Of a DNA stretch of 64,000 nt, positions 1 to 64,000 are shown piece after piece. The notes under the pieces were generated by a model. That model saw only the letters and a list, made by a program, of their open reading frames with translations, was not told the DNA's origin and did not search any database. Each line of letters begins with the position of its first letter. Position 1 is the stretch's first letter. Source of the DNA: Halobacteriales archaeon QH_8_64_26 (GTDB taxonomy: Archaea; Halobacteriota; Halobacteria; Halobacteriales; Halococcaceae). Location: NCBI GenBank assembly GCA_003021725.1, contig PXRA01000076.1, positions 52,749-116,748 on the forward strand, written 5' to 3'. Both the position numbers and the translations under genes were made by a program.

Positions 1-765
1 GACCTCGCGGTTGTAGCGCTCCGCCTCTTCGAGGATATAGACCATCGCCTCGACCGCATCGGAGATGTGCGTAAAGGCCCGCTCGTTCTCGCCGCCGTCG
101 ACGAGATACATCGGGTGATCGTACAGTAGTGCGGAGATGAAACTCGCAAAGACCCGTGGCGTGCCGGCATCGGGCTCTTCGATGAGGTAATCCATCTCGC
201 GGCCGATGAAGTTAAACGGGCGGATGATCGTCCAATCGAGGTCGTTTTCCAGCCCGTGGGCGTGGACCATCCGTTCGAGCAGTTGCTTTGCGGTCGCGTA
301 GATCCAGCGGTGGTTCTCGACGGGGCCCATGATCAGATCCGAGCCGTCCTCGCTGAACACTTCGTCGTCGCCCTTGCGATTGCCGATCTTGCCGTAGACC
401 TCCGAGGTCGAGAACTGGATCAAGCGCGTGTCGGTCTCGACGCAGTCCTCGACCAACCTGAGGTTCTGGTCGTAGTTGAGGTGGACGACCTCGAGCGGCA
501 TGTCGACGTACTGCTTGGGGTTCGCATAGGCGATGAGGTCGAAGACGACGTCGGCGGACTCGACGACCGAGGTGACCGTTCCGGCATCGTCCTGCCGAAT
601 GTCGAGTTCGTGAAAATCGATCCGATTGTGGGAGAGCAGGTCCTCGATCTTCTCGGAGTCGATATCGACGACGACGAGGTGGTAGCCCTCCTCTAAGAGC
701 CGCTCGGTGAGGTGAGAGCCGATAAAACCGGCTCCACCGAACAGCGCGACTGTACCCGTAGACAT
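1..765 (-). CDS. NAD-dependent epimerase/dehydratase (extended SDR), C-terminus cut by window start
   Basis: Reverse-strand translation begins MSTGTVALFGGAGFIGSHLTERLLEEGYHLVVVDID (Rossmann GxxGxxG) and continues open to the window edge; SDR-like YATAKQ segment. Confidence 0.85.
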   Translation of the reverse strand, partial: MSTGTVALFGGAGFIGSHLTERLLEEGYHLVVVDIDSEKIEDLLSHNRIDFHELDIRQDDAGTVTSVVESADVVFDLIAYANPKQYVDMPLEVVHLNYDQNLRLVEDCVETDTRLIQFSTSEVYGKIGNRKGDDEVFSEDGSDLIMGPVENHRWIYATAKQLLERMVHAHGLENDLDWTIIRPFNFIGREMDYLIEEPDAGTPRVFASFISALLYDHPMYLVDGGENERAFTHISDAVEAMVYILEEAERYNREV

Positions 766-980
766 GATCATACGTCCGAAAGCACCCGTTAATAAAAAGC
801 TTTGTGATTAACTGATAGTAGCTGGTATTTGATTCAGCATTGTGTGCAAAAACCCAGCGGAGGTCAGTTTTAATTATCGACATAATCAGTTGGCAAATAC
901 ATCAGATCGCCGGTACAACGGCTTCCTGCGGGTGGGTTTTTAGTGCGGGCGGGACTCAGCTACGGAGGACCCGGTCAGCT

Positions 981-2222
981 ATGAACGACACCTCCACTAC
1001 GTCCCGCCGGTCGGCCGCTTCGCTTGGGTCGGTGCTCTCGGCCACTGCTCGTCCGAGATCGCTCGCAAAGCGGCTGGTCAGGGACTACGCGCGGAAGGGC
1101 TATCAGCCCCTCGCGGAGCTACTCGGGACCTATCCCTCGCCGCTGGTGATCGACCGTGAGGAACTGCAGGCGATCTGTCGGCGCGAGGGTACGCTTTCGT
1201 ACTACGGGACGAGCAAGGCAGTCGAACTCACTGTTCCCCAGGTCGCCGACGGGCCGGCAGTCACGATCGCCCGACGCGCCGGCGAACACCTCGTCCCGAC
1301 GCCCTTCGTCGGCGAACTACCGGGTGTCACGCTGGTCGGTCGCTACCCGTTGCCGATCTACGGTCGGCGAGTCGTGCTCGAAGCGGTCGGGCGCGAGGAC
1401 GTCGCCTTGCTGAACGTGCTCTACTCGATTACGGAGGGGAGTCCCGCCTGGACGACGAGCGCTACCCGATCGATCGATCGCGCGGTGCTGTTACATAACT
1501 GCTGGTCCGGAGGCTACTTCCATTGGGTGACCGAGAACCTGACTCGCCTCGAAGGACTCGAACGGTATCGGGAGCGTACGGGCGAGGAGCCGACGCTTCT
1601 GATCGGTCCGAACCCCTCGGGGTTCCGGACCGAGTCTCTGGAACTGCTCGGCTACGAGGAGGGCGACTGGATCGAGTGGGACGGGACCACGACGACAATC
1701 GATCGCCTCGTCGTGCCTTCGATGCGGCGGGGAACCACGCGGAGCTCCGAGACCGGCCCGATCCCCCACGAGTGGCTCCGCGACCGGCTACGGGCGGCGG
1801 CCGCCGAGCGGGTCGATTCCGATCGCTTCTCCCCGCGGGTCTATGTCTCGCGTGCGGACGCCGACCGACGGCGTATCGTGAACGAACCCGTCGTCCGGGA
1901 GCTGCTCGGGGAGTACGGCTTCGAGACCTACCGGCTCGCGGAGATGAGCGTCGCCGAGAACGTCGCGCTGTTCGCGGGCGCGGAGTGCGTCGTCGCGCCG
2001 CATGGAGCCGGACTGACCAACCTGCTGTTCGCCGAGGACGCGAGCGTCGTCGAACTCGCGCGGAGCAATTACAGTTCGACCTACTCCGTACTGGCACAGT
2101 CCGCGGGCCACGAGCACCGCTATCTCGAATGCGAACCGCGGGGCGTCGATCTGGTCGTCGACCCGGCCGCATTAGAGAGTGCCCTCGCCGATGCCCTCGC
2201 GGCAAAGCGAGTCGAGAAGTGA
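981..2222 (+). CDS. Glycosyltransferase family 61-like protein (DUF563)
   Basis: ORF 840..2222; likely start ATG 981 (MNDTSTTSRRS). Motifs HNCWSGGYFHWVTENLTRL and VVAPHGAGLTNLLFA typical of GT61. Confidence 0.8.
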   Translation: MNDTSTTSRRSAASLGSVLSATARPRSLAKRLVRDYARKGYQPLAELLGTYPSPLVIDREELQAICRREGTLSYYGTSKAVELTVPQVADGPAVTIARRAGEHLVPTPFVGELPGVTLVGRYPLPIYGRRVVLEAVGREDVALLNVLYSITEGSPAWTTSATRSIDRAVLLHNCWSGGYFHWVTENLTRLEGLERYRERTGEEPTLLIGPNPSGFRTESLELLGYEEGDWIEWDGTTTTIDRLVVPSMRRGTTRSSETGPIPHEWLRDRLRAAAAERVDSDRFSPRVYVSRADADRRRIVNEPVVRELLGEYGFETYRLAEMSVAENVALFAGAECVVAPHGAGLTNLLFAEDASVVELARSNYSSTYSVLAQSAGHEHRYLECEPRGVDLVVDPAALESALADALAAKRVEK

Positions 2223-2267
2223 GTCCGCGAGCAACCCGAACGCGTGGGGCCGAACCCCGCGCGTACC

Positions 2268-3527
2268 TCACTGTTCCTGGGCAGGGGCGAGGCTATCGAG
2301 GTCGACTTCCCGTTCGAGCAGGACTTCCTTCTGATCGGCGATGGGGCGTTGTTCGCGCATGAGCTGTTTGTACTTGCTCTGTGGGGCCAGATCGCCGATC
2401 AGGACGCCGCCGACGACCTTTCCGTCCTTGAGCGCGACGCGGCGCCACTCGCTGTCGGAGTACTTCCGCTCGGCGAAGTCCTCGCCAAGGGTGGGGTGGC
2501 CGAAAGAGAGGAAGGGGAAATCGAAGTGCGTGATCGAGTACGAAGAGACCCAGCGGAACTCCTCCAGTTCGTCGGTGCTCGCGCCCTCGCTCTCCCCGAC
2601 CATCGTCTGCCCGGCGATCGATCCCTGTTGTTTCGCCGAGCCCCAGGAGCCGTTTTGAGCGTGTTCACCCAGCAGCACGTCGTAGAAGCGAGTGATGTCG
2701 CCGGCCGCATAGACGTCCTCGACACCGGTGCGCATGTACTCGTCGACGACGATGCCCTTGTCGATCTCCAGACCTACTCCACGGAGGTACTCGGTGTTGA
2801 ACGTGAGCCCGATCGCGACGCCGGCGAAGTCGGCCTCGTAGGTATCGCCGTTGGGATCGATCGCGGCGGTGACGTGGTCTTCCTCGTCGGTCTCGAAGCG
2901 ATCGACGCCGCTGTCGAAGACCGGCGTGACGTTCCGTTCGCGCAGCGCGTCGTGGATGATCTCCCCGCCCTCAGGCGAGAGGGCATAGCGCCACCAGCAC
3001 TCCCCGCGCATGAGGTAGTGAGCGTCCAGTCCGTGGGCCGCGGAGATCGCCGCCAGGTCGATTCCGAGCAGGCCCGCGCCGACGACGACGCCGGTGTCCT
3101 CGGCTTCGGCGTGGGCTTTGATCGCGCGGGCGTCCTCGAACGTCCAGAAGTGATGGATCCCCTCGGCGTCGGAGTTGGGCACCGGGAGTTGGGTTGGCGT
3201 CCCGCCGGTCGCGATCAGGAGCTTGTCATACGCGATCGTCCCGCCCGTGTGGGTGTGTAGCTCGTGGGTCTCGGCGTCGACGGCGGTGACGTGGGTATCG
3301 AGCTGGATGGTGATATCGCGCTCGTCGTACCACTCCTCGTCGTGGATCGAGATCGGGGCTTCGGGTAGCTTGCCTTTCGCGAACTCCTTGATGAGGATGC
3401 GATTGTAGAGCGTCTCACCCTCGTCGGTGACGACGGTGACCTCGGCGTCGGGAGCTTCCTCCCGGATCGTCTCCGCTGCGGAACTCCCCGCGATCCCGTC
3501 GCCGATGATCACGTACGATTCGGGCAT
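2268..3527 (-). CDS. FAD-dependent pyridine nucleotide-disulfide oxidoreductase (NirB/rubredoxin reductase-like)
   Basis: MPESYVIIGDGIAGSSAAETIREE..., internal VVVGAGLLGIDLAA, VEDVYAAGDITRF. Confidence 0.85.
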   Translation of the reverse strand: MPESYVIIGDGIAGSSAAETIREEAPDAEVTVVTDEGETLYNRILIKEFAKGKLPEAPISIHDEEWYDERDITIQLDTHVTAVDAETHELHTHTGGTIAYDKLLIATGGTPTQLPVPNSDAEGIHHFWTFEDARAIKAHAEAEDTGVVVGAGLLGIDLAAISAAHGLDAHYLMRGECWWRYALSPEGGEIIHDALRERNVTPVFDSGVDRFETDEEDHVTAAIDPNGDTYEADFAGVAIGLTFNTEYLRGVGLEIDKGIVVDEYMRTGVEDVYAAGDITRFYDVLLGEHAQNGSWGSAKQQGSIAGQTMVGESEGASTDELEEFRWVSSYSITHFDFPFLSFGHPTLGEDFAERKYSDSEWRRVALKDGKVVGGVLIGDLAPQSKYKQLMREQRPIADQKEVLLEREVDLDSLAPAQEQ

Positions 3528-3665
3528 TGCTGATCCTTCGGCGTCGGGGGTAATGGGAATTGCTATCCTCTCGGCGCTTCGCTCCATCGGTTCTACCGTC
3601 CGGCCGGTGCGTCGATCGTCCACACAGCCGGTGCGTTGATTACCGTCGCGCCCGCACGGATAACT

Positions 3666-4289
3666 ATGAAGCTTAACCAGAACGTCCGGCACTTCGCCGC
3701 GAAGCAGGCACTCACCTTGCCGGTCGTCAGCGATCTCGTCAACGACAAGCTCGTCGACCTCCATACCAGCGTCTTCATCGGCAAGGCCGAGGAGGCCAAC
3801 CGTCAGGCCCGCCGCGAACACCTCGACGCCTTCTTCGACGCGACGATGGACACCTACGTCGCCGCGCTCGAAGCCGGCTATCCCGAGGCCGAAGCCCGCG
3901 AGATCACCCACATCCAGGCGAACTTCGATTTCTTCAATCACGGCTGGACCGAGATGATGGAGTTCCCCGCGGACGAACTGGAGCAACACTACGAGCGCCA
4001 CGCTGACTTTTTCGAACCGTACGGTATCACGATCGCCGACCCGCTCGGGTCCTTTGTCCCGCCCGGCGGCGTCCCGGAAGCCCCCTCGACTCCCGAGAAG
4101 TTAGAGGAGCCGACCCATCCCCACGCCAAGAGCGGGTTCGCCGACGACGTCTACGTCCAAGGCCCCGACGGCGAGTTGCTCGTCGGTGGCCACGACGAAC
4201 CCGCCGAGGTCGATCTCGCCTCCGCGCCCGGCGTGAGCCCCGAGGACGCCGAGGGTACCGAAAGCACCGACGAAGCCGAAAGCGACTGA
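3666..4289 (+). CDS. Haloarchaeal conserved protein, DUF6149-like
   Basis: ORF from ATG 3666: MKLNQNVRHFAAKQALTLPVVSDLVNDKLVDLHT..., acidic tail. Confidence 0.6.
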   Translation: MKLNQNVRHFAAKQALTLPVVSDLVNDKLVDLHTSVFIGKAEEANRQARREHLDAFFDATMDTYVAALEAGYPEAEAREITHIQANFDFFNHGWTEMMEFPADELEQHYERHADFFEPYGITIADPLGSFVPPGGVPEAPSTPEKLEEPTHPHAKSGFADDVYVQGPDGELLVGGHDEPAEVDLASAPGVSPEDAEGTESTDEAESD

Positions 4290-4365
4290 TCGAGGCGAGT
4301 CGATCCGGCCGCTTCCGTCCGTTCGACCGACCGCTCGATCGACCCGATCACTTCCGCCCCGATCG

Positions 4366-4380
4366 GCGAACGTTTAACCG
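4366..4380 (+). promoter_or_regulatory. Candidate archaeal promoter (BRE/TATA-like) upstream of hef
   Basis: gaacgtttaaccg a few tens of nt upstream of ATG 4403. Confidence 0.35.
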
Positions 4381-4402
4381 AACCGGCAGTATAAAGCGGG
4401 TA

Positions 4403-7012
4403 ATGGCCGCAGCTGAGAACCCCTCCTACGTCGAGCGGCCCCTGGTGACCCCGGCGGTGATCGAACGCCGGGACTACCAACTCGATCTAGTCGAGGTCGC
4501 GAAGCGCGATCACACGCTCGTCTGTCTCCCAACGGGGCTCGGGAAGACCACTGTCAGTTTGCTCGTGACCGCCTCGCGACTCGCCGAGTTCGGGGGCACC
4601 TCCCTGCTACTGGCACCGACGAAGCCACTGGTCAATCAGCACGCCGAGTTCTACCGGTCGGCACTACAGGTTCCCGACGAGGAAATCGTCGTCTTCACCG
4701 GGGAGGTACGCCCGGCCAGACGAGGCGACCTCTGGGAGCGTGCACGGATCGTGATCGCCACCCCCCAGGTCATCGAAAACGACCTCATCGGCGGCCGGAT
4801 CTCCCTCGCCGATACTACCCATCTCACCTTCGACGAGTGCCACCGGGCGAGTGGCGGCTACGCGTATAATTACATCGCCGAGCGCTATCACGACGACGCC
4901 GAAGAGCCCCTCGTGACGGGCATGAGCGCTTCACCTGGTGGGGATCGGGAGGCCATCGAGGCGGTCTGTGCAAATCTCGGGTTGAGCGAGGTAGCCGTGC
5001 GGACCGAGGCGGACGCCGACGTCTCGGCCCATACCCACGAGACCGACGTCGAATGGGAGCAACTCACCCTTCCCGACGAGGTACTCGAAATCCGGGACGC
5101 GCTCAACGGGGTCATCACCGAACGGTTAGAGAAACTGAAGGAACTCGGGGTCGCGCGCTCGACCCAACCCGACCAGTCCCAGCGAGACTTGAACGCGATC
5201 CGTGCGGAGCTCCAGAAACTCATCAACAACGACCAGTCGGAGGGCTACCAGGGCATGTCGGCTCACGCCGAGGTGATGAAATTGCGAAGAGCTGTCGCCC
5301 TCGCCGAGACCCAAAGCGTCGAGTCCCTCCGACGATACTTCGAACGCCAGCGAAACGCCGCCCGCTCCTCGGGGGCCTCGAAGGCCTCCCAGCGGTTCGT
5401 CTCCGAACCACGTGTCCGAAAAGCGATCCGGCTGGCCGAGGACTTCGACGAATTGCATCCGAAGTTCCGCCGGGTACGCATCCTACTCGCCGAAACCTTA
5501 GGCGTCGAGAACGGTGACCGGGTGATCGTCTTCACGGAATCCCGGGATACCGCCGAAACCCTGACCGAGTTCCTGGGCGAACACTTCGATACGCGGAAGT
5601 TCGTCGGCCAGGGCGACAAGGAGGGTTCGGAGGGGATGACCCAAACCGAACAACAGGAGACGCTCGATGCTTTTCGGGCCGGGGAGTTCGAGGTGCTCGT
5701 CTCGACGTCGGTCGCCGAGGAAGGTCTAGACGTCCCCGAAGTCGATCTCGTCTGTTTCTACGAGCCAGTGCCGACGGCGATCCGCTCGATCCAGCGGCGG
5801 GGGCGGACGGGCCGCCAATCGCGGGGCCGGGTCGTGGTGTTGATGGCCGAGGACACCCGCGACGAGGCGTACTTCTGGATCTCCCGCCGCCGGGAGTCGA
5901 AGATGGAGTCCCAACTGCGCACGCTCAAAGACGTCGCCGGGGAGATCAGGTCCGACCTCGGCGGACAGGGCAGTCTCGAGGAGTACGGCAATGGCGACGG
6001 CGGCGGTGCGGGAATGGCTACCGGGAGCGAGAACGACGAAGCGAACGGGACGAGCACTGAAGACACCGACGAGACGGAAGCGGCTAAAGACCAAGAACGG
6101 ACGTCAAGCGCCGACGTAGAGGCGGAGACCGACGCCGAACCAGAGGACGCTCCCGTAGAGGCGACGAACGGCGGGAGTTCGAACGAAGACGTTCAGTCGG
6201 GCCTCACGACGTTCGACGGACGAGAGGCCGGATCGACGGCCGACGACTCCCCGGAGGACGCGCCGGGAGGCGAGGACACCGACGACAGTGGCGACCGCGG
6301 CGATAGCGACGAGGACGGGACGGTAGCGACCGCACACAGCGAGGGCGAGACGATAGAGATCGTCGCGGACCAGCGCGAACTCGACGCGGCGATCGCCCGC
6401 GATCTCTCGACGCGGGAGAACACGGAGGTTCGCTTGGAGACGCTCGCGGTCGGCGATTACGTGCTCTCCGATCGGGCGGTCGTCGAGCGTAAATCCACTA
6501 CCGATTTCGTCGACTCGCTATTAGGAGCGGACGATCGGTCGATCTTCGAGCAGATCGGCGACGCGGCTCGCTTCTATGCACGGCCGGTCGTGATCCTCGA
6601 AGGCGGGGGACTCTACGAGCAGCGCAACGTCCACCCGAACGCCATCCGGGGCGCGCTCGCCTCCTTGGCTGTCGACTTCGGCGCGAGCGTTCTCAGTACT
6701 GCCGACGAGGGCGATACGGCCGATCTCCTCGAAGTCATCGCGCGCCGTGAGCAGGAGACGGAAGAACGAGAAGTGAGCGTCCACGGCGAGAAGGGTACGA
6801 AGACCCTCGCCGAACAGCAGGAGTACGTCGTCGCGTCGATCGCCGAGATCGGACCGGTCTCCGCTCGCGCGCTGCTCTCGGGACTGGGCAGCGTCGAGGC
6901 GGTCATGACCGCGGGCGAGGAGGCGTTGGTCGGAATCGAGGGGATCGGCACAGTCACCGCCGAGCGCATCACCGAGGTCACACACAGTACCTACGATCCC
7001 GACCGCGGGTGA
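4403..7012 (+). CDS. hef: Hef-type helicase/nuclease (SF2 helicase + XPF/ERCC4 nuclease + HhH)
   Basis: LVCLPTGLGKTTVSLL, DECHRASG, QRRGRTGR; C-terminal ERKSTTDFVDSL nuclease motif and tandem HhH; acidic linker. Confidence 0.95.
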   Translation: MAAAENPSYVERPLVTPAVIERRDYQLDLVEVAKRDHTLVCLPTGLGKTTVSLLVTASRLAEFGGTSLLLAPTKPLVNQHAEFYRSALQVPDEEIVVFTGEVRPARRGDLWERARIVIATPQVIENDLIGGRISLADTTHLTFDECHRASGGYAYNYIAERYHDDAEEPLVTGMSASPGGDREAIEAVCANLGLSEVAVRTEADADVSAHTHETDVEWEQLTLPDEVLEIRDALNGVITERLEKLKELGVARSTQPDQSQRDLNAIRAELQKLINNDQSEGYQGMSAHAEVMKLRRAVALAETQSVESLRRYFERQRNAARSSGASKASQRFVSEPRVRKAIRLAEDFDELHPKFRRVRILLAETLGVENGDRVIVFTESRDTAETLTEFLGEHFDTRKFVGQGDKEGSEGMTQTEQQETLDAFRAGEFEVLVSTSVAEEGLDVPEVDLVCFYEPVPTAIRSIQRRGRTGRQSRGRVVVLMAEDTRDEAYFWISRRRESKMESQLRTLKDVAGEIRSDLGGQGSLEEYGNGDGGGAGMATGSENDEANGTSTEDTDETEAAKDQERTSSADVEAETDAEPEDAPVEATNGGSSNEDVQSGLTTFDGREAGSTADDSPEDAPGGEDTDDSGDRGDSDEDGTVATAHSEGETIEIVADQRELDAAIARDLSTRENTEVRLETLAVGDYVLSDRAVVERKSTTDFVDSLLGADDRSIFEQIGDAARFYARPVVILEGGGLYEQRNVHPNAIRGALASLAVDFGASVLSTADEGDTADLLEVIARREQETEEREVSVHGEKGTKTLAEQQEYVVASIAEIGPVSARALLSGLGSVEAVMTAGEEALVGIEGIGTVTAERITEVTHSTYDPDRG

Positions 7013-7177
7013 CACCGAAGCGCCGGGCAACCGGAAAGCAGTGGGCTCGTTCCTGGAGGATCGGTAGCACGATGGCGAGAACGGAACGAAGACAGCGGGA
7101 GAAACGAGCGACAGGTCCGATCGGTCCACGGGCAGAAGGCACGAACTCGACCGATCAGCGCACTACCCATCAGTACC

Positions 7178-8125
7178 TCAGCGCGCCGGCGCGGGTTCCT
7201 CGGGGCCGTGGCGCTGGGTAGCGGTGTGTGAGAGCGGGCCTACGGCCTCGAAGACCGCTTCGGGGTCCTTGTTCCAGACCCACTCCCAGCGCGTTCGGGC
7301 GACGAGGTAGAGCTTGCGTGTCGTGCTCAACTGCGGCGTCGCCGAGAGTACATCCAGACTACGGCTTCTGATCAGGCGGTGATGGTCGGCGTAGAGCACT
7401 GCGGCGAGCAACACGGCGAACTGACAGTCCTCCGGGAGGTACTTGATGCCGGCGACCCCCTCGCGGTAGAGGTCCTCCGCTCGGCGGAGTTCGGTCCGTA
7501 TCGCGCCGGCGATCGCCTCGTCCATCTCGAAGCGCGCGAGTTGCTCCTCGTCGACGCCGTGGTCAGCGAGCGTCGTCCGGGGCAGATAGATTCGGTCACG
7601 CTCGACGATGTCCTCCCGAACGTCCCGAACGAAGTTGGTGAGTTGGAAGGCCTCCCCGAGCGCGCCGGCATGAGGCCGGGCGATGTCGGGCTCGTCGGTG
7701 CCCATGATCGCGGTCATCATGTGGCCGACGGCCGCCGCCGACCCGTGCATGTACGCCTCCAAGTCGGCGTAGGTCTCGTAGCGATCGGTCTCGATATCCG
7801 CAAGCATCGCGTCGACGAAGGCGTTTACCTCCGCGTCGTCGATTCCGTGGGTCTCGCGGACCTCGGAGAACGCCGCGAGAACCGGGTCGCTCGCCTCCCG
7901 CTCACCGAGGGCTTCCTCACGGAGGCGCTCGAGTTCGGCGCGTTGGTCGGCCGGCGATCGATCACCGGGATCGTCGACGATCTCATCGGCGATCCGAAAG
8001 AAGGCATAGAGGACATAGGTAGGGTGGCGGACGCGCTCGGGGAGTAGACGTGTCGCGAAGTAGAAGGTAGTGCCGGTACGCCGGTGAATACCCTTGCTTT
8101 CGGCGAGTTGAGTGCTGTCGACCAT
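7178..8125 (-). CDS. crtB: Phytoene/squalene synthase family protein
   Basis: MVDSTQLAESKGIHRRTGTTFYFATRLLP..., ADEIVDDPGD and NFVRDVREDI aspartate-rich motifs. Confidence 0.9.
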   Translation of the reverse strand: MVDSTQLAESKGIHRRTGTTFYFATRLLPERVRHPTYVLYAFFRIADEIVDDPGDRSPADQRAELERLREEALGEREASDPVLAAFSEVRETHGIDDAEVNAFVDAMLADIETDRYETYADLEAYMHGSAAAVGHMMTAIMGTDEPDIARPHAGALGEAFQLTNFVRDVREDIVERDRIYLPRTTLADHGVDEEQLARFEMDEAIAGAIRTELRRAEDLYREGVAGIKYLPEDCQFAVLLAAVLYADHHRLIRSRSLDVLSATPQLSTTRKLYLVARTRWEWVWNKDPEAVFEAVGPLSHTATQRHGPEEPAPAR

Positions 8126-8562
8126 ACGGTACTCAGTTACGATCTCATACGATCGGCAGACGCTTAATCGTTTGTACCTCGGCATCCAACTGTGCTTTCG
8201 TGCTAGGTGCTTGTCATCGATCGCGTCCGTTCGGTCGCTCCGGCTTCATTGATAACTCATCCATAGTCTTTGTAGGAATTAATCCCGGTGTCCGCTCCGT
8301 CATCACGCATATCAAGCGGAGAAGCGAGCGTGGTCGTATGATCGGGACCGGGTCGCGATGTCCGGACCGTGGCGGGCAGGTACGGTCGACGGCACCCAGT
8401 ACCGGCGTGTGAACTGTGGCGAGCCCTTCGATTCGGCTGATGTCTTCCTCCCCTTAGCGGAGCGATCGATCGGTCGATAGCGGGCGTGGCCGAGGTTGGC
8501 GGGCAATGGAGTAGGGGTGATTTCGAAATCCTTTTTCCCGGGCGTCTGTTTCCGGAAATCGA

Positions 8563-8636
8563 GCCGCCTTAGCTCAGACTGGGAGAGCACTCGACTGAAG
8601 ATCGAGCTGTCCCCGGTTCAAATCCGGGAGGCGGCA
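8563..8636 (+). tRNA. tRNA-Phe (GAA)
   Basis: gccgccttagctcagactgggagagcactcgactgaagatcgagctgtccccggttcaaatccgggaggcggca; 7-bp acceptor stem, loop ctGAAga, T-arm ggttcaaatcc. Confidence 0.96.
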
Positions 8637-8769
8637 TACTCGTTGCAGGTCGAACCACGATCACCGCACAGCGACGTGATTTATCAGTTAGAGAGATGAA
8701 CGGAGCTTCGCAGCAAATGATCGGCTCGATTCATAAGTGCACAAAAAGACTATCGTGGAGACAACCGAC

Positions 8770-9255
8770 TTATGTGCCGTCAAAGGGATTCTCGAAGCCG
8801 CCGCGGATGAAGTAGCGCACGAAGTTGCCATGCGTTCGGTCGCCGGGATGATCGGCTATCTGCTCGTACTGAACAGTGCCCTCCGAGTCGATCACGTAGG
8901 TTGCGGCGATCCCCGTGAGGCCGTGGCTCGTCTCCTCGGTCCCGCTGTACTGCTCGGCGACCTCGCCGTCGGGATCGGCAAGCAACTGGATGTCGAGATC
9001 GTAGCGATCGCGCATCTCGGTGAGTTTGCCGACGGGATCGGTTACGACCGGCAGAATGTCGACGTTATCGTGGAACCACAGGTCATAGGCGACCTCGCTG
9101 AAGGTCCCGAGCTGCTCGGCACAGAAGCTACACCAGTGGCCACGATTGATCAGCACGACCGTCGGACCCTCTTCTAAGCTCTCCGAGAGGGTCACTTCCT
9201 CATTGGCGGTGCTATCGAGCGTGAAGTCGGGCGCATTGGACTCTTCTAAGCTCAC
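8770..9255 (-). CDS. Redoxin/AhpC-TSA family (peroxiredoxin-like)
   Basis: EGPTVVLINRGHWCSFCAEQLGTFSE CxxC thioredoxin-like motif; likely GTG start 9255. Confidence 0.85.
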   Translation of the reverse strand: MSLEESNAPDFTLDSTANEEVTLSESLEEGPTVVLINRGHWCSFCAEQLGTFSEVAYDLWFHDNVDILPVVTDPVGKLTEMRDRYDLDIQLLADPDGEVAEQYSGTEETSHGLTGIAATYVIDSEGTVQYEQIADHPGDRTHGNFVRYFIRGGFENPFDGT

Positions 9256-9394
9256 GCTCCCGCTCCGAGCGCGACGCAACTTATACTGTCGCGCCTGTGT
9301 CCGCGCCCGACACAGTCGCTACGTTATGACTACCCACGCTCGGCTCGACGGCTCGCGTTCGGCTGTGTCGGCTGTCGGTCCTTCCGGACGCGGT

Positions 9395-10336
9395 TCAGAG
9401 GGCCAGACGGTCAGCGACCGCTTCGAGCGCGTCGAGACCGTGAACTTCGCCCTCGATCGCCGGGATCGTCGTGAGGTCGAAGTCGGGGAACCGCTCTTCG
9501 ACCTCGGCGACGCGCCGTTCGTGGGTATCGCGCTGGCGACGACAGCGGTCGCAGCTCTCGTCGATATCGTCGAGCACGCGATTGACGACGAGGGAGTCGG
9601 CTGGGACCGAAAAGTCCGCGAGCGAGTCGAGCAGGCGGTCGGTCTCTGCGATCGCCATCGCCTTGGGAATCAACACGACCCGGAATTCAGTACAACTCGG
9701 ATCGCGAAGCAGTTCGCGCACCCGCTCCATCCGCGTCTTCACCGCCTCGAACTCGTCCCCGTCCTCCCCACTGCGGCCCATCGCGTAGGCCGCGGGGCCG
9801 AAGACCATGCTGCGTGCGGAGTCGGCCATCCGTCGGACCTGTCCGCGCACCCCCATCGCCGTCTCGATCGTCTCGCTCACCACGCTTGGCAGGTCGAGCA
9901 GCCGGAGGGTATGGCCCGTCGGTGCGGTATCGAAGATCACGTACTCGAAGCGATCACTATCGACGTACTCGACGAAGGCATCCAGCGCGGCGACCTCGTC
10001 GCTGCCGGGCGCGGCCCCCGCAGCGAACAGCGAGTCGACGTCCTCCGGATCGAGGCGGATGCCGACCTCGCGGAGTTCCTCGGACAGCGCGGCGAACAGT
10101 TGGCGGTAGCGCTCGACGCCCCTCTCGGGGTCGACCTCGGTCGCGAAAAGGTTCTCGGTGATCTCGGTGGGTTCGGTGCGGACGTCCTGCTCGAAGGAAT
10201 CGGCAAGCGAGTGGGCCGGATCGGTCGAGACGACGAGGGTCTCCCGGCCCGCACGCGCGAGTTTCAATCCGGTTGCGGCTGTACAGGTGGTCTTGCCGAC
10301 GCCGCCCTTACCGCCGTAGAGCACGTATTCGGTCAC
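9395..10336 (-). CDS. ArsA/GET3 family ATPase
   Basis: VTEYVLYGGKGGVGKTTCTAATGLKLA deviant Walker A; STDPAHSLADSF; GTG start 10336. Confidence 0.9.
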   Translation of the reverse strand: MTEYVLYGGKGGVGKTTCTAATGLKLARAGRETLVVSTDPAHSLADSFEQDVRTEPTEITENLFATEVDPERGVERYRQLFAALSEELREVGIRLDPEDVDSLFAAGAAPGSDEVAALDAFVEYVDSDRFEYVIFDTAPTGHTLRLLDLPSVVSETIETAMGVRGQVRRMADSARSMVFGPAAYAMGRSGEDGDEFEAVKTRMERVRELLRDPSCTEFRVVLIPKAMAIAETDRLLDSLADFSVPADSLVVNRVLDDIDESCDRCRRQRDTHERRVAEVEERFPDFDLTTIPAIEGEVHGLDALEAVADRLAL

Positions 10337-10511
10337 GGCGTCGCTTAGTAGGGGAGCCCCAAACCGGTTGAGGTCGGAGAACGTCGGCGGGGGGCGATCG
10401 GACGGTACCGAGTGTGTGGCGTTCGCGATCGAGTGTGACACGCCCGGGACCGGTGGGGGAAAGACTCCCCGAGGACGGACACCGGTTAAGTTCGCGGAGC
10501 GCATAGAAAGA

Positions 10512-11054
10512 ATGATGAGCGAAACCGAGACGGCGACGGTCGGCGGCGGTTGTTTCTGGTGTGTCGAGGCGGCCTTCGAGGAGATCGAGGGCGTCCAGGA
10601 CGTTACCTCGGGCTATGCCGGTGGCGATACCGAGAACCCGACCTACAGGGAGGTCTGTTCGGGCACGACCGGCCACGCCGAGGTCGTTCAGGTCGAGTAC
10701 GACTCAGACGAACTGGCCTACAAGGACGTCTTAGAGGTCTTCTTTACCGTTCACGACCCGACGACCCGCGACCGGGAGGGCCCGGACGTCGGCTCGCAGT
10801 ACCGGTCAGCGATCTACTACCACGACGAGGCCCAGCGCGAGACGGTAGAACAGTTCATCGAGGAACTCGAAGCAGAAGGTGCCTACGACGATCAGATCGT
10901 CACGGAGGTCGAACGCTTAACGGAGTTCTACGCGGCCGAGGAGAAACATCAGAACTACTTCGCAAAGAACCCGGAGCAGCCGTACTGCACGGTGAACATC
11001 ACGCCGAAAGTAAAGAAGGTCAGGGAGAAGTTCGCCGGCCAGGCAGCCGACTGA
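10512..11054 (+). CDS. msrA: Peptide-methionine (S)-S-oxide reductase
   Basis: TATVGGGCFWCVEAAFEEIEGVQDVTSGYAGG. Confidence 0.95.
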   Translation: MMSETETATVGGGCFWCVEAAFEEIEGVQDVTSGYAGGDTENPTYREVCSGTTGHAEVVQVEYDSDELAYKDVLEVFFTVHDPTTRDREGPDVGSQYRSAIYYHDEAQRETVEQFIEELEAEGAYDDQIVTEVERLTEFYAAEEKHQNYFAKNPEQPYCTVNITPKVKKVREKFAGQAAD

Positions 11055-11168
11055 GCGAGCTTCGAACTCGATTTCGGGAGATCATATCATTGATTTTATG
11101 CTTAGCAGGGGCGCGGCGAATCTTCAGTCGCCATAATTACATGAGAACCGTAGATCACTCGAAGTCGG

Positions 11169-11746
11169 ATGTCCCGAACGATCAAACTCACTGAGGGAGG
11201 AACGCGAAAAACTCGTTGCCGAAATCGATCCCGAGTTCCCTAAATACACCACCCAGGTCATGAATACGGCTAACCAGAATGCACAGGGTGCTCGTCCACT
11301 ATTTGTCGGTCAAATGAGTGAAATTATCGAAGAATACAACAAAAGAATACCCAGACGGTGATTTCGAGGACTGACGAGAGTTCTACTACAGGGAGTATGA
11401 CGGTGAAGAACGGATCGAAACGGCGAGTGAGAAGGTGTTCGAAATGGTCATAAAGATACGAGAAGCAACAGAAGAGATCGATGAAGAAATCGTACATCGG
11501 TGGATAGAAGACCTCGTTCTCTACAAGACCTATACCGGGCTCGGAAGAAACGAAGAAGCCATCTTCGAGAAACTGTCCGAAGAGTACGGAACAGAGTACT
11601 ACCGTAGCACCCCTGAGGAAGAGTTGAGAGGAACCGGTGGGTATCTAAAAGACCAGTCGGTCTCGATCAAGCCAGAGACATACAGACGAAAAGGGCGACT
11701 ACGAGAGGACATTCAAGCACCTATCGTATACTACGAAGAGTATTAA
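11169..11746 (+). pseudogene. MjaI-like (CTAG-type) type II restriction endonuclease, disrupted
   Basis: Reconstructed: MSRTIKLTE/(+1 near 11195)/EEREKLVAEIDPEFPKYTTQVMNTANQNAQGARPLFVGQMSEIIEEYNK/(+1 in A-run 11341-11344)/EYPDGDFED*(TGA 11372-11374)REFYYREYDGEERIETASEKVFEMVIKIREATEE...; upstream of a CTAG-type methyltransferase. Confidence 0.75.
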
Positions 11747-11858
11747 AAACAAATGGCTCGCTCAAGCTGCATCCCGACGAGCTGGATGCCTCTATGAATC
11801 GGTGATCGTACTGCGGCGTTGCGAAGGGTGTAATGGACTCGGTTAAGAACAACTGACA

Positions 11859-12962
11859 ATGGAAACTGACCATCGCATCGTAGTGGACGATTCACGCGAG
11901 ATGAATGACGTTGAGGACGATTCCGTCGAACTCGTCGTCACCTCTCCACCATACCCGATGATCGAAATGTGGGATAGTCTTTTCGAGCAACTCGATCCTG
12001 AGATCCACGCTCAGTTGAATGCAGGCGATGGACAAGCCGCATTCGAATCGATGCACAGAGAACTCGATACGGTCTGGAGCGAGCTGAGTCGCGTGCTCGT
12101 TGATGGCGGTATCGCTTGTATCAATATCGGTGATGCAACCCGGAAGGTCGAAGACAGTTTTCGTGTCTATCAGAATCACTCACGCATCACCAACGCGTTC
12201 GAGCGACTCGGATTCGAACCATTGCCCGAACTACTGTGGCGAAAACCCGTCAACTCCGCAGCGAAATTCATGGGCAGTGGGATGCTCCCGCCGAACGCCT
12301 ACGTTACCCTCGAACACGAATACATACTCGCCTTTCGAAACGGAAAGAGCCGACGGGAATTCGAGCCGGGAGCCGAGCGTAGGTACAACTCTGCATATTT
12401 TTGGGAAGAGCGTAATAAATGGTTCTCGGATGTCTGGGAAGACATCAGGGGTGAACTACAGAACCTCGATCGAGGCGAGCTGCGCGACCGGTCGGCCGCC
12501 TATCCCTTCGAGGTTCCCTACCGACTCGTCTGTATGTACAGCGTCTACGGTGACACCGTTTTGGACCCGTTCTGGGGGACCGGTACGAGTAGTCTCGCGG
12601 CGATGGTCGCCGGCCGGAACTCGATCGGTTATGAAATTGAGGACGAATTCACCCGAGTATTCGACGATCGAGTCCGAAGCGTGGCTGAATTTTCGGAGAA
12701 CGTTATTCAGCAACGATTAGAGGCACACCGTGATTTCGTTGAACAGAAGGTCGATTCGGGACAGAGCTTCAATTACGAGGCTGAGAACTACGATTTCCCA
12801 GTGACGACGAAGCAGGAGAAGCCGCTCAAATTCTATGCTTTGCAGGACATCAGGGAAGCGGAAGACGGATATCGAGCCACTCACGAGGCCGTTGAGGGTG
12901 AGCGATTCACTATCGGTAGAAATTCGCAACCAAGCCGGGCAGCTTCGTTATCCGATTTCTGA
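11859..12962 (+). CDS. zim: Beta-class site-specific DNA methyltransferase, probable CTAG (Zim/M.MjaI-like)
   Basis: N-terminal [11 protein letters not shown] (motif IV) and C-terminal [26 protein letters not shown] (motif I), the permuted beta order. Confidence 0.8.
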
Positions 12963-13017
12963 AAGCTTTTACAGTGATATAGGCACAGCTCGACGCAACC
13001 TATGAGGAGAAACGGGT

Positions 13018-13832
13018 GCCGTCCTTGGTGGGATCGCCTGTATCAACGTCGGCGACGCGACCCGGAAACTCGCGGATAGTTTTCGCGTCTATCAGAACCA
13101 CTCGCGCATCACCGATGCATTCGAGGATCTCGGGTCCGAGCCGTTGCCCGAGTTGCTCTGGCGGAAACCGACGAACTCCGCGGCGGAGTTCATGGGCAGT
13201 GGGATGCTCCCGCCGAACGCCTACGTCACCCTCGAACACGAGTACGTACTCCTCTTCCGGAACGGGAAGCGCTCACGCGAATTCGAGCCCGGCTCCGAGC
13301 GCCGCTACGAGTCCGCGTACTTCTGTGAGGAACGAAACGAGTGGTTCTCCGATCTTTGGGAGGGAGTCAGGGGCGAACTCCGGGCGCTTGCGGGCGACGA
13401 GTCGTGCGACCGGTCGGCCGCCTACCCCTTTGAGATCCCCTACCGGCTTACCTGTATGTACAGCGTCTACGGCGACACGGTGCTCGATCCCTTCTGGAGG
13501 ACCGGGACGGGCAGTCTCGCGACGATGGTCGCCGGCCGGAACTCGACGCCGAGTTCGTCCGGGCCTTCGACGAGCGCGTTCGAAACGTCCCCGAATTCTC
13601 GCGGAACGTTCTCCGGCAGCGACTAGTGGACCACCGGGCGTTCGTACGGGAGGAAGTCGAGTCGGGAGAGGGGTTCGCCTACGACGCGGAGTACTACGAC
13701 GTTCCGGTCACGACCAGACGAGAGCAGTCGCTTCGGTTCTACTCCGTCCACGACGTCGAGGTGATCGAAGGAGGATATCGAGCCGTTCACGAACCAGCCG
13801 TTAGCGAAGAGAGACCAATCGGAGAGAATTAG
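13018..13832 (+). pseudogene. Second CTAG-type methyltransferase, truncated and degraded
   Basis: [32 protein letters not shown]... parallels residues of 11859..12962 from about nt 12100 on; no catalytic SPPY part; FWGTG changed to FWRTG; frame broken near 13545. Confidence 0.85.
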
Positions 13833-13868
13833 GAGCAAGATCAGACCTCATCGTCCGGTTGCTGAACG

Positions 13869-13985
13869 CTACAGGTCTTCGGGAAGCGTCCGGCCGTTGT
13901 CGAGCAGTTCCGTACCGAATGTGAGGAGGCGGATCGATCGGGTCACGACGGCGACGAGTACACTGGTATCTAGGAAGACTCTCAT
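13869..13985 (-). pseudogene. PIN-domain (VapC-like) toxin remnant, internally deleted
   Basis: 38-aa ORF MRVFLDTSVLVAVVTRSIRLLTFGTELLDNGRTLPEDL: PIN N-terminus joined to a short tail. Confidence 0.55.
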
Positions 13986-14206
13986 ATCCGCTCGCGCGTC
14001 TCGCGTACGGCCTCGACTGAGTCGACATCGACATCGATCGATAAGTCGGCGAGGGCATCCCCGAGTGACTGATTGTCATCGTCGTCGGATCGAAGGTACT
14101 CCGCGAAGTCGTCCGCTATGAGGCTCATGCCCCCTCGTTCGTCTTGCTCGGGCAAAAACCCGATCTCTCTCGACTTCGGGTTCGGCTCGGTGAACCGCTC
14201 GCTCAC
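13982..14206 (-). CDS. VapB-like antitoxin candidate or remnant
   Basis: Small acidic ORF whose stop overlaps the start of the PIN remnant; ...MSLIADDFAEYLRSDDDDNQSLGDALADLSIDVDVDSVEAVRETRERI. Confidence 0.4.
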   Translation of the reverse strand: MSERFTEPNPKSREIGFLPEQDERGGMSLIADDFAEYLRSDDDDNQSLGDALADLSIDVDVDSVEAVRETRERI

Positions 14207-14225
14207 CGCGTTCGCTCGCGGATGC

Positions 14226-17200
14226 TCATTCGCCGACCGCCTCCTCCACGATTTCGATTTCCTCGTCGGTCAGTCCGTACAACTCGTAAACAATCTCGTC
14301 GATCAGGTCGTCGGTGCGCTCGATCTTCGCGTCTAACTCCGCGGCGCGCTCGGTGGCATCCCCATAGCGCTCCATGCCGTCGCGAACGTCGTCCAGTTTC
14401 GGCAGCGTGAGCGCTTCGAGTCGGTCCACAAGCGAATTCGTCTTCGTCGCCGTCTCGCGAAAGCCCGCGAAGCCGCCGGCCTCCTCGACGGCGTAGGGGA
14501 CGAACGCAGCGACGAGCGCGGCCTGTGCGTCCTTGAGGTCGGCCACGCGCAGCGCGGGTTCGAGGTCGGTCTCGACCACGACGGAGCCGACCCGGAGGTT
14601 CTCGCGCGTCTCGGTCGTCTCGGTCAGGATGCTGTCGGCGATGCCCGAGATGGGCATCGAAGAGAGGTCGGCGAGGGTTCGACCGTCGCCGTAGTTGGTG
14701 AGGTAGTCGGGAAGGTCTAAATTGATTGCCTCTTTTTGCTTTTCCAGAACATATCTCTGTTCAGCGTTATTGGCAACTTCTTCCGGTACCAGATCTGGAA
14801 TCTTTAATTGTGATATGAGCGCTGGTTTGTAGGCTCGGAATCCTCCCCGCTTTGGAGGGGAGATGCCCCTGTAAATGGCCTGTAAGAGTGTAGAATTGAG
14901 GATACCAAGCAGTCCATAGTAGCTTTCCTCCAAGTCAGATTTCAGCCGAATAGCTTTGACTTTCGTGTTGAAGAAATATTCTTCTCCTACATTGATGGTA
15001 AAATTGTTTGCATCAGAGATGTCTGGTGAGAGTATTTTGGGATTACGATATAATTCCCGTTCCCGCTCTCTCTCCAGTTCGTACCACCTTCTACCCTTGC
15101 TCCCCACAGAAGGACGACTTTCTAATTCGGAACGGCTCTGTTCAAGATATCGCCACGTCTCTTCAAATTCCTGCTTAAGTCTGCCCTCCGGTATCGGTGA
15201 GTCGTTTCTATATGGATATATGCAGTAGAGAGTTGTGGTCGGCGAAGAATATCGCTTGATATCTTTTCCTTTGAGGAACGGGACCAGCAGCTCCTCGTCT
15301 AATCCCTCCGCTGTGTCTTCGTCAATAACGAAAATATCATTGAGGCCAGTCTTGATGCCCTCAGAAATGTGTGTGGAATATTCTTTCAGTGAATGAAACC
15401 TGTCTGGAATTGTAGAGATTACTTGTGCAATACCCGGAGGAATAAGCGGCCAAGCTTCAGCAGACAGTTCATGATACGCGATAGTGTAGGATGGTACGGA
15501 TTCTAAATTTTGTAAAGGCATGTCCTCTGAATCGGGAGTGTAAACTGTGAACTGTTCATTTTGAGAGGAGGCAGAAATTGAAAGGATACACACGTAATTA
15601 GTAGCACCGTCAAACACTTGTATATTTGATAGGTTTATTAATTCTCGGATGGAATAGTTCTGGTTCTGGCTGAGGACCTCTCGAAGACCAGTACCATAAT
15701 CACGGCGAGCAAACATTACTGGCTGTATGAACGATAGAGCACCACGACAAACCGATAGCGACCGTTCGGTAAACAAGCAATATAAGTCCCATTTGCCGGT
15801 AGATGACTCGTACGCTATATCGAAATAATCCTTTAGCGCCGCTGATACGTCCTTCGTGCCAACATACGGCGGATTTCCAATCACCGAGTCGAACCCACTC
15901 CGTTCCGACTTCGATCCATCCCTATCGTAGAACACCTCTGGGAATTCTAATTTCCAGTGAAGGAAGTCCTGTTTAGCGGCGAGTGACTGTGCGGTATCGA
16001 ACCACTCCGCTTCCTCCGCTTCAGCCCAGTCCGAATCGTCCTCCAGCGCCCCCGCCATCCGTTCGTACGCGCCGCCGGGAACGGAAAGCCCGAAGTCCTC
16101 GGCGGTTCGCACGTTCGCCATCGCCACCAGCCGCCGTCTGAGGTCGTCCTGCTCTATCTCGCGGTACTTGCGCTCCATGCGCTTCACGTCGTCTACGTCC
16201 TCGTTGTCGATCGCCAGGAACTCCCGATAGATCTCCATCAGGCGCTCGATGGTGCCCTCCCGGGTCGCGCCGAAGGTCGCGAGCGAAGACTGCTCGCCGT
16301 CGCCATGGGTGCCGTCGGTGCCCTCGTTGCTGCCGCTACCGGAAGCGTCCGATTCGAGTTCCTCGATGTCTTCGATGTCGCTCCCGACCAGCGAGTTGCC
16401 CGTCTTGAAGTGATGATCGAGAAAGGCGAGCGGGCGGTCGGCCGCCAAGGTCTCTAACCACATCGATAGCTTCGCCAGCTCCACGGCCATCCCGTTGAGG
16501 TCGACGCCGTAGATACACTCCTTTGCGATCTCCCGGCGGACGTACTGCTCGTCCCAGTAGTACCCGAGCTCGGCATCGATCTCCCGCACCTCGCCCATGA
16601 CTTCCTCGGCGAGAAAGCCCGTCGCCGTCGTCAGGAAGTGGCCGCTCCCCATCGCCGGGTCGAGGATATCGAGATCGGTCACCCGACGGAGAAAGGGTCC
16701 CAGGTACTCCTGGGTGCCGCGCTCGAAACCCTGGTCCAGGAGGTCCTCGCGGATCTCCTCGACCAGCGGCCCGACCGTCTCCTCGACGATATAGGTCACC
16801 ACGTAATCGGGCGTGTAGTACGCGCCGGTCGCCTTGCGCTCGCCGTCGTCGTTGACGACATACAGTCCGCCCTCGGGCACCGTTTCGATCGCGTCGACGA
16901 CGCTCACCTCGGTCGCCGGCTCCCAGACCTGGCTACCGTCGTCGGCGACCGCGGCATATTCCTCCGGCGCGATACGGAACTGGTGTTCGAGCAGACCCTC
17001 GTAGACGCTGCCGAGATGCCGGGTATCGAGATCGCCGTAGTCGGCGAGGACGTAGCGCCCCTCCTCGTTGCGCACCGTCGAGAGCCGGTAGATCACCTCC
17101 GCTAGGTAGCGGTTGCTGACCTGATGCTCGTCCAGGAAGGCGTGCTGCTCCCGATCGAAGAGCCCACCATTATAAGGCGGGATGCCGAGCGACGCCTCGC

Positions 17201-18284
17201 CCTCGTCGACGAGCCCGAAGAGATTATCCAGCCGGCTCCACATCCTTGTCGAGAACTCGCTGAACTCCTCGTCGAACCCCGTACCGGTCTCGCCGACGGC
17301 CTCGTGAATCTCCGAGCGTAGCGTATCGAGGCTGAACTCCTGGTCGTACTCCGCGGTAGCCTCGGGACCGTCGGGATCGATGAGGCCGCGTGACTCCGCA
17401 TACAGCACGAACATCAGCCGGTAGAGCAGTACGAGGGACTGTTCTTTGAGTTCGTCGAGCGCCGCCTCGTCGGCGGGATCGATCCCCAAGTCGTTCGTTT
17501 CGAGGAAGCCACGGCCAAGCACCCGTAGGGCGGTGAAGACGTTGTCGTGGAGGTCCTCGCCGAGTTCCTGGGAAGCGGTCTCGCTTTCGGCCCACACCGT
17601 ATCGAGGAAGGTCTCGCCCGCGGACTCGCGGAACGCGGCCGGTCGGAAGAAGGCGTAGAAGTACTTGAACGCCTCCAGGTCACCGCGTTCGAGTAGCTCC
17701 GGTAGGTCGACCTCGTAGTAGGTCTGGGTCTCGTAATCCTTCGTGCCGTACAAGCGCCACTTGCGGCCGTTCGTGAGGATTCCCCACTGGACACTCCCAG
17801 GTGTGCGCTCCAGGTAGTGTTTGATCTGGTGGGATGCGTTCCGGTACTGGCGCTGCTCGCTGAATTGTTCGGTGAAGTCGGCATCCCACTGCTTGGCTTC
17901 GACGAGCCCGACGCTGCCCGCAAAGAGGTCCGTCGTGTCGTCGCTCGATAGGTACACCTCGGCGGCGTCCCGTCGAGCGGCGTCGTCCTCGAAGAGCAAG
18001 GCGTCGACGTAGCCACCACCCTCCGGCAGCGTCGTCTCGACCTGCGTGCCGAACCCGAGGATAGTGAGTACCTCATCGATCCAGTTGTCGATAAGCGGGT
18101 CCTCGTTGTACCCCGCTACCAGACTCCCTTCGTCCGCGTATAGCGACCGCAGTTCCCCCATCGCCTCGCGGGCCGCCTCCTCGCAGTCCCACTCCTCTCG
18201 ATCCTCCAGTCGCTCGTCCAGATAGTGACTCGAAAAGAGGTTCGAGTTGAGATACGGGCGTTCGGCAAGCGTCGCCTGACTCAT
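14226..18284 (-). CDS. Large nuclease-methyltransferase fusion (Eco57I/type IIG-like) with TaqI-like specificity domain
   Basis: 1352 aa; N-terminal VDALLF...GLVEAKQW (PD-(D/E)xK-like), DPAMGSGHFL (motif I), VIGNPPYVG (motif IV), LLVPFLKGKDIKRY specificity-domain-like segment. Confidence 0.88.
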   Translation of the reverse strand: MSQATLAERPYLNSNLFSSHYLDERLEDREEWDCEEAAREAMGELRSLYADEGSLVAGYNEDPLIDNWIDEVLTILGFGTQVETTLPEGGGYVDALLFEDDAARRDAAEVYLSSDDTTDLFAGSVGLVEAKQWDADFTEQFSEQRQYRNASHQIKHYLERTPGSVQWGILTNGRKWRLYGTKDYETQTYYEVDLPELLERGDLEAFKYFYAFFRPAAFRESAGETFLDTVWAESETASQELGEDLHDNVFTALRVLGRGFLETNDLGIDPADEAALDELKEQSLVLLYRLMFVLYAESRGLIDPDGPEATAEYDQEFSLDTLRSEIHEAVGETGTGFDEEFSEFSTRMWSRLDNLFGLVDEGEASLGIPPYNGGLFDREQHAFLDEHQVSNRYLAEVIYRLSTVRNEEGRYVLADYGDLDTRHLGSVYEGLLEHQFRIAPEEYAAVADDGSQVWEPATEVSVVDAIETVPEGGLYVVNDDGERKATGAYYTPDYVVTYIVEETVGPLVEEIREDLLDQGFERGTQEYLGPFLRRVTDLDILDPAMGSGHFLTTATGFLAEEVMGEVREIDAELGYYWDEQYVRREIAKECIYGVDLNGMAVELAKLSMWLETLAADRPLAFLDHHFKTGNSLVGSDIEDIEELESDASGSGSNEGTDGTHGDGEQSSLATFGATREGTIERLMEIYREFLAIDNEDVDDVKRMERKYREIEQDDLRRRLVAMANVRTAEDFGLSVPGGAYERMAGALEDDSDWAEAEEAEWFDTAQSLAAKQDFLHWKLEFPEVFYDRDGSKSERSGFDSVIGNPPYVGTKDVSAALKDYFDIAYESSTGKWDLYCLFTERSLSVCRGALSFIQPVMFARRDYGTGLREVLSQNQNYSIRELINLSNIQVFDGATNYVCILSISASSQNEQFTVYTPDSEDMPLQNLESVPSYTIAYHELSAEAWPLIPPGIAQVISTIPDRFHSLKEYSTHISEGIKTGLNDIFVIDEDTAEGLDEELLVPFLKGKDIKRYSSPTTTLYCIYPYRNDSPIPEGRLKQEFEETWRYLEQSRSELESRPSVGSKGRRWYELERERERELYRNPKILSPDISDANNFTINVGEEYFFNTKVKAIRLKSDLEESYYGLLGILNSTLLQAIYRGISPPKRGGFRAYKPALISQLKIPDLVPEEVANNAEQRYVLEKQKEAINLDLPDYLTNYGDGRTLADLSSMPISGIADSILTETTETRENLRVGSVVVETDLEPALRVADLKDAQAALVAAFVPYAVEEAGGFAGFRETATKTNSLVDRLEALTLPKLDDVRDGMERYGDATERAAELDAKIERTDDLIDEIVYELYGLTDEEIEIVEEAVGE

Positions 18285-18289
18285 ATCGA

Positions 18290-18319
18290 TATACTACATC
18301 GCTTCCCGGCAGTAGTATA
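18290..18319. promoter_or_regulatory. Perfect 8-bp inverted repeat over the probable promoter of the nuclease-methyltransferase gene
   Basis: TATACTAC-atcgcttcccggca-GTAGTATA, 5 nt upstream of the gene's start codon. Confidence 0.5.
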
Positions 18320-18569
18320 GAGGTGACGGAGAGGAGGTTCGGCCGAAAGCCCGAACCACGCTGATCCGCCACGCAGGGAGCCCATCCCCTTCCGAAGCGG
18401 TAGGCCGAACTCGGATCGTCAAAGGACACCGACCGCCGACCGACTCACCAACCCGGCGACAGGCATCACAGCCGTTTCGTCCAGCGGTCGATAATCGGTC
18501 GGTTCGACTCGTTGAGAGGACGGTGCTCCGAAATACCTATTAGCACGGCTTAGTAGTTCCTGACAACGT

Positions 18570-20384
18570 ATGGCCGACGACACGCGCGTCGACGTCCGGA
18601 TCGACGTCGAGGACGACCCGGACCTGCTTGACTCGCTGGCGAGTGCGCGCAAGCGCTTCGAATCGGCCGCTTCCCACCTGTTGGGCATCGAAGCCGCCCG
18701 CCTCGAAACTGCCCAGACAGACGAGGGCCTGCGCTCGATCCGTCAGGTCGAAGAGCGCATCACCCTGCTCGAACACCAACTGAACGCCGCCCACCAAGCC
18801 TTATTCGGCATGGACGGCGGGGCCCTGTTCGCCGACGAGGTAGGTCTCGGGAAGACCATCGAGGTCGGCATCGTGCTCAAGGAGATGGCCGTGCGGGGCA
18901 CCCACCAGTCGGTACTGCTGTTGACGCCGGCCCAGCTGGCGACCCAGTGGCGCGAGGAACTCCGCAGTAAGTTCGGCCTGGCGTTCGCCTCGCCGACCGA
19001 TAACGACTTCGAGGGCTTCGCGTCCCACGATCGGATCGTCGCGAGCATCGACACGGCGAAGGCCGAGCGCTTCCGGGATGCCGTCACCGATCGCGACTGG
19101 GACGTCGTGGTACTCGACGAGGCGCATTACGTCAGGAACGACGACACCGAGCGCTGGGCCCTCTTGGACGAGTTGTCCTACGAGTACGCCTTCTTCGCGA
19201 CCGCGACCCCGGTTCAGAACGACATCACCGACCTCTATAATATCGTGAACCTGCTCCGACCGGGGGCACTCGGCACCGAAGCGGAGTTCGCACAGCGCTA
19301 CGTCACCGACGAAGCGACCGGCGAGGTCGCGAACGCCGGGGCCCTCCAGCGGGAGTTGGGCGAGGTGATGATCCGCAACAAGCGCGACGACACGGCCATC
19401 GATTTCACCCACCGCCGGATCAAGACCAATACGCTGACCCCGACCGAGGGAGAACGCGCGCTCTACGAGGCGGTTACCGACTACGTCCGGACGCACTACG
19501 CCGAGGAAGGTGCCCAACACCTCGTCTTGCTCACCCTCCAGAAGGAAGTCGTGAGCAGCCCCTGGGCGGTGCTCGGCACCGTCGAGGGGTGGCTCGCGGG
19601 CGACGGCGAGCGCAGTGGCGGCGAGGCAAGCGTCGAGGACGCCGCGATCGGCCTCGAAAGCGAGACGGGAGGGGAGAGCCAGGCCGAAGCCGAGGCCGGA
19701 GCCGAGATCGACGCCGAGGACAGGGAGGGCGAGCGTTGTTCGCTGACCGCCGCCGAGCGCGAGCAGCTCGAGGAGATCGAGCGGTTGGCGAACGCGATCG
19801 GGGAGACGAGCAAGCAGCGCTACCTCCGGGAGATCGTCACCCAGGCCTCCGAGAGCGTCGAGAAAGGGCGGGTGATGGTCTTCACGCAGTTCCGTGCGAC
19901 CCAGCGGGGGATCGTTCGCGCCACCGAGGAACTCGGGGTTCCGGTGCACGCGGTCAATGGAAGCCACCCGAGCACGAAGAAAGACGAGATCGTGGGCGAG
20001 TTCGAAGAACGGGGCGGCGTGCTCGTGACGACGGACTCGATCAGCGAAGGACGCAATATGCAGTTCTGTAACTTGCTCGTGAACTACGACCTGCCCTGGA
20101 ACCCCATGAGCGTCGAACAGCGCATCGGCCGGATCGACCGGATCGGCCAGGATCGGGAAGTGTTCGTCTTCAACTTAGCACTCGAAGACACCGTCGAGGA
20201 GTACGTCTTGGAGAAGCTGTATGGAAAGATCGATCTGTTCACCCAGACGGTCGGCGATCTCAAGGACGTCCTCTCGACGATGGAACGTCGAGGCGATGGC
20301 CGTGGACTTGGAGGAGAATCGCGAGGCCGCCGAGAAGCTGCAGGACTTCAACGGGTCGGTCTTCGAGAGCTTCGAGTTCGGTAG
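18570..20384 (+). CDS. SNF2/RapA-like DEAD/DEAH helicase, C-terminus apparently frameshifted
   Basis: MDGGALFADEVGLGKTIEVGIVLKE, VLDEAHYVRN, EQRIGRIDRIGQDREV; the frame opening to 20478 encodes a more natural C-terminus (MAVDLEENREAAEKLQDFNGSVFESFEFG). Confidence 0.88.
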   Translation: MADDTRVDVRIDVEDDPDLLDSLASARKRFESAASHLLGIEAARLETAQTDEGLRSIRQVEERITLLEHQLNAAHQALFGMDGGALFADEVGLGKTIEVGIVLKEMAVRGTHQSVLLLTPAQLATQWREELRSKFGLAFASPTDNDFEGFASHDRIVASIDTAKAERFRDAVTDRDWDVVVLDEAHYVRNDDTERWALLDELSYEYAFFATATPVQNDITDLYNIVNLLRPGALGTEAEFAQRYVTDEATGEVANAGALQRELGEVMIRNKRDDTAIDFTHRRIKTNTLTPTEGERALYEAVTDYVRTHYAEEGAQHLVLLTLQKEVVSSPWAVLGTVEGWLAGDGERSGGEASVEDAAIGLESETGGESQAEAEAGAEIDAEDREGERCSLTAAEREQLEEIERLANAIGETSKQRYLREIVTQASESVEKGRVMVFTQFRATQRGIVRATEELGVPVHAVNGSHPSTKKDEIVGEFEERGGVLVTTDSISEGRNMQFCNLLVNYDLPWNPMSVEQRIGRIDRIGQDREVFVFNLALEDTVEEYVLEKLYGKIDLFTQTVGDLKDVLSTMERRGDGRGLGGESRGRREAAGLQRVGLRELRVR

Positions 20385-20474
20385 CGACGGGCCCGAGACC
20401 GACGACCGCCGAGAAGCTGACGGGAGAGCCGACGATCGAATCGAACGCCGAGCCGACGGCGGCGGGGAACTCCG

Positions 20475-23198
20475 ATGAGTTCGGACTCGGACCGGTCGGA
20501 TCGATCGGACCGATCGGAGCGCTCCAACGCCGAGCGCCGAGACGCCGAGCGAGCGGAAAGTAAGGCGGGGATGACCGATCGAACCGCCGTCCGGGACGCC
20601 CTCGAAGCGGCGCTCGAGGACGCAGCCATCGATGACCCGACCGGCGAACCGAACGGGGACGGATCGGCCGAGAAAGAACCGATGGAAGACGAACCAGCCA
20701 CCGACGACTCGGCCGGGAACGAACCAGCTACGGACGACTCGACTGCAGAGGGATCGACCGAGGGCGAACCGGCTCCGTGGAGGGGGGTCGGCGGGTCGGG
20801 CCCTGATCGATCGACGCTCGATCGCGTGGCGATCAGGCGGTTCACTGCGGGCGTTCTCGACGCCTACGGCGGTGAGATAGACCGGGAGACGAACGGGCGC
20901 TGGTCGGTGGTACTGCCCGAGGCGCTGGCCGCGGAACTGGGCTACGAGCACGCGACGTTCGTCTTCGATCCTGCCGAGCGGGCGGTCGGCAGCGAGGAGG
21001 TCGTCGTCGCGCCGGGAACGCGGGCGTTCACTGCGCTGTGTGCACTCGCCGACAGCTCGGCACCAGAAAGCGGGTCGCCCTCGTCGGTGGCCCCGACAGC
21101 ACCCTCCGACTCAGTGCTGACGCGGAAAGAGGGTGCTGCTCGAGTCGACGATCGGGCCGGACGAGACAGGGAGATGGCGGGCGGGGTGGCGAGTGGGGTT
21201 GGGCGACTCCGCTTAGGGAGTGACGTACTCCAGTTACACGTACCGCCGATCCTCGAGGGCGGGGCCTTCGAGACGACGATCGAGGACTTTTCGCCCCGGG
21301 GCGAGGAACGAGCACTGGCCTTTCAGTTCCGCGCGCAGTTCCTCTCGGTTCGTTCCTACCAGCGCGAGGAGACGCATACGATCGCCGTCGACCCGGCGAC
21401 GCGAAGCGTCCTGCCCGTGCTCGCCGCGCGATTGAACGCTCACCTGCCGCGACTGCTCGATCCGAGCGCGGCGGGACGCGGTAGCGAGGATAGGCGGAAG
21501 AACCAGGCGATGGGGAGCCGTGAGGCCGAGGAAGCCTTCGACCGCGAGACCGTCCGCAGTGCCTACTCCGCGGCGAAGCGGGGAGTGACCGAGGCCGTGG
21601 AACCGACCGCCGAGACCCTCCGTGAGAAAGAGGGAGCCGCCATCGAAGAACGGATCGAGGAGATCGGCGAGTACTACGATCGCCGACGAGCGGAACTCGA
21701 CGAGCAGGTAGCGTCGAAGCGCGAAGCGATCGAGGAGTTCTCGGAGAAATACGACCGCGCGGCGGGCGACGAGACGCGTCTCCGTTACCTCAGGGAACAG
21801 CGCGAAGCCGAGGACGACCTCGCGACGCTCACCGGAGACGTCGAGGAGCGAAAGGAACAACTGCGGGACGAAGAACGCGACCGGATCGACGAAGCGATCG
21901 AGCGCCATCGAGTCGACGTCGAGGTCGATCTCGCGAGCGTCACCGCACTGACCTACGAGCGGGGGATCCTTTCGTTGGCGGTGACCGACGGGGAGACGAC
22001 CGCTCGCGTGAGCGTCTCGTACGTTCCGGCAACCGAGGAGTTCTTCGGGCTCGATTGTGCGTCCTGTGGGACCGACCCGCTCGCCGAGGACGCGAGCGCC
22101 GACCAGCCCCAGCCCGCGGCCGTCAACCGTCCAGGGCTCTGTATCGGCGGCCACCTCGTCTGCGGGGACTGTGCGCTGCGCTGTCGAACCTGTAGCGAGA
22201 CCCGCTGTTCGTCCTGTTTCGACGCTGCTGGAGCCGGGACGGAAACGAACCTATCCGAATCGGAGCCGACGTCGGGATCGGCGGGGAAAGGAAGCACCGA
22301 GCCCGGAGAGGAGGCGAGCGCCGGGATCGATGTCGAACCCTTCGAGGCGTGTTGGTTGTGTCGCGACCCCGTCTGTGCGGACTGTCTCGCCTCGTGTGAG
22401 GTCTGTGGCGAGAGAGTCTGTGCGACCCATCGAGCCGAGTGTAGCACCTGTGGCGCGGTGGCCTGTCTCGCCTGTAGCGAGCCCTGCGCGGCGGGCGGGG
22501 AGTTTCACTGTGACACCCATCTCACGGCCCCGGACGCTGTCGAGGGGAGAAACGAGAGCGGCGGCAGCGACGAAGCCCTCTACTGTGAGGCTCATGTCGC
22601 GTCCTGTGGGGAGTGTGGGGATCGGCGGGCGATCGGCACGATGTCGTTTTGCGGGGCGTGTTCCGAAGCGCTCTGTGAGGCCCACCGGCGGGAGTGTTGG
22701 GTCTGTGGCGAAACTCGGTGTGGCGAGCATGCGATCGCCTGCGAGCACTGCGAGGACGAAGGGGATGAAGCAGGGGACACCGAGTCGGTCACGATCGGGG
22801 CCTTCTGTTCGGCACACGCCGAGGCCTGTCGGGGCGGCGGCGAGGTCGTCTGTGGGGATCACTCCCAGCCGGGCGTGATCGTCGACGGCCCGGTCTGTGC
22901 GGATCATCGCTCGGCCTGTGAACTCTGTGCGGTCCGGTACGCCGAGGTGGGCTTCGAGGACGGTCGGTGTCCGGCATGCAGGACCCTGGATAGCGAGACG
23001 CCCGCCGAACCGCCCGTCGCGGCGATCGCCGAGGAGTTTTCGACGACCAGGATCGGTACGACGCCGACCCACGCCGTGATCCAGGGCAAACGGCGGCTCC
23101 GACGCGACGAGATAATCGTCGTCGACAGGCAAAGCGGCGAGGAGGTCCGCCGATCGAAGGCCGACTTCTTCGGCAAACTCTCGGGGGACCTCCCATGA
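20475..23198 (+). CDS. Cys-rich multi-zinc-knuckle protein with central coiled coil
   Basis: 907 aa; coiled-coil segment followed by many CxxC/CxxH pairs (CASCGTD, CWLCRDPVCADCLASCEVCGERVCATH, CGACSEALCEAHRRECWVCGETRCGEH); ATGA overlap with neighbours. Confidence 0.85.
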   Translation: MSSDSDRSDRSDRSERSNAERRDAERAESKAGMTDRTAVRDALEAALEDAAIDDPTGEPNGDGSAEKEPMEDEPATDDSAGNEPATDDSTAEGSTEGEPAPWRGVGGSGPDRSTLDRVAIRRFTAGVLDAYGGEIDRETNGRWSVVLPEALAAELGYEHATFVFDPAERAVGSEEVVVAPGTRAFTALCALADSSAPESGSPSSVAPTAPSDSVLTRKEGAARVDDRAGRDREMAGGVASGVGRLRLGSDVLQLHVPPILEGGAFETTIEDFSPRGEERALAFQFRAQFLSVRSYQREETHTIAVDPATRSVLPVLAARLNAHLPRLLDPSAAGRGSEDRRKNQAMGSREAEEAFDRETVRSAYSAAKRGVTEAVEPTAETLREKEGAAIEERIEEIGEYYDRRRAELDEQVASKREAIEEFSEKYDRAAGDETRLRYLREQREAEDDLATLTGDVEERKEQLRDEERDRIDEAIERHRVDVEVDLASVTALTYERGILSLAVTDGETTARVSVSYVPATEEFFGLDCASCGTDPLAEDASADQPQPAAVNRPGLCIGGHLVCGDCALRCRTCSETRCSSCFDAAGAGTETNLSESEPTSGSAGKGSTEPGEEASAGIDVEPFEACWLCRDPVCADCLASCEVCGERVCATHRAECSTCGAVACLACSEPCAAGGEFHCDTHLTAPDAVEGRNESGGSDEALYCEAHVASCGECGDRRAIGTMSFCGACSEALCEAHRRECWVCGETRCGEHAIACEHCEDEGDEAGDTESVTIGAFCSAHAEACRGGGEVVCGDHSQPGVIVDGPVCADHRSACELCAVRYAEVGFEDGRCPACRTLDSETPAEPPVAAIAEEFSTTRIGTTPTHAVIQGKRRLRRDEIIVVDRQSGEEVRRSKADFFGKLSGDLP

Positions 23199-23971
23199 GA
23201 GCGAACACCGATCCCGATTCCGATCGCGAGGGCGACTCTGCCGATCGAGATCCGTCGCTCGCGACGCTGATCCGCGACGCGGAGGCACGCGGCGAAACCG
23301 AGGCGACGCTGATCGATCGGGTTCGTGCGAGCTACGACCGTAATATCTCCCCTCGGCGCGTCAGAGGGCTCCTCGAAGCCGAACGCGAACGCCTCGATAG
23401 CATCGATACCGGACCGATCATCGAGGACCACGCCCCCCGATACGTCGACGGCGAGGACCTCGACTGCCTCACCGACGCCGAGTTCGCCCACGTGATCGCG
23501 TATCTGGTAGGTGAGCGCGAGGGCCACGCCGAAGTCCTGGAGGGCGACGGAGAGGCCGAGGACCTCGATCCCACCGAGAAGCCAGCAGGGAGACTGGAAA
23601 CGACGGCAGGGGACTCGTCTGACGATGATCGTGCTGGAAACCACCACGACACCGAGGGCGTCGAGGTCCGCTGGCATCGTAGCGACGGCGTGGTGGTGCT
23701 CCGAGCGTTCGCCGCGGAGCCGGGCCGCCTCCTCGATGGCCAACCGGTGACGCGAGCGAACGAGCGCCGGGAGCGCGAGAGGGGGAAGAAAGCCCAAACG
23801 AGCGACTCGCTCGGGATGGCCGTCGTGACGGTAGCGGACGTCACTCCCGGCGCGGCACGGCTCGCCGTCCGACTCGGCGTGAAGATCTACGACCGGGCGG
23901 ACGTTCGCCGGTGGCTCGACGAAGCGAAACTCACCCCCGGGACGTTCGGTTCGCTGATCCAACCCGTGTAG
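23195..23971 (+). CDS. Mrr-like (restriction-endonuclease-fold) protein, catalytic motif apparently degenerate
   Basis: C-terminal GVEVRWHRSDGVVVLRAFAAEPG...SLGMAVVTVADVTPGAARLAVRLGVKIYDRADVRRWLDEAKL resembles the Mrr_cat tail; ATGA overlap with upstream gene. Confidence 0.55.
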   Translation: MRANTDPDSDREGDSADRDPSLATLIRDAEARGETEATLIDRVRASYDRNISPRRVRGLLEAERERLDSIDTGPIIEDHAPRYVDGEDLDCLTDAEFAHVIAYLVGEREGHAEVLEGDGEAEDLDPTEKPAGRLETTAGDSSDDDRAGNHHDTEGVEVRWHRSDGVVVLRAFAAEPGRLLDGQPVTRANERRERERGKKAQTSDSLGMAVVTVADVTPGAARLAVRLGVKIYDRADVRRWLDEAKLTPGTFGSLIQPV

Positions 23972-24057
23972 TCGCCGGTCGTCCGGTCGGCTTCCTTTAG
24001 GGATCGACCGGGACACACACGGTCAGATTGAAATAGGAGGCTATCGGTAGCCCACTC

Positions 24058-24204
24058 ATGGCAGCCGGAGCCGTGCTGGCGATCACAGCGCTCATCATCG
24101 TCGTACTGGTTCTCATGCTCTTCGCGGCGATGCGATTGGTTCCCTCCACGCTCGGCGGGGACTCGGAGGAAGAGGCCGAGGGCAACAACCCGAACGAGAC
24201 CTGA
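24058..24204 (+). CDS. Small single-TM protein (48 aa)
   Basis: MAAGAVLAITALIIVVLVLMLFAAMRLVPSTLGGDSEEEAEGNNPNET; below the ORF-track length cutoff. Confidence 0.6.
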   Translation: MAAGAVLAITALIIVVLVLMLFAAMRLVPSTLGGDSEEEAEGNNPNET

Positions 24205-24370
24205 GCGGGCAGTCACGCTTGATTCCGAGCGATGACCGTCGATCGTCGGCCGGCGTTCGACCGATCGGCCCACACGTCGAGACGGTTTCCCTGGACCCGA
24301 TCGGTCGGGTCGGATTGTCGTCCGCTACCGCCCCAGTGGCTTTGAGCCCTCGACGCGATAGCACCCGGCG

Positions 24371-24988
24371 ATGGAACAGGCTTTGCGAGCCGGTATGGCG
24401 ATCTACAACGCTGGGGAGTTCCACGCCGCCCACGACGCCTGGGAGGCACCCTGGCTCGATCGTGATCGTGGAACGGACGACGAACGGCTGTTACACGGGC
24501 TCATCCAGTTCACCGCCGCGATCCACCACGCTACCGAGGGGAACCCGGAGGGGGCGAGGGGCCTGGCCGCGAGCGCCCGCGAGTACCTCGACGGACTGGA
24601 GGGTTACCGCGGGGTGAACGTCGGGGACGCGAGAGGATACCTCGAAAGCCTTCTAGCGGACCCGACCGGTATCGGGCCTGCCGACGCGCCGGAACTGACC
24701 ATCGAGGGAGTTCCGCCCTCGCTCGATACGGCCGCCTTCGAGGTCGGCGCGATCGCCGCGCACGTGTTAGCCGAGGAGTACGGCTACGGGGAGAAAGTCA
24801 TTGAAACTGCCATCGAGTACGCCCGTCGGGACCTGGCGGACGGGGAGGAAACGAGTCCGTTCGTGACGCTCGTGCTCGACTTCGCAAGGGAAGAGGATCA
24901 TCGGGCGGTCGTCGCGCAGCGACTCGGAGAACACGTCGAGCGCCGCGAGGCCCGCGAGGCCGATCTGGAAGGGTTGTTCGAACCCTAA
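24371..24988 (+). CDS. DUF309-like protein
   Basis: MEQALRAGMAIYNAGEFHAAHDAWEAPW...LLHGLIQFTAAIHHA. Confidence 0.75.
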   Translation: MEQALRAGMAIYNAGEFHAAHDAWEAPWLDRDRGTDDERLLHGLIQFTAAIHHATEGNPEGARGLAASAREYLDGLEGYRGVNVGDARGYLESLLADPTGIGPADAPELTIEGVPPSLDTAAFEVGAIAAHVLAEEYGYGEKVIETAIEYARRDLADGEETSPFVTLVLDFAREEDHRAVVAQRLGEHVERREAREADLEGLFEP

Positions 24989-25076
24989 CTGGTGTCGGCG
25001 GGACGAGGAGAAGACAACGGCGAGGAACGCCGGCAGGCCGACGAGCGAACGACAGAAGCGGTACGGTCTCGGGGCC

Positions 25077-25829
25077 TCAGTCCTCGGCGTCGTACTCCGC
25101 GGAGTTGTCCTGAGGGTCGTAGCCCAGCACCTCGCGGGCGCGATCGATCGAGTAGTACTTCCGGTCGTTATCCGAGATCCCATAGACGATCTCGTAGCCG
25201 TAGTCGGCTTGCAGGGACCGGTCGAAGAGGTGTGCACAGTCCCGATAGGAGAGCCACATCGCCTGTCCGCGCTCGTAGTCCCTCGGTGGACGTTCTTTGG
25301 TCAGGTTGCCGATCCGCAGACAGACCGCGGGCAGGCCGTAGGTGTCGTAGTAATATCGTGCGAGGAGTTCGCCGGTCGCCTTCGATACTCCATAGAAGTT
25401 ACCCGGTCGGGGGAGTTCGGTGCCGTCGAGTCGGTAGGCGTCGTGGGAGCGATAGATCGTCGGAACGCGATCGTCGGTCTCGTAGCCCCCGACCGCGTGG
25501 TTCGAGGAAGCGAGGACGATTTTCCCTACTCCCTCTTCGGCCGCGGCGTCGAGAACGGTCTCGGTGCCGTCGATGTTGTTCGCAAGCACGCTGTCCCAGG
25601 AGGCGTCGGGCCGGGGATCGCCCGCGAGGTGGACCACCGCACTCGCGCCCGCGACGGCGTCCCGGACGGCCTCGGCGTCGGTGACGTCGGCGAGGACGTA
25701 CTCGTGGGAGTAGTCCTTTTCCGGCGGGTCGCGATCGAGCAGTCGCCACCGGTAGCTATCGCCGAGGTGATCGAGGATCGCCTCGGCGACGCGTCCTGCC
25801 GCCCCCGTGAGTAACACCGGGCCGTCCAT
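25077..25829 (-). CDS. azf: NAD-dependent SDR, probable archaeal glucose-6-phosphate dehydrogenase (Azf-like)
   Basis: MDGPVLLTGAAGRVAEAILDHLGDSYRWRLLDRDPP..., ASSNHAVGGYE, YGVSKATGE. Confidence 0.65.
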   Translation of the reverse strand: MDGPVLLTGAAGRVAEAILDHLGDSYRWRLLDRDPPEKDYSHEYVLADVTDAEAVRDAVAGASAVVHLAGDPRPDASWDSVLANNIDGTETVLDAAAEEGVGKIVLASSNHAVGGYETDDRVPTIYRSHDAYRLDGTELPRPGNFYGVSKATGELLARYYYDTYGLPAVCLRIGNLTKERPPRDYERGQAMWLSYRDCAHLFDRSLQADYGYEIVYGISDNDRKYYSIDRAREVLGYDPQDNSAEYDAED

Positions 25830-25903
25830 TCGAGTAGGGGTCGATCCAGCGCCAGTAAGTAAGATGCGGTTCGACGTCGCTCGATTAGTTAGTCAGCGAC
25901 CGA

Positions 25904-26515
25904 TCAGCCGGCGAGGCGGGCGAACGCGAGCGTCCCACTGATATTGTCGACGTAGATGTCGACCACGTCGCCCTCGCTCGCGCCGGGCACGAAGATGGTG
26001 TACTCCCCGCGCTCGGCGACGCCGTCGCCCTTCCGGCCGGTGCCGGTGATCTCGACCTGGTAGTTCCCGCCCTCCTCGATGGTCGGCCGGTCGGTCTGTT
26101 GGGTCGAGCCGGTGCGCTTGGTGACCGGTCGGAAGGCCCCACAGGCATCACACCGGAGCATCAGCGTCCGGTCTTCCATCACGAGCCGGGTGTCGGGCAG
26201 CCCACACTCCGAGCAGACCACGAACTCCTGGACGTAGCTGTCGATCGCCCCGTTGAACTCCGAAGCCGAAAAGGAGCCGTTGTACCGCGAGCGTCCGGCG
26301 TCGTACTGGCCGTTGGTGCCGAGTTCGCGCTGGATCGCCCGGTGGAGGTGTTCGGGGTCCCGCGAGAGGGCATCGGCGATCGCGCCGAGATTGGTGAGTC
26401 TGGTGAACGCGCCGTCCTTCTGGGCCGTCGGCTCGGGGACGTCGAGGCGCTCCTCGCTGCCGGTGTAATCCGGTACGTCCTCTAAGGCTCGGTCGAGGCT
26501 CGCGTCGTAATCCAT
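25904..26515 (-). CDS. Translation initiation factor aIF2 subunit beta with C-terminal TRAM domain
   Basis: CSECGLPDTRLVMEDRTLMLRCDACGAFRPV zinc ribbon plus TRAM-like YQVEITGTGRKGDGVAERGEYTIFVPGASEGDVVDI. Confidence 0.9.
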   Translation of the reverse strand: MDYDASLDRALEDVPDYTGSEERLDVPEPTAQKDGAFTRLTNLGAIADALSRDPEHLHRAIQRELGTNGQYDAGRSRYNGSFSASEFNGAIDSYVQEFVVCSECGLPDTRLVMEDRTLMLRCDACGAFRPVTKRTGSTQQTDRPTIEEGGNYQVEITGTGRKGDGVAERGEYTIFVPGASEGDVVDIYVDNISGTLAFARLAG

Positions 26516-26655
26516 GCCCAGTGCTAGGAAGCGGGAGTTGAAATCGATTCCGTGAGAGACCGGCTCACGACGAGCGGGGCGAACGAGCGAGTAGCCGGGG
26601 AGCCGGGAGGACGGGGAGTCGAAGGCGTTTACCGGTCCGGGAGCGGCCGAGGGGT

Positions 26656-26988
26656 ATGGACCCGAGTGCCCGCGAGGAAGCCTGTTTCGAGGCCGGCATC
26701 AAGTTCGGCGCGCTCTATCACCAGTTCGCCGGCACGCCCGTCTCGCCCGCCAGTGCCACCAGTCTCGAATGCGCCATCGAGGAGGCGATCGCGAACCAGC
26801 CCCACTGTGAGTCCGTCGCGGTCGATATCGATCCCGAGGAACTGGGGACGACACACGGCTACACCGAACTGACAGGCAAGCACATGACCGTCGAGATCGC
26901 CATCGAATACGAGGGTCAGGAGGTCGTCGCGCGGATGGCGATGGAGGAGGGCTACCCGCGAATGGCGGTCGAGTCGGTTTCCGAATGA
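26656..26988 (+). CDS. mptD: Dihydroneopterin aldolase MptD-like (DUF372)
   Basis: CFEAGIKFGALYHQFAGTPVSPASATSLECAIEEAI. Confidence 0.75.
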   Translation: MDPSAREEACFEAGIKFGALYHQFAGTPVSPASATSLECAIEEAIANQPHCESVAVDIDPEELGTTHGYTELTGKHMTVEIAIEYEGQEVVARMAMEEGYPRMAVESVSE

Positions 26989-27048
26989 GGTCGGTCAGCC
27001 CTCGAAGCCGAAACCAGGGAGGTACCACAGCCCCCGGGCGGGGACGAA

Positions 27049-27345
27049 CTACTCCCCGTCGAGCGGGTCGCCCTGCCGAGAAACGTTCGTCGCGGGCAGG
27101 CCCGCACGGTCGGCGTGCTCGTAGATCGCCTCCTCGCTTTCGGCGCGGTAGTGACAGAAGGTGCCAGTCACCTGGCCCGCGTCGTCTTCCAGGACCTCCG
27201 AGCCGACCCACTCGATGTCGGTGCCCTCCTCGCGGAGTTCTTCGAGGGCCGCCCCGGAGGCGTCGGTCGCCCCGTCGAGTTGCTCGTAGGTGATCGGATC
27301 GTCCAGTTCGCGCATTATCAGGAAGTCGGCGGTGTCGTTCGTCAT
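27049..27345 (-). CDS. DUF4242-like small protein
   Basis: MTNDTADFLIMRELDDPITYEQLDGATDASGAALEEL... Confidence 0.6.
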   Translation of the reverse strand: MTNDTADFLIMRELDDPITYEQLDGATDASGAALEELREEGTDIEWVGSEVLEDDAGQVTGTFCHYRAESEEAIYEHADRAGLPATNVSRQGDPLDGE

Positions 27346-27459
27346 TATTTGGAATCGTCCCCGATGCGGTCGATCGGTAGACGGGCCTCCCATACACTTC
27401 TTCGATGTCCCACTTCGTTCTTCGACGTCTCACCTCTTTGTCGCCCATTGCATTCCGAG

Positions 27460-27807
27460 CTACTTCCAGGGGTTCGAGACGAGATCGGCCTGTACCGTCG
27501 CTCCGACCTCCAGCACACAGGCCGAGTGCGGGAGGGCGACACATAACAGTACGTAACCCGCCTCGCGGTGGCGTTCTTTCAGCGCTCTGGGTGGCCGCCG
27601 GTGATCGAGGTCGCCTTCGATCAGCCGCGCGGTACAGGTCCCACAGGCACCGGTCACACAACCGAACGGCAATCCGAGGCCAGCCTCCTCGGCCGCTTCG
27701 AGTGCCGTCTTTCCGGCCGGAACATCGATCCGTTCGGTCGGTCCCTCACGGAATCGCAACTCGACGGAGTAGGTCTCGGCCGTATCATCGGAGTCGTCTC
27801 GCGTCAC
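27460..27807 (-). CDS. 2Fe-2S ferredoxin
   Basis: GLPFGCVTGACGTCTARLIEGD with downstream YVLLC; GTG start 27807. Confidence 0.88.
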   Translation of the reverse strand: MTRDDSDDTAETYSVELRFREGPTERIDVPAGKTALEAAEEAGLGLPFGCVTGACGTCTARLIEGDLDHRRPPRALKERHREAGYVLLCVALPHSACVLEVGATVQADLVSNPWK

Positions 27808-29243
27808 TGTCGTCTCGTCGGTTCGCTGTTGATCATCGAATTTCGGTCGTCGTTGATCGATCGCGGTGAACCCCGTCCCTGGGGATTACTGCCAGACGTC
27901 GCTCGTGCAGTCGCCGTCGGGCCAGCGGATCTCGTGGGCGCGTGCCGGTCCCTCCGGGAGGTCACCGAAGTCGACGCCTTGAGCATGACCGAGCCTTTCC
28001 TGCCTTCCTCGGGGTAGAATTGGTTGTCCCAAGAGGAGAACAGCGAGGTGGTCCAGTAGAGCCGTTCGCCGTCTAAGGAGAGCTGGAGCATCTGTGGCCC
28101 GCCCAGCACCTCGCGTTCGCCCTCGATGGGATGGGAGGGCCCGAAGTGCCCGCCGGCCCAGAGCTGGTCGACGAGTCGAGGGTTCGAGGGATCGGAGATG
28201 TCGTACATCCGGACGTCGCCATGGCCCCAGTTGCCGAAGAAGAGATACCGATCGTCCATCGAAATCAGCAGATCGGTGATGAGTCCCGGCATGGGCATGT
28301 CCCAATCCTCGTGCTCGCGGGGCGAAACGTCGATCGTCGTCTCGGCCCGATACTCGCCGCCGGACTCATAGAAGTGGATGACGTTCGAGGAGAGCGTCGC
28401 GCCGACGTAGCCGTGTGTCGATTCAGGGGTGTGCAGAAAGCGCACTTCGAGGGGGATCTGGCCTTCCTCGCCGAGATCGATCGTCTGATCGACGGTACGA
28501 TCTTCCCAGTCCCAGATGTGGAGCTGGCGGCCGTATCTCCCTTCTTCGACGTCCTCAAGGTCGAAACCGGGGTAGTAGGTCTTCGGCGCGGCCCATTCGC
28601 TCGAGATCATCGCGTTCCGACGGGGCTGATACCAGAAGTCGTAGTTCATCTCGATTTCTCCCGGTGGTTCCCACCGACCGTCGATCTCGAAGTCCTCGTC
28701 CAGCGCGAGAAAGCCCCCGGGGAGATCCCCATCCGCATCGCCGAGCATGCTGATGACGATCTCGCCGTCGGGGATACAGTGGACGGTATGGGGCGCGGAG
28801 AGGTCGTACTCGAAGACCTCCTCGGGTTCGATCACCTTCTCGATCTCCGGACTTCTGCGATCCGCGGTGTCGATCACGTGGATGCGCGAGGACCGCTGGC
28901 CGGGGACGATCAGGTGCCGGCGGGCGAGGCCCTCTACGTGACACGAGGACGAACAGGCGTTCCAGCCGAAGTGATGCAACTCGTCGCCGCGGTTGGGCAT
29001 CGGTACCCGGTCGATCACCTCCGCGTAGGTCTCCGAATCGGGATCGACGTCGACGACGCCTAGGAAGTCGGGCGCGTCGATGTCCGTGCCGACGTACAGT
29101 CCCATGACGTAGGCTACTTCCTCGGGGTCCGACTGTTCGATCGCGGCCTGTGGAGTCGTGTAGCCGGGTCCGCTCTCCTCCATCCGCTCCTGGTCGCTGT
29201 CGACGTGTCCGGATGGATCGCTGCCCGAGTGCGCGTCGCTCAT
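27804..29243 (-). CDS. Selenium-binding protein (SBP56)/methanethiol oxidase-like, C-terminus frameshifted
   Basis: [35 protein letters not shown]; expected tail [25 protein letters not shown] lies in another frame ending about 27886. Confidence 0.85.
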
Positions 29244-29626
29244 GGAGGAAGTATGTCATCCCCCGGGGAATCCGATCCGGTTACGGCAGTTCTCGCCTGT
29301 GAGTGTGACGGGCGGCCACTGCCGGGAGGAGTCGACAGCTCGGATCGGGAGATCGAACTTCCGACCGTCGAACTGGCCTCTCTCGTCGTGTATCGTCGTC
29401 TGTCGACTGTTGCCATCTGAAACTCACTGTCGTCTCCCGACGGTTCGGCGGTGCCGGCTCGCGTACGAAATAGCAGCATCTTTGTCCGGAAGCTCTAATA
29501 GAAGGCGGTCCACCTTTATTGCGGAGAGGGGAAACCGACGAGATTGCCGTCGTGGCCTCGGCTGCGGGCTAATTTCACTTTCACGTTCGGGCATGGATTT
29601 ATCCGGTCGCCGGCCGAGACGTCGGT

Positions 29627-30082
29627 ATGAGCCAGGCGACGTTCGATTCCGATGACCTGTTCGGCGAGGCCGCCAGCGAGGTCCGGGGTGACGTCGAGGA
29701 GAACTTAGACGCCGCGCGCGAAGCGCTGCCAGCCCCCGAGGTGATCTGGACGGTCGAAGCCGAGAACACCTTAGGTGTACTCAACACCCTCAATCAGGCC
29801 CTCGATGTCGGCGACGCCGAGGCTCACCTCCGGGACGCGAAGAAGTGGTACACCATGGGCGAGCGCGCCGAGGCCTTCGAGGACGCCGAGGATCTAGAGG
29901 TCGAGATCGAATCCATCGAGGAAACGATCGAGGACGTCCAGTCCGCCGGCGAGAAGGCGGGCAACCTCGCGAGTACGATCCCCGATCTCAGAAGTGCGCT
30001 CGACGAGGCCCAAGACGCCGGTAGCGAGTATGACGAGGAAACCGAGGACGAGACCGATGAAGGCGAAGCTGACGAAGGGTAG
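29627..30082 (+). CDS. Haloarchaeal conserved protein, DUF5790-like
   Basis: MSQATFDSDDLFGEAASEVRGDVEENLDAAREALPAPEVIW... Confidence 0.6.
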   Translation: MSQATFDSDDLFGEAASEVRGDVEENLDAAREALPAPEVIWTVEAENTLGVLNTLNQALDVGDAEAHLRDAKKWYTMGERAEAFEDAEDLEVEIESIEETIEDVQSAGEKAGNLASTIPDLRSALDEAQDAGSEYDEETEDETDEGEADEG

Positions 30083-30481
30083 TGACTAGTATCGCTAACG
30101 ATCGAGTCACAAGAAACGCTTCAGTCTTCGAGCGGGGGCGTATCTGTGTGCTGCCTGCTTCCTCCACTCGGCGGTCACACCGCTACGCGCTGCGACGCGC
30201 TCACGGACTGCCGTAGTCGTTCGATCCGCATCGTTCATACTCCATTGTAGTTCGTCGAGTTTCATGACTGTTCTTCCTCTCCTAACCAATAGCGTGGAAT
30301 CACACGTATCGAATGGTGTGGGACGTCGTAGCGATCTGCATCCGCGAGCGCCGTCAGGCGCGAGCGGTTCCCCGTGGCCGAGCGAGCGCGGAGCGCGAGC
30401 GAGGTCGCGGCCTTTTTAGTAGAGGTTTTTGCGGCGAGTGGTGTGCGAGCGAAGCGAGCACGACCCGAGCCACAAAAAAGT

Positions 30482-31219
30482 TCATTGGAACATCCGGAGG
30501 GGCTGTGCCTCGGAACTCGCGTCGTCGGCCTCACCCATCTGCCGGGCGAGGCGCTCGCGGGCCGCACGGATCTCCTCGGCCTGTTCGGTGAGCGCCTCGG
30601 TATCGACATCGATGCCGGTGAGCGGGGCGATACCGGCGTCCAGAAGCACGCGGGCGGCTTCGGGATCGGGGAACTGACCGTCGCACTCGATGATCAGACC
30701 GACGCTATCGACGTTCGAGAACTCCGCGCGGGACAGGAGCGCGCCGGTCGGCCCGCTTACGAGGCCGCCGTCGGCCGGTGGGACGATGCCGGCCTCCTCC
30801 AGTAGCGCCTCGCCGCCCGCAGTCGAGACGCCATAGAGGTTCGGCGCGCCCTCTTTCTGTTCGCCGAGGCCGCTGAGATACAGCGGTAGAACGCCGTTGT
30901 CGATGATCCAGTCGGTGAGACAACTCGCGAAGTCCGGCGCGGAGGAGGGCGATACCGGAATATCGCTCCGGAGGACCAGCAGGTCCTCGCTCTCGGCGGC
31001 ATACAACCGAACTGGGGGGCGAAGCGTCGAGTCCTCTCCCTGGTAGACCGCGATCGACGGTAACCCATCGCAGTACACCGAACCGTAGTAAGTCGTGTCG
31101 AGTCCCCTCGCGAGGTGGTCGGCGGCGATTTTGCCCACTAAGCCGGCACCGGGGAGCCCCTCGACGAGCATCGGGTCGTCGAGATCGATGTAGTCGGCCT
31201 CGATCCTGACTCGTGCCAT
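30482..31219 (-). CDS. PAC2-family protein (proteasome assembly chaperone-like)
   Basis: DDPMLVEGLPGAGLVGKIAADHL...LPLYLSGLGEQ. Confidence 0.85.
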   Translation of the reverse strand: MARVRIEADYIDLDDPMLVEGLPGAGLVGKIAADHLARGLDTTYYGSVYCDGLPSIAVYQGEDSTLRPPVRLYAAESEDLLVLRSDIPVSPSSAPDFASCLTDWIIDNGVLPLYLSGLGEQKEGAPNLYGVSTAGGEALLEEAGIVPPADGGLVSGPTGALLSRAEFSNVDSVGLIIECDGQFPDPEAARVLLDAGIAPLTGIDVDTEALTEQAEEIRAARERLARQMGEADDASSEAQPLRMFQ

Positions 31220-31301
31220 GCTACGAGGAGGCGTTCTAGTGGCTTAGTTCTCGGGGCAGTATCGAGAGGGGGACTGGTGAGACGCGCGGTGAGCAGGCGA
31301 G

Positions 31302-31703
31302 CGGCTCCGTTCTCGCGATCCCTGCGTCGCCGGGATCGAGAGCCACATCACCGGCTCTCGACACCGTTCGGGCGAACCGCTCGACACGCTGTCGGAGACG
31401 AGCGAGGGGCTGTGCCGATAGACCGTCGGCGACAGCAACCCCAAAGCCACGGCGATCGACGACGCGCTCACGGACGGCGAGGTCGCAACCCTCGACGCCG
31501 CCCTCGAGTCCGGCATCATCAACGACACGCAGGTCAACGCGTTGGCCGAGGGGATACTCAGCGGCGACATCACCGACGCCGAGGCCGGCGCGGCGGTCAC
31601 CAGCGGTGACATCGACGCCATCCTGACCGACCTGCTGACGTCCGTGGGGTTCTCGCGAGGAGTTCGTCGAGCGCAGTGGTGCTGGGATAGAAAGGGAACC
31701 TGA
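31302..31703 (+). pseudogene. Remnant of an acidic protein with an in-frame stop
   Basis: Frame reads ...SGEPLDTLSETSEGLCR*(TAG 31419-31421)TVGDSNPKATAIDDALTDGEVATLDAALESGIINDTQVNALAEGILSGDITDAEAGAAVTSGDIDAILTDLL...; no plausible start. Confidence 0.45.
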
Positions 31704-31889
31704 CGACTGCTGGCGCGAGTCAGCACTCCGGCGTCGACAGCGGTTCGTCCTTTCGTGCTCCGTCGCCGGCGTGCTACCGACGTGAGGAGGCGGCCGGTCT
31801 TCGACACCCGAGCGCGACGAATCGGTCCGCTTCGGTTCGATCGAAGTCGGCTTCGAAATGGACTCCCGTGCCGGGCGAACAAGAGGAGT

Positions 31890-32798
31890 ATGACCGTACT
31901 CGAACGCTACGAGCCGCTCGTCGGGGACATCGAGGCCTTCCGGGCGGCCTGTCAACAGCCGCTTCCCTCCGTCGTCAGGACGAACACGATCAAAGCCGAC
32001 GTCGGGCGGGCACGTGCCGCACTCGACGAAAGCGACATCGGCTACGAGAGCCCGGAGTGGCGACCTGGACTCTTCCGCCTCGATACCGACAAACCGGGTT
32101 CGACATGGGGGTCCTTCCAGGGCTGGTGGCACGGCCAGGAGGAAGTTTCAGCGATCCCCGCGCCGGTACTCGACCCACAGCCGGGCGAGCGGGTCTGGGC
32201 GGCCTGTGGCGCGCCGGGAAGCAAGGCGAGCCATCTCGCGGCACTGATGGACGATTCGGGCACCCTGGTCGCGAACGACCGGAACCTGGGTCGGCTCTCC
32301 GCGCTCCGATTTAACTTGGAACGACTGGGCGTGACCTGCGCGGCGGTTACCAATCGCGACGCACGGAACTTCTCGATGCAGCCCTTCGAGTTCGAGGAGT
32401 TCGACCGGGCGCTCGTCGATGCGCCCTGTTCCTGCGAGGGAACGATCAGAAAGAACCCCGACGCACTGGCGGGGTGGTCCGAGGGGTATCTCGACAGCGT
32501 CTCGACGCTCCAGCGCTCGATTCTCGAACGCGCGATACAGGCCACCCGCGAAGGAGGGAGCGTCGTCTACTCGACGTGTACCTTCGCGCCCGAAGAGAAC
32601 GAAGCCGTCCTCGATGGCGTGCTCGAAAGCGAGGACTGTCGGCTCGTCGAGTTCGACCTGGCGCTCGATCACGGTCCCGGGATCACCGAATGGCAGGGAG
32701 CGGAGTTCGATTCATCGCTTCGGACGGCAAAGCGTGTCTATCCGCACCAGAACGATACGGGTGGATTCTTCTGTGCGAGACTGGAGGTCGGCGGATGA
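31890..32798 (+). CDS. RsmB/NOP family RNA m5C methyltransferase
   Basis: VWAACGAPGSKASHLAALM, VDAPCSCEGTIRKNP, YSTCTFAPEENE. Confidence 0.9.
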   Translation: MTVLERYEPLVGDIEAFRAACQQPLPSVVRTNTIKADVGRARAALDESDIGYESPEWRPGLFRLDTDKPGSTWGSFQGWWHGQEEVSAIPAPVLDPQPGERVWAACGAPGSKASHLAALMDDSGTLVANDRNLGRLSALRFNLERLGVTCAAVTNRDARNFSMQPFEFEEFDRALVDAPCSCEGTIRKNPDALAGWSEGYLDSVSTLQRSILERAIQATREGGSVVYSTCTFAPEENEAVLDGVLESEDCRLVEFDLALDHGPGITEWQGAEFDSSLRTAKRVYPHQNDTGGFFCARLEVGG

Positions 32799-33346
32799 GC
32801 GGAGCACCCGAATCGGACAGCGAGGACGACGGCGACGGAGACGAACGAGAGAACGACGGGAGCCGGTTCGATCGTCTGCCGCCGAGTGCCGAGGAGCGCC
32901 GGGTCGCGGGCCGCCCCACACGGGAGGACGTACTCGACTGGTGGGCCGATCGATACGGTATCCCCCCGGAGACTTTCGCGGAACAGAGCTTCTGGGAGAA
33001 GGGCTCGGGCAAGATCTGGGCGTTTGCCGGGGAAGGTCACTCCCCGATCGCGATCGAGGGCCTCGGGCTCACCTTCCTCAGGGTACGACAAGAGCACTGG
33101 AAGCCGACGAGCAACGCCATCCAGCGCTTCGGGCACGCAGCGACTCGCAACGTCATCGAACTCGAAGAGGGGGAAGCGAGAGCCTTCGTCGCCGGCCACG
33201 ATCAGGAAATCGAGTGGGACGGCGATTGGGGATATCTGATCGTCGCCCAGGAACTGGCCAGCGAGCGCGAGCCCCTCGGCGTTGGGCTTTACCTGCACGG
33301 CGAACTGCGCTCGCAAATCCCGAAAGGCCGGCGGCGCGAGTTTTAG
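32795..33346 (+). CDS. PUA-like/NIP7-related haloarchaeal protein
   Basis: ATGA overlap with the m5C methyltransferase; C-terminal EWDGDWGYLIVAQELASEREPLGVGLYLHGELRSQIPKGRR PUA-like. Confidence 0.6.
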   Translation: MSGAPESDSEDDGDGDERENDGSRFDRLPPSAEERRVAGRPTREDVLDWWADRYGIPPETFAEQSFWEKGSGKIWAFAGEGHSPIAIEGLGLTFLRVRQEHWKPTSNAIQRFGHAATRNVIELEEGEARAFVAGHDQEIEWDGDWGYLIVAQELASEREPLGVGLYLHGELRSQIPKGRRREF

Positions 33347-33475
33347 CCGGATGGCGACCGCCAGTGCCACCGGCGATCGCTACCACTGCTGCCGGCGACA
33401 CCATCGGCCGCTATCGGTACTCGATCGGTCGCCGCAAGGCCGGGATACATCCGTCGGCCACTCACAGCGACCGGT

Positions 33476-34075
33476 ATGGCACACGTCGAGTACGTTCGCC
33501 GCGAGGACGCCACCGACCACGTGAGCGAGATCCTCTCGAAGTGGGAAGGGGAGGGCGGCGGGACGGCGAACCGATCGTTGCTACTGGACGCGCTGGCGAA
33601 CCACCCGCCGCTACTGGAGGGGATGTACACACTGCTCGACCGGACGATCAGGGGCGGGCACCTCGATCGGGATCTAAAGGAACTCGTGAGCGTGGTCGTC
33701 TCCCAAGCGAACGACTGTGCGTACTGCACGGCGAGCCACCGCGAGAACCTCATGGAGATCGTCGCGATGCCCGAGGAGCGCTTCGAGACGGTAACAGCCG
33801 GCGAGTACGACGCCCTCCCCGAGCGCGAGCGGGCCGCCGCCCGGTTCGCCGAGCAGGTCGCCCTCGATCCGAAGGGTATCAGCGAGGAAGACCTCGAGGC
33901 GCTGTATGCGGCCGACTTCGATGAGGAGGACATGGTCGAACTACTGGGGGTCGCCGGCACCTTCGTCGCGGCGAACACCTACGTCGATGCGCTCTCGATC
34001 CAGCCCGGTGACCGAGAGGAAGCCTACGCCGGAGCAGCGACCGAGACCTCGGGCGACGGTGATACCGATCGCTGA
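33476..34075 (+). CDS. Carboxymuconolactone decarboxylase/AhpD-like protein
   Basis: LKELVSVVVSQANDCAYCTASHRENL (CxxC...H). Confidence 0.85.
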   Translation: MAHVEYVRREDATDHVSEILSKWEGEGGGTANRSLLLDALANHPPLLEGMYTLLDRTIRGGHLDRDLKELVSVVVSQANDCAYCTASHRENLMEIVAMPEERFETVTAGEYDALPERERAAARFAEQVALDPKGISEEDLEALYAADFDEEDMVELLGVAGTFVAANTYVDALSIQPGDREEAYAGAATETSGDGDTDR

Positions 34076-34109
34076 ACCCGACTCGCTCGCGAGCCACTAC
34101 CACCTGAGA

Positions 34110-35675
34110 TCAGTCCTTGTCGCGGAGCACGCCACCGCTTAGCCCCTCCCACTCGACGCGGTAGCCAAGCGCCGAGAGTATCGTGCTCGCGTCGTCGAGA
34201 CCGAACTCCCCGAGGTGGGCCTCAGCGTCGGCAAGGTCCATTCCCGAAGCGAGCACTTCGGCGAGCCCGTCGAGCACGGGGGGACGGACGAGCGTCCGGC
34301 CGACCCGTTCGTGCTCGGGGAACTCCGTCTCACTGAAGGCACGCTCGCTCACGCCGTGCTCGCGGGCGAGCGCGTCGAGTCCGACGACGTCGGCTTCCGG
34401 GACGAGCTCCGCGGGCAAAGTGTCGGCGCTCGCGGCGATCAGGTCGGTTTCGTAGCCCCGCAGCGCATCACGAACCGCTTTGATATCGACCGTGCCCGAA
34501 TACGGGAGCGCCCGGGCGTCGCGTGCGTCGATATCCTCGCCGACGCCCAGTGATTCGTCGACCGCGACGATCATATCGACGGCTTCCAATTCGTCCAGCT
34601 GATCGAGCTTCTTCGCGACGTACTCGGGCGTCCAGAAACCCATGATCTCGAAGAAGAGTCGAAATCCCTGGCCGATATGGCCATCCGACACCGGTTCCGG
34701 GTCCGCCTCGGCTCCGCTGGCGGCCTCGGGGACTGCGTGGGGCCAGTCGAACGCGAAATCCGGGATCATCACCCGCGAGCCGGCTTCGAGGGGTTCGGGC
34801 TCCCGGCGCAGTTCCCAGTCGAGATCGAGCGCTTCGAAGCGGGCCGCGAAGTCGGCCTCGACGCCACTGTCATACGGGACTTCGACCACCGGCTCGGCGC
34901 TCGGCACTGAGAGGTCATCCTGATCGAGGGTCAGCTCCCGTTCGGTACCCCGGTCGTCGATCGTGGCATCGAGGTGCCACTCCTTCGTCGTCGCGATCGT
35001 CCGGAGCAGGCGGGCGAAACGGGTGCCGTAGCGCCGCGTGCGGCGGAACAGTCGCGTGGGACCGGTGACCTCGATCACGCGACCCTTGGGGGTTCTCTCG
35101 ATCTCGTACATGAGCCGAAGGCGTTTGATCGCCGAGACGAGCGCGCGAGGATCGGAGCTACGAACCGTAACACTGGTCGCGTCGAAGAGCGCCGTCTGGG
35201 CGAGCGAGAGGTCGTACTGAGCACAGAGTTCCTGAGGGCTCCAGCGCGAATCGAGATCGACGAGTATCGCCCGCTCGTCGAGATCGGCATACAGTGAGGC
35301 TTCGAGAACTGCGGGCGTACAGTCGAGCGCCGAGGCAGCGTCGGCGAGCGCGCGCTCCCGGTCGGTTTCGGTGATCACACCGATCTCCTCGGCAGCACCG
35401 AAAGCCGCTATCCGGGCGCGCTCGGGATCGACAGTAGCTCGGGTCTCGAAGGTGGCGTCGCGTTCGAGGAGTTTCGCGAGCCCGCGGACGAGTTTGAAGT
35501 CGTACTCGCCTTCGAGGTCGGCGAGGGTTGCCTCGATCGTACTACGGGGTTCGCCGACGTTCTCGCGGTAGCTCTCGATCACCCGGGCGGCGAGCGGACG
35601 GTCCTCGCGGTCGGTGAACTGTGGGTGATACCCGCCGCCGGCCCGCGAGACCCGTAGCAGGTCCTTCGTCAGCAC
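34110..35675 (-). CDS. bax1: DUF790/Bax1-like nuclease (XPB partner)
   Basis: VLTKDLLRVSRAGGGYHPQFTDREDRPLAARVIESY...; MIPDFAFDW and FFEIMGFWTPEYVAKKL. Confidence 0.8.
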   Translation of the reverse strand: MLTKDLLRVSRAGGGYHPQFTDREDRPLAARVIESYRENVGEPRSTIEATLADLEGEYDFKLVRGLAKLLERDATFETRATVDPERARIAAFGAAEEIGVITETDRERALADAASALDCTPAVLEASLYADLDERAILVDLDSRWSPQELCAQYDLSLAQTALFDATSVTVRSSDPRALVSAIKRLRLMYEIERTPKGRVIEVTGPTRLFRRTRRYGTRFARLLRTIATTKEWHLDATIDDRGTERELTLDQDDLSVPSAEPVVEVPYDSGVEADFAARFEALDLDWELRREPEPLEAGSRVMIPDFAFDWPHAVPEAASGAEADPEPVSDGHIGQGFRLFFEIMGFWTPEYVAKKLDQLDELEAVDMIVAVDESLGVGEDIDARDARALPYSGTVDIKAVRDALRGYETDLIAASADTLPAELVPEADVVGLDALAREHGVSERAFSETEFPEHERVGRTLVRPPVLDGLAEVLASGMDLADAEAHLGEFGLDDASTILSALGYRVEWEGLSGGVLRDKD

Positions 35676-35787
35676 AGCGACGCTCGTCGCTCTCGGAGTA
35701 AAAACGGTCGGTCCCGTCGGCAGGCAGCCGTCGTCAGCGCGCTCGATCCCGTGTCGATTTACCGCGAGCGTTCGAACAACCGAGCGA

Positions 35788-37206
35788 ATGGTATCCGAGT
35801 CCGACGAGCGGGCCCGTCCCGAGAAGTTCGACCCCAACGTACAGGACCCATACGCTGACGGCGTCTCCCGGCGACGGCTACTGCGATCGTCGGCCGCCGT
35901 CGGTACCGTCGGTGCGGCCACCGGTTGTCTCAGCGATCCCTCCGGCGGCGAGAGCGAGACGCCAGGCAGCGAGACACCGAGTACCGACACGACGAGGAGC
36001 GAAACGACGACCCGCCGAACGACGAACGGCGAGACGACCAACGGATCGGCGGACGGCGAAACGGCGACCGACGAACCGATGGATGGGCGACCGACGGTGT
36101 ACGTCTTCAATACCGGCGAGCGGACGATGAGCGTTATCGATTCGACGACGGACGAACGCCTCGCGACGACGATGATCGGGACGACCGCTTCGTTCCCCTC
36201 GAACCAGTACACCCCAACGCTCGTTAGCGCACCCGGCGACGCGCTCTGGTTGAACGTTGCCGGCGGGGTGCGGGCGATCGACGCGACATCACTCGAAACG
36301 GTCGCGTACGTCGAGACGGGATCGGACGCCAATTGGCTCGAACGCACCCCGAGCGGTGAGCGACTGATCGTCAGCGCCCGCGAGCCCGCCCACACACAGT
36401 TCCGGATCGTCGCGGACCCCGAAACCGAGGCGTTCGGCGAGGTGACCGGACGAATCGACAGGACCGAGAACTACGCCGGCGCGCGGGGCGGTCCCGGTCC
36501 GTGTGACGTCACGATCGGTCCCGACGGTGCCTACACGTTCGTGCCGGATCTATACGGCAACACGCTCACCGTACTCGACATCGAGGCCTTCGAGGTCGTC
36601 GCCCGGCGCGAGGTCGATCCGGTGCTCGACGGCGCGGCGAGCGCGAACCCCTACATGGGAACTGCCTCCTGGAACGGCGAGTACCTCGTCGTCGAGAACG
36701 ACGAGGGAGCCTACGGCACTGAAAGTATCTGGGACGTGAGCGATCCGACCCGCCCGGAAGAGCGCGTCCGACTAACCGAAGCGGACGGCTTGGGCCGGAG
36801 TCCACTGACCAGCGAGATCGGGCCCGATAGCCGATTTTCTTACGTGTTCACGCCCGGAACCGAGGACCTCACCGTCCTCGATCTCGACGCTGGGGAGGTA
36901 ACGACCCGGATCGACCTCGGCGGGCAGGCTTTTACCGGCACCTGGAATCGGAGCCGCCGGAAGCTCTACGTCCCCGTCCAGACCGCAAACGTCGTGCGGG
37001 TGATCGATCACGAGAGCCGCACGGTCACGGGGACCATCCCGGTCGGCTCGAAGCCCTACGGAGCGACCGCCGGGGCCGTCCGGCCGGCACCGACCCGGAC
37101 GCGGAACGCGATGGCTGCCCTCGCGTCCGTCGGGCTCTCCGGCGGTGGCGAACCCACTTACTGCATCGGGAACTGTCACTGTGGAACCCACGACCGATCT
37201 CCCTAA
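35788..37206 (+). CDS. Tat lipoprotein with YncE/cytochrome-D1-like beta-propeller
   Basis: RRRLLRSSAAVGTVGAATGCLS signal; repeats such as YVFNTGERTMSVIDSTTDERLATTMIG and VVRVIDHESRTVTGTIPVGSKPYG. Confidence 0.8.
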   Translation: MVSESDERARPEKFDPNVQDPYADGVSRRRLLRSSAAVGTVGAATGCLSDPSGGESETPGSETPSTDTTRSETTTRRTTNGETTNGSADGETATDEPMDGRPTVYVFNTGERTMSVIDSTTDERLATTMIGTTASFPSNQYTPTLVSAPGDALWLNVAGGVRAIDATSLETVAYVETGSDANWLERTPSGERLIVSAREPAHTQFRIVADPETEAFGEVTGRIDRTENYAGARGGPGPCDVTIGPDGAYTFVPDLYGNTLTVLDIEAFEVVARREVDPVLDGAASANPYMGTASWNGEYLVVENDEGAYGTESIWDVSDPTRPEERVRLTEADGLGRSPLTSEIGPDSRFSYVFTPGTEDLTVLDLDAGEVTTRIDLGGQAFTGTWNRSRRKLYVPVQTANVVRVIDHESRTVTGTIPVGSKPYGATAGAVRPAPTRTRNAMAALASVGLSGGGEPTYCIGNCHCGTHDRSP

Positions 37207-37319
37207 CAGGGACCCAAGGACTCGAGGGTGGGCCGTCATCACGACTTCTGCTCGATCGGCGATGGGCTCGCATCTACTTCCCGAACAGGCTGTAAGCTCG
37301 TCGCGTTCGATGGGCTCTC

Positions 37320-38030
37320 TCAGTGGTTTCGGTGCTTGCGTAGATCCTTGCGTCGCAACTCTCCCAGTCCGTGCCAGGTCCGCGGTCGGGCGGCGATACC
37401 GACGAGCAGGAGATAGGCCCCGCCGACGATGGCCGAGACCACCAGTCCCGGTATCGAGCCGATCGCGGCGCTTTCCGGCCAGGGCTGGATCGAAAACGCG
37501 CCCACACGGATCGCCCAGGCGAGCACCAGTATCGTGAACAGGGACAGATAGACGCGCCGGAGCCGGTGGGCGATCGCTTCCTCGACGCTGATCGCCATGG
37601 CCGGGGTTCGATAATTCCGGCTCAGCTTCGCGCGCCACGCCTCGTCTGCGACGTCGGTCGAGGGATCGAGCGCCTGTGCGTAGGCGTTTTCCTGCATGAT
37701 GCGAACTCGCGAGCGCCAGATGTCGTACGCCCGGTATCGACGTGCCTCGATGGTGAGAAAGACCCCGACGGTCGCCATTCCGACGAGGATTACGTAGTGG
37801 GGATTGCCCGCACTGGAGAAGGCCCACGTGAGGATCGCGCCCATGAGGATAACCGCCCAGTTGGTCGTCTTATCGAGACGCTCGCGCCAGAGTTTCATCC
37901 GGTGGATCTCGCCCCGATAGAGATGGGCCAGCGCCGATCCCGGGGCGCTTTCCTCCTCGAAGAACCCGCGGCCGATCGCCCGTTCGCCCTCGCTCGTCGG
38001 ATCGAATCGCTTCTCGGTATCGTCGTGCAT
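37320..38030 (-). CDS. DUF2270-like membrane protein
   Basis: HLYRGEIHRMKLWRERLDKTTNWAVILMGAILTWAFSS; several TM helices. Confidence 0.75.
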   Translation of the reverse strand: MHDDTEKRFDPTSEGERAIGRGFFEEESAPGSALAHLYRGEIHRMKLWRERLDKTTNWAVILMGAILTWAFSSAGNPHYVILVGMATVGVFLTIEARRYRAYDIWRSRVRIMQENAYAQALDPSTDVADEAWRAKLSRNYRTPAMAISVEEAIAHRLRRVYLSLFTILVLAWAIRVGAFSIQPWPESAAIGSIPGLVVSAIVGGAYLLLVGIAARPRTWHGLGELRRKDLRKHRNH

Positions 38031-38041
38031 GACGTTCGTAA

Positions 38042-38227
38042 CTATTCTCGAAGTCGGGTACTGTATGCTTGATAGTCGGTTCGATCGTACCTCCTCAGCC
38101 CGTCGAGAACGCGGTCGAGTCGTTCTTCGGCGTCTTCGACGCCCGAGCTGCTACCGTCCTCGAACTCGCCGCCGATCCGCCGTTCGCTGTAGTACTCTAC
38201 TGTATTGTATCTTCTGTGCTTTATCAA
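38042..38227 (-). CDS. Small hypothetical protein upstream of the DUF2270 gene
   Basis: 61-aa acidic ORF ending 12 nt before the DUF2270 start. Confidence 0.35.
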   Translation of the reverse strand: MIKHRRYNTVEYYSERRIGGEFEDGSSSGVEDAEERLDRVLDGLRRYDRTDYQAYSTRLRE

Positions 38228-38274
38228 AACCGACGTTCGAGTGCTCGATCGCGGTCCGGTGCCGGTGCCGATCG

Positions 38275-38679
38275 TCAGTTGCTCGCCGGGGCCACCTGGT
38301 CGGCTCCCGTGTCGTACTTCTCGCGGAACTCGCCAATGAGAGTGCCCATCTTGGCGTACCAGTCGTTCAGCATTCGCTGCATGTCGTTTGCGATCTCCTC
38401 GGGATCAGTCGGCTGGAAGACGTGGTAATACCCGCCCTGATCGTAGTTGACCTGTTCTTTCCGGACGAACCCGACCTGCAGTAGGCGCTGGACCGATCGA
38501 TAGGCCGTCGATCGTTCGCGGGAGACCTCGGCGGCGATCTCGTCAACCGTCAAGGCTTCGGCGCTCTCGGTAAGTACCCGAAAGACCTCCTTGTCGAGTT
38601 GCTTGAACCCGTGGAAGCACTCCAAGAGGCCTTCGCACTGCATGTCCTCTCGAAGCATCTCCTGCATCGATCTGGCCAT
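38275..38679 (-). CDS. TrmB-like HTH transcriptional regulator
   Basis: ALTVDEIAAEVSRERSTAYRSVQRLLQVGFVRKEQ winged-HTH; divergent from the persulfide dioxygenase-like gene. Confidence 0.75.
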   Translation of the reverse strand: MARSMQEMLREDMQCEGLLECFHGFKQLDKEVFRVLTESAEALTVDEIAAEVSRERSTAYRSVQRLLQVGFVRKEQVNYDQGGYYHVFQPTDPEEIANDMQRMLNDWYAKMGTLIGEFREKYDTGADQVAPASN

Positions 38680-38711
38680 TCTCGGTTCGCGCTACTACCT
38701 CGCAGCGTAAA

Positions 38712-38736
38712 AGTATTGTGAAAGTGACGCAATACT
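38712..38736. promoter_or_regulatory. Inverted-repeat candidate operator
   Basis: AGTATTG-tgaaagtgacg-CAATACT (7-bp perfect arms, 11-nt spacer) just upstream of the regulator. Confidence 0.55.
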
Positions 38737-38877
38737 CTGCACGACCGATCGCACGACTGTCTAACCGATCTACCGTCTTTCATATCCAATTCCTACCTAG
38801 CCAGGATTTTCAAGGGACGCTTCGAGTTTTCCTTCGAGGTGCGGGAAACGATCTCGTCTCTCGTTCGTCCCATAGAA

Positions 38878-38890
38878 GTGTTTAAATCAT
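38878..38890 (+). promoter_or_regulatory. TATA-like element upstream of the rhodanese-MBL gene
   Basis: gtgtttaaatcat about 30-40 nt upstream of ATG 38918. Confidence 0.4.
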
Positions 38891-38917
38891 CCAAGGCTGT
38901 ACACTATACCGAAAACG

Positions 38918-40069
38918 ATGTTCAGGAAGATCACCGCCAGAGAACTCGCGGATCGCCAGGACACAGGCACGGAGGACTACACGCTGATCGACACGCGTCC
39001 TGAGGACAGTTACGGCTCGTGGCGCGTCGAGGGCGCGGTAAACGTCCCCTTCGGGCCGGCAGAGGTCCTCGACGAGGACAAAAGCGGGGAAATCGACGCG
39101 CTCGCAGGTGGGACGGAGATCCTCACGATCTGTGGGAAGGGCGCGACCTCGACGCGGCTCGCCTCCGAACTCGACGCGAACGGCTTCGAGGACATCGCGG
39201 TCCTCACGGACGGGATGCGCGCCTGGAACGCGCTGTATGAGACCGCAGAGGTCGAGACCACAAGTGAGGACCTGTTTATCACCCAGTTTCAGCGCCGCGC
39301 GAAGGGCTGTCTGTCCTATCTCGTCGGCTCACACAGCGCCAGCGAAGCGGTGGTCGTCGATCCCACCCGCCACACCGACCAGTATATTACTACTGCCGCC
39401 GAGCACGGCGTGGAGATCACCCACGTGCTCGATACCCACGTCCACGCCGATCACCTCTCGGGCGGTCGGGACCTCGCGGCGCGACTCGGCGTTCCCTATC
39501 ACCTCGGCGAGCGCGCGACCGAGCGCGATCTGGGTTACGAGTTCACTCCGCTGGCCGACGGCGAGACGATCGCGGTGGGCGACGTCGAGATCGAGACCCT
39601 GTTTGCCCCCGGGCACACCTCCGAGACCGCCGCCTATCGCGTGGGTGAGGAAGCAGTGCTCACCGGCGATAGTCTCTTTCTGGATTCGGTCGGGCGCACC
39701 GAACTCGAATTCGGCGAGGACGAGGCCGAGCAAGGAGCGCGAATGCAATACGAGGCGCTTCACGGGACGCTACTCGAACTGCCCAAGGAGCTGACCGTCC
39801 TACCAGGTCACGTCACGGTGAACGCGGACGGCACCTATGCGAACGCCTCACCCGGCGAACTCGTCGGCGCGCCCCTCGGCGAGGTCCACGAGCGTCTCGA
39901 CCTCGCCGACTTAGCGGAGGAGGAGTTCGTCGAGCGGATGGTCGAGAACGTCCCCGAGAAACCCGACAACTACGAGACGGTTATCGCCATCAACCGTGGC
40001 ACCGAGAGCGCCGAGAACACTGCTGAAGCGACAACGCTGGAGACGGGGGCGAACAACTGTGCCGCGTAA
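38918..40069 (+). CDS. Rhodanese-metallo-beta-lactamase fusion (persulfide dioxygenase-like)
   Basis: Rhodanese EILTICGKGATSTRLA then MBL THVHADHLSGG and LPGHVTVNADG. Confidence 0.88.
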   Translation: MFRKITARELADRQDTGTEDYTLIDTRPEDSYGSWRVEGAVNVPFGPAEVLDEDKSGEIDALAGGTEILTICGKGATSTRLASELDANGFEDIAVLTDGMRAWNALYETAEVETTSEDLFITQFQRRAKGCLSYLVGSHSASEAVVVDPTRHTDQYITTAAEHGVEITHVLDTHVHADHLSGGRDLAARLGVPYHLGERATERDLGYEFTPLADGETIAVGDVEIETLFAPGHTSETAAYRVGEEAVLTGDSLFLDSVGRTELEFGEDEAEQGARMQYEALHGTLLELPKELTVLPGHVTVNADGTYANASPGELVGAPLGEVHERLDLADLAEEEFVERMVENVPEKPDNYETVIAINRGTESAENTAEATTLETGANNCAA

Positions 40070-40165
40070 CTCGATGGATCACGCGAGACCCACGGTCGTC
40101 GATCGAGACGCCGACCGAAGCACCGACGTGAAATCCCTCGACTATCTACTCCCCACCGATCACCG

Positions 40166-41695
40166 ATGACGAACCCACCGACGTCCTTCGACCCGTCCCG
40201 CCGTCGAGTGCTCTTGTCCCTCGGTAGCGGGACGATCGCTGCCCTGGCGGGCTGTCTCTCCGGTGGCTCCTCGTCGGAACAGCCCTCCTCCAACGCGAGC
40301 GACCAGCGCTCGCCGTCTCCGTCCGCTCAACCGACGAGTACCCTCTCGCCCGACGAGCGCGTCCGGCTACCAGCTACCACCGGGCAGGTCGCTCCTGTCA
40401 GCGGACGATCGAGGGAGGCTTGGCTCTACGACGGGACGGTCCCCGGCCCCGAACTCAGGGTAAAGGAGGGCGAGGTCCTCCGAGCGACGGTCGCGAACGA
40501 ACTGCCCGAAAGAACAACGGTTCACTGGCACGGGGTGCCGGTCCCGAACGCGATGGACGGCGTGCCGGGGCTGACACAGCAGCCTATCGAACCCGGATCG
40601 ACCTTCGAGTACACCTTCCGGGCCAAGCCACCCGGGACGTACTTCTATCACAGCCACGCCGGCCTCCAGCTCGATCGGGGATTGATGGGGCCGCTCGTGA
40701 TCGAAGAAGACGATCCACACGTCGCCTACGATCGCGAGTACACGCTCGTCTTCGACGACTACCTGCCCGGCGAACCACAGCTCCCCGACGGACGGGACAG
40801 CGGCGGTGCAGGTGGAACGGGCAATGGCGGCGGTATGGGCGGTAACGGTATGGGTGGTGGCATGGGTGGCAGCGGTACGAGCGGCGGTGAAGGTGGTATG
40901 AACGGCGGGATGATGGGCGATTCTCGACCATCGTACGCGGGGCTGCTCCTCAACGGTCGGCTTCCCTCGGATCCGCCGACGCTATCGGTGAGCGAGGGCG
41001 AGCGCGTCCGCCTCCGGTGTATCAATGCTGCCAGCGCGACGACGTTTCGGGTCGCGCTCGCGGGCCACGAGTTCCGGATTTCACACGCTGACGGCCGGCC
41101 GGTCGAGCCAGTGCGAGCCGATTCGTTCATCTTCGGCGCGGGCGAGCGCTACGATGCGATCGTCGCCGCCGACTCGCCGAGCACCTGGGAGCTACGAGCA
41201 GCCCCTATCGACGGCGACGAACCACCGGCGAAAGCGCTGCTCGCCTACGAAGGGGTATCGAACGGGACGCCGACGCCGGTGCAATCGATCGGTCGCCGGC
41301 TCGAGTATGCGGAATTAAACGCGCTAACCCCGATCGAGGGTATCGACGGGCGACCCGACCGAACCTTCGATCCCACCCTCTCCCGCGGCGGCGGTCGATC
41401 GTACTCCTGGGCGATCGACGGGCAGACCTATCCGGACGCGGATCCGCTCGCTATCTCGCGCGGCGAGCACGTTCGCGTCCGGCTGGCCAATCGCAGCCCC
41501 GTCTCCCATCCGATGCACCTCCACGGACACTTTTTCCAGGTCGGGGACGCGGTCAAGGATACGGTCCTCGTTCCGGGACGCATGGGCGAGGTGACGTTCG
41601 ACTTCCTCGCCGATAATCCCGGCGAGTGGCTCTTTCACTGCCATAATCTCTATCACCTCCACGCGGGGATGGCCCGCGTCTTCGAGTATCGGTGA
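40166..41695 (+). CDS. Multicopper oxidase (laccase-like), Tat lipoprotein
   Basis: TVHWHGVPVPNAMDGVPGLTQ, TYFYHSHAG, HPMHLHGHFFQV, WLFHCHNLYHLHAGM copper motifs. Confidence 0.93.
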   Translation: MTNPPTSFDPSRRRVLLSLGSGTIAALAGCLSGGSSSEQPSSNASDQRSPSPSAQPTSTLSPDERVRLPATTGQVAPVSGRSREAWLYDGTVPGPELRVKEGEVLRATVANELPERTTVHWHGVPVPNAMDGVPGLTQQPIEPGSTFEYTFRAKPPGTYFYHSHAGLQLDRGLMGPLVIEEDDPHVAYDREYTLVFDDYLPGEPQLPDGRDSGGAGGTGNGGGMGGNGMGGGMGGSGTSGGEGGMNGGMMGDSRPSYAGLLLNGRLPSDPPTLSVSEGERVRLRCINAASATTFRVALAGHEFRISHADGRPVEPVRADSFIFGAGERYDAIVAADSPSTWELRAAPIDGDEPPAKALLAYEGVSNGTPTPVQSIGRRLEYAELNALTPIEGIDGRPDRTFDPTLSRGGGRSYSWAIDGQTYPDADPLAISRGEHVRVRLANRSPVSHPMHLHGHFFQVGDAVKDTVLVPGRMGEVTFDFLADNPGEWLFHCHNLYHLHAGMARVFEYR

Positions 41696-41841
41696 ACGAG
41701 CGCTTTCGAAAGTGTTAGGCAGTGCTGGCGAGCTGAATCTTCTCTATCCTCGACGGGAACGACCTGCCAGCGGGCAGGACGATCGACGACGGGGCGATCC
41801 TAACCGATGGGTTCGAGTATCGAGAGGTGATCTACAGGCGT

Positions 41842-42291
41842 ATGCCACTGCCAATCGATCCGAGCGAGATCGCGCCCGAAGATCGTGGTGAGAAGCGCGC
41901 GACCCTCGAGATGGACCACGAGGAGGGAATCGAACACGTCCGCGAGGCCTTCGTTGAGGAGGGCTTCGGCGTGCCCGCGGAGTTCTCGCCCGCGGAGATG
42001 CTGAACGAGAAGGTAGACGCCGACCGCGATCCCTACTACGTTCTCGGAGCCTGTCACCCCGAGATGGCAAATCGTGCATTAGAGGAGAGCCTGGAGATCG
42101 GCGGTCTGTTCCCCTGTAACGTGATTATCCGGCAGGAGAGTCCCGGAACACAGCAGGTCTATCACCTCTCGATCATGCGGGTCGCCCGCCTCGCGGGGAT
42201 GGCTCCCGACAGCGAGGCGTGGGCGGAGATCGTGGGCGATACCGGCGCGCTCGTCGAGCGGGCGATGGCGAACCTCGATACGAGCGAGTAG
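41842..42291 (+). CDS. DUF302 domain protein
   Basis: ALEESLEIGGLFPCNVIIRQ, LGACHPEMANRAL. Confidence 0.85.
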   Translation: MPLPIDPSEIAPEDRGEKRATLEMDHEEGIEHVREAFVEEGFGVPAEFSPAEMLNEKVDADRDPYYVLGACHPEMANRALEESLEIGGLFPCNVIIRQESPGTQQVYHLSIMRVARLAGMAPDSEAWAEIVGDTGALVERAMANLDTSE

Positions 42292-42349
42292 CCCTCCGTC
42301 CGTCGTCCCGTCGGTTCGACCCCGCCCGGAAGGAATCGGCCCCGTCCGA

Positions 42350-43840
42350 TCAGCGCCGCCGGTCGGCGACCCGCTCCTCGGCGGTCTCTTCGGTGATTAC
42401 CTCGTACAACAGTGCCCGCTTGCCCTCACCCGGCCGGAGGACTCTGCCCAGCCGCTGGGTGAACTCCCGCTGTGAGCCACTACCCGAGAGGACGACCGCG
42501 ACGTTCGCATCGGGCACGTCGATCCCTTCGTCCAAGACGTTCGAGGCGACGACCCGGGAGTACTCGCCCGAACGGAACTTCCCCAGGATATCGCGCCGCT
42601 CGGCCGCGCCGGTCCGATGGGTGATCGCCGGCAGCAGGAACCGCTCGGAGAGGCGATAGACCAGATCGTTGTGCGCGGTGAATATCAGGACGCGATCCTC
42701 GCGGTGACGACCCAGAATCGAAGCGAGGGTCGCTACTTTCGCATCGGCGTTCATCATCACCTCGCGGGCGCGCTGTTTCGCGAGCAACGCCTCCCGAGCC
42801 GCCGGATCGGTACCCGAGCGCATGACCAGTTTCTGATAGTCGCTACCCGACTGCATATGGAGGTTCGAGTTCCTGAGATAGGAAACGAACGTTCCCTGGT
42901 GCTCGTCGTAGACAGCGCGTTCGGCCTCGGAGAGGGAGACTTCGATACGCTTCACGTCGTAGTCCGCGAGGTGGGTTCCTGCGAGGTCGTCGACCGCGAC
43001 GCGATGGACCAAGGGACCACAGAGGTCGGCGACGACCGCCTGCGCGCCGTCGGGGCGCTCGAAGGTCGCAGTGAGCCCGAGGCGGGCGGGCGCGGCGAGC
43101 AACCGGGCGATCTCCCGGTAGCCCTCCCCGCCCAGATGATGGACCTCGTCGAAGACCACGAGGCCGAACCGATCGCCCAACTCGTCGGCGCGCAGGTAGG
43201 CCGAATCGTAGGTCGCGACGGTGATCGCTCCCACCTGCTGGACGCCAGCGCCGAGCTGACCGACCTCGGCTACACCACTCGTTTCGGCCGCGTCGTCCGT
43301 CGCGCTATCGACCGGCGACCCTCCATTGCCGAACTCCGTTTCGAGCTCCTCGCGCCACTGGCCCAAGAGATCGATCGTCGGGACGACGACGAGTGCTGGC
43401 GTCCCCAGGGACGCGATCGCCGCCAGTCCGATAACGGTCTTCCCGCTGCCGGTCGGTAGTTCGAGCACTCCTCGATCGTCGTTCGCGTGCCAGGCATCGA
43501 GGGCCTCGCGCTGGTAGGAACGCAGTTCGTAGGCCGTTTCGAGATCGAGATCGGAAAGGTCGAACACCCGGTCCTCGAAGACGATTTTCGCCTCCGCAAG
43601 CGCCTCGCGGAGCGAAGCGTAACGATAGGCGGGCGCTCGATACGTATCGCTGCGCGGGTCGCGTTCGGCGAACGGGAGGGCGGCGAGTATCGACTCGGTG
43701 TCGGTACCGTCAGTCGCGGTGGTCGCGTCGTTTCCCCTGCTGTCGGCGGCGTCGCTCGGGACGTCGATGCGAACGGTCCCGTCCTCGAAGGCGAGTTCAA
43801 CGCCGGTCACTATCGGGCCATCGAACGGGGCGACCGTCAA
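42350..43840 (-). CDS. xpb: XPB-type SF2 DNA repair helicase
   Basis: LRSYQREALDAWHANDDRGVLELPTGSGKTVIGL, DEVHHLGGEGYR, QRLGRVLRPGEGKRALLYE; start could be GTG 43810. Confidence 0.88.
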   Translation of the reverse strand: MTVAPFDGPIVTGVELAFEDGTVRIDVPSDAADSRGNDATTATDGTDTESILAALPFAERDPRSDTYRAPAYRYASLREALAEAKIVFEDRVFDLSDLDLETAYELRSYQREALDAWHANDDRGVLELPTGSGKTVIGLAAIASLGTPALVVVPTIDLLGQWREELETEFGNGGSPVDSATDDAAETSGVAEVGQLGAGVQQVGAITVATYDSAYLRADELGDRFGLVVFDEVHHLGGEGYREIARLLAAPARLGLTATFERPDGAQAVVADLCGPLVHRVAVDDLAGTHLADYDVKRIEVSLSEAERAVYDEHQGTFVSYLRNSNLHMQSGSDYQKLVMRSGTDPAAREALLAKQRAREVMMNADAKVATLASILGRHREDRVLIFTAHNDLVYRLSERFLLPAITHRTGAAERRDILGKFRSGEYSRVVASNVLDEGIDVPDANVAVVLSGSGSQREFTQRLGRVLRPGEGKRALLYEVITEETAEERVADRRR

Positions 43841-43906
43841 CGCTTCGTCGGCGCGACCTCCGCCGGCTTCGCGCTTCTATACGCTCGGAGAGTGCCCGGT
43901 ACAGTA

Positions 43907-44095
43907 ATGAGCGACGCGAAGCGGGACCGGGACGCCTTCGATCCGGAGACATGGCGGACGAACTCACGAGCAGCCGGAGCAGCAGAGATGCTAGGGGATC
44001 GCGCTGCGAGCGAGGGTGATGAGTACCTGCGGACAGCCATACGGGGCGTGACACCGGGATGGCTGGACGACCCGGAGGAGGCCCACGCCGAGTAG
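43907..44095 (+). CDS. Small haloarchaeal hypothetical protein
   Basis: 62 aa MSDAKRDRDAFDPETWRTNSRAAGAAEMLGDRAASEGDEYLRTAIRG. Confidence 0.45.
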   Translation: MSDAKRDRDAFDPETWRTNSRAAGAAEMLGDRAASEGDEYLRTAIRGVTPGWLDDPEEAHAE

Positions 44096-44546
44096 CGGTC
44101 GCAGTGTGGGGCGAAGGTCGTGCCGAGGTGGACGAGGAAACATGTGTGGAGCGGATCGGCGAGAAAGAGCGCGCGGAGTCAGAGGACGCTATAGGGAGTC
44201 AGAGCGGATACGGGTGAACCCGGGCGGATCCGCCCGACACGCCCGATTGATGAGCGATTCTCCGCCGTTCGTGACGGCTGGGAGCGGCAACGCTCGATTC
44301 CCCTCCTGTTTTCGGCGGTCGATTGCTCCGATGCGGTAGACTGTTCGACTGCTCCGGGTAGTGAGTTCTCAAAGTGGTTTTTGTTGACCCTCTGCGACGA
44401 TGATGATCTCATCGTTCGTGGTGCAGCGTGTGGTCCAGCCGGTGTGCACGGCGAGTGGAAGGAAGCCAACTGGGCAGATTACATCGGGTGAGGCCGAGCC
44501 ACCCGATTCCTGAATCCTTTTACCCGCGTACGAACCGTCTGTAGGC

Positions 44547-45317
44547 ATGAGCGAACGCGACGCCACGGACGCCGAGAAAGCCGAGGAATCGAACGGCGAC
44601 GAGGGGACGGCCGGCATCGAAGACGATCCCGAGGCCGGGGGAGAGCGCCGGGAGAGCGAGTCCGAAGCGAACGAGGAGCCCGCGTCGGCGGAGGTCACGG
44701 TCGAGTCGGAGGACATCGAGGATCTCACCGAGCGCGTCGCGGCGGCCTCGGGGGAGGACATCGCCCGCGAGATCGCCTCGCTGCGCTCGCTGGTCGCGGA
44801 TCTGGAAGCGCGGACGGAAGGAGAGGAGAACGAGGCCACGACGGCGGGAGAGGCAGAGACCGCCGCCGAACAGATCGAAGAGCTCCAGTCCAAACTCGCC
44901 CGGAAACAAGCGGACTTCGAGAACTTCAAAAAGCGCATGGATCGCCAGCGCGCCCAGGAACGCGAGCGCGCCACCGAGGACCTCGTGACCCGCCTGCTTG
45001 GGGTTCGGGACGACCTCGTGCGGGCGCTCAACCAGGAGGACGACGCCGAGATTAGGGGTGGCGTCGAGTCCACGCTCGGGGAGTTCGATCGCGTTCTCGA
45101 CGACGAGGGCGTGGCGGAGATCGGCCCGGATCCGGGCACCGAGGTCGATCCCCAGCGCCACGAAGTGATGCTGCGCGTCGACAGCGAACACCCCGAAGGG
45201 ACGGTTGCCGAGGTGTTCCGACCGGGGTACGAGATGGGCGGGAAGGTCCTCCGGCCGGCTCAGGTCACCGTCAGCGAGGGCAGAAGCGATGCCGACGACG
45301 GTGACGACGGCGAGTGA
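44547..45317 (+). CDS. grpE: Nucleotide exchange factor GrpE
   Basis: KQADFENFKKRMDRQR, HEVMLRVDSEHPEGTVAEVFRPGYEMGGKVLRPAQVTVSE. Confidence 0.95.
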   Translation: MSERDATDAEKAEESNGDEGTAGIEDDPEAGGERRESESEANEEPASAEVTVESEDIEDLTERVAAASGEDIAREIASLRSLVADLEARTEGEENEATTAGEAETAAEQIEELQSKLARKQADFENFKKRMDRQRAQERERATEDLVTRLLGVRDDLVRALNQEDDAEIRGGVESTLGEFDRVLDDEGVAEIGPDPGTEVDPQRHEVMLRVDSEHPEGTVAEVFRPGYEMGGKVLRPAQVTVSEGRSDADDGDDGE

Positions 45318-45536
45318 AGGGACGTTCGCGTTGAAGACCGGAATCGCGGCGAGCGGCCGGGCGCGAGCGAGCCGCGATTCCTTTCCCTACAGTGTACCTC
45401 GATGCTCTTATTGTGTCCCTCCGTACAGGTCCTCCATCCGCCGACGAGTCGGGCTTTCGCCGGTCGAGTACGGCGGCGGCCAGTTTCGTGTGCCGCGTCG
45501 GGCGAGTCCGGGTCGCTCGGAGGAGGGGAAACCACC

Positions 45537-46931
45537 ATGCAACGACGAGGATTCCTAACGGCAGTCGCTAGCGTCGGGGCGGGTCTAACGGCAGCGGGCT
45601 CGGTACGTGGGACCGGTACCGAGGACGGGGAGCCGATCGACCTCGGCGCGGGGCCGTATCGGACGAACGAACAGCTAACGCGGGATCTGCAAGCCCTCGA
45701 CGATAGTAGCGAGCGGATCTCGCTGCGGGAACTCGCCCGATCGGCGGGACGGGGCGATCCGATCCACGAGGTGCAGGTCGGCGAAGGGGAGACGAACGTC
45801 CATCTCATCACCCAGATCCACGGCGACGAGCCCGTCGGTACCGAGGCCGCGCTGCTCGAACTGCGCCGGCTCGCCCACGGGACCACCGAGGAGGTCCATC
45901 GAACGCTCGACGCGCTGACGCTCACCGTTATCCCGCGCGTCAACCCCGACGGGGCGATGTACGCGATTGATACCGACGAGGACGGGCGAGAGGAGCGACT
46001 GAGCCGCCGCCAGAACACCCAGAAGTGGGAGTCGAACGAGTCTCGGTACGAACCCTACTACCACGCGACGCCCGACGGCGAGCCCCCAGGGCACGACCTC
46101 AATCGGGATTTCAATATCCGTCCTGACTTCGAGGGCGTCCCCGAGGGAGAGGGCGACCGGTGGTCGAAGCTGGAAAGCGAAGGCGGTGAGGAAAGCAGCG
46201 AGGTCGAATGGGCACTGAACATGCCCTACGAGGATCGGACCTTGTCCGAGAGCGGCCTGTTGTTCGGGCCGGAGACGAGAGCCGTCGTCGATTCGTTCCT
46301 CCGGGCGGACCCCGATTACGCCATCACCCACCACCACCAGGGACTCGCGACGCTGCCGGACTCGGGCTCGTCCCCCAAGCCGTCGGTGCTGAGCGTGATG
46401 GCGGCCTTCGGGCCGGCTTATGAGGAAAAAGCACCGTACTACGACGCCGACGCGCCGACCGCCGAGTACGCCAACCCGTTCCTCTCCGCAGGGACGAGCG
46501 AGCGGGCACTCCGGCTCAATACGCTGGTCGCCGATGCCCTCGCTGAGACGGCCGGCCCGTGGGACGCCTTCGATTCGGTGACGCGATACGGCTACACCAG
46601 CCTCTGGGGCTCGTATCTCGATACGCTCTGTCCCCGGACCGGCGCGGCAGGCATGCTCTATGAGATCGCGGGCCAGTCCGACGAAGTGGGTTCCAGGGGC
46701 TTTGGCCTCAAGCTCGAAGCCACGCGGGTCGGGTTCGAGGAGACCTGGAAGGCACTGGCGTCCGACCCGGACCTAAGTGGTGTGGACGCCGAGAGCTACT
46801 TCGAGATCCCGCTCAAGGGCGAGGACCTGGACGAGGCGACTGACGAGGAGACAGCCGGCAGCGAAGCGAACAATGCGAACGAGGGGGGAAGCGGGCTCGG
46901 CCTCCAGTCCGGACCGATCGGAACGCGGTAG
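45537..46931 (+). CDS. M14-family zinc carboxypeptidase-like, Tat-exported
   Basis: MQRRGFLTAVASVGAGLTAAGSV; THIHGDEPVGTEA-like TQIHGDEPVGTEA; GHDLNRDFN. Confidence 0.85.
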   Translation: MQRRGFLTAVASVGAGLTAAGSVRGTGTEDGEPIDLGAGPYRTNEQLTRDLQALDDSSERISLRELARSAGRGDPIHEVQVGEGETNVHLITQIHGDEPVGTEAALLELRRLAHGTTEEVHRTLDALTLTVIPRVNPDGAMYAIDTDEDGREERLSRRQNTQKWESNESRYEPYYHATPDGEPPGHDLNRDFNIRPDFEGVPEGEGDRWSKLESEGGEESSEVEWALNMPYEDRTLSESGLLFGPETRAVVDSFLRADPDYAITHHHQGLATLPDSGSSPKPSVLSVMAAFGPAYEEKAPYYDADAPTAEYANPFLSAGTSERALRLNTLVADALAETAGPWDAFDSVTRYGYTSLWGSYLDTLCPRTGAAGMLYEIAGQSDEVGSRGFGLKLEATRVGFEETWKALASDPDLSGVDAESYFEIPLKGEDLDEATDEETAGSEANNANEGGSGLGLQSGPIGTR

Positions 46932-47070
46932 ACGAGCGGTAGTTCGGCGTTCGAACCGGGTTCCGGATCGGGGTCCTACGCAGCGGCGAGCGTCGAGTGG
47001 CCGGAGGCCGCGGCTCCAGGGCACGAATGCACCCCAAACCTCCTTTGAGCCCTCGCTCCTAGTGTAGTCC

Positions 47071-47092
47071 GCAACAGCTCCGAACCTGTTGC
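47071..47092. repeat. Perfect hairpin in noncoding region
   Basis: GCAACAG-ctccgaac-CTGTTGC. Confidence 0.5.
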
Positions 47093-47364
47093 ACACCGTG
47101 TCCGTGCCGACTCGTGGACGGCGTGCCACCCGTCCGCACCGCTTCCGGCCGCGTTCGACCCACCACCCACTCACCTTCCTGGGAGCCCGACCGAGGCCGG
47201 GAGCGCTCGCTTCCCATCGCCCGCAGCCGAACTCGCTCGCCGGCAGGCCGGTCTCCACGACGACCTCATCGGTGCTCACCCGAGCGAGTACGTTCCGCCT
47301 CTGCTCCTTTCTCCACTCCTCCGACCACACCGCGGCGTTTCTCGCCGCAGTTCGGGCAGGCTCG

Positions 47365-47392
47365 AACGGCTACCGGGCTCTCGGTAACCGTT
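47365..47392. repeat. Hairpin in noncoding region (10 of 11 paired positions)
   Basis: AACGGcTACCG-ggctct-CGGTAaCCGTT. Confidence 0.5.
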
Positions 47393-47969
47393 TCCCCAGC
47401 GGAACGGATGCTGGCAGGTCCAAGGACCGTAAAGAACCCCAATAGCTCTCATAGGGTACCATACCGAACGACGAACGCCAGGAGTACGCTAGCCTCCGGT
47501 GTGAGTGTACTCGGATTGAGCGTCCGGTCCTTTCCTGCCGATCGCTCCTTCACTCGTTCGCCGGCGAGGCCCTCCAGAGTCGACGGCGACCGGTCGAACG
47601 GACGGATCACCGTCGACGACTCCTCTGACACTAAAATCCGGTACGATCGTACCCCGAACCGTTATTGACCGTGAGGTTCTTGTCGGCTGACGCAATGGGC
47701 GCGTGCCCGTTGTGTCGTGTCTGCACACCACTGTCGGACGGTCCACCACCCGTCCACTGCGCTCCCGGCTCGATCGCCCCACTTACCTTCCCGGGTCGGA
47801 GCCGGGGGCCTCCCGTAGCCCTTTCCCGTTCGTCGATCGCCGCTCATCGCCGAGCGGCCGGCGCGGCGTAGCGGCGGGGACCGCTTTCCTGTCAGTTGAT
47901 CGATCCTCGCTGTTCGCTTCCCATCGGGAGTCCGGGAACTCTTGGAACCCTCGATACCTACTCCTCGCT

Positions 47970-48722
47970 TCAGTCCTCGGGCGCGCTCGCTTCGGTGTTG
48001 GTCTCGCCGTCAGCGTCGGTATTGACGTCAGCAGCGTCGACGGCAGCGTCGGCCTCGCCGCCGAGGTCGGCGTGGGTCATGAAGGTGCTCTCGACGAGGG
48101 TGTCGAGTGCGCGGTTGAGCCGCCGGGAGTACGCCTGACGGGAGATGTCGAGGTGGCCGGCGAGATCGGTCTGTGAGGTCCCGCGCGGGACTTCGAAGTA
48201 CCCTTCCTCGAAGGCCAACCGCAGGGCTGTGGCCTGTTTGTCGGTGATCCCGTAGCGATCGGGGCCGCCGGGCGCCGGGTCGTGAACGATACGGCGAACG
48301 TCAAGGGGGATGTCGGCCGCGAGACAGGCTTCCTGGAACTTCGAGAGCGCCTCGCGGTCGTCGGCGCGCAGCCGAAAGACCCACTCCTCGGCGGTGCCGG
48401 TGGCCCGTTCGACGAAGACGGCGTGTGCGCCAAGCGCATCGAGGAAGCCATCCAGACCCCCCTCGATCCACTCGATCCGGTAGAGCGTGCGATCGACGCC
48501 GCCGTCGAGATCCGTGAGCCGGGAAACCCGCGAGTCGGCCCGGACGTGGCGCTCGAACCCGTCGAGGTCGGCGCTGTGAGTGACCCAGAAGTAAGGGACG
48601 AGGTCGCCGTCTACCGGCACGAACTGCGTGAGTTCGATTCGCGTCGCGGTCCCGCCGTCGCCCAGCACCTGCCCGAGCGCGAAGTCCTCGGCGTCGACCG
48701 CGATCACCGCCAGGACGCTCAC
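47970..48722 (-). CDS. HTH_10 (bat-type) transcriptional regulator
   Basis: ITDKQATALRLAFEEGYFEVPRGTSQTDLAGHLDISRQAYSRRLNRALDTLVES; likely GTG start 48722. Confidence 0.85.
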   Translation of the reverse strand: MSVLAVIAVDAEDFALGQVLGDGGTATRIELTQFVPVDGDLVPYFWVTHSADLDGFERHVRADSRVSRLTDLDGGVDRTLYRIEWIEGGLDGFLDALGAHAVFVERATGTAEEWVFRLRADDREALSKFQEACLAADIPLDVRRIVHDPAPGGPDRYGITDKQATALRLAFEEGYFEVPRGTSQTDLAGHLDISRQAYSRRLNRALDTLVESTFMTHADLGGEADAAVDAADVNTDADGETNTEASAPED

Positions 48723-49702
48723 CGGGTGACCCTCGCGCTGTTGGCGGGGTGACGTGTGAACGATCGGTCGCTCGATCGGATCGGGGCCGTGGGATACACG
48801 AGTACTGGTCCGTTCGGTGCGCCTGGTTCCGGAGGGTAACGCGCTCCCGCCGCGCGGTCGGTGTCGCTCGCGGAGTACACGACCGTTCGCCGCGGTACGG
48901 GCGACGTCACGGCGATCAGTCGAGTGAAATCCCCCCGGAAACGGGCCCGGCCTACGAGCCACCACTCGGGGCCAACGTAAAAAGGTCATCAGTACACTTG
49001 CACCTGGTGGAGTTAGGTGTCCTTCGTTCGTGGGACGAACACCGGTCGACCGTCGGGAGCGGAGCTACGTCGCCGGATGGGTGATCGACCCGCACCCTCG
49101 CCTCCCGGTCGAGGTCCTCGGAGGGGACACGCCGGCAGGAATCGTAGTGACGGCCGAGCGAGCATCCCTCAGGTGCAATGTCCTGCCCGCTCGGTCGCCA
49201 TCGTGGGCTACAGTACCACACCGTCTTCTAGTACCGGGGTACGCACGTACTGGGGACGTCGTCCCTCCTCGCGGAGTAGCGAGCGTCGAGCGCGAGGGGT
49301 GCGGATGGGAACCACTGGGAGGACCGCTTGTGGGGGCGACGCCCGACCGCGGGAGGGGAAGGAGTCCCTATCGCCGAACGAGGACCGGAGACGCGATCGC
49401 ATCCCGGCGGCAAGCGATCGCGGGAAACCCGAGGTACACACGCAACGCGTAGAGTTAGTGTTCTCCTTTGTGCAGTACTCACAAGCGATGGTTACCTATG
49501 AGAACCGGGGGAGTTCCTCACGAACGGCGACGACCGTCTGCTCATCCGACCGACCCGGAGCGCGATCCCGGCCCGCTCGCGTCCCACGGGCAAGTCGCGT
49601 GGCAGCCACGAGAGCGATTCCCGCGCGAACGACTCGGAATCGCCCACCCGCTCCGGGGACCGCGCCGATCGTCGGACGCGCTCGTTCCGATACTGGCCGA
49701 CG

Positions 49703-50815
49703 GTGATAGCCATGAGATCATCAATTCCAGCTCGATCCGACGCCCGAACTCGGGCACGAACGCGCGGACGGGACCAGGACTACGATCCCGATCACAGTCA
49801 CGATCGCGAGAGCGAGGACCGGGAGCAGAGTCAGAAACCGAGCCGGGAACTGAGTCTGGAACGACCCGCGAGCTGTCCGGAGTGCGAATCGGCGACCGTA
49901 GAACGGAGCACGGGTGGCGAGCTGGCCTGCGGGAAGTGTGGGCTCGTCGTCGCCGAGAACGAGATCGATCGCGGCCCGGAGTGGCGCGCGTACGACTCGG
50001 CGGAACGCCGACGGAAATCCAGGGTGGGTGCCCCGGCGACGCGACGGCTCCACGACGAGGGGCTCACCACGGCGATCGACCCGCGCGACAGGGACGCGGC
50101 CGGTCGAGCGCTCCCGGAGCGCCGACGCGAGCAGGTAGCGCGGCTCCGGCAGTGGCACGAACGGATCCGGACGAGCGAGCCCAGCGAGCGCACCCTCCAG
50201 TTCGGGCTCGGCGAGATCGATCGCATGGCCTCGGCGCTGGGGCTCCCTCGATCGACCCGGGAGGTAGCGAGCGTGCTCTTCCGGCGTGCGCTCGCCGACG
50301 ATCTCGTTCGGGGCCGGTCGATCGAAGGGGTCGCTACCGCCACGGTGTACGCCGCCTGTCGATCGGCCGGCATCACCCGGTCGCTCGACGAGATCACGGC
50401 CGTCTCGCGGATCGAGCGCACCCCGGTCGGGCGCACCTACCGGTATCTGGCGCGGGAGCTCGGCCTCGAACTCGAACCGGTCGACCCTACGGAGTTCGTC
50501 CCGCGATTCCGCTCGGCGCTCGGACTCCCCGAGGCCGTCGAACGGGCGGCGGGCGAGGTCATCGATGCGACGGTCCCCCAGGGTTTGCTCTCGGGGAAAT
50601 CACCCACCGGCTTCGCCGCCGGCGCGATCTACATCGCGGGTCTGCTCTGCGATCAGCGCCGAACCCAAAAGGAGGTCGCGAGCGCTGCCGGGGTCACGAC
50701 CGCCACCGTTCGCAATCACTACAAGGCACAGGTCGACGCGCTCGGGCTCTCGACCGGCGACGACCTCTCGGAGGGCTCGCCCGCGCTGCTCGATCGGATC
50801 GATGACTGCCCGTGA
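49703..50815 (+). CDS. Transcription initiation factor TFB (TFIIB)
   Basis: CPECESATVERSTGGELACGKCGLVVAENEIDRGPEWRAY zinc ribbon, RKSRVGAPATRRLHDEGLTT B-finger, two cyclin folds. Confidence 0.93.
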   Translation: MIAMRSSIPARSDARTRARTRGRDQDYDPDHSHDRESEDREQSQKPSRELSLERPASCPECESATVERSTGGELACGKCGLVVAENEIDRGPEWRAYDSAERRRKSRVGAPATRRLHDEGLTTAIDPRDRDAAGRALPERRREQVARLRQWHERIRTSEPSERTLQFGLGEIDRMASALGLPRSTREVASVLFRRALADDLVRGRSIEGVATATVYAACRSAGITRSLDEITAVSRIERTPVGRTYRYLARELGLELEPVDPTEFVPRFRSALGLPEAVERAAGEVIDATVPQGLLSGKSPTGFAAGAIYIAGLLCDQRRTQKEVASAAGVTTATVRNHYKAQVDALGLSTGDDLSEGSPALLDRIDDCP

Positions 50816-51639
50816 ACTCGCGGGCTGATCGAGGCGACCGGGACGAACGAGGCGAAGACCCTACGTCGATCATCGAGGACATGAGAACGAACACCGAAAC
50901 ACCGACCGAGAGCGAAGCCGAGGCGGGAGCGAAAACCGAAGCGGGGAGCGACGGTGCCGCGGTCGTCGTCGAGCTCGCGATACCGAGCGCGGAGTTCGCC
51001 CTCGGGTGGACGATCGCCGCGCTCGGGGAGGTCACCTTCGAGGCCGAGCGCGTCGTCGCCCCCGAGGACGATCGGTTCGCGCCGCTGGTCTGGGCGAGCG
51101 GCGTCGAGCGCGAGGCGCTCGAAGACGCGCTACGCGGGGATCCGAGCGTCGCCGCGTTCGAGTACTTCGCCGCTATCGAGGAGGGAACCAGCAACAACTA
51201 CCTCTACCGGGTGGACTGGGCCGAGCGCGTCGGCGTGGTGGGCGGCCTGCTGGTCGATGAGGGCGGGACGATCCTCACGATGAGGACGGCGAACGAGCGC
51301 TGGCAGCTCCGCGTGCTCCTCCCCGATCGCGACGCGCTCACGCGGACGTACGAGATCTGTGAGGGGGCCGGAGCGACGATCGATCTCGAACGGATCTACG
51401 CCGTGGAGGACGGCCGGCAGGGTCGTTTCGGGCTCACCGACGAACAGAAGGAAGCTCTCGCACTCGCGTTCGAAGCGGACTACTACGGGGTCCCGCGCGG
51501 CGCAATGGCGAAGGAGCTGGCCGATGAACTCGGCATTAGCCACCAGGCTTTCTCCGAGCGGATCCGGCGCGGACACGGGAACCTCATCGAGAACGCGATC
51601 GCCATCGACAGGAGCGATAGGCCGGGGGGTAGTCGGTAA
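50812..51639 (+). CDS. HTH_10 (bat-type) transcriptional regulator overlapping TFB
   Basis: [58 protein letters not shown] 50812 overlaps the TFB stop (alternative ATG 50881). Confidence 0.83.
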
Positions 51640-51777
51640 CCGGTATCCGGTAGCCGATCAGCGACCGTCGATCGTCGGTCTACTCCGAGCGGGACGGGAC
51701 TGCTATACCTACCTTCGCTCCGGCCCGGACATCGCGCGCGTCATACGGGAAACGAACACACGGCGAGGTCATCCAGC

Positions 51778-51788
51778 AACTTTTAAGC
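51778..51788 (+). promoter_or_regulatory. TATA-like element upstream of dnaK
   Basis: aacttttaagc about 30 nt upstream of ATG 51815. Confidence 0.4.
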
Positions 51789-51814
51789 GCCACAATCCGG
51801 TAGGATCGGGCAAG

Positions 51815-53719
51815 ATGGCGAGTAACAAGATTCTCGGAATCGACCTCGGCACGACGAACAGCGCGTTTGCGGTGATGGAAGGGGGCGACCCCGAGATCAT
51901 CGCTAATGGCGAGGGCGATCGAACCACGCCGTCGGTCGTGGCCTTCACCGACGACGAGCGCCTCGTCGGCAAGCCCGCGAAGAATCAGGCGATCCAGAAC
52001 CCCGATCGCACGATCACCTCGATCAAACGCCACATGGGCGATGCCGACTACGACGTCGAGATCGACGGGGAGGAGTACACCCCCGAGGAGATCTCCGCGA
52101 TGGTCTTGGGCAAGATCAAACGCGACGCCGAGGAGTACCTCGGTGACGAGGTCGAACGCGCCGTCATCACCGTGCCGGCCTATTTCTCCGATCGCCAGCG
52201 CCAGGCGACCAAGGACGCCGGGGAGATCGCCGGCTTCGAGGTCGAGCGCATCATCAACGAGCCCACGGCGGCGTCGATGGCCTACGGACTCGACGACGAC
52301 TCCGATCAGACGGTGATGGTCTTCGATCTCGGCGGGGGGACCTTCGACGTCTCAGTGCTCGACCTGGGCGGCGGCGTGTACGAAGTCGTCGCCACCAATG
52401 GCGACAACGATCTCGGGGGCGACGACTGGGACCAGGCGATCATCGACTGGCTCGCCGAGGAGTTCGAATCGGACCACGGCTTCGACCTGCGAGAGGACCG
52501 CCAGGCCCTCCAGCGACTCAAAGAGGCCGCCGAGGAAGCCAAGGTCGAACTCTCCAGTCGCAAGGAGACGACGATCAACCTTCCGTTCATCACCGCGACC
52601 GATTCCGGTCCTGTGCACCTAGAGGAGAAGCTCTCCCGGGCGAAGTTCGAGTCACTTACCGAGGACCTCACCGAGCGCACCGTCGGCCCTACGAAGCAGG
52701 CAATGGAGGACGCCGGCTACTCGGGGGATGACATCGACGAGGTCATCCTCGTTGGCGGATCGACCCGAATGCCCCAGATCCAAGAACAGGTCGAGGAACT
52801 GGTCGGCAAGGAGCCCAAGAAAAACGTCAACCCCGACGAGGCCGTCGCGCTGGGTGCAGCGATCCAGGGCGGCGTGCTCTCGGGCGACGTCGACGACATC
52901 GTTCTGCTCGACGTGACGCCGCTGTCGATGGGGATCGAGGTCAAAGGCGGCCTGTTCGAGCGTCTCATCGAGAAGAACACTACCATTCCGACCGAGGAGT
53001 CGAAGATCTTCACGACCGCCGCGGCGAACCAGACCTCGGTACAAGTGCGAGTCTTCCAAGGTGAACGGGAGATGGCCGAGGAGAACGAACTGCTGGGCGA
53101 GTTCCAGCTCTCGGGCATCCCACCCGCGCCCGCGGGCACGCCCCAGATCGAGGTGACCTTCGAGATCGACGAGAACGGCATCGTCAACGTCGCCGCCGAG
53201 GACCAGGGCTCGGGCAACAAGGAGGACATCACCATCGAGGGCGGCACCGGCCTCTCCGACGACGAGATCGACCGGATGCAGGAAGAAGCCGAAGAGCACG
53301 CCGAGGAAGACGAGCAGCGCCGCCGCCGGATCGAAGCGCGCAACGACGCCGAGAGCGCGGTTCGTCGGGCCGAGACCCTCTTAGAGGAGAACGAGGAAAG
53401 CGTCGACGACGATCTGGAAGAGGACATCCGCGAAGCGATGGACGACGTCGAGGAAGTCCTAGAGGACGAGGACGCCGACGCCGAGACGATCGAGGAGAGT
53501 ACGGAGAACCTCTCGACGGAACTACAGGAGATCGGCAAGCAGATGTACGACCAGCAGGCCCAACAGCAAGCCGCCGCGGGCGGTGCCGGCGGCATGGGGG
53601 ATATGGGCGATGCCGGACCCGGCGGCGCTGCTGGCGGCCCGGACGGTGCCGGCGATGGCGACGACGAGTACGTCGATGCCGACTTCGAAGACGTAGAGGA
53701 CGACGAAGAGAACTCGTAG
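51815..53719 (+). CDS. dnaK: Hsp70 chaperone DnaK
   Basis: [46 protein letters not shown]. Confidence 0.97.
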
Positions 53720-53817
53720 AGTCTACAGGGACGAAAAGCGCGATCCCTCGTCGTCCAGCCGAATTCGCCGTTTTCCTCGCTCGGCGTTCAGCGCAGGGGT
53801 GCAGCAACGCCCGCGTT

Positions 53818-54273
53818 TCACTTTCGCTCACGCTGGTAGCGCATCCATCGAAGCGGTTCCGGCGCACCGTCGGGATGTGTGACGGTTTCGTCGCCGATCT
53901 CGAACCCGCAGGACTCGTAGAACGGCACCAACCCTTCTCGACACAGAAGCGAAAGACCCCGCGTTTCGGTTAGATCGGGGTGGTCGACGACCGCCTCGAT
54001 CAGCCGGCGGCCGAGTCCCTCGCCGCGATGCCGCTCTCCCACTACGACGTCGTAGACCATCGCGTAGTAGACGTAATCGATAAGCACTCGCGCGGCAGCG
54101 ATGATCACTCCGGCATCGGGCTCGCACAGCGCGACTAGCTCGTCGGTGTGGCGGAGTGCCTGCCGAAGGTCTTCCTCAGTTCGATCGGCCCACCAGTCGT
54201 ACGTGCGGTACAGCGCCAGTAAGTCCTCCACCCGACGTTCCGGATCGAGGTCGTATTCGACGTCGACGGTCAC
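53818..54273 (-). CDS. GNAT family N-acetyltransferase
   Basis: VVVGERHRGEGLGRRLIEAVVDH (RxxGxG/A). Confidence 0.88.
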   Translation of the reverse strand: MTVDVEYDLDPERRVEDLLALYRTYDWWADRTEEDLRQALRHTDELVALCEPDAGVIIAAARVLIDYVYYAMVYDVVVGERHRGEGLGRRLIEAVVDHPDLTETRGLSLLCREGLVPFYESCGFEIGDETVTHPDGAPEPLRWMRYQRERK

Positions 54274-54319
54274 GGTAGTCGCTTCCGATCCCCCGATCGA
54301 AAAACTTCCTTTCGCCCCG

Positions 54320-55123
54320 TCAGCGGCCGAGGAACTCGGGCTCCTCGTCCTCGGAGAAGAAAGCGTCGTGGCCGCGCTCGTAGTCCTCGGTGTGGGTCAT
54401 ACCAGCGATCGCCTCGGTTTCGCTTGCCATCTGACCGGCGAGCCCGCGATCGAAGCTCTCGATCATGAGGCGTCTGGTCGCGCCGAAAGCTTTCGTCGGC
54501 CCCGAGGCGAGGCGATCGGCCATCTCGCTCACTCGCGCGTCGAACTCCTCGCCGGGGACGCTCTCGGTCACGAGGCCCAGTCCCACCGCGTAATCGGGGT
54601 CGATCGGTTCGTCGAGCAGCGCGATCTCCCGGGCACGGCGCAGGCCGACCATCCGGGGCAACCAGAAGGTCGAGCCGCCGTCGCCGGTGAGCCCCACGCG
54701 GCCGTAGGCGTACTCCAGGCGGGCGTCCTCGTGCATGAGCGCGGCGTCCCCACAGAGCGCGAGCGAGAAGCCCGCCCCGGCCGCAACGCCATTTATTCCG
54801 ACGACGACCGGGAGTTCGGCCTGGTGGAGGGCGAGTATCGCGTCATGCAGCGAGGTGGCGAGCCGGCGCAGCCGGGGGGCGTCGCTCGAATCGCCCTCGA
54901 ACCCCCCGAGGTCCGCGCCGGCACAGAACACCCCTTCCGTGCCGGTCAAGACGAGACAGCGCGCGTCGTCGTCCTCCGCGAAATCGGTCATCACCCGGAC
55001 CAACTCGTCCGCCATGGCGGGATTGAGCGAATTGAAATCACTCGTACTGTCCAGAACGATCCGCACGACTCCATCCCGTCGTTCGACTCGAAGGTTCGCG
55101 AAGTCGGCATCGGTAGCGTCCAT
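54320..55123 (-). CDS. Enoyl-CoA hydratase/isomerase
   Basis: CLVLTGTEGVFCAGADLGGF, VVVGINGVAAGAGFSLALCGD. Confidence 0.9.
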   Translation of the reverse strand: MDATDADFANLRVERRDGVVRIVLDSTSDFNSLNPAMADELVRVMTDFAEDDDARCLVLTGTEGVFCAGADLGGFEGDSSDAPRLRRLATSLHDAILALHQAELPVVVGINGVAAGAGFSLALCGDAALMHEDARLEYAYGRVGLTGDGGSTFWLPRMVGLRRAREIALLDEPIDPDYAVGLGLVTESVPGEEFDARVSEMADRLASGPTKAFGATRRLMIESFDRGLAGQMASETEAIAGMTHTEDYERGHDAFFSEDEEPEFLGR

Positions 55124-55211
55124 GGCTCGTCTTCAACTCCGCTTGAAATAAAGCAACCGGAGCGGTCGAGGGTCGGACGTCGAAACGAAACAGCCAGTTC
55201 GCAAAGCGGTC

Positions 55212-57020
55212 TCACTCGACCTCGTGGAGGCGCTCGCCCCGTCCAAGCCGTGTCGCGATCGAGAACGTCTGCTCGGCCTCCCGGCGCGTCGGAAAGTGCG
55301 CGGCCATGTACCTGGCCGGAGCCATCAGCGCGAGGCGCTGCTCCCAGCCGTTCTCGACCGCCTCGAAGCGCCCGAAGCCGGCTTCGAGGTCCTGGAGCGT
55401 ATGGAAATCACAGTCCTCGCGCAGGAGGGCGCGCCCGAGCGTCCGCTTCAGGCCCTTCGGATCACCCCTGCTATCGAAGTGCTCGCTTACGAGAGCCGCC
55501 GCACGGTTCACCTGCCCCTGCTCGTCGAAGCTTTCGAGCAATTCTTGACGTACGGCCGCCGGGTCACGATCGGATTCGCCGGGATCGGGCAGGGGTGCGC
55601 GCGGGGCGTTGAGGAAGCGATCGAGGTAGACCGACATCGCGCCGTCGAAACAACCCCGGTAGAGCGCGGGCGTATCGGTTCTTCCGGTAACGCGATGGAG
55701 CGCGTTCGCGTAGGTGAAGGTGTGATGAACGGTATCCCAGTCGGCGAACTCGTTGTTCGTCGAGAAATAAGCCACTCGCCGGGTCGCCGCTCGCGCGACG
55801 GCATCCGCTAGTTCAGTAGTGCTCGCACCGGCCGCGATCGCGTCGGTCAGCGCCTCGATAATCGCCTCCGGGTCGTCCCCGAGCAGCGTTTCGAGGAAAT
55901 CGGGTGGCTCCTCCCACGCTTCGCCCTCGCCCGCGGCTACGAGATCGGGCAGGCGGTCGGCGGCGTCGGAACACAGTTCGGCGATGTCGGCCGGCTGGCG
56001 CCACGACGATAACTCCTCAGAGCGGGTCGCGCCGGTCAGTTGCTGTACCGTCGAAGCGAGTACGGCGTCGGCGTGTTCCGACCAGCCAACGTGGTCGAGG
56101 GTTTCGAACGCCGTATTGATGAAATCGAGCGTATGACCGGCGTTCATGTAGCGGTGGTCGGTCGCGGCGGTAAGGAGGAGTTCCGCGACTTCGGTCGGCG
56201 GGAGCGCAGCGATCGCCGTGAGCAGAACTCGCTCGGCCCCGTCGGCGTCGCGTACCTCGCAGTTGTTCCGAAACCACTCCTCGAAACGCTCCTTCGGAAT
56301 CTCACGGTTGTCGAAGGCGTACTGCTGGAAGCGTGGCGGCTCGCCCGCACACTCGCTGGCGACCTCCCGAACCCCTCTGTAGAGCGCCCGGCGCTCGTCG
56401 CGCTTGCCGACCTCGGGGTACAGGTTCGCCATGCAGCCAAGCGTCGTGAGCCCACGGCCCCATCCCGTGTCGCGATAGCGCGTCCCGAAGTTCACCGCGG
56501 TTTCGAGGGTCGTATGAAAGGCGTCCGCGCGCTCCGCTTCGGCTCCTCGGGTCCTCCTCGCCGGTATCGGCTCGTGGCTGTGAAGGCCCAGCACGCTCTT
56601 TGCGAGCACCAGGTCGAGGTTTTCCTGCAACCCGTCGGCCAGTCGATTCCGCCAGTGGACATCGGGCGGGACGTTCGGTTCGGGATCGGGATCGATACAT
56701 ACCGTCTCCTCGCGCACCTCGACCGGGAAGGTCTGAACGTCGTCGGCCCAGATGTCGAAGGTATCGCCTTCCTCCAACTCGAAACGGGCGTGGTGCCAGT
56801 GACAGGTGAGCACGCCCTCCTCGATCGTGCCCCGAGCGAGCGGGAAGCCCATGTGCGGACAGCGGTTGTCGACGGCGTGGACCTCGCCCGCGTGATAGAA
56901 GAGGGCGATCGCCTGTCCGTTCTCGCTCACGACCTGGCTTCCATCGGCTTCGAGGTCGGGAAGCGAGGCGACCGGGACGAACGTCGACTCGGGGTCGGTA
57001 TCGGCGTTCTCCGCCGCCAT
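55212..57020 (-). CDS. N-terminal Rieske [2Fe-2S] domain fused to a large helical domain (questin-oxidase-like?)
   Basis: CPHMGFPLARGTIEEGVLTCHWHHARFEL (CxH...CxxH), then about 470 aa helical region. Confidence 0.8.
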   Translation of the reverse strand: MAAENADTDPESTFVPVASLPDLEADGSQVVSENGQAIALFYHAGEVHAVDNRCPHMGFPLARGTIEEGVLTCHWHHARFELEEGDTFDIWADDVQTFPVEVREETVCIDPDPEPNVPPDVHWRNRLADGLQENLDLVLAKSVLGLHSHEPIPARRTRGAEAERADAFHTTLETAVNFGTRYRDTGWGRGLTTLGCMANLYPEVGKRDERRALYRGVREVASECAGEPPRFQQYAFDNREIPKERFEEWFRNNCEVRDADGAERVLLTAIAALPPTEVAELLLTAATDHRYMNAGHTLDFINTAFETLDHVGWSEHADAVLASTVQQLTGATRSEELSSWRQPADIAELCSDAADRLPDLVAAGEGEAWEEPPDFLETLLGDDPEAIIEALTDAIAAGASTTELADAVARAATRRVAYFSTNNEFADWDTVHHTFTYANALHRVTGRTDTPALYRGCFDGAMSVYLDRFLNAPRAPLPDPGESDRDPAAVRQELLESFDEQGQVNRAAALVSEHFDSRGDPKGLKRTLGRALLREDCDFHTLQDLEAGFGRFEAVENGWEQRLALMAPARYMAAHFPTRREAEQTFSIATRLGRGERLHEVE

Positions 57021-57245
57021 GTGTAATCGTGGGTATCGGACACACAAAACAGCTCGCTGAACTCGGTTTCAGTACGGGAGTCGAGAAATCCTCCGGTGAT
57101 CGACGTCATCGGCCGCTACAACCGTTCCTATCGCTGCCCCTCCCTGGAGCGTGGGGAGTCGAACCGACAGCTCCCTCGCGGAGGGATCGAGAGCGTTGCC
57201 GCAACGATTATTGCCATTATTGATGGCTGTCTGTCACTAATCGCT

Positions 57246-58311
57246 ATGCAGGCAGTCGTGCTAGGGGAGTTCGAGGAACCGCTGACCGTACAGGACGTCG
57301 ATCGACCCGAACCGGACCCCAACGGTGCCGTCGCCGAGGTCGTCGGCTGTGGTGTCTGCCGCTCGGACTGGCACTGCTGGCAGGGCGACTGGGATATTCA
57401 ACTTTCGGCCCGATCCCCCTCACGTCCTCGGATACGAACCGACCGGTCGGATCGTCTCCACCGGCGAGGACGTCGAGAGCGTCAGCGAGGGCGACTACGT
57501 CGCCATCCCGTTCAATTTCGCCTGTGGAACGTGTGATCGTTGTCGCAACGGCCGGGAGAACATCTGTGACAACCTAACTGGACTCGGATTCGTGAACGAG
57601 GCCCCCGGCGCGTTCGCCGAGGAGGTCCACATCCCCACCGCCGACATCAATGCCATCCCGCTACCCGACGGCATCGATGCCGAGACGGCGGCCGGCTGTG
57701 GCCGCCGGTTTATGACCTCCTTCCATGCGATGGCGCATCGCGTGCCTGTCGGTGCCGGTGACGACGTGGTCATTCACGGCTGTGGCGGCATCGGCCTCTC
57801 GGCAGTTCACATCGCGAACGCCCTCGGTGCCGACGTGATCGGCGTCGATCTGATGGACGAGAAATTGGATATGGCCGAGGAACTAGGTGCGGTCGCGACG
57901 GTCAACGCCAGCGAAGCCAACGATCCAGCTAAGGAAGTCGTCGATATCACCGACGGCGGCGCGGACGTCTCCGCGGACGCTCTTGGAATCCCTACGACCT
58001 GCCAGAACGCCGTAAACAGCCTGCGAAAGGGCGGTACGCACGTCCAGATCGGCCTGACGACCAGCGACGAAGCGGGGATGGTTCCGCTGCCGGTCGATGA
58101 TTTCGTCGCCAAGGAGGTCGACTTCAAGGGATCGCTGGGACTCCAGCCCTCCCGGTACTCCGAGATGCTCGATATGATCGAGTCGAGCAAGCTCGATCCG
58201 ACTGCGCTCGTGAGCGAGACCGTAGACATCCACGGGGTCCCGGACGAACTGGCCGCGATGACCGAGTACAACACGGTCGGTATCCCGGTCTGTAACGATT
58301 TCAGTAGCTGA
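57246..58311 (+). pseudogene. Zinc-dependent alcohol dehydrogenase, frameshifted near 57400
   Basis: MQAVVLGEFEEPLTVQDVDRPEPDPNGAVAEVVGCGVCRSDWHCWQGDW in one frame, NFRPDPPHVLGYEPTGRIVSTGEDVESVSEGDYV... in another. Confidence 0.8.
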
Positions 58312-58513
58312 ACCGCTCCGGTCAGCGATTCTTCCTTCTACAGTGCATCCGGAGCCGACGGCCTGCTGACTAGCGCCCTAATCCACTGTCCACAGCCGAG
58401 CGCCGGGCCACAGAACAGCACGGTCGACACCTGCCCGGAGCACGAACGGAACTCGATCGAGGAGCGTCGTTCTTTTGGGGGCGGCGATCCCAGTAAGGGT
58501 AAGTGATCACTCG

Positions 58514-59710
58514 ATGAGCGAGGACTTCTACTCCGCACTCGGCGTCTCGCAGGACGCGAGCACCGAGGAGATCAAACGAGCGTACCGCGAGCAAGCCGCG
58601 AAGTACCACCCCGACGTCTCCGACGAACCCGACGCCGAGGAGAAATTCAAGAAGGCAAAGCGCGCGAAGGAGGTCCTGACCGACGAGGAAGCCCGCCAGG
58701 CCTACGACCGGCTGGGCCACGAGAACTTCGAGGAGGCCCGGAAGCGCGGCGGCGCGGGTAGCGCCGGCGGTGGCGGTCGGGGCGGTGGCGACCCCTTCGG
58801 TGGCTTCGGCGGCGGTGGCGGCGATCCCTTCGGCGGCGGTGCCGGGGGCGGCGGTGGTCTGGGCGATATCTTCGAGCAGTTCTTCGGTGGCAATGGCGGG
58901 GGCTTTGGCTCCCGGGGCCGGGGCGGGCCCCAGCAGGGTTCTGACCTGCGCACCGAACTCCGGATCGATCTGGAGGACGCCTACGAGGGCACCGAGAGAC
59001 AGTTCACCGTCTCGCGCCCGGAACGCTGCCCGGACTGTGAGGGCGAGGGCCACCCGCCCGACGCCGACGCCCAAACCTGCCCCGAATGCAACGGCCAGGG
59101 TCAGGTCACCCAGGTCCGCCAGACCGCGATGGGTCGGGTCCAGCAGGTCCAGACCTGTCGGCACTGTGGGGGCGAGGGCACGCTTTACCAGGAGACCTGC
59201 TCGACGTGTGGCGGGGAGGGCCAGGTCCGCAACGAGGCGACGCTTACGGTCACGGTACCGGAAGGGATCCACGAGGGTCAGACCCTCCGCATGGAAGGGG
59301 AAGGCGCACCCGGCGATCGCGGAGCGCCCAACGGCGATTTGCTGATCGACATCAGAGTCGAAGACCACCCCGACTTCGAGCGCCAGGACGACGATCTGGT
59401 CTACGATCTAGCGATTTCGTTCCCGCAGGCGGTCTTCGGCGATTCGATCGAAGTGCCGACGATCGACGGCACCGTCGAGTTCGACCTCCCTGCGGGCACC
59501 CAGAGCGGCGAGACCTTCCGACTGGAGGGGAAGGGCATGCCCCGACTGCGCCGCCGCGGACGGGGCGACCTCCACGTGGTGAGCCAGGTCGTGACCCCCG
59601 AGGACCTCAACGACGACCAGCGCGAGGCCTTAGAGGCCTTCGCGGAGGCCGGCGGCGAGGAAGTAGAGGTCAGCCAAGGCTTTTTCAAGCGGCTTCGGAA
59701 CTCACTGTAG
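58514..59710 (+). CDS. dnaJ: Chaperone DnaJ
   Basis: DFYSALGVSQDASTEEIKRAYREQAAKYHPDVS; four CxxCxGxG-like repeats; Gly-rich linker. Confidence 0.97.
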   Translation: MSEDFYSALGVSQDASTEEIKRAYREQAAKYHPDVSDEPDAEEKFKKAKRAKEVLTDEEARQAYDRLGHENFEEARKRGGAGSAGGGGRGGGDPFGGFGGGGGDPFGGGAGGGGGLGDIFEQFFGGNGGGFGSRGRGGPQQGSDLRTELRIDLEDAYEGTERQFTVSRPERCPDCEGEGHPPDADAQTCPECNGQGQVTQVRQTAMGRVQQVQTCRHCGGEGTLYQETCSTCGGEGQVRNEATLTVTVPEGIHEGQTLRMEGEGAPGDRGAPNGDLLIDIRVEDHPDFERQDDDLVYDLAISFPQAVFGDSIEVPTIDGTVEFDLPAGTQSGETFRLEGKGMPRLRRRGRGDLHVVSQVVTPEDLNDDQREALEAFAEAGGEEVEVSQGFFKRLRNSL

Positions 59711-59774
59711 CGGGCGGTAGGGCGGTGGGAATCCTCTTGTTCGGTCTCGCCGGCGGATTCTTGTGATCCCGTTT

Positions 59775-61184
59775 TCAGGCCGTCGGTAGCGACGCTCGGA
59801 GATCGCTCGGCGTGATAATGTCGATGTCCGCGCGGTCGATATGGGCCATCACGCTTTCGAACTCCTGTTTGCCGATGCGGTCGTCGTCGGCACCGATCGT
59901 GTGGTACATGAGCACCGCGAGGTTGTTGTACTCGGCGGCGAGGTCGATCATCCGCTTCGAGCGTTCGATTTCGTCGCCGTGTACCCGTCCAACCGACAGC
60001 GAGCCGGTAACCTGCCGGCCGACCGGACAGCCGCCAAAGGCGAAGCCGAGGTGGTGATGCCGGCTCGCGATCTCTAAGCTCCCCGCGTCGTAGTCATTAT
60101 AAGGCCAGACGAGGTGCTGGGCACCGCGCTCGAAGCCGTTCTCGATCAGCCATCGCTTCGATTCGCGGATCGCTTCCCGCGCTCTTCGGGGGTGCATCTC
60201 GGGGATCGAGCGGTCGTATTGGGGATGGCTGACCATCTCCCAGCCGGCAGCCTGCATCTCCCGCATCGCTCCGAGGGAATTCTTCGAGGAGTTCCCGACG
60301 CTGTGGGGGATGACGCCGACGACGCCCGGAAACCCGAACGCCTCGGTGATCGGGAAGGCGGTCTCGTACTGGGTGTAGTGGTTGTCGTCGAAAGTCAACA
60401 TGACGGCCCCACGTTCGGCCCGCTCGGTCGTCCGCAGCGAGTCGACGGTCATCCGAAGCGGACCGCTCCCGGAGTACGTCCGGATCCGGAGTTCCCTGAC
60501 TTCTGAGAGGTCGGGCGAGCCCTGTACCGTACTCGCGCCGAGGTCGAGACGATACCAGCCGGCGGCCTTGAAGTCCCGCTCGCAGGTAATCGAGTTCTCG
60601 ACGTCGGGGGCGAACAGCCGCACTTCGAGCTGTTCGGCATCGGGCGTCTCCAATGCAACGGCCAGCGAGAGATCGCGATCGGACAGGTCGATCCCATCGG
60701 AAAAGCGCCGCCGAACGGAGAGATAGGGATCGCCGGTCGTCTTGAGCGCCACCGCCTGCGTGCCGGCGTAGCTCTCGGCGGTGGCCTCCATCGCACCGGA
60801 GATCGAAGCCCAAGGTGGGAGGTCCTCGAAGGAATCGAGCGGGCGGCCCGCACACTTGCGGAGTTCGCGGCTATTGCGGGCGACCAGCAGGGGACCCCGC
60901 TCGCGGATCCGCGGGTCCGCCGAACACAGGTCCGTCGATGGAGAAGGTTCCTCGTCGGTGGCTTCCTCGGTCGGCTCCGTTCCGGTCGGCTCTACAGTAC
61001 CCTCGGTTGTCGGTTCGGCGGTCGTTGCTGTCGGCGACGGTGAGCGGGTCGTCGTTCGCGTCGTTCGCGCGGTTCGGCGGTCGGCCTGCTCGTCGTCCTC
61101 ACCGGACATACAACCGGCTAATCCGACGAGACCGAGCCCGCCGACCCGAAGCAGGGCCCGCCGCGAGAGCGATTCCTTCGACAC
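59775..61184 (-). CDS. Polysaccharide deacetylase-like protein, Tat lipoprotein
   Basis: SRRALLRVGGLGLVGLAGCMSG; GAVMLTFDDNHYTQYETAFPI; ...MVSHPQYDRSI. Confidence 0.8.
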   Translation of the reverse strand: MSKESLSRRALLRVGGLGLVGLAGCMSGEDDEQADRRTARTTRTTTRSPSPTATTAEPTTEGTVEPTGTEPTEEATDEEPSPSTDLCSADPRIRERGPLLVARNSRELRKCAGRPLDSFEDLPPWASISGAMEATAESYAGTQAVALKTTGDPYLSVRRRFSDGIDLSDRDLSLAVALETPDAEQLEVRLFAPDVENSITCERDFKAAGWYRLDLGASTVQGSPDLSEVRELRIRTYSGSGPLRMTVDSLRTTERAERGAVMLTFDDNHYTQYETAFPITEAFGFPGVVGVIPHSVGNSSKNSLGAMREMQAAGWEMVSHPQYDRSIPEMHPRRAREAIRESKRWLIENGFERGAQHLVWPYNDYDAGSLEIASRHHHLGFAFGGCPVGRQVTGSLSVGRVHGDEIERSKRMIDLAAEYNNLAVLMYHTIGADDDRIGKQEFESVMAHIDRADIDIITPSDLRASLPTA

Positions 61185-61355
61185 GTATAATGGGTGATTA
61201 ACCGCTCCGTATAAGTCTTCATTAACACCGGCTCCAACGGCGGCCAAGGCCAACACGGCGAACGGAAGCGGTGAGCGGGCGAGAGCATCGCGGTCGGGTC
61301 GATCGTCGTAGCGAGGAGAAAGGGAAAGGAAACAGAGCGAAGCGGTCGAACGGAG

Positions 61356-61808
61356 CTATCGGTCGGCGTCGTCGCGCTCGCGGTGGACCGCCTTCAGTTC
61401 CCGATAGGACTCGTCGTTTGTGATGCGTTGCTGCCAGCGCTCGTAGACGAGCGCCGCCTCGCGTTTGTCCTCATCGGCCCAGAAGGTCGGATCACGCTCG
61501 GTGCCGTCCTGGTCGTACTTCCGGCCGCCGGGATAGCGTGCATACCGCATCGCGCGGGTATAGCCCATCTGCAGGTATTTGCGGGCCATGTCCATTCCGA
61601 CGAACTCCCCTCGATCGCGGTACTCGCAGTACTTGCGATAGATCGCCTCGCCGCCCTCGTCGGCACTCTCGCGGTCGGCGAACCCCCACAGTGGGAGGAG
61701 TTCGCCCTTGTAGGGTTGGATCTTGAAGACACCCTCCTCGCCGCGGCCGATCTCGTACTCCTCCGGGTGTTCCCGGAAGTCGATGTCGTACTCGGGATCG
61801 TCGCCCAT
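61356..61808 (-). CDS. DUF4385-like protein
   Basis: FKIQPYKGELLPLWGFADRESA...MARKYLQMGYTRAMRYARYPGGRKYD. Confidence 0.7.
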   Translation of the reverse strand: MGDDPEYDIDFREHPEEYEIGRGEEGVFKIQPYKGELLPLWGFADRESADEGGEAIYRKYCEYRDRGEFVGMDMARKYLQMGYTRAMRYARYPGGRKYDQDGTERDPTFWADEDKREAALVYERWQQRITNDESYRELKAVHRERDDADR

Positions 61809-61941
61809 CGCTCGCCATGCGTCGTCGGGACCAATAGCGGTGACGACCGCCTCTCGGGGGCTACCGACGATCGGACACCGCGGACCGACGGTCGAAAGGA
61901 AAGGACAGACTCAACGGTTGCGGTCGTGTCGGTCGGCACGG

Positions 61942-62508
61942 ATGGACGAACAGTCCCGACCAGAGGCGCTCCGGGAGTCCCTCTGGGCGCTCGATCGACA
62001 GACGCGGCGGGCGATCGGTATGGACCCGACCGCGCTTCTCGATCGCTCGCAACTGACTCCTGAAGAGCGCGAACTCGCCGACCGGTTCGCGAGCGACGGG
62101 GGCCAGCGGCCAAGCGAGGACAGGGGGGCAACCGACGTCGAGGACACCCGGGATCCGGGCGCGAGCGAGGCGATGGACGCCGGTGCCGGCCACGACGGCG
62201 ATGGCGGCGACGGCGATGACGAGGGGAGTGCCTTCGATGTCGATGGCTACGGCCTCCGGAACAAGGTCGGCCTCGTACTCGGACCGCTGCTGTTCGCAGC
62301 GATCCTGCTGGCACCGAGCCCCAGGGGCTCTCGCCGGCCGGCCAGGCCGTCGGCGCGACGACCGCCTGGGTCGCGACCTGGTGGATCACCGAGGCGATCC
62401 CGATCCCCGCGACCTCCCTGCTACCGGTCGTCCTCTTCCCGGCGACCGGCGCTATCGACGTCGACGCGACGACCGCTCCCTATGCCAGTACCTACATCTT
62501 CCTGTTTC
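61942..62508 (+). pseudogene. SLC13/DASS-type anion symporter 5' remnant
   Basis: Frame shift near 62315, then GLSPAGQAVGATTAWVATWWITEAIPIPATSLLPVVLFPATGAIDVDATTAPYASTYIFLF and abrupt end. Confidence 0.75.
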
Positions 62509-63154
62509 GCTGGGACCTGCATCGCCGCATCGCGCCCTCGGGGCGATCGTCGCGGTGCTCACCCTCGGGTACACCCTCTTTCTGGTGCCCGTCGGCACGC
62601 TCATGGACGCGCGGGGCGAGCGATCGGTGTTGCTCGTTGGCCTCACCCTGCTCGCGGTCGGCGCGGGCGCGGTCACCGTAGCCCCCTCCTATCCCGCCGT
62701 CCTCGCGGTCGTTATCGCTCTCAGCGCGGCCTATGCGAGCGCGATGCCAGGGACGAACAAGGCGATCTTAGAAGCGTCGGGGCTCCACACCGGAACTTCG
62801 CGCTCGGGATCAAGCAGGTCGGGGTCACCGCGGGCAGTGCGATCAGCGCAGTGGTCGTCACCGGGCTCGCGGGTTCCTGGAGCGAGGGCTTCCTCGCGAT
62901 CGCGGGTTTCGCGATTACCGTGAGCACCCTCTTTTTCCCTCGCCTATCGCTCCCGGCGTCCCGGAGGCCGGGCAGCCAGTGAGAGAGCCGACGCGGGGAC
63001 CAACGGTCCAGGGACGAACGATCGAGCGAGCGAGGCCGAGCCGACGGAACGGAACCCGGCGGGAGAGACGAGCGAACCCGCTCGGAGGGTCGAACCGATC
63101 GATACCACGAACGAAAACGGAGAGCTATGGGAAGGTCGGGAGATCGAGGCGTGA
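62509..63154 (+). pseudogene. MFS transporter 3' remnant
   Basis: GAIVAVLTLGYTLFLVPVGTLMDARGERSVLLVGLTLLAVGAGAVTVAPSYPAVLAVVIALSAAYASAMPGTNKAI / (shift) RNFALGIKQVGVTAGSAISAVVVTG / (shift) YRSRRPGGRAASER... Confidence 0.75.
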
Positions 63155-63375
63155 GGGGGACGACCACTACACTTAAACGCACCGGATGGCACGGAGCCAG
63201 ATTTATACCGGGCAATCATCATCCATGACATGGATTAGCCTGACAGAAAGCGTGGGATCGATGCCGGTGGTGTAGCGGATGCCGGGCGGCGGCCGTCGAT
63301 CCCCTGCGCGAAGGCGAAAGCGCACCGATGAAAACGAGCACGAACGCACCGAACGACTGGAACACACGGCACGAA

Positions 63376-63397
63376 TGTGTTAAGTACACACAACACA
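63376..63397. promoter_or_regulatory. Inverted repeat upstream of BCCT transporter
   Basis: TGTGTT-aagtacacac-AACACA, followed by TATA-like gtatactaag. Confidence 0.35.
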
Positions 63398-63461
63398 ATG
63401 TATACTAAGCACATGTGCGAAGCACACGAAACCGGAGACGAGTACAGCACGGAGGAACACC

Positions 63462-64000
63462 ATGTCTGAAGCCGAGGCTGATGATACGGAACAGGCGGGC
63501 GAGATGTCGGACGGGCTCCAAGTGGAACTGTTCCATCCGGAATCCGATCGATCGGTCGGCGATACCAACAAGGTCTTACTGGGCGGGCGGTTCGACATAC
63601 ACCCCGTCGTTTTCCCCGGCGCGATAGCCCTCATCGCGGTGTTCGTCGCGGTCGTCTTCCTGTTGGGCGGCCAGGCCGAAGCCGCCTTCGCGGGGACCAA
63701 GTCCTTTATCGAATCAACGTTCGGTTGGTTCTACCTCCTAGCGGTGAACGTTTTCCTGATCACGATCCTGTACTTCGCCTTCAGCAAGTACGGATCGATC
63801 AGGATCGGCGGTGTAGAAGCCGAAAAGGAATTCAACAACCTCTCGTGGATGGCGATGCTCTTTAGCGCCGGCATGGGGATCGGCCTCATGTTCTTCAGCG
63901 TCAGCGAACCGCTGTACTACTTCAGCAACCCGCCGGCCTTCTTCGGTGCCGAAGCCGGGACGGCGGCGGCAGGGACCGCGGCGCTGGCACAGACCTTCTT
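63462..64000 (+). CDS. BCCT family (betaine/carnitine/choline) transporter, truncated by window end
   Basis: MAMLFSAGMGIGLMFFSVSEPLYYFSNPP. Confidence 0.93.
   Translation, partial: MSEAEADDTEQAGEMSDGLQVELFHPESDRSVGDTNKVLLGGRFDIHPVVFPGAIALIAVFVAVVFLLGGQAEAAFAGTKSFIESTFGWFYLLAVNVFLITILYFAFSKYGSIRIGGVEAEKEFNNLSWMAMLFSAGMGIGLMFFSVSEPLYYFSNPPAFFGAEAGTAAAGTAALAQTF

Follow-up and report, generated by a model that had tools for sequence, protein, structure and literature searches.

SNF2 helicases of BR systems have a common set of domains behind the motor, and RapA is among the helicases of that C-terminal architecture (Rakesh and Krishnan, PMC12839542). In BrxHII and RapA, the C-terminal domain is a sheet with inserted coiled-coil helices, which follows an alpha+beta domain (PMC12839542). 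Two further systems are relevant here. ZorD1 of Zorya combines an SNF2 helicase and an Mrr-like nuclease in one protein, and in DISARM, an adjacent gene supplies a helicase half that binds zinc, DrmB, which is a precedent at the structural level.

The locus described here lies in a stretch of 64,000 nucleotides of haloarchaeal DNA, which we call the window. On its forward strand, an SNF2 helicase gene is followed by a gene for a 907-aa protein with an array of Cys/His knuckles, hereafter the partner, and by a gene for an Mrr-fold relative. We read the partner as the split C-terminal half of a RapA/BrxHII/DrmD-type SNF2 ATPase, extended by a zinc array and belonging to a restriction-like antiviral module that would translocate on double-stranded DNA, and we give this reading a probability of about 0.6.

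As in BrxHII and the other BR helicases (PMC12839542), an alpha+beta domain would come after the motor, and then a sheet into which coiled-coil helices are inserted; short haloarchaeal relatives of the partner are found together with a DUF499 ATPase and a DUF1156 methyltransferase, as in BR systems. In contrast to these systems, the haloarchaeal C-terminal part is a separate gene, here with the putative zinc array, and no DUF499 or DUF1156 genes are present among the window proteins scanned. The window helicase also matches the DrmD model of DISARM (1e-79), and a divergent methylase matches DrmMI, but the DrmD score of 269 bits is under the 610-bit cutoff, and drmA, drmB and drmC are absent among the genes scanned in 11859-25684, beyond which the wider flanks are housekeeping by Pfam. 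An identity of the zinc half with DrmB (DUF1998) was considered and dropped, as there was no Pfam match to DUF1998. With ZorD1, the locus shares the combination of an SNF2 motor and an Mrr-fold protein, and in one array-bearing subtype (C, see below) the Mrr gene product matches the ZorD1 C-terminus at 1e-20. Here, however, there are three separate genes, with the coiled-coil zinc-array protein in the middle.

Layout of the 907-aa protein

The partner gene (20475..23198, + strand) is a coding frame, because its differences from the ortholog of the congener L016 concentrate at third codon positions (84/89/225); the same bias led us to drop a non-coding artefact. Its dN/dS against this ortholog is about 0.29 (0.112/0.381). 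Two AF2 models of the partner reached moderate confidence, with pLDDT of 65.5 and 74.1 and pTM of 0.39 and 0.37.

The protein begins with a low-complexity N-terminus (residues 1-107; 20475..20795, + strand), which is probably disordered (AF2 pLDDT about 30-50) and has no counterpart in the alignment in relatives beyond the genus. An alpha+beta domain follows at residues 112-193 (20808..21053, + strand), predicted as HEEHEEH; its homologue in BrxHII/RapA-type helicases is the first domain behind the motor. Next, AF2 predicts an antiparallel sheet with an inserted coiled-coil hairpin (21270..22025, + strand), in the order of strands (residues 266-306), helices (357-428 and 432-477) and strands (480-517); the AF2 models of the partner thus place the long hairpin between two sets of strands, behind the alpha+beta domain. 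A first putative zinc ribbon at residues 528-581 (22056..22217, + strand) corresponds by alignment to the sole such site of short relatives of ~390 aa. The Cys/His array, with a period of 15 residues, occupies residues 626-835 (22350..22979, + strand), and a small four-stranded C-terminal domain at residues 857-895 (23043..23159, + strand), predicted by AF2, is present by alignment in most array-bearing forms. Thus, the length, coiled coil, Cys/His array and low-complexity N-terminus named in a preliminary description of this DNA are all borne out, by the reading frame, the AF2 models and sequence shuffles.

Similarity to the C-termini of fused helicases

Searches with the single protein against Pfam, NCBIfam and PADLOC returned nothing beyond chance, and a PDB sequence search gave coiled-coil and chance zinc matches only. 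The earlier judgement that the protein has no obvious family therefore holds as long as one searches with a single sequence or in curated libraries; comparison of profiles places its N-terminal half with the post-motor region of RapA/BrxHII/DrmD-type helicases. Single fused helicases align weakly by hhalign, the best being a Halococcus protein at 35%, and RapA on its own reaches a probability of only 2.3%. Since the comparison with RapA alone failed, 31 short partners were compared with the C-termini of nine fused helicases from plasmids and Escherichia coli, alongside shuffled and reversed controls, and the RapA-type C-terminal architecture emerged from profile alignment within this set.

In the alpha+beta domain, this comparison reached a probability of 91.7% (score 56.8). 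Another set, picked for its coiled coil, gave 75.1% over 224 columns, the cores of the array proteins alone reached 94.1% against the fused C-termini, and all partners combined reached 94.9% over 209 collinear columns, where the reversed template gave 4.2%. Thirty-four controls with reversed, column-shuffled or block-shuffled templates stayed at or below 1.6% (score 24.6), and the 35 controls in total (32 shuffled, 3 reversed) at or below 4.2. The similarity falls outside the coiled coil, has the order and position that a C-terminal half should have, and is seen again in two independent sub-alignments.

The AF2 topology of the partner is similar to that described for the C-terminal domain of RapA and BrxHII (PMC12839542), and the AF2 secondary structure agrees with a sheet carrying two long inserted helices. 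A Foldseek comparison of the two models with the PDB found no match at E <= 0.001, RapA included, and the Pfam model RapA_C found none over its cutoff in 60 genomes of the phylum; RapA, furthermore, is without a zinc array. The RapA/BrxHII-like fold of the N-terminal half is thus a prediction. Because this half is homologous to the post-motor region, the best reading of the 907-aa gene is that it encodes a C-terminal half split off from the upstream helicase, with motor and C-terminal half on separate, overlapping genes and not on the same polypeptide. Of the two roles that had been proposed, a nucleic-acid sensor is a possible one and a scaffold for the helicase a plausible one, but the protein is better read as the C-terminal half that the motor lacks.

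The adjacent SNF2 helicase

The helicase of the window is a 604-aa ORF (18570..20384, + strand) of the RapA/DrmD/BrxHII-like kind, which matches Pfam SNF2-rel_dom (1e-27) and Helicase_C (7e-20) and has the motor motifs GLGKT, DEAH and QRIGRIDRIGQ. At 28 of 28 informative loci, an SNF2 helicase gene of the same strand immediately precedes the partner gene, and the 21 intact array loci show this arrangement as well. Where loci are intact and have enough flanking sequence, these helicases are 50-91% identical to that of the window. The loci that depart from this are decayed or cut: L028 has a helicase fragment and L073 a helicase broken into pieces, L076 and L077 are remnants, and L053 lies at a contig start. 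In the reverse direction, seven of 197 genomes of the phylum have a strong match to the helicase, and all seven also carry the partner. In the helicase tree, every array-associated helicase falls into one group with support of 100/100. The link to the helicase drawn in the preliminary description is therefore strongly supported, both by adjacency at the intact informative loci and by the post-motor homology, and the homologs found by profile search do not occur mainly away from helicase or restriction genes.

The Cys/His array and the family

The partner contains 42 Cys, and its repeat, C-x2-C-x4-C-x2-[H/C]-x3, spans 15 residues and lies far above chance. The array region has 15 CxxC pairs (mean of 5.1 and maximum of 12 in shuffles of the same region) and six full C-x2-C-x4-C-x2-[CHD] units (0.13 in shuffles, maximum 2), and the spacing of CxxC pairs peaks at 15 residues. 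All 42 Cys are invariant across the four congeneric orthologs, and 30 Cys are invariant among 18 array proteins. The curated zinc-finger models of Pfam and NCBIfam do not match the array protein; judging by the Cys/His pattern, the array would bind zinc.

Of 394 genomes of the haloarchaeal class that were searched with a profile, 81, about a fifth, have the family. Most members are of about 390 aa, with one putative C-terminal zinc ribbon. The array-bearing members fall into three subtypes, each a clade in the helicase tree: W, the window's genus, with 888-946 aa and full-length orthologs in all three other genomes examined from the genus; C, with 675-676 aa; and B, with 1088-1185 aa and giant arrays of 34-45 CxxC and 110-139 Cys. 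The largest expansion thus reaches 139 Cys and 45 CxxC in one protein. That the array is restricted to the genus was considered and dropped, as it is also present in other haloarchaeal lineages. No relative turned up in viral contigs or phage records. In Haloferax lucentense (NZ_CP104744; L105, locus 9001-11427), the array gene is unannotated and three antisense "hypothetical proteins" are called over it; array proteins may therefore be under-counted by annotation.

The Mrr-fold third gene

The third gene of the cassette (23195..23971, + strand) overlaps the partner gene by 4 bp and encodes a 258-aa Mrr-fold relative, identified by BLAST to the Mrr proteins of L062/L060 (E 1e-15). Their family matches Pfam Mrr_cat (1e-20 in L058). 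The call of an Mrr-like gene downstream is upheld by homology (28.6% identity to an Mrr protein), but the window protein matches no Pfam model and has lost the catalytic QxK motif. Of the D...QxK active site, QxK is lost in the window's genus and in subtype B, although both retain the relationship in fold, and is kept in subtype C, whose third gene encodes 216-220 aa with an intact D...QAK and matches Mrr_cat at 1e-20 and 3.5e-19 in the two copies scanned.

Genomic neighbourhoods

Within the genus, the locus occupies one conserved chromosomal place, flanked by housekeeping genes and with no obvious defence island. A gene for a DrmMI/type IIG-like N6 methyltransferase (14226..18284, - strand) is divergent from the helicase; it is present in three of the four congeners but missing from this position in L017, so that the gene is optional and its presence polymorphic within the genus. 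Further along the window, a 230-aa Arg-rich ORF (24992-25684, + strand) runs antisense to an epimerase gene (25077-25829, - strand) and is probably not a gene.

Most of the short-type loci examined adjoin DUF499 ATPase and DUF1156 methyltransferase genes, a BREX-related gene set, and relatives in other genera are also found beside McrBC-like, PbeA-like and restriction genes. The layout of subtype B is largely constant: a divergent PbeA-like SF2 helicase of ~965 aa and a protein of ~285 aa come before the SNF2 helicase, the array protein, a ~320-aa Mrr relative and a 298-aa protein. This last protein ends most subtype B loci at exactly this length (L064-L075, e.g., L068:12354-13250); two copies scanned had no confident Pfam match, and the L064 copy had no PADLOC match.

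These neighbourhoods bear on an alternative that we consider unlikely, namely that the operon encodes an ATPase domesticated for housekeeping, a RapA-like remodeller of RNA polymerase or chromatin that would use its zinc half during transcription to bind RNA polymerase or nucleic acid. RapA, an RNA-polymerase-binding ATPase, has the matching C-terminal architecture, all four genus members keep the operon, with the same housekeeping flanks in each aligned congener, and both the genus and the giant-array subtype have lost the Mrr QxK motif. A housekeeping role is at odds, however, with the patchy occurrence of the family outside the window's genus (81/394 overall), where several members are plasmid-borne, and with the DUF499/DUF1156, McrBC-like, PbeA-like and restriction genes beside these relatives.

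State of the operon in the genus

The preliminary description had placed the partner gene between an SNF2 helicase and an Mrr-like gene; the neighbours are right, but the helicase ORF that ends at 20384 is frameshifted. In comparison with the congener L016, the window helicase has a 77-bp frameshifting deletion at ~20287, near its 3' end, and the intact frame of L016 continues past 20384 to a TGA at 20476-20478, which overlaps the ATG of the partner gene. In the congener L018, part of the helicase N-terminus is lost, and the helicase and Mrr-like ORFs are both broken. The Mrr-like gene, with dN/dS of 0.46 (against L016) and 0.60 (against L017), is more relaxed than helicase and partner.

Together with the inactive Mrr protein, these breaks could mean that the window copy is a decaying remnant, which we hold to be quite unlikely: the array gene is intact, with its 42 Cys invariant in four species, the helicase is intact in L016 and L017, and the breaks in the window and in L018 may be assembly errors as well as decay, as the assemblies are fragmented. 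Moreover, helicase (dN/dS 0.14 against L016) and partner (0.29) are under purifying selection within the genus, which argues that the pair functions there.

It is very unlikely that the N-terminal half is unrelated to helicase C-termini and forms an independent coiled-coil zinc scaffold co-transcribed with the helicase, since the profile similarity, far above all 35 controls, collinear, outside the coiled coil and seen in two sub-alignments, outweighs the lack of a significant Foldseek match and the empty single-sequence searches.

Possible mode of action

As the split C-terminal half of the SNF2 motor, the partner would share an operon with the motor half (18570..) and dock on this half via the alpha+beta domain and the coiled-coil-inserted sheet, like the fused C-terminal region of RapA and BrxHII. 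The resulting complex would most likely translocate on double-stranded DNA within a restriction-like antiviral module. The Cys/His array would most likely touch nucleic acid or recruit partners, the Mrr-fold product of the third gene included. In subtype C, the Mrr protein with its active site would then cut; in the window's genus, where QxK is lost, the module would therefore act by translocation or blocking, or through another nuclease. A more specific version of the defence module, which appears rather unlikely to us, has a split BREX-like SNF2 motor whose array, in 15-residue units of about 30 copies, would read nucleic acid directly and diversify in length and sequence under virus pressure.

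A hypothetical protein that occurs in roughly every fifth haloarchaeal genome sampled would thus be explained as one half of an antiviral motor of a known type, and this class of SNF2 helicases would exist in split form, as DISARM DrmA/DrmB does for another class. In addition, the comparison exposes an unusual expansion of a Cys/His repeat that is tied to SNF2 motors. Outside the archaea, on plasmid5 of the cyanobacterium Calothrix brevissima (L103:5821-8590), a related helicase is immediately followed by a gene of its own for a 346-aa protein; this protein has weak similarity to the partner (5.2% by hhalign) and may be a split form from bacteria that lacks zinc sites.
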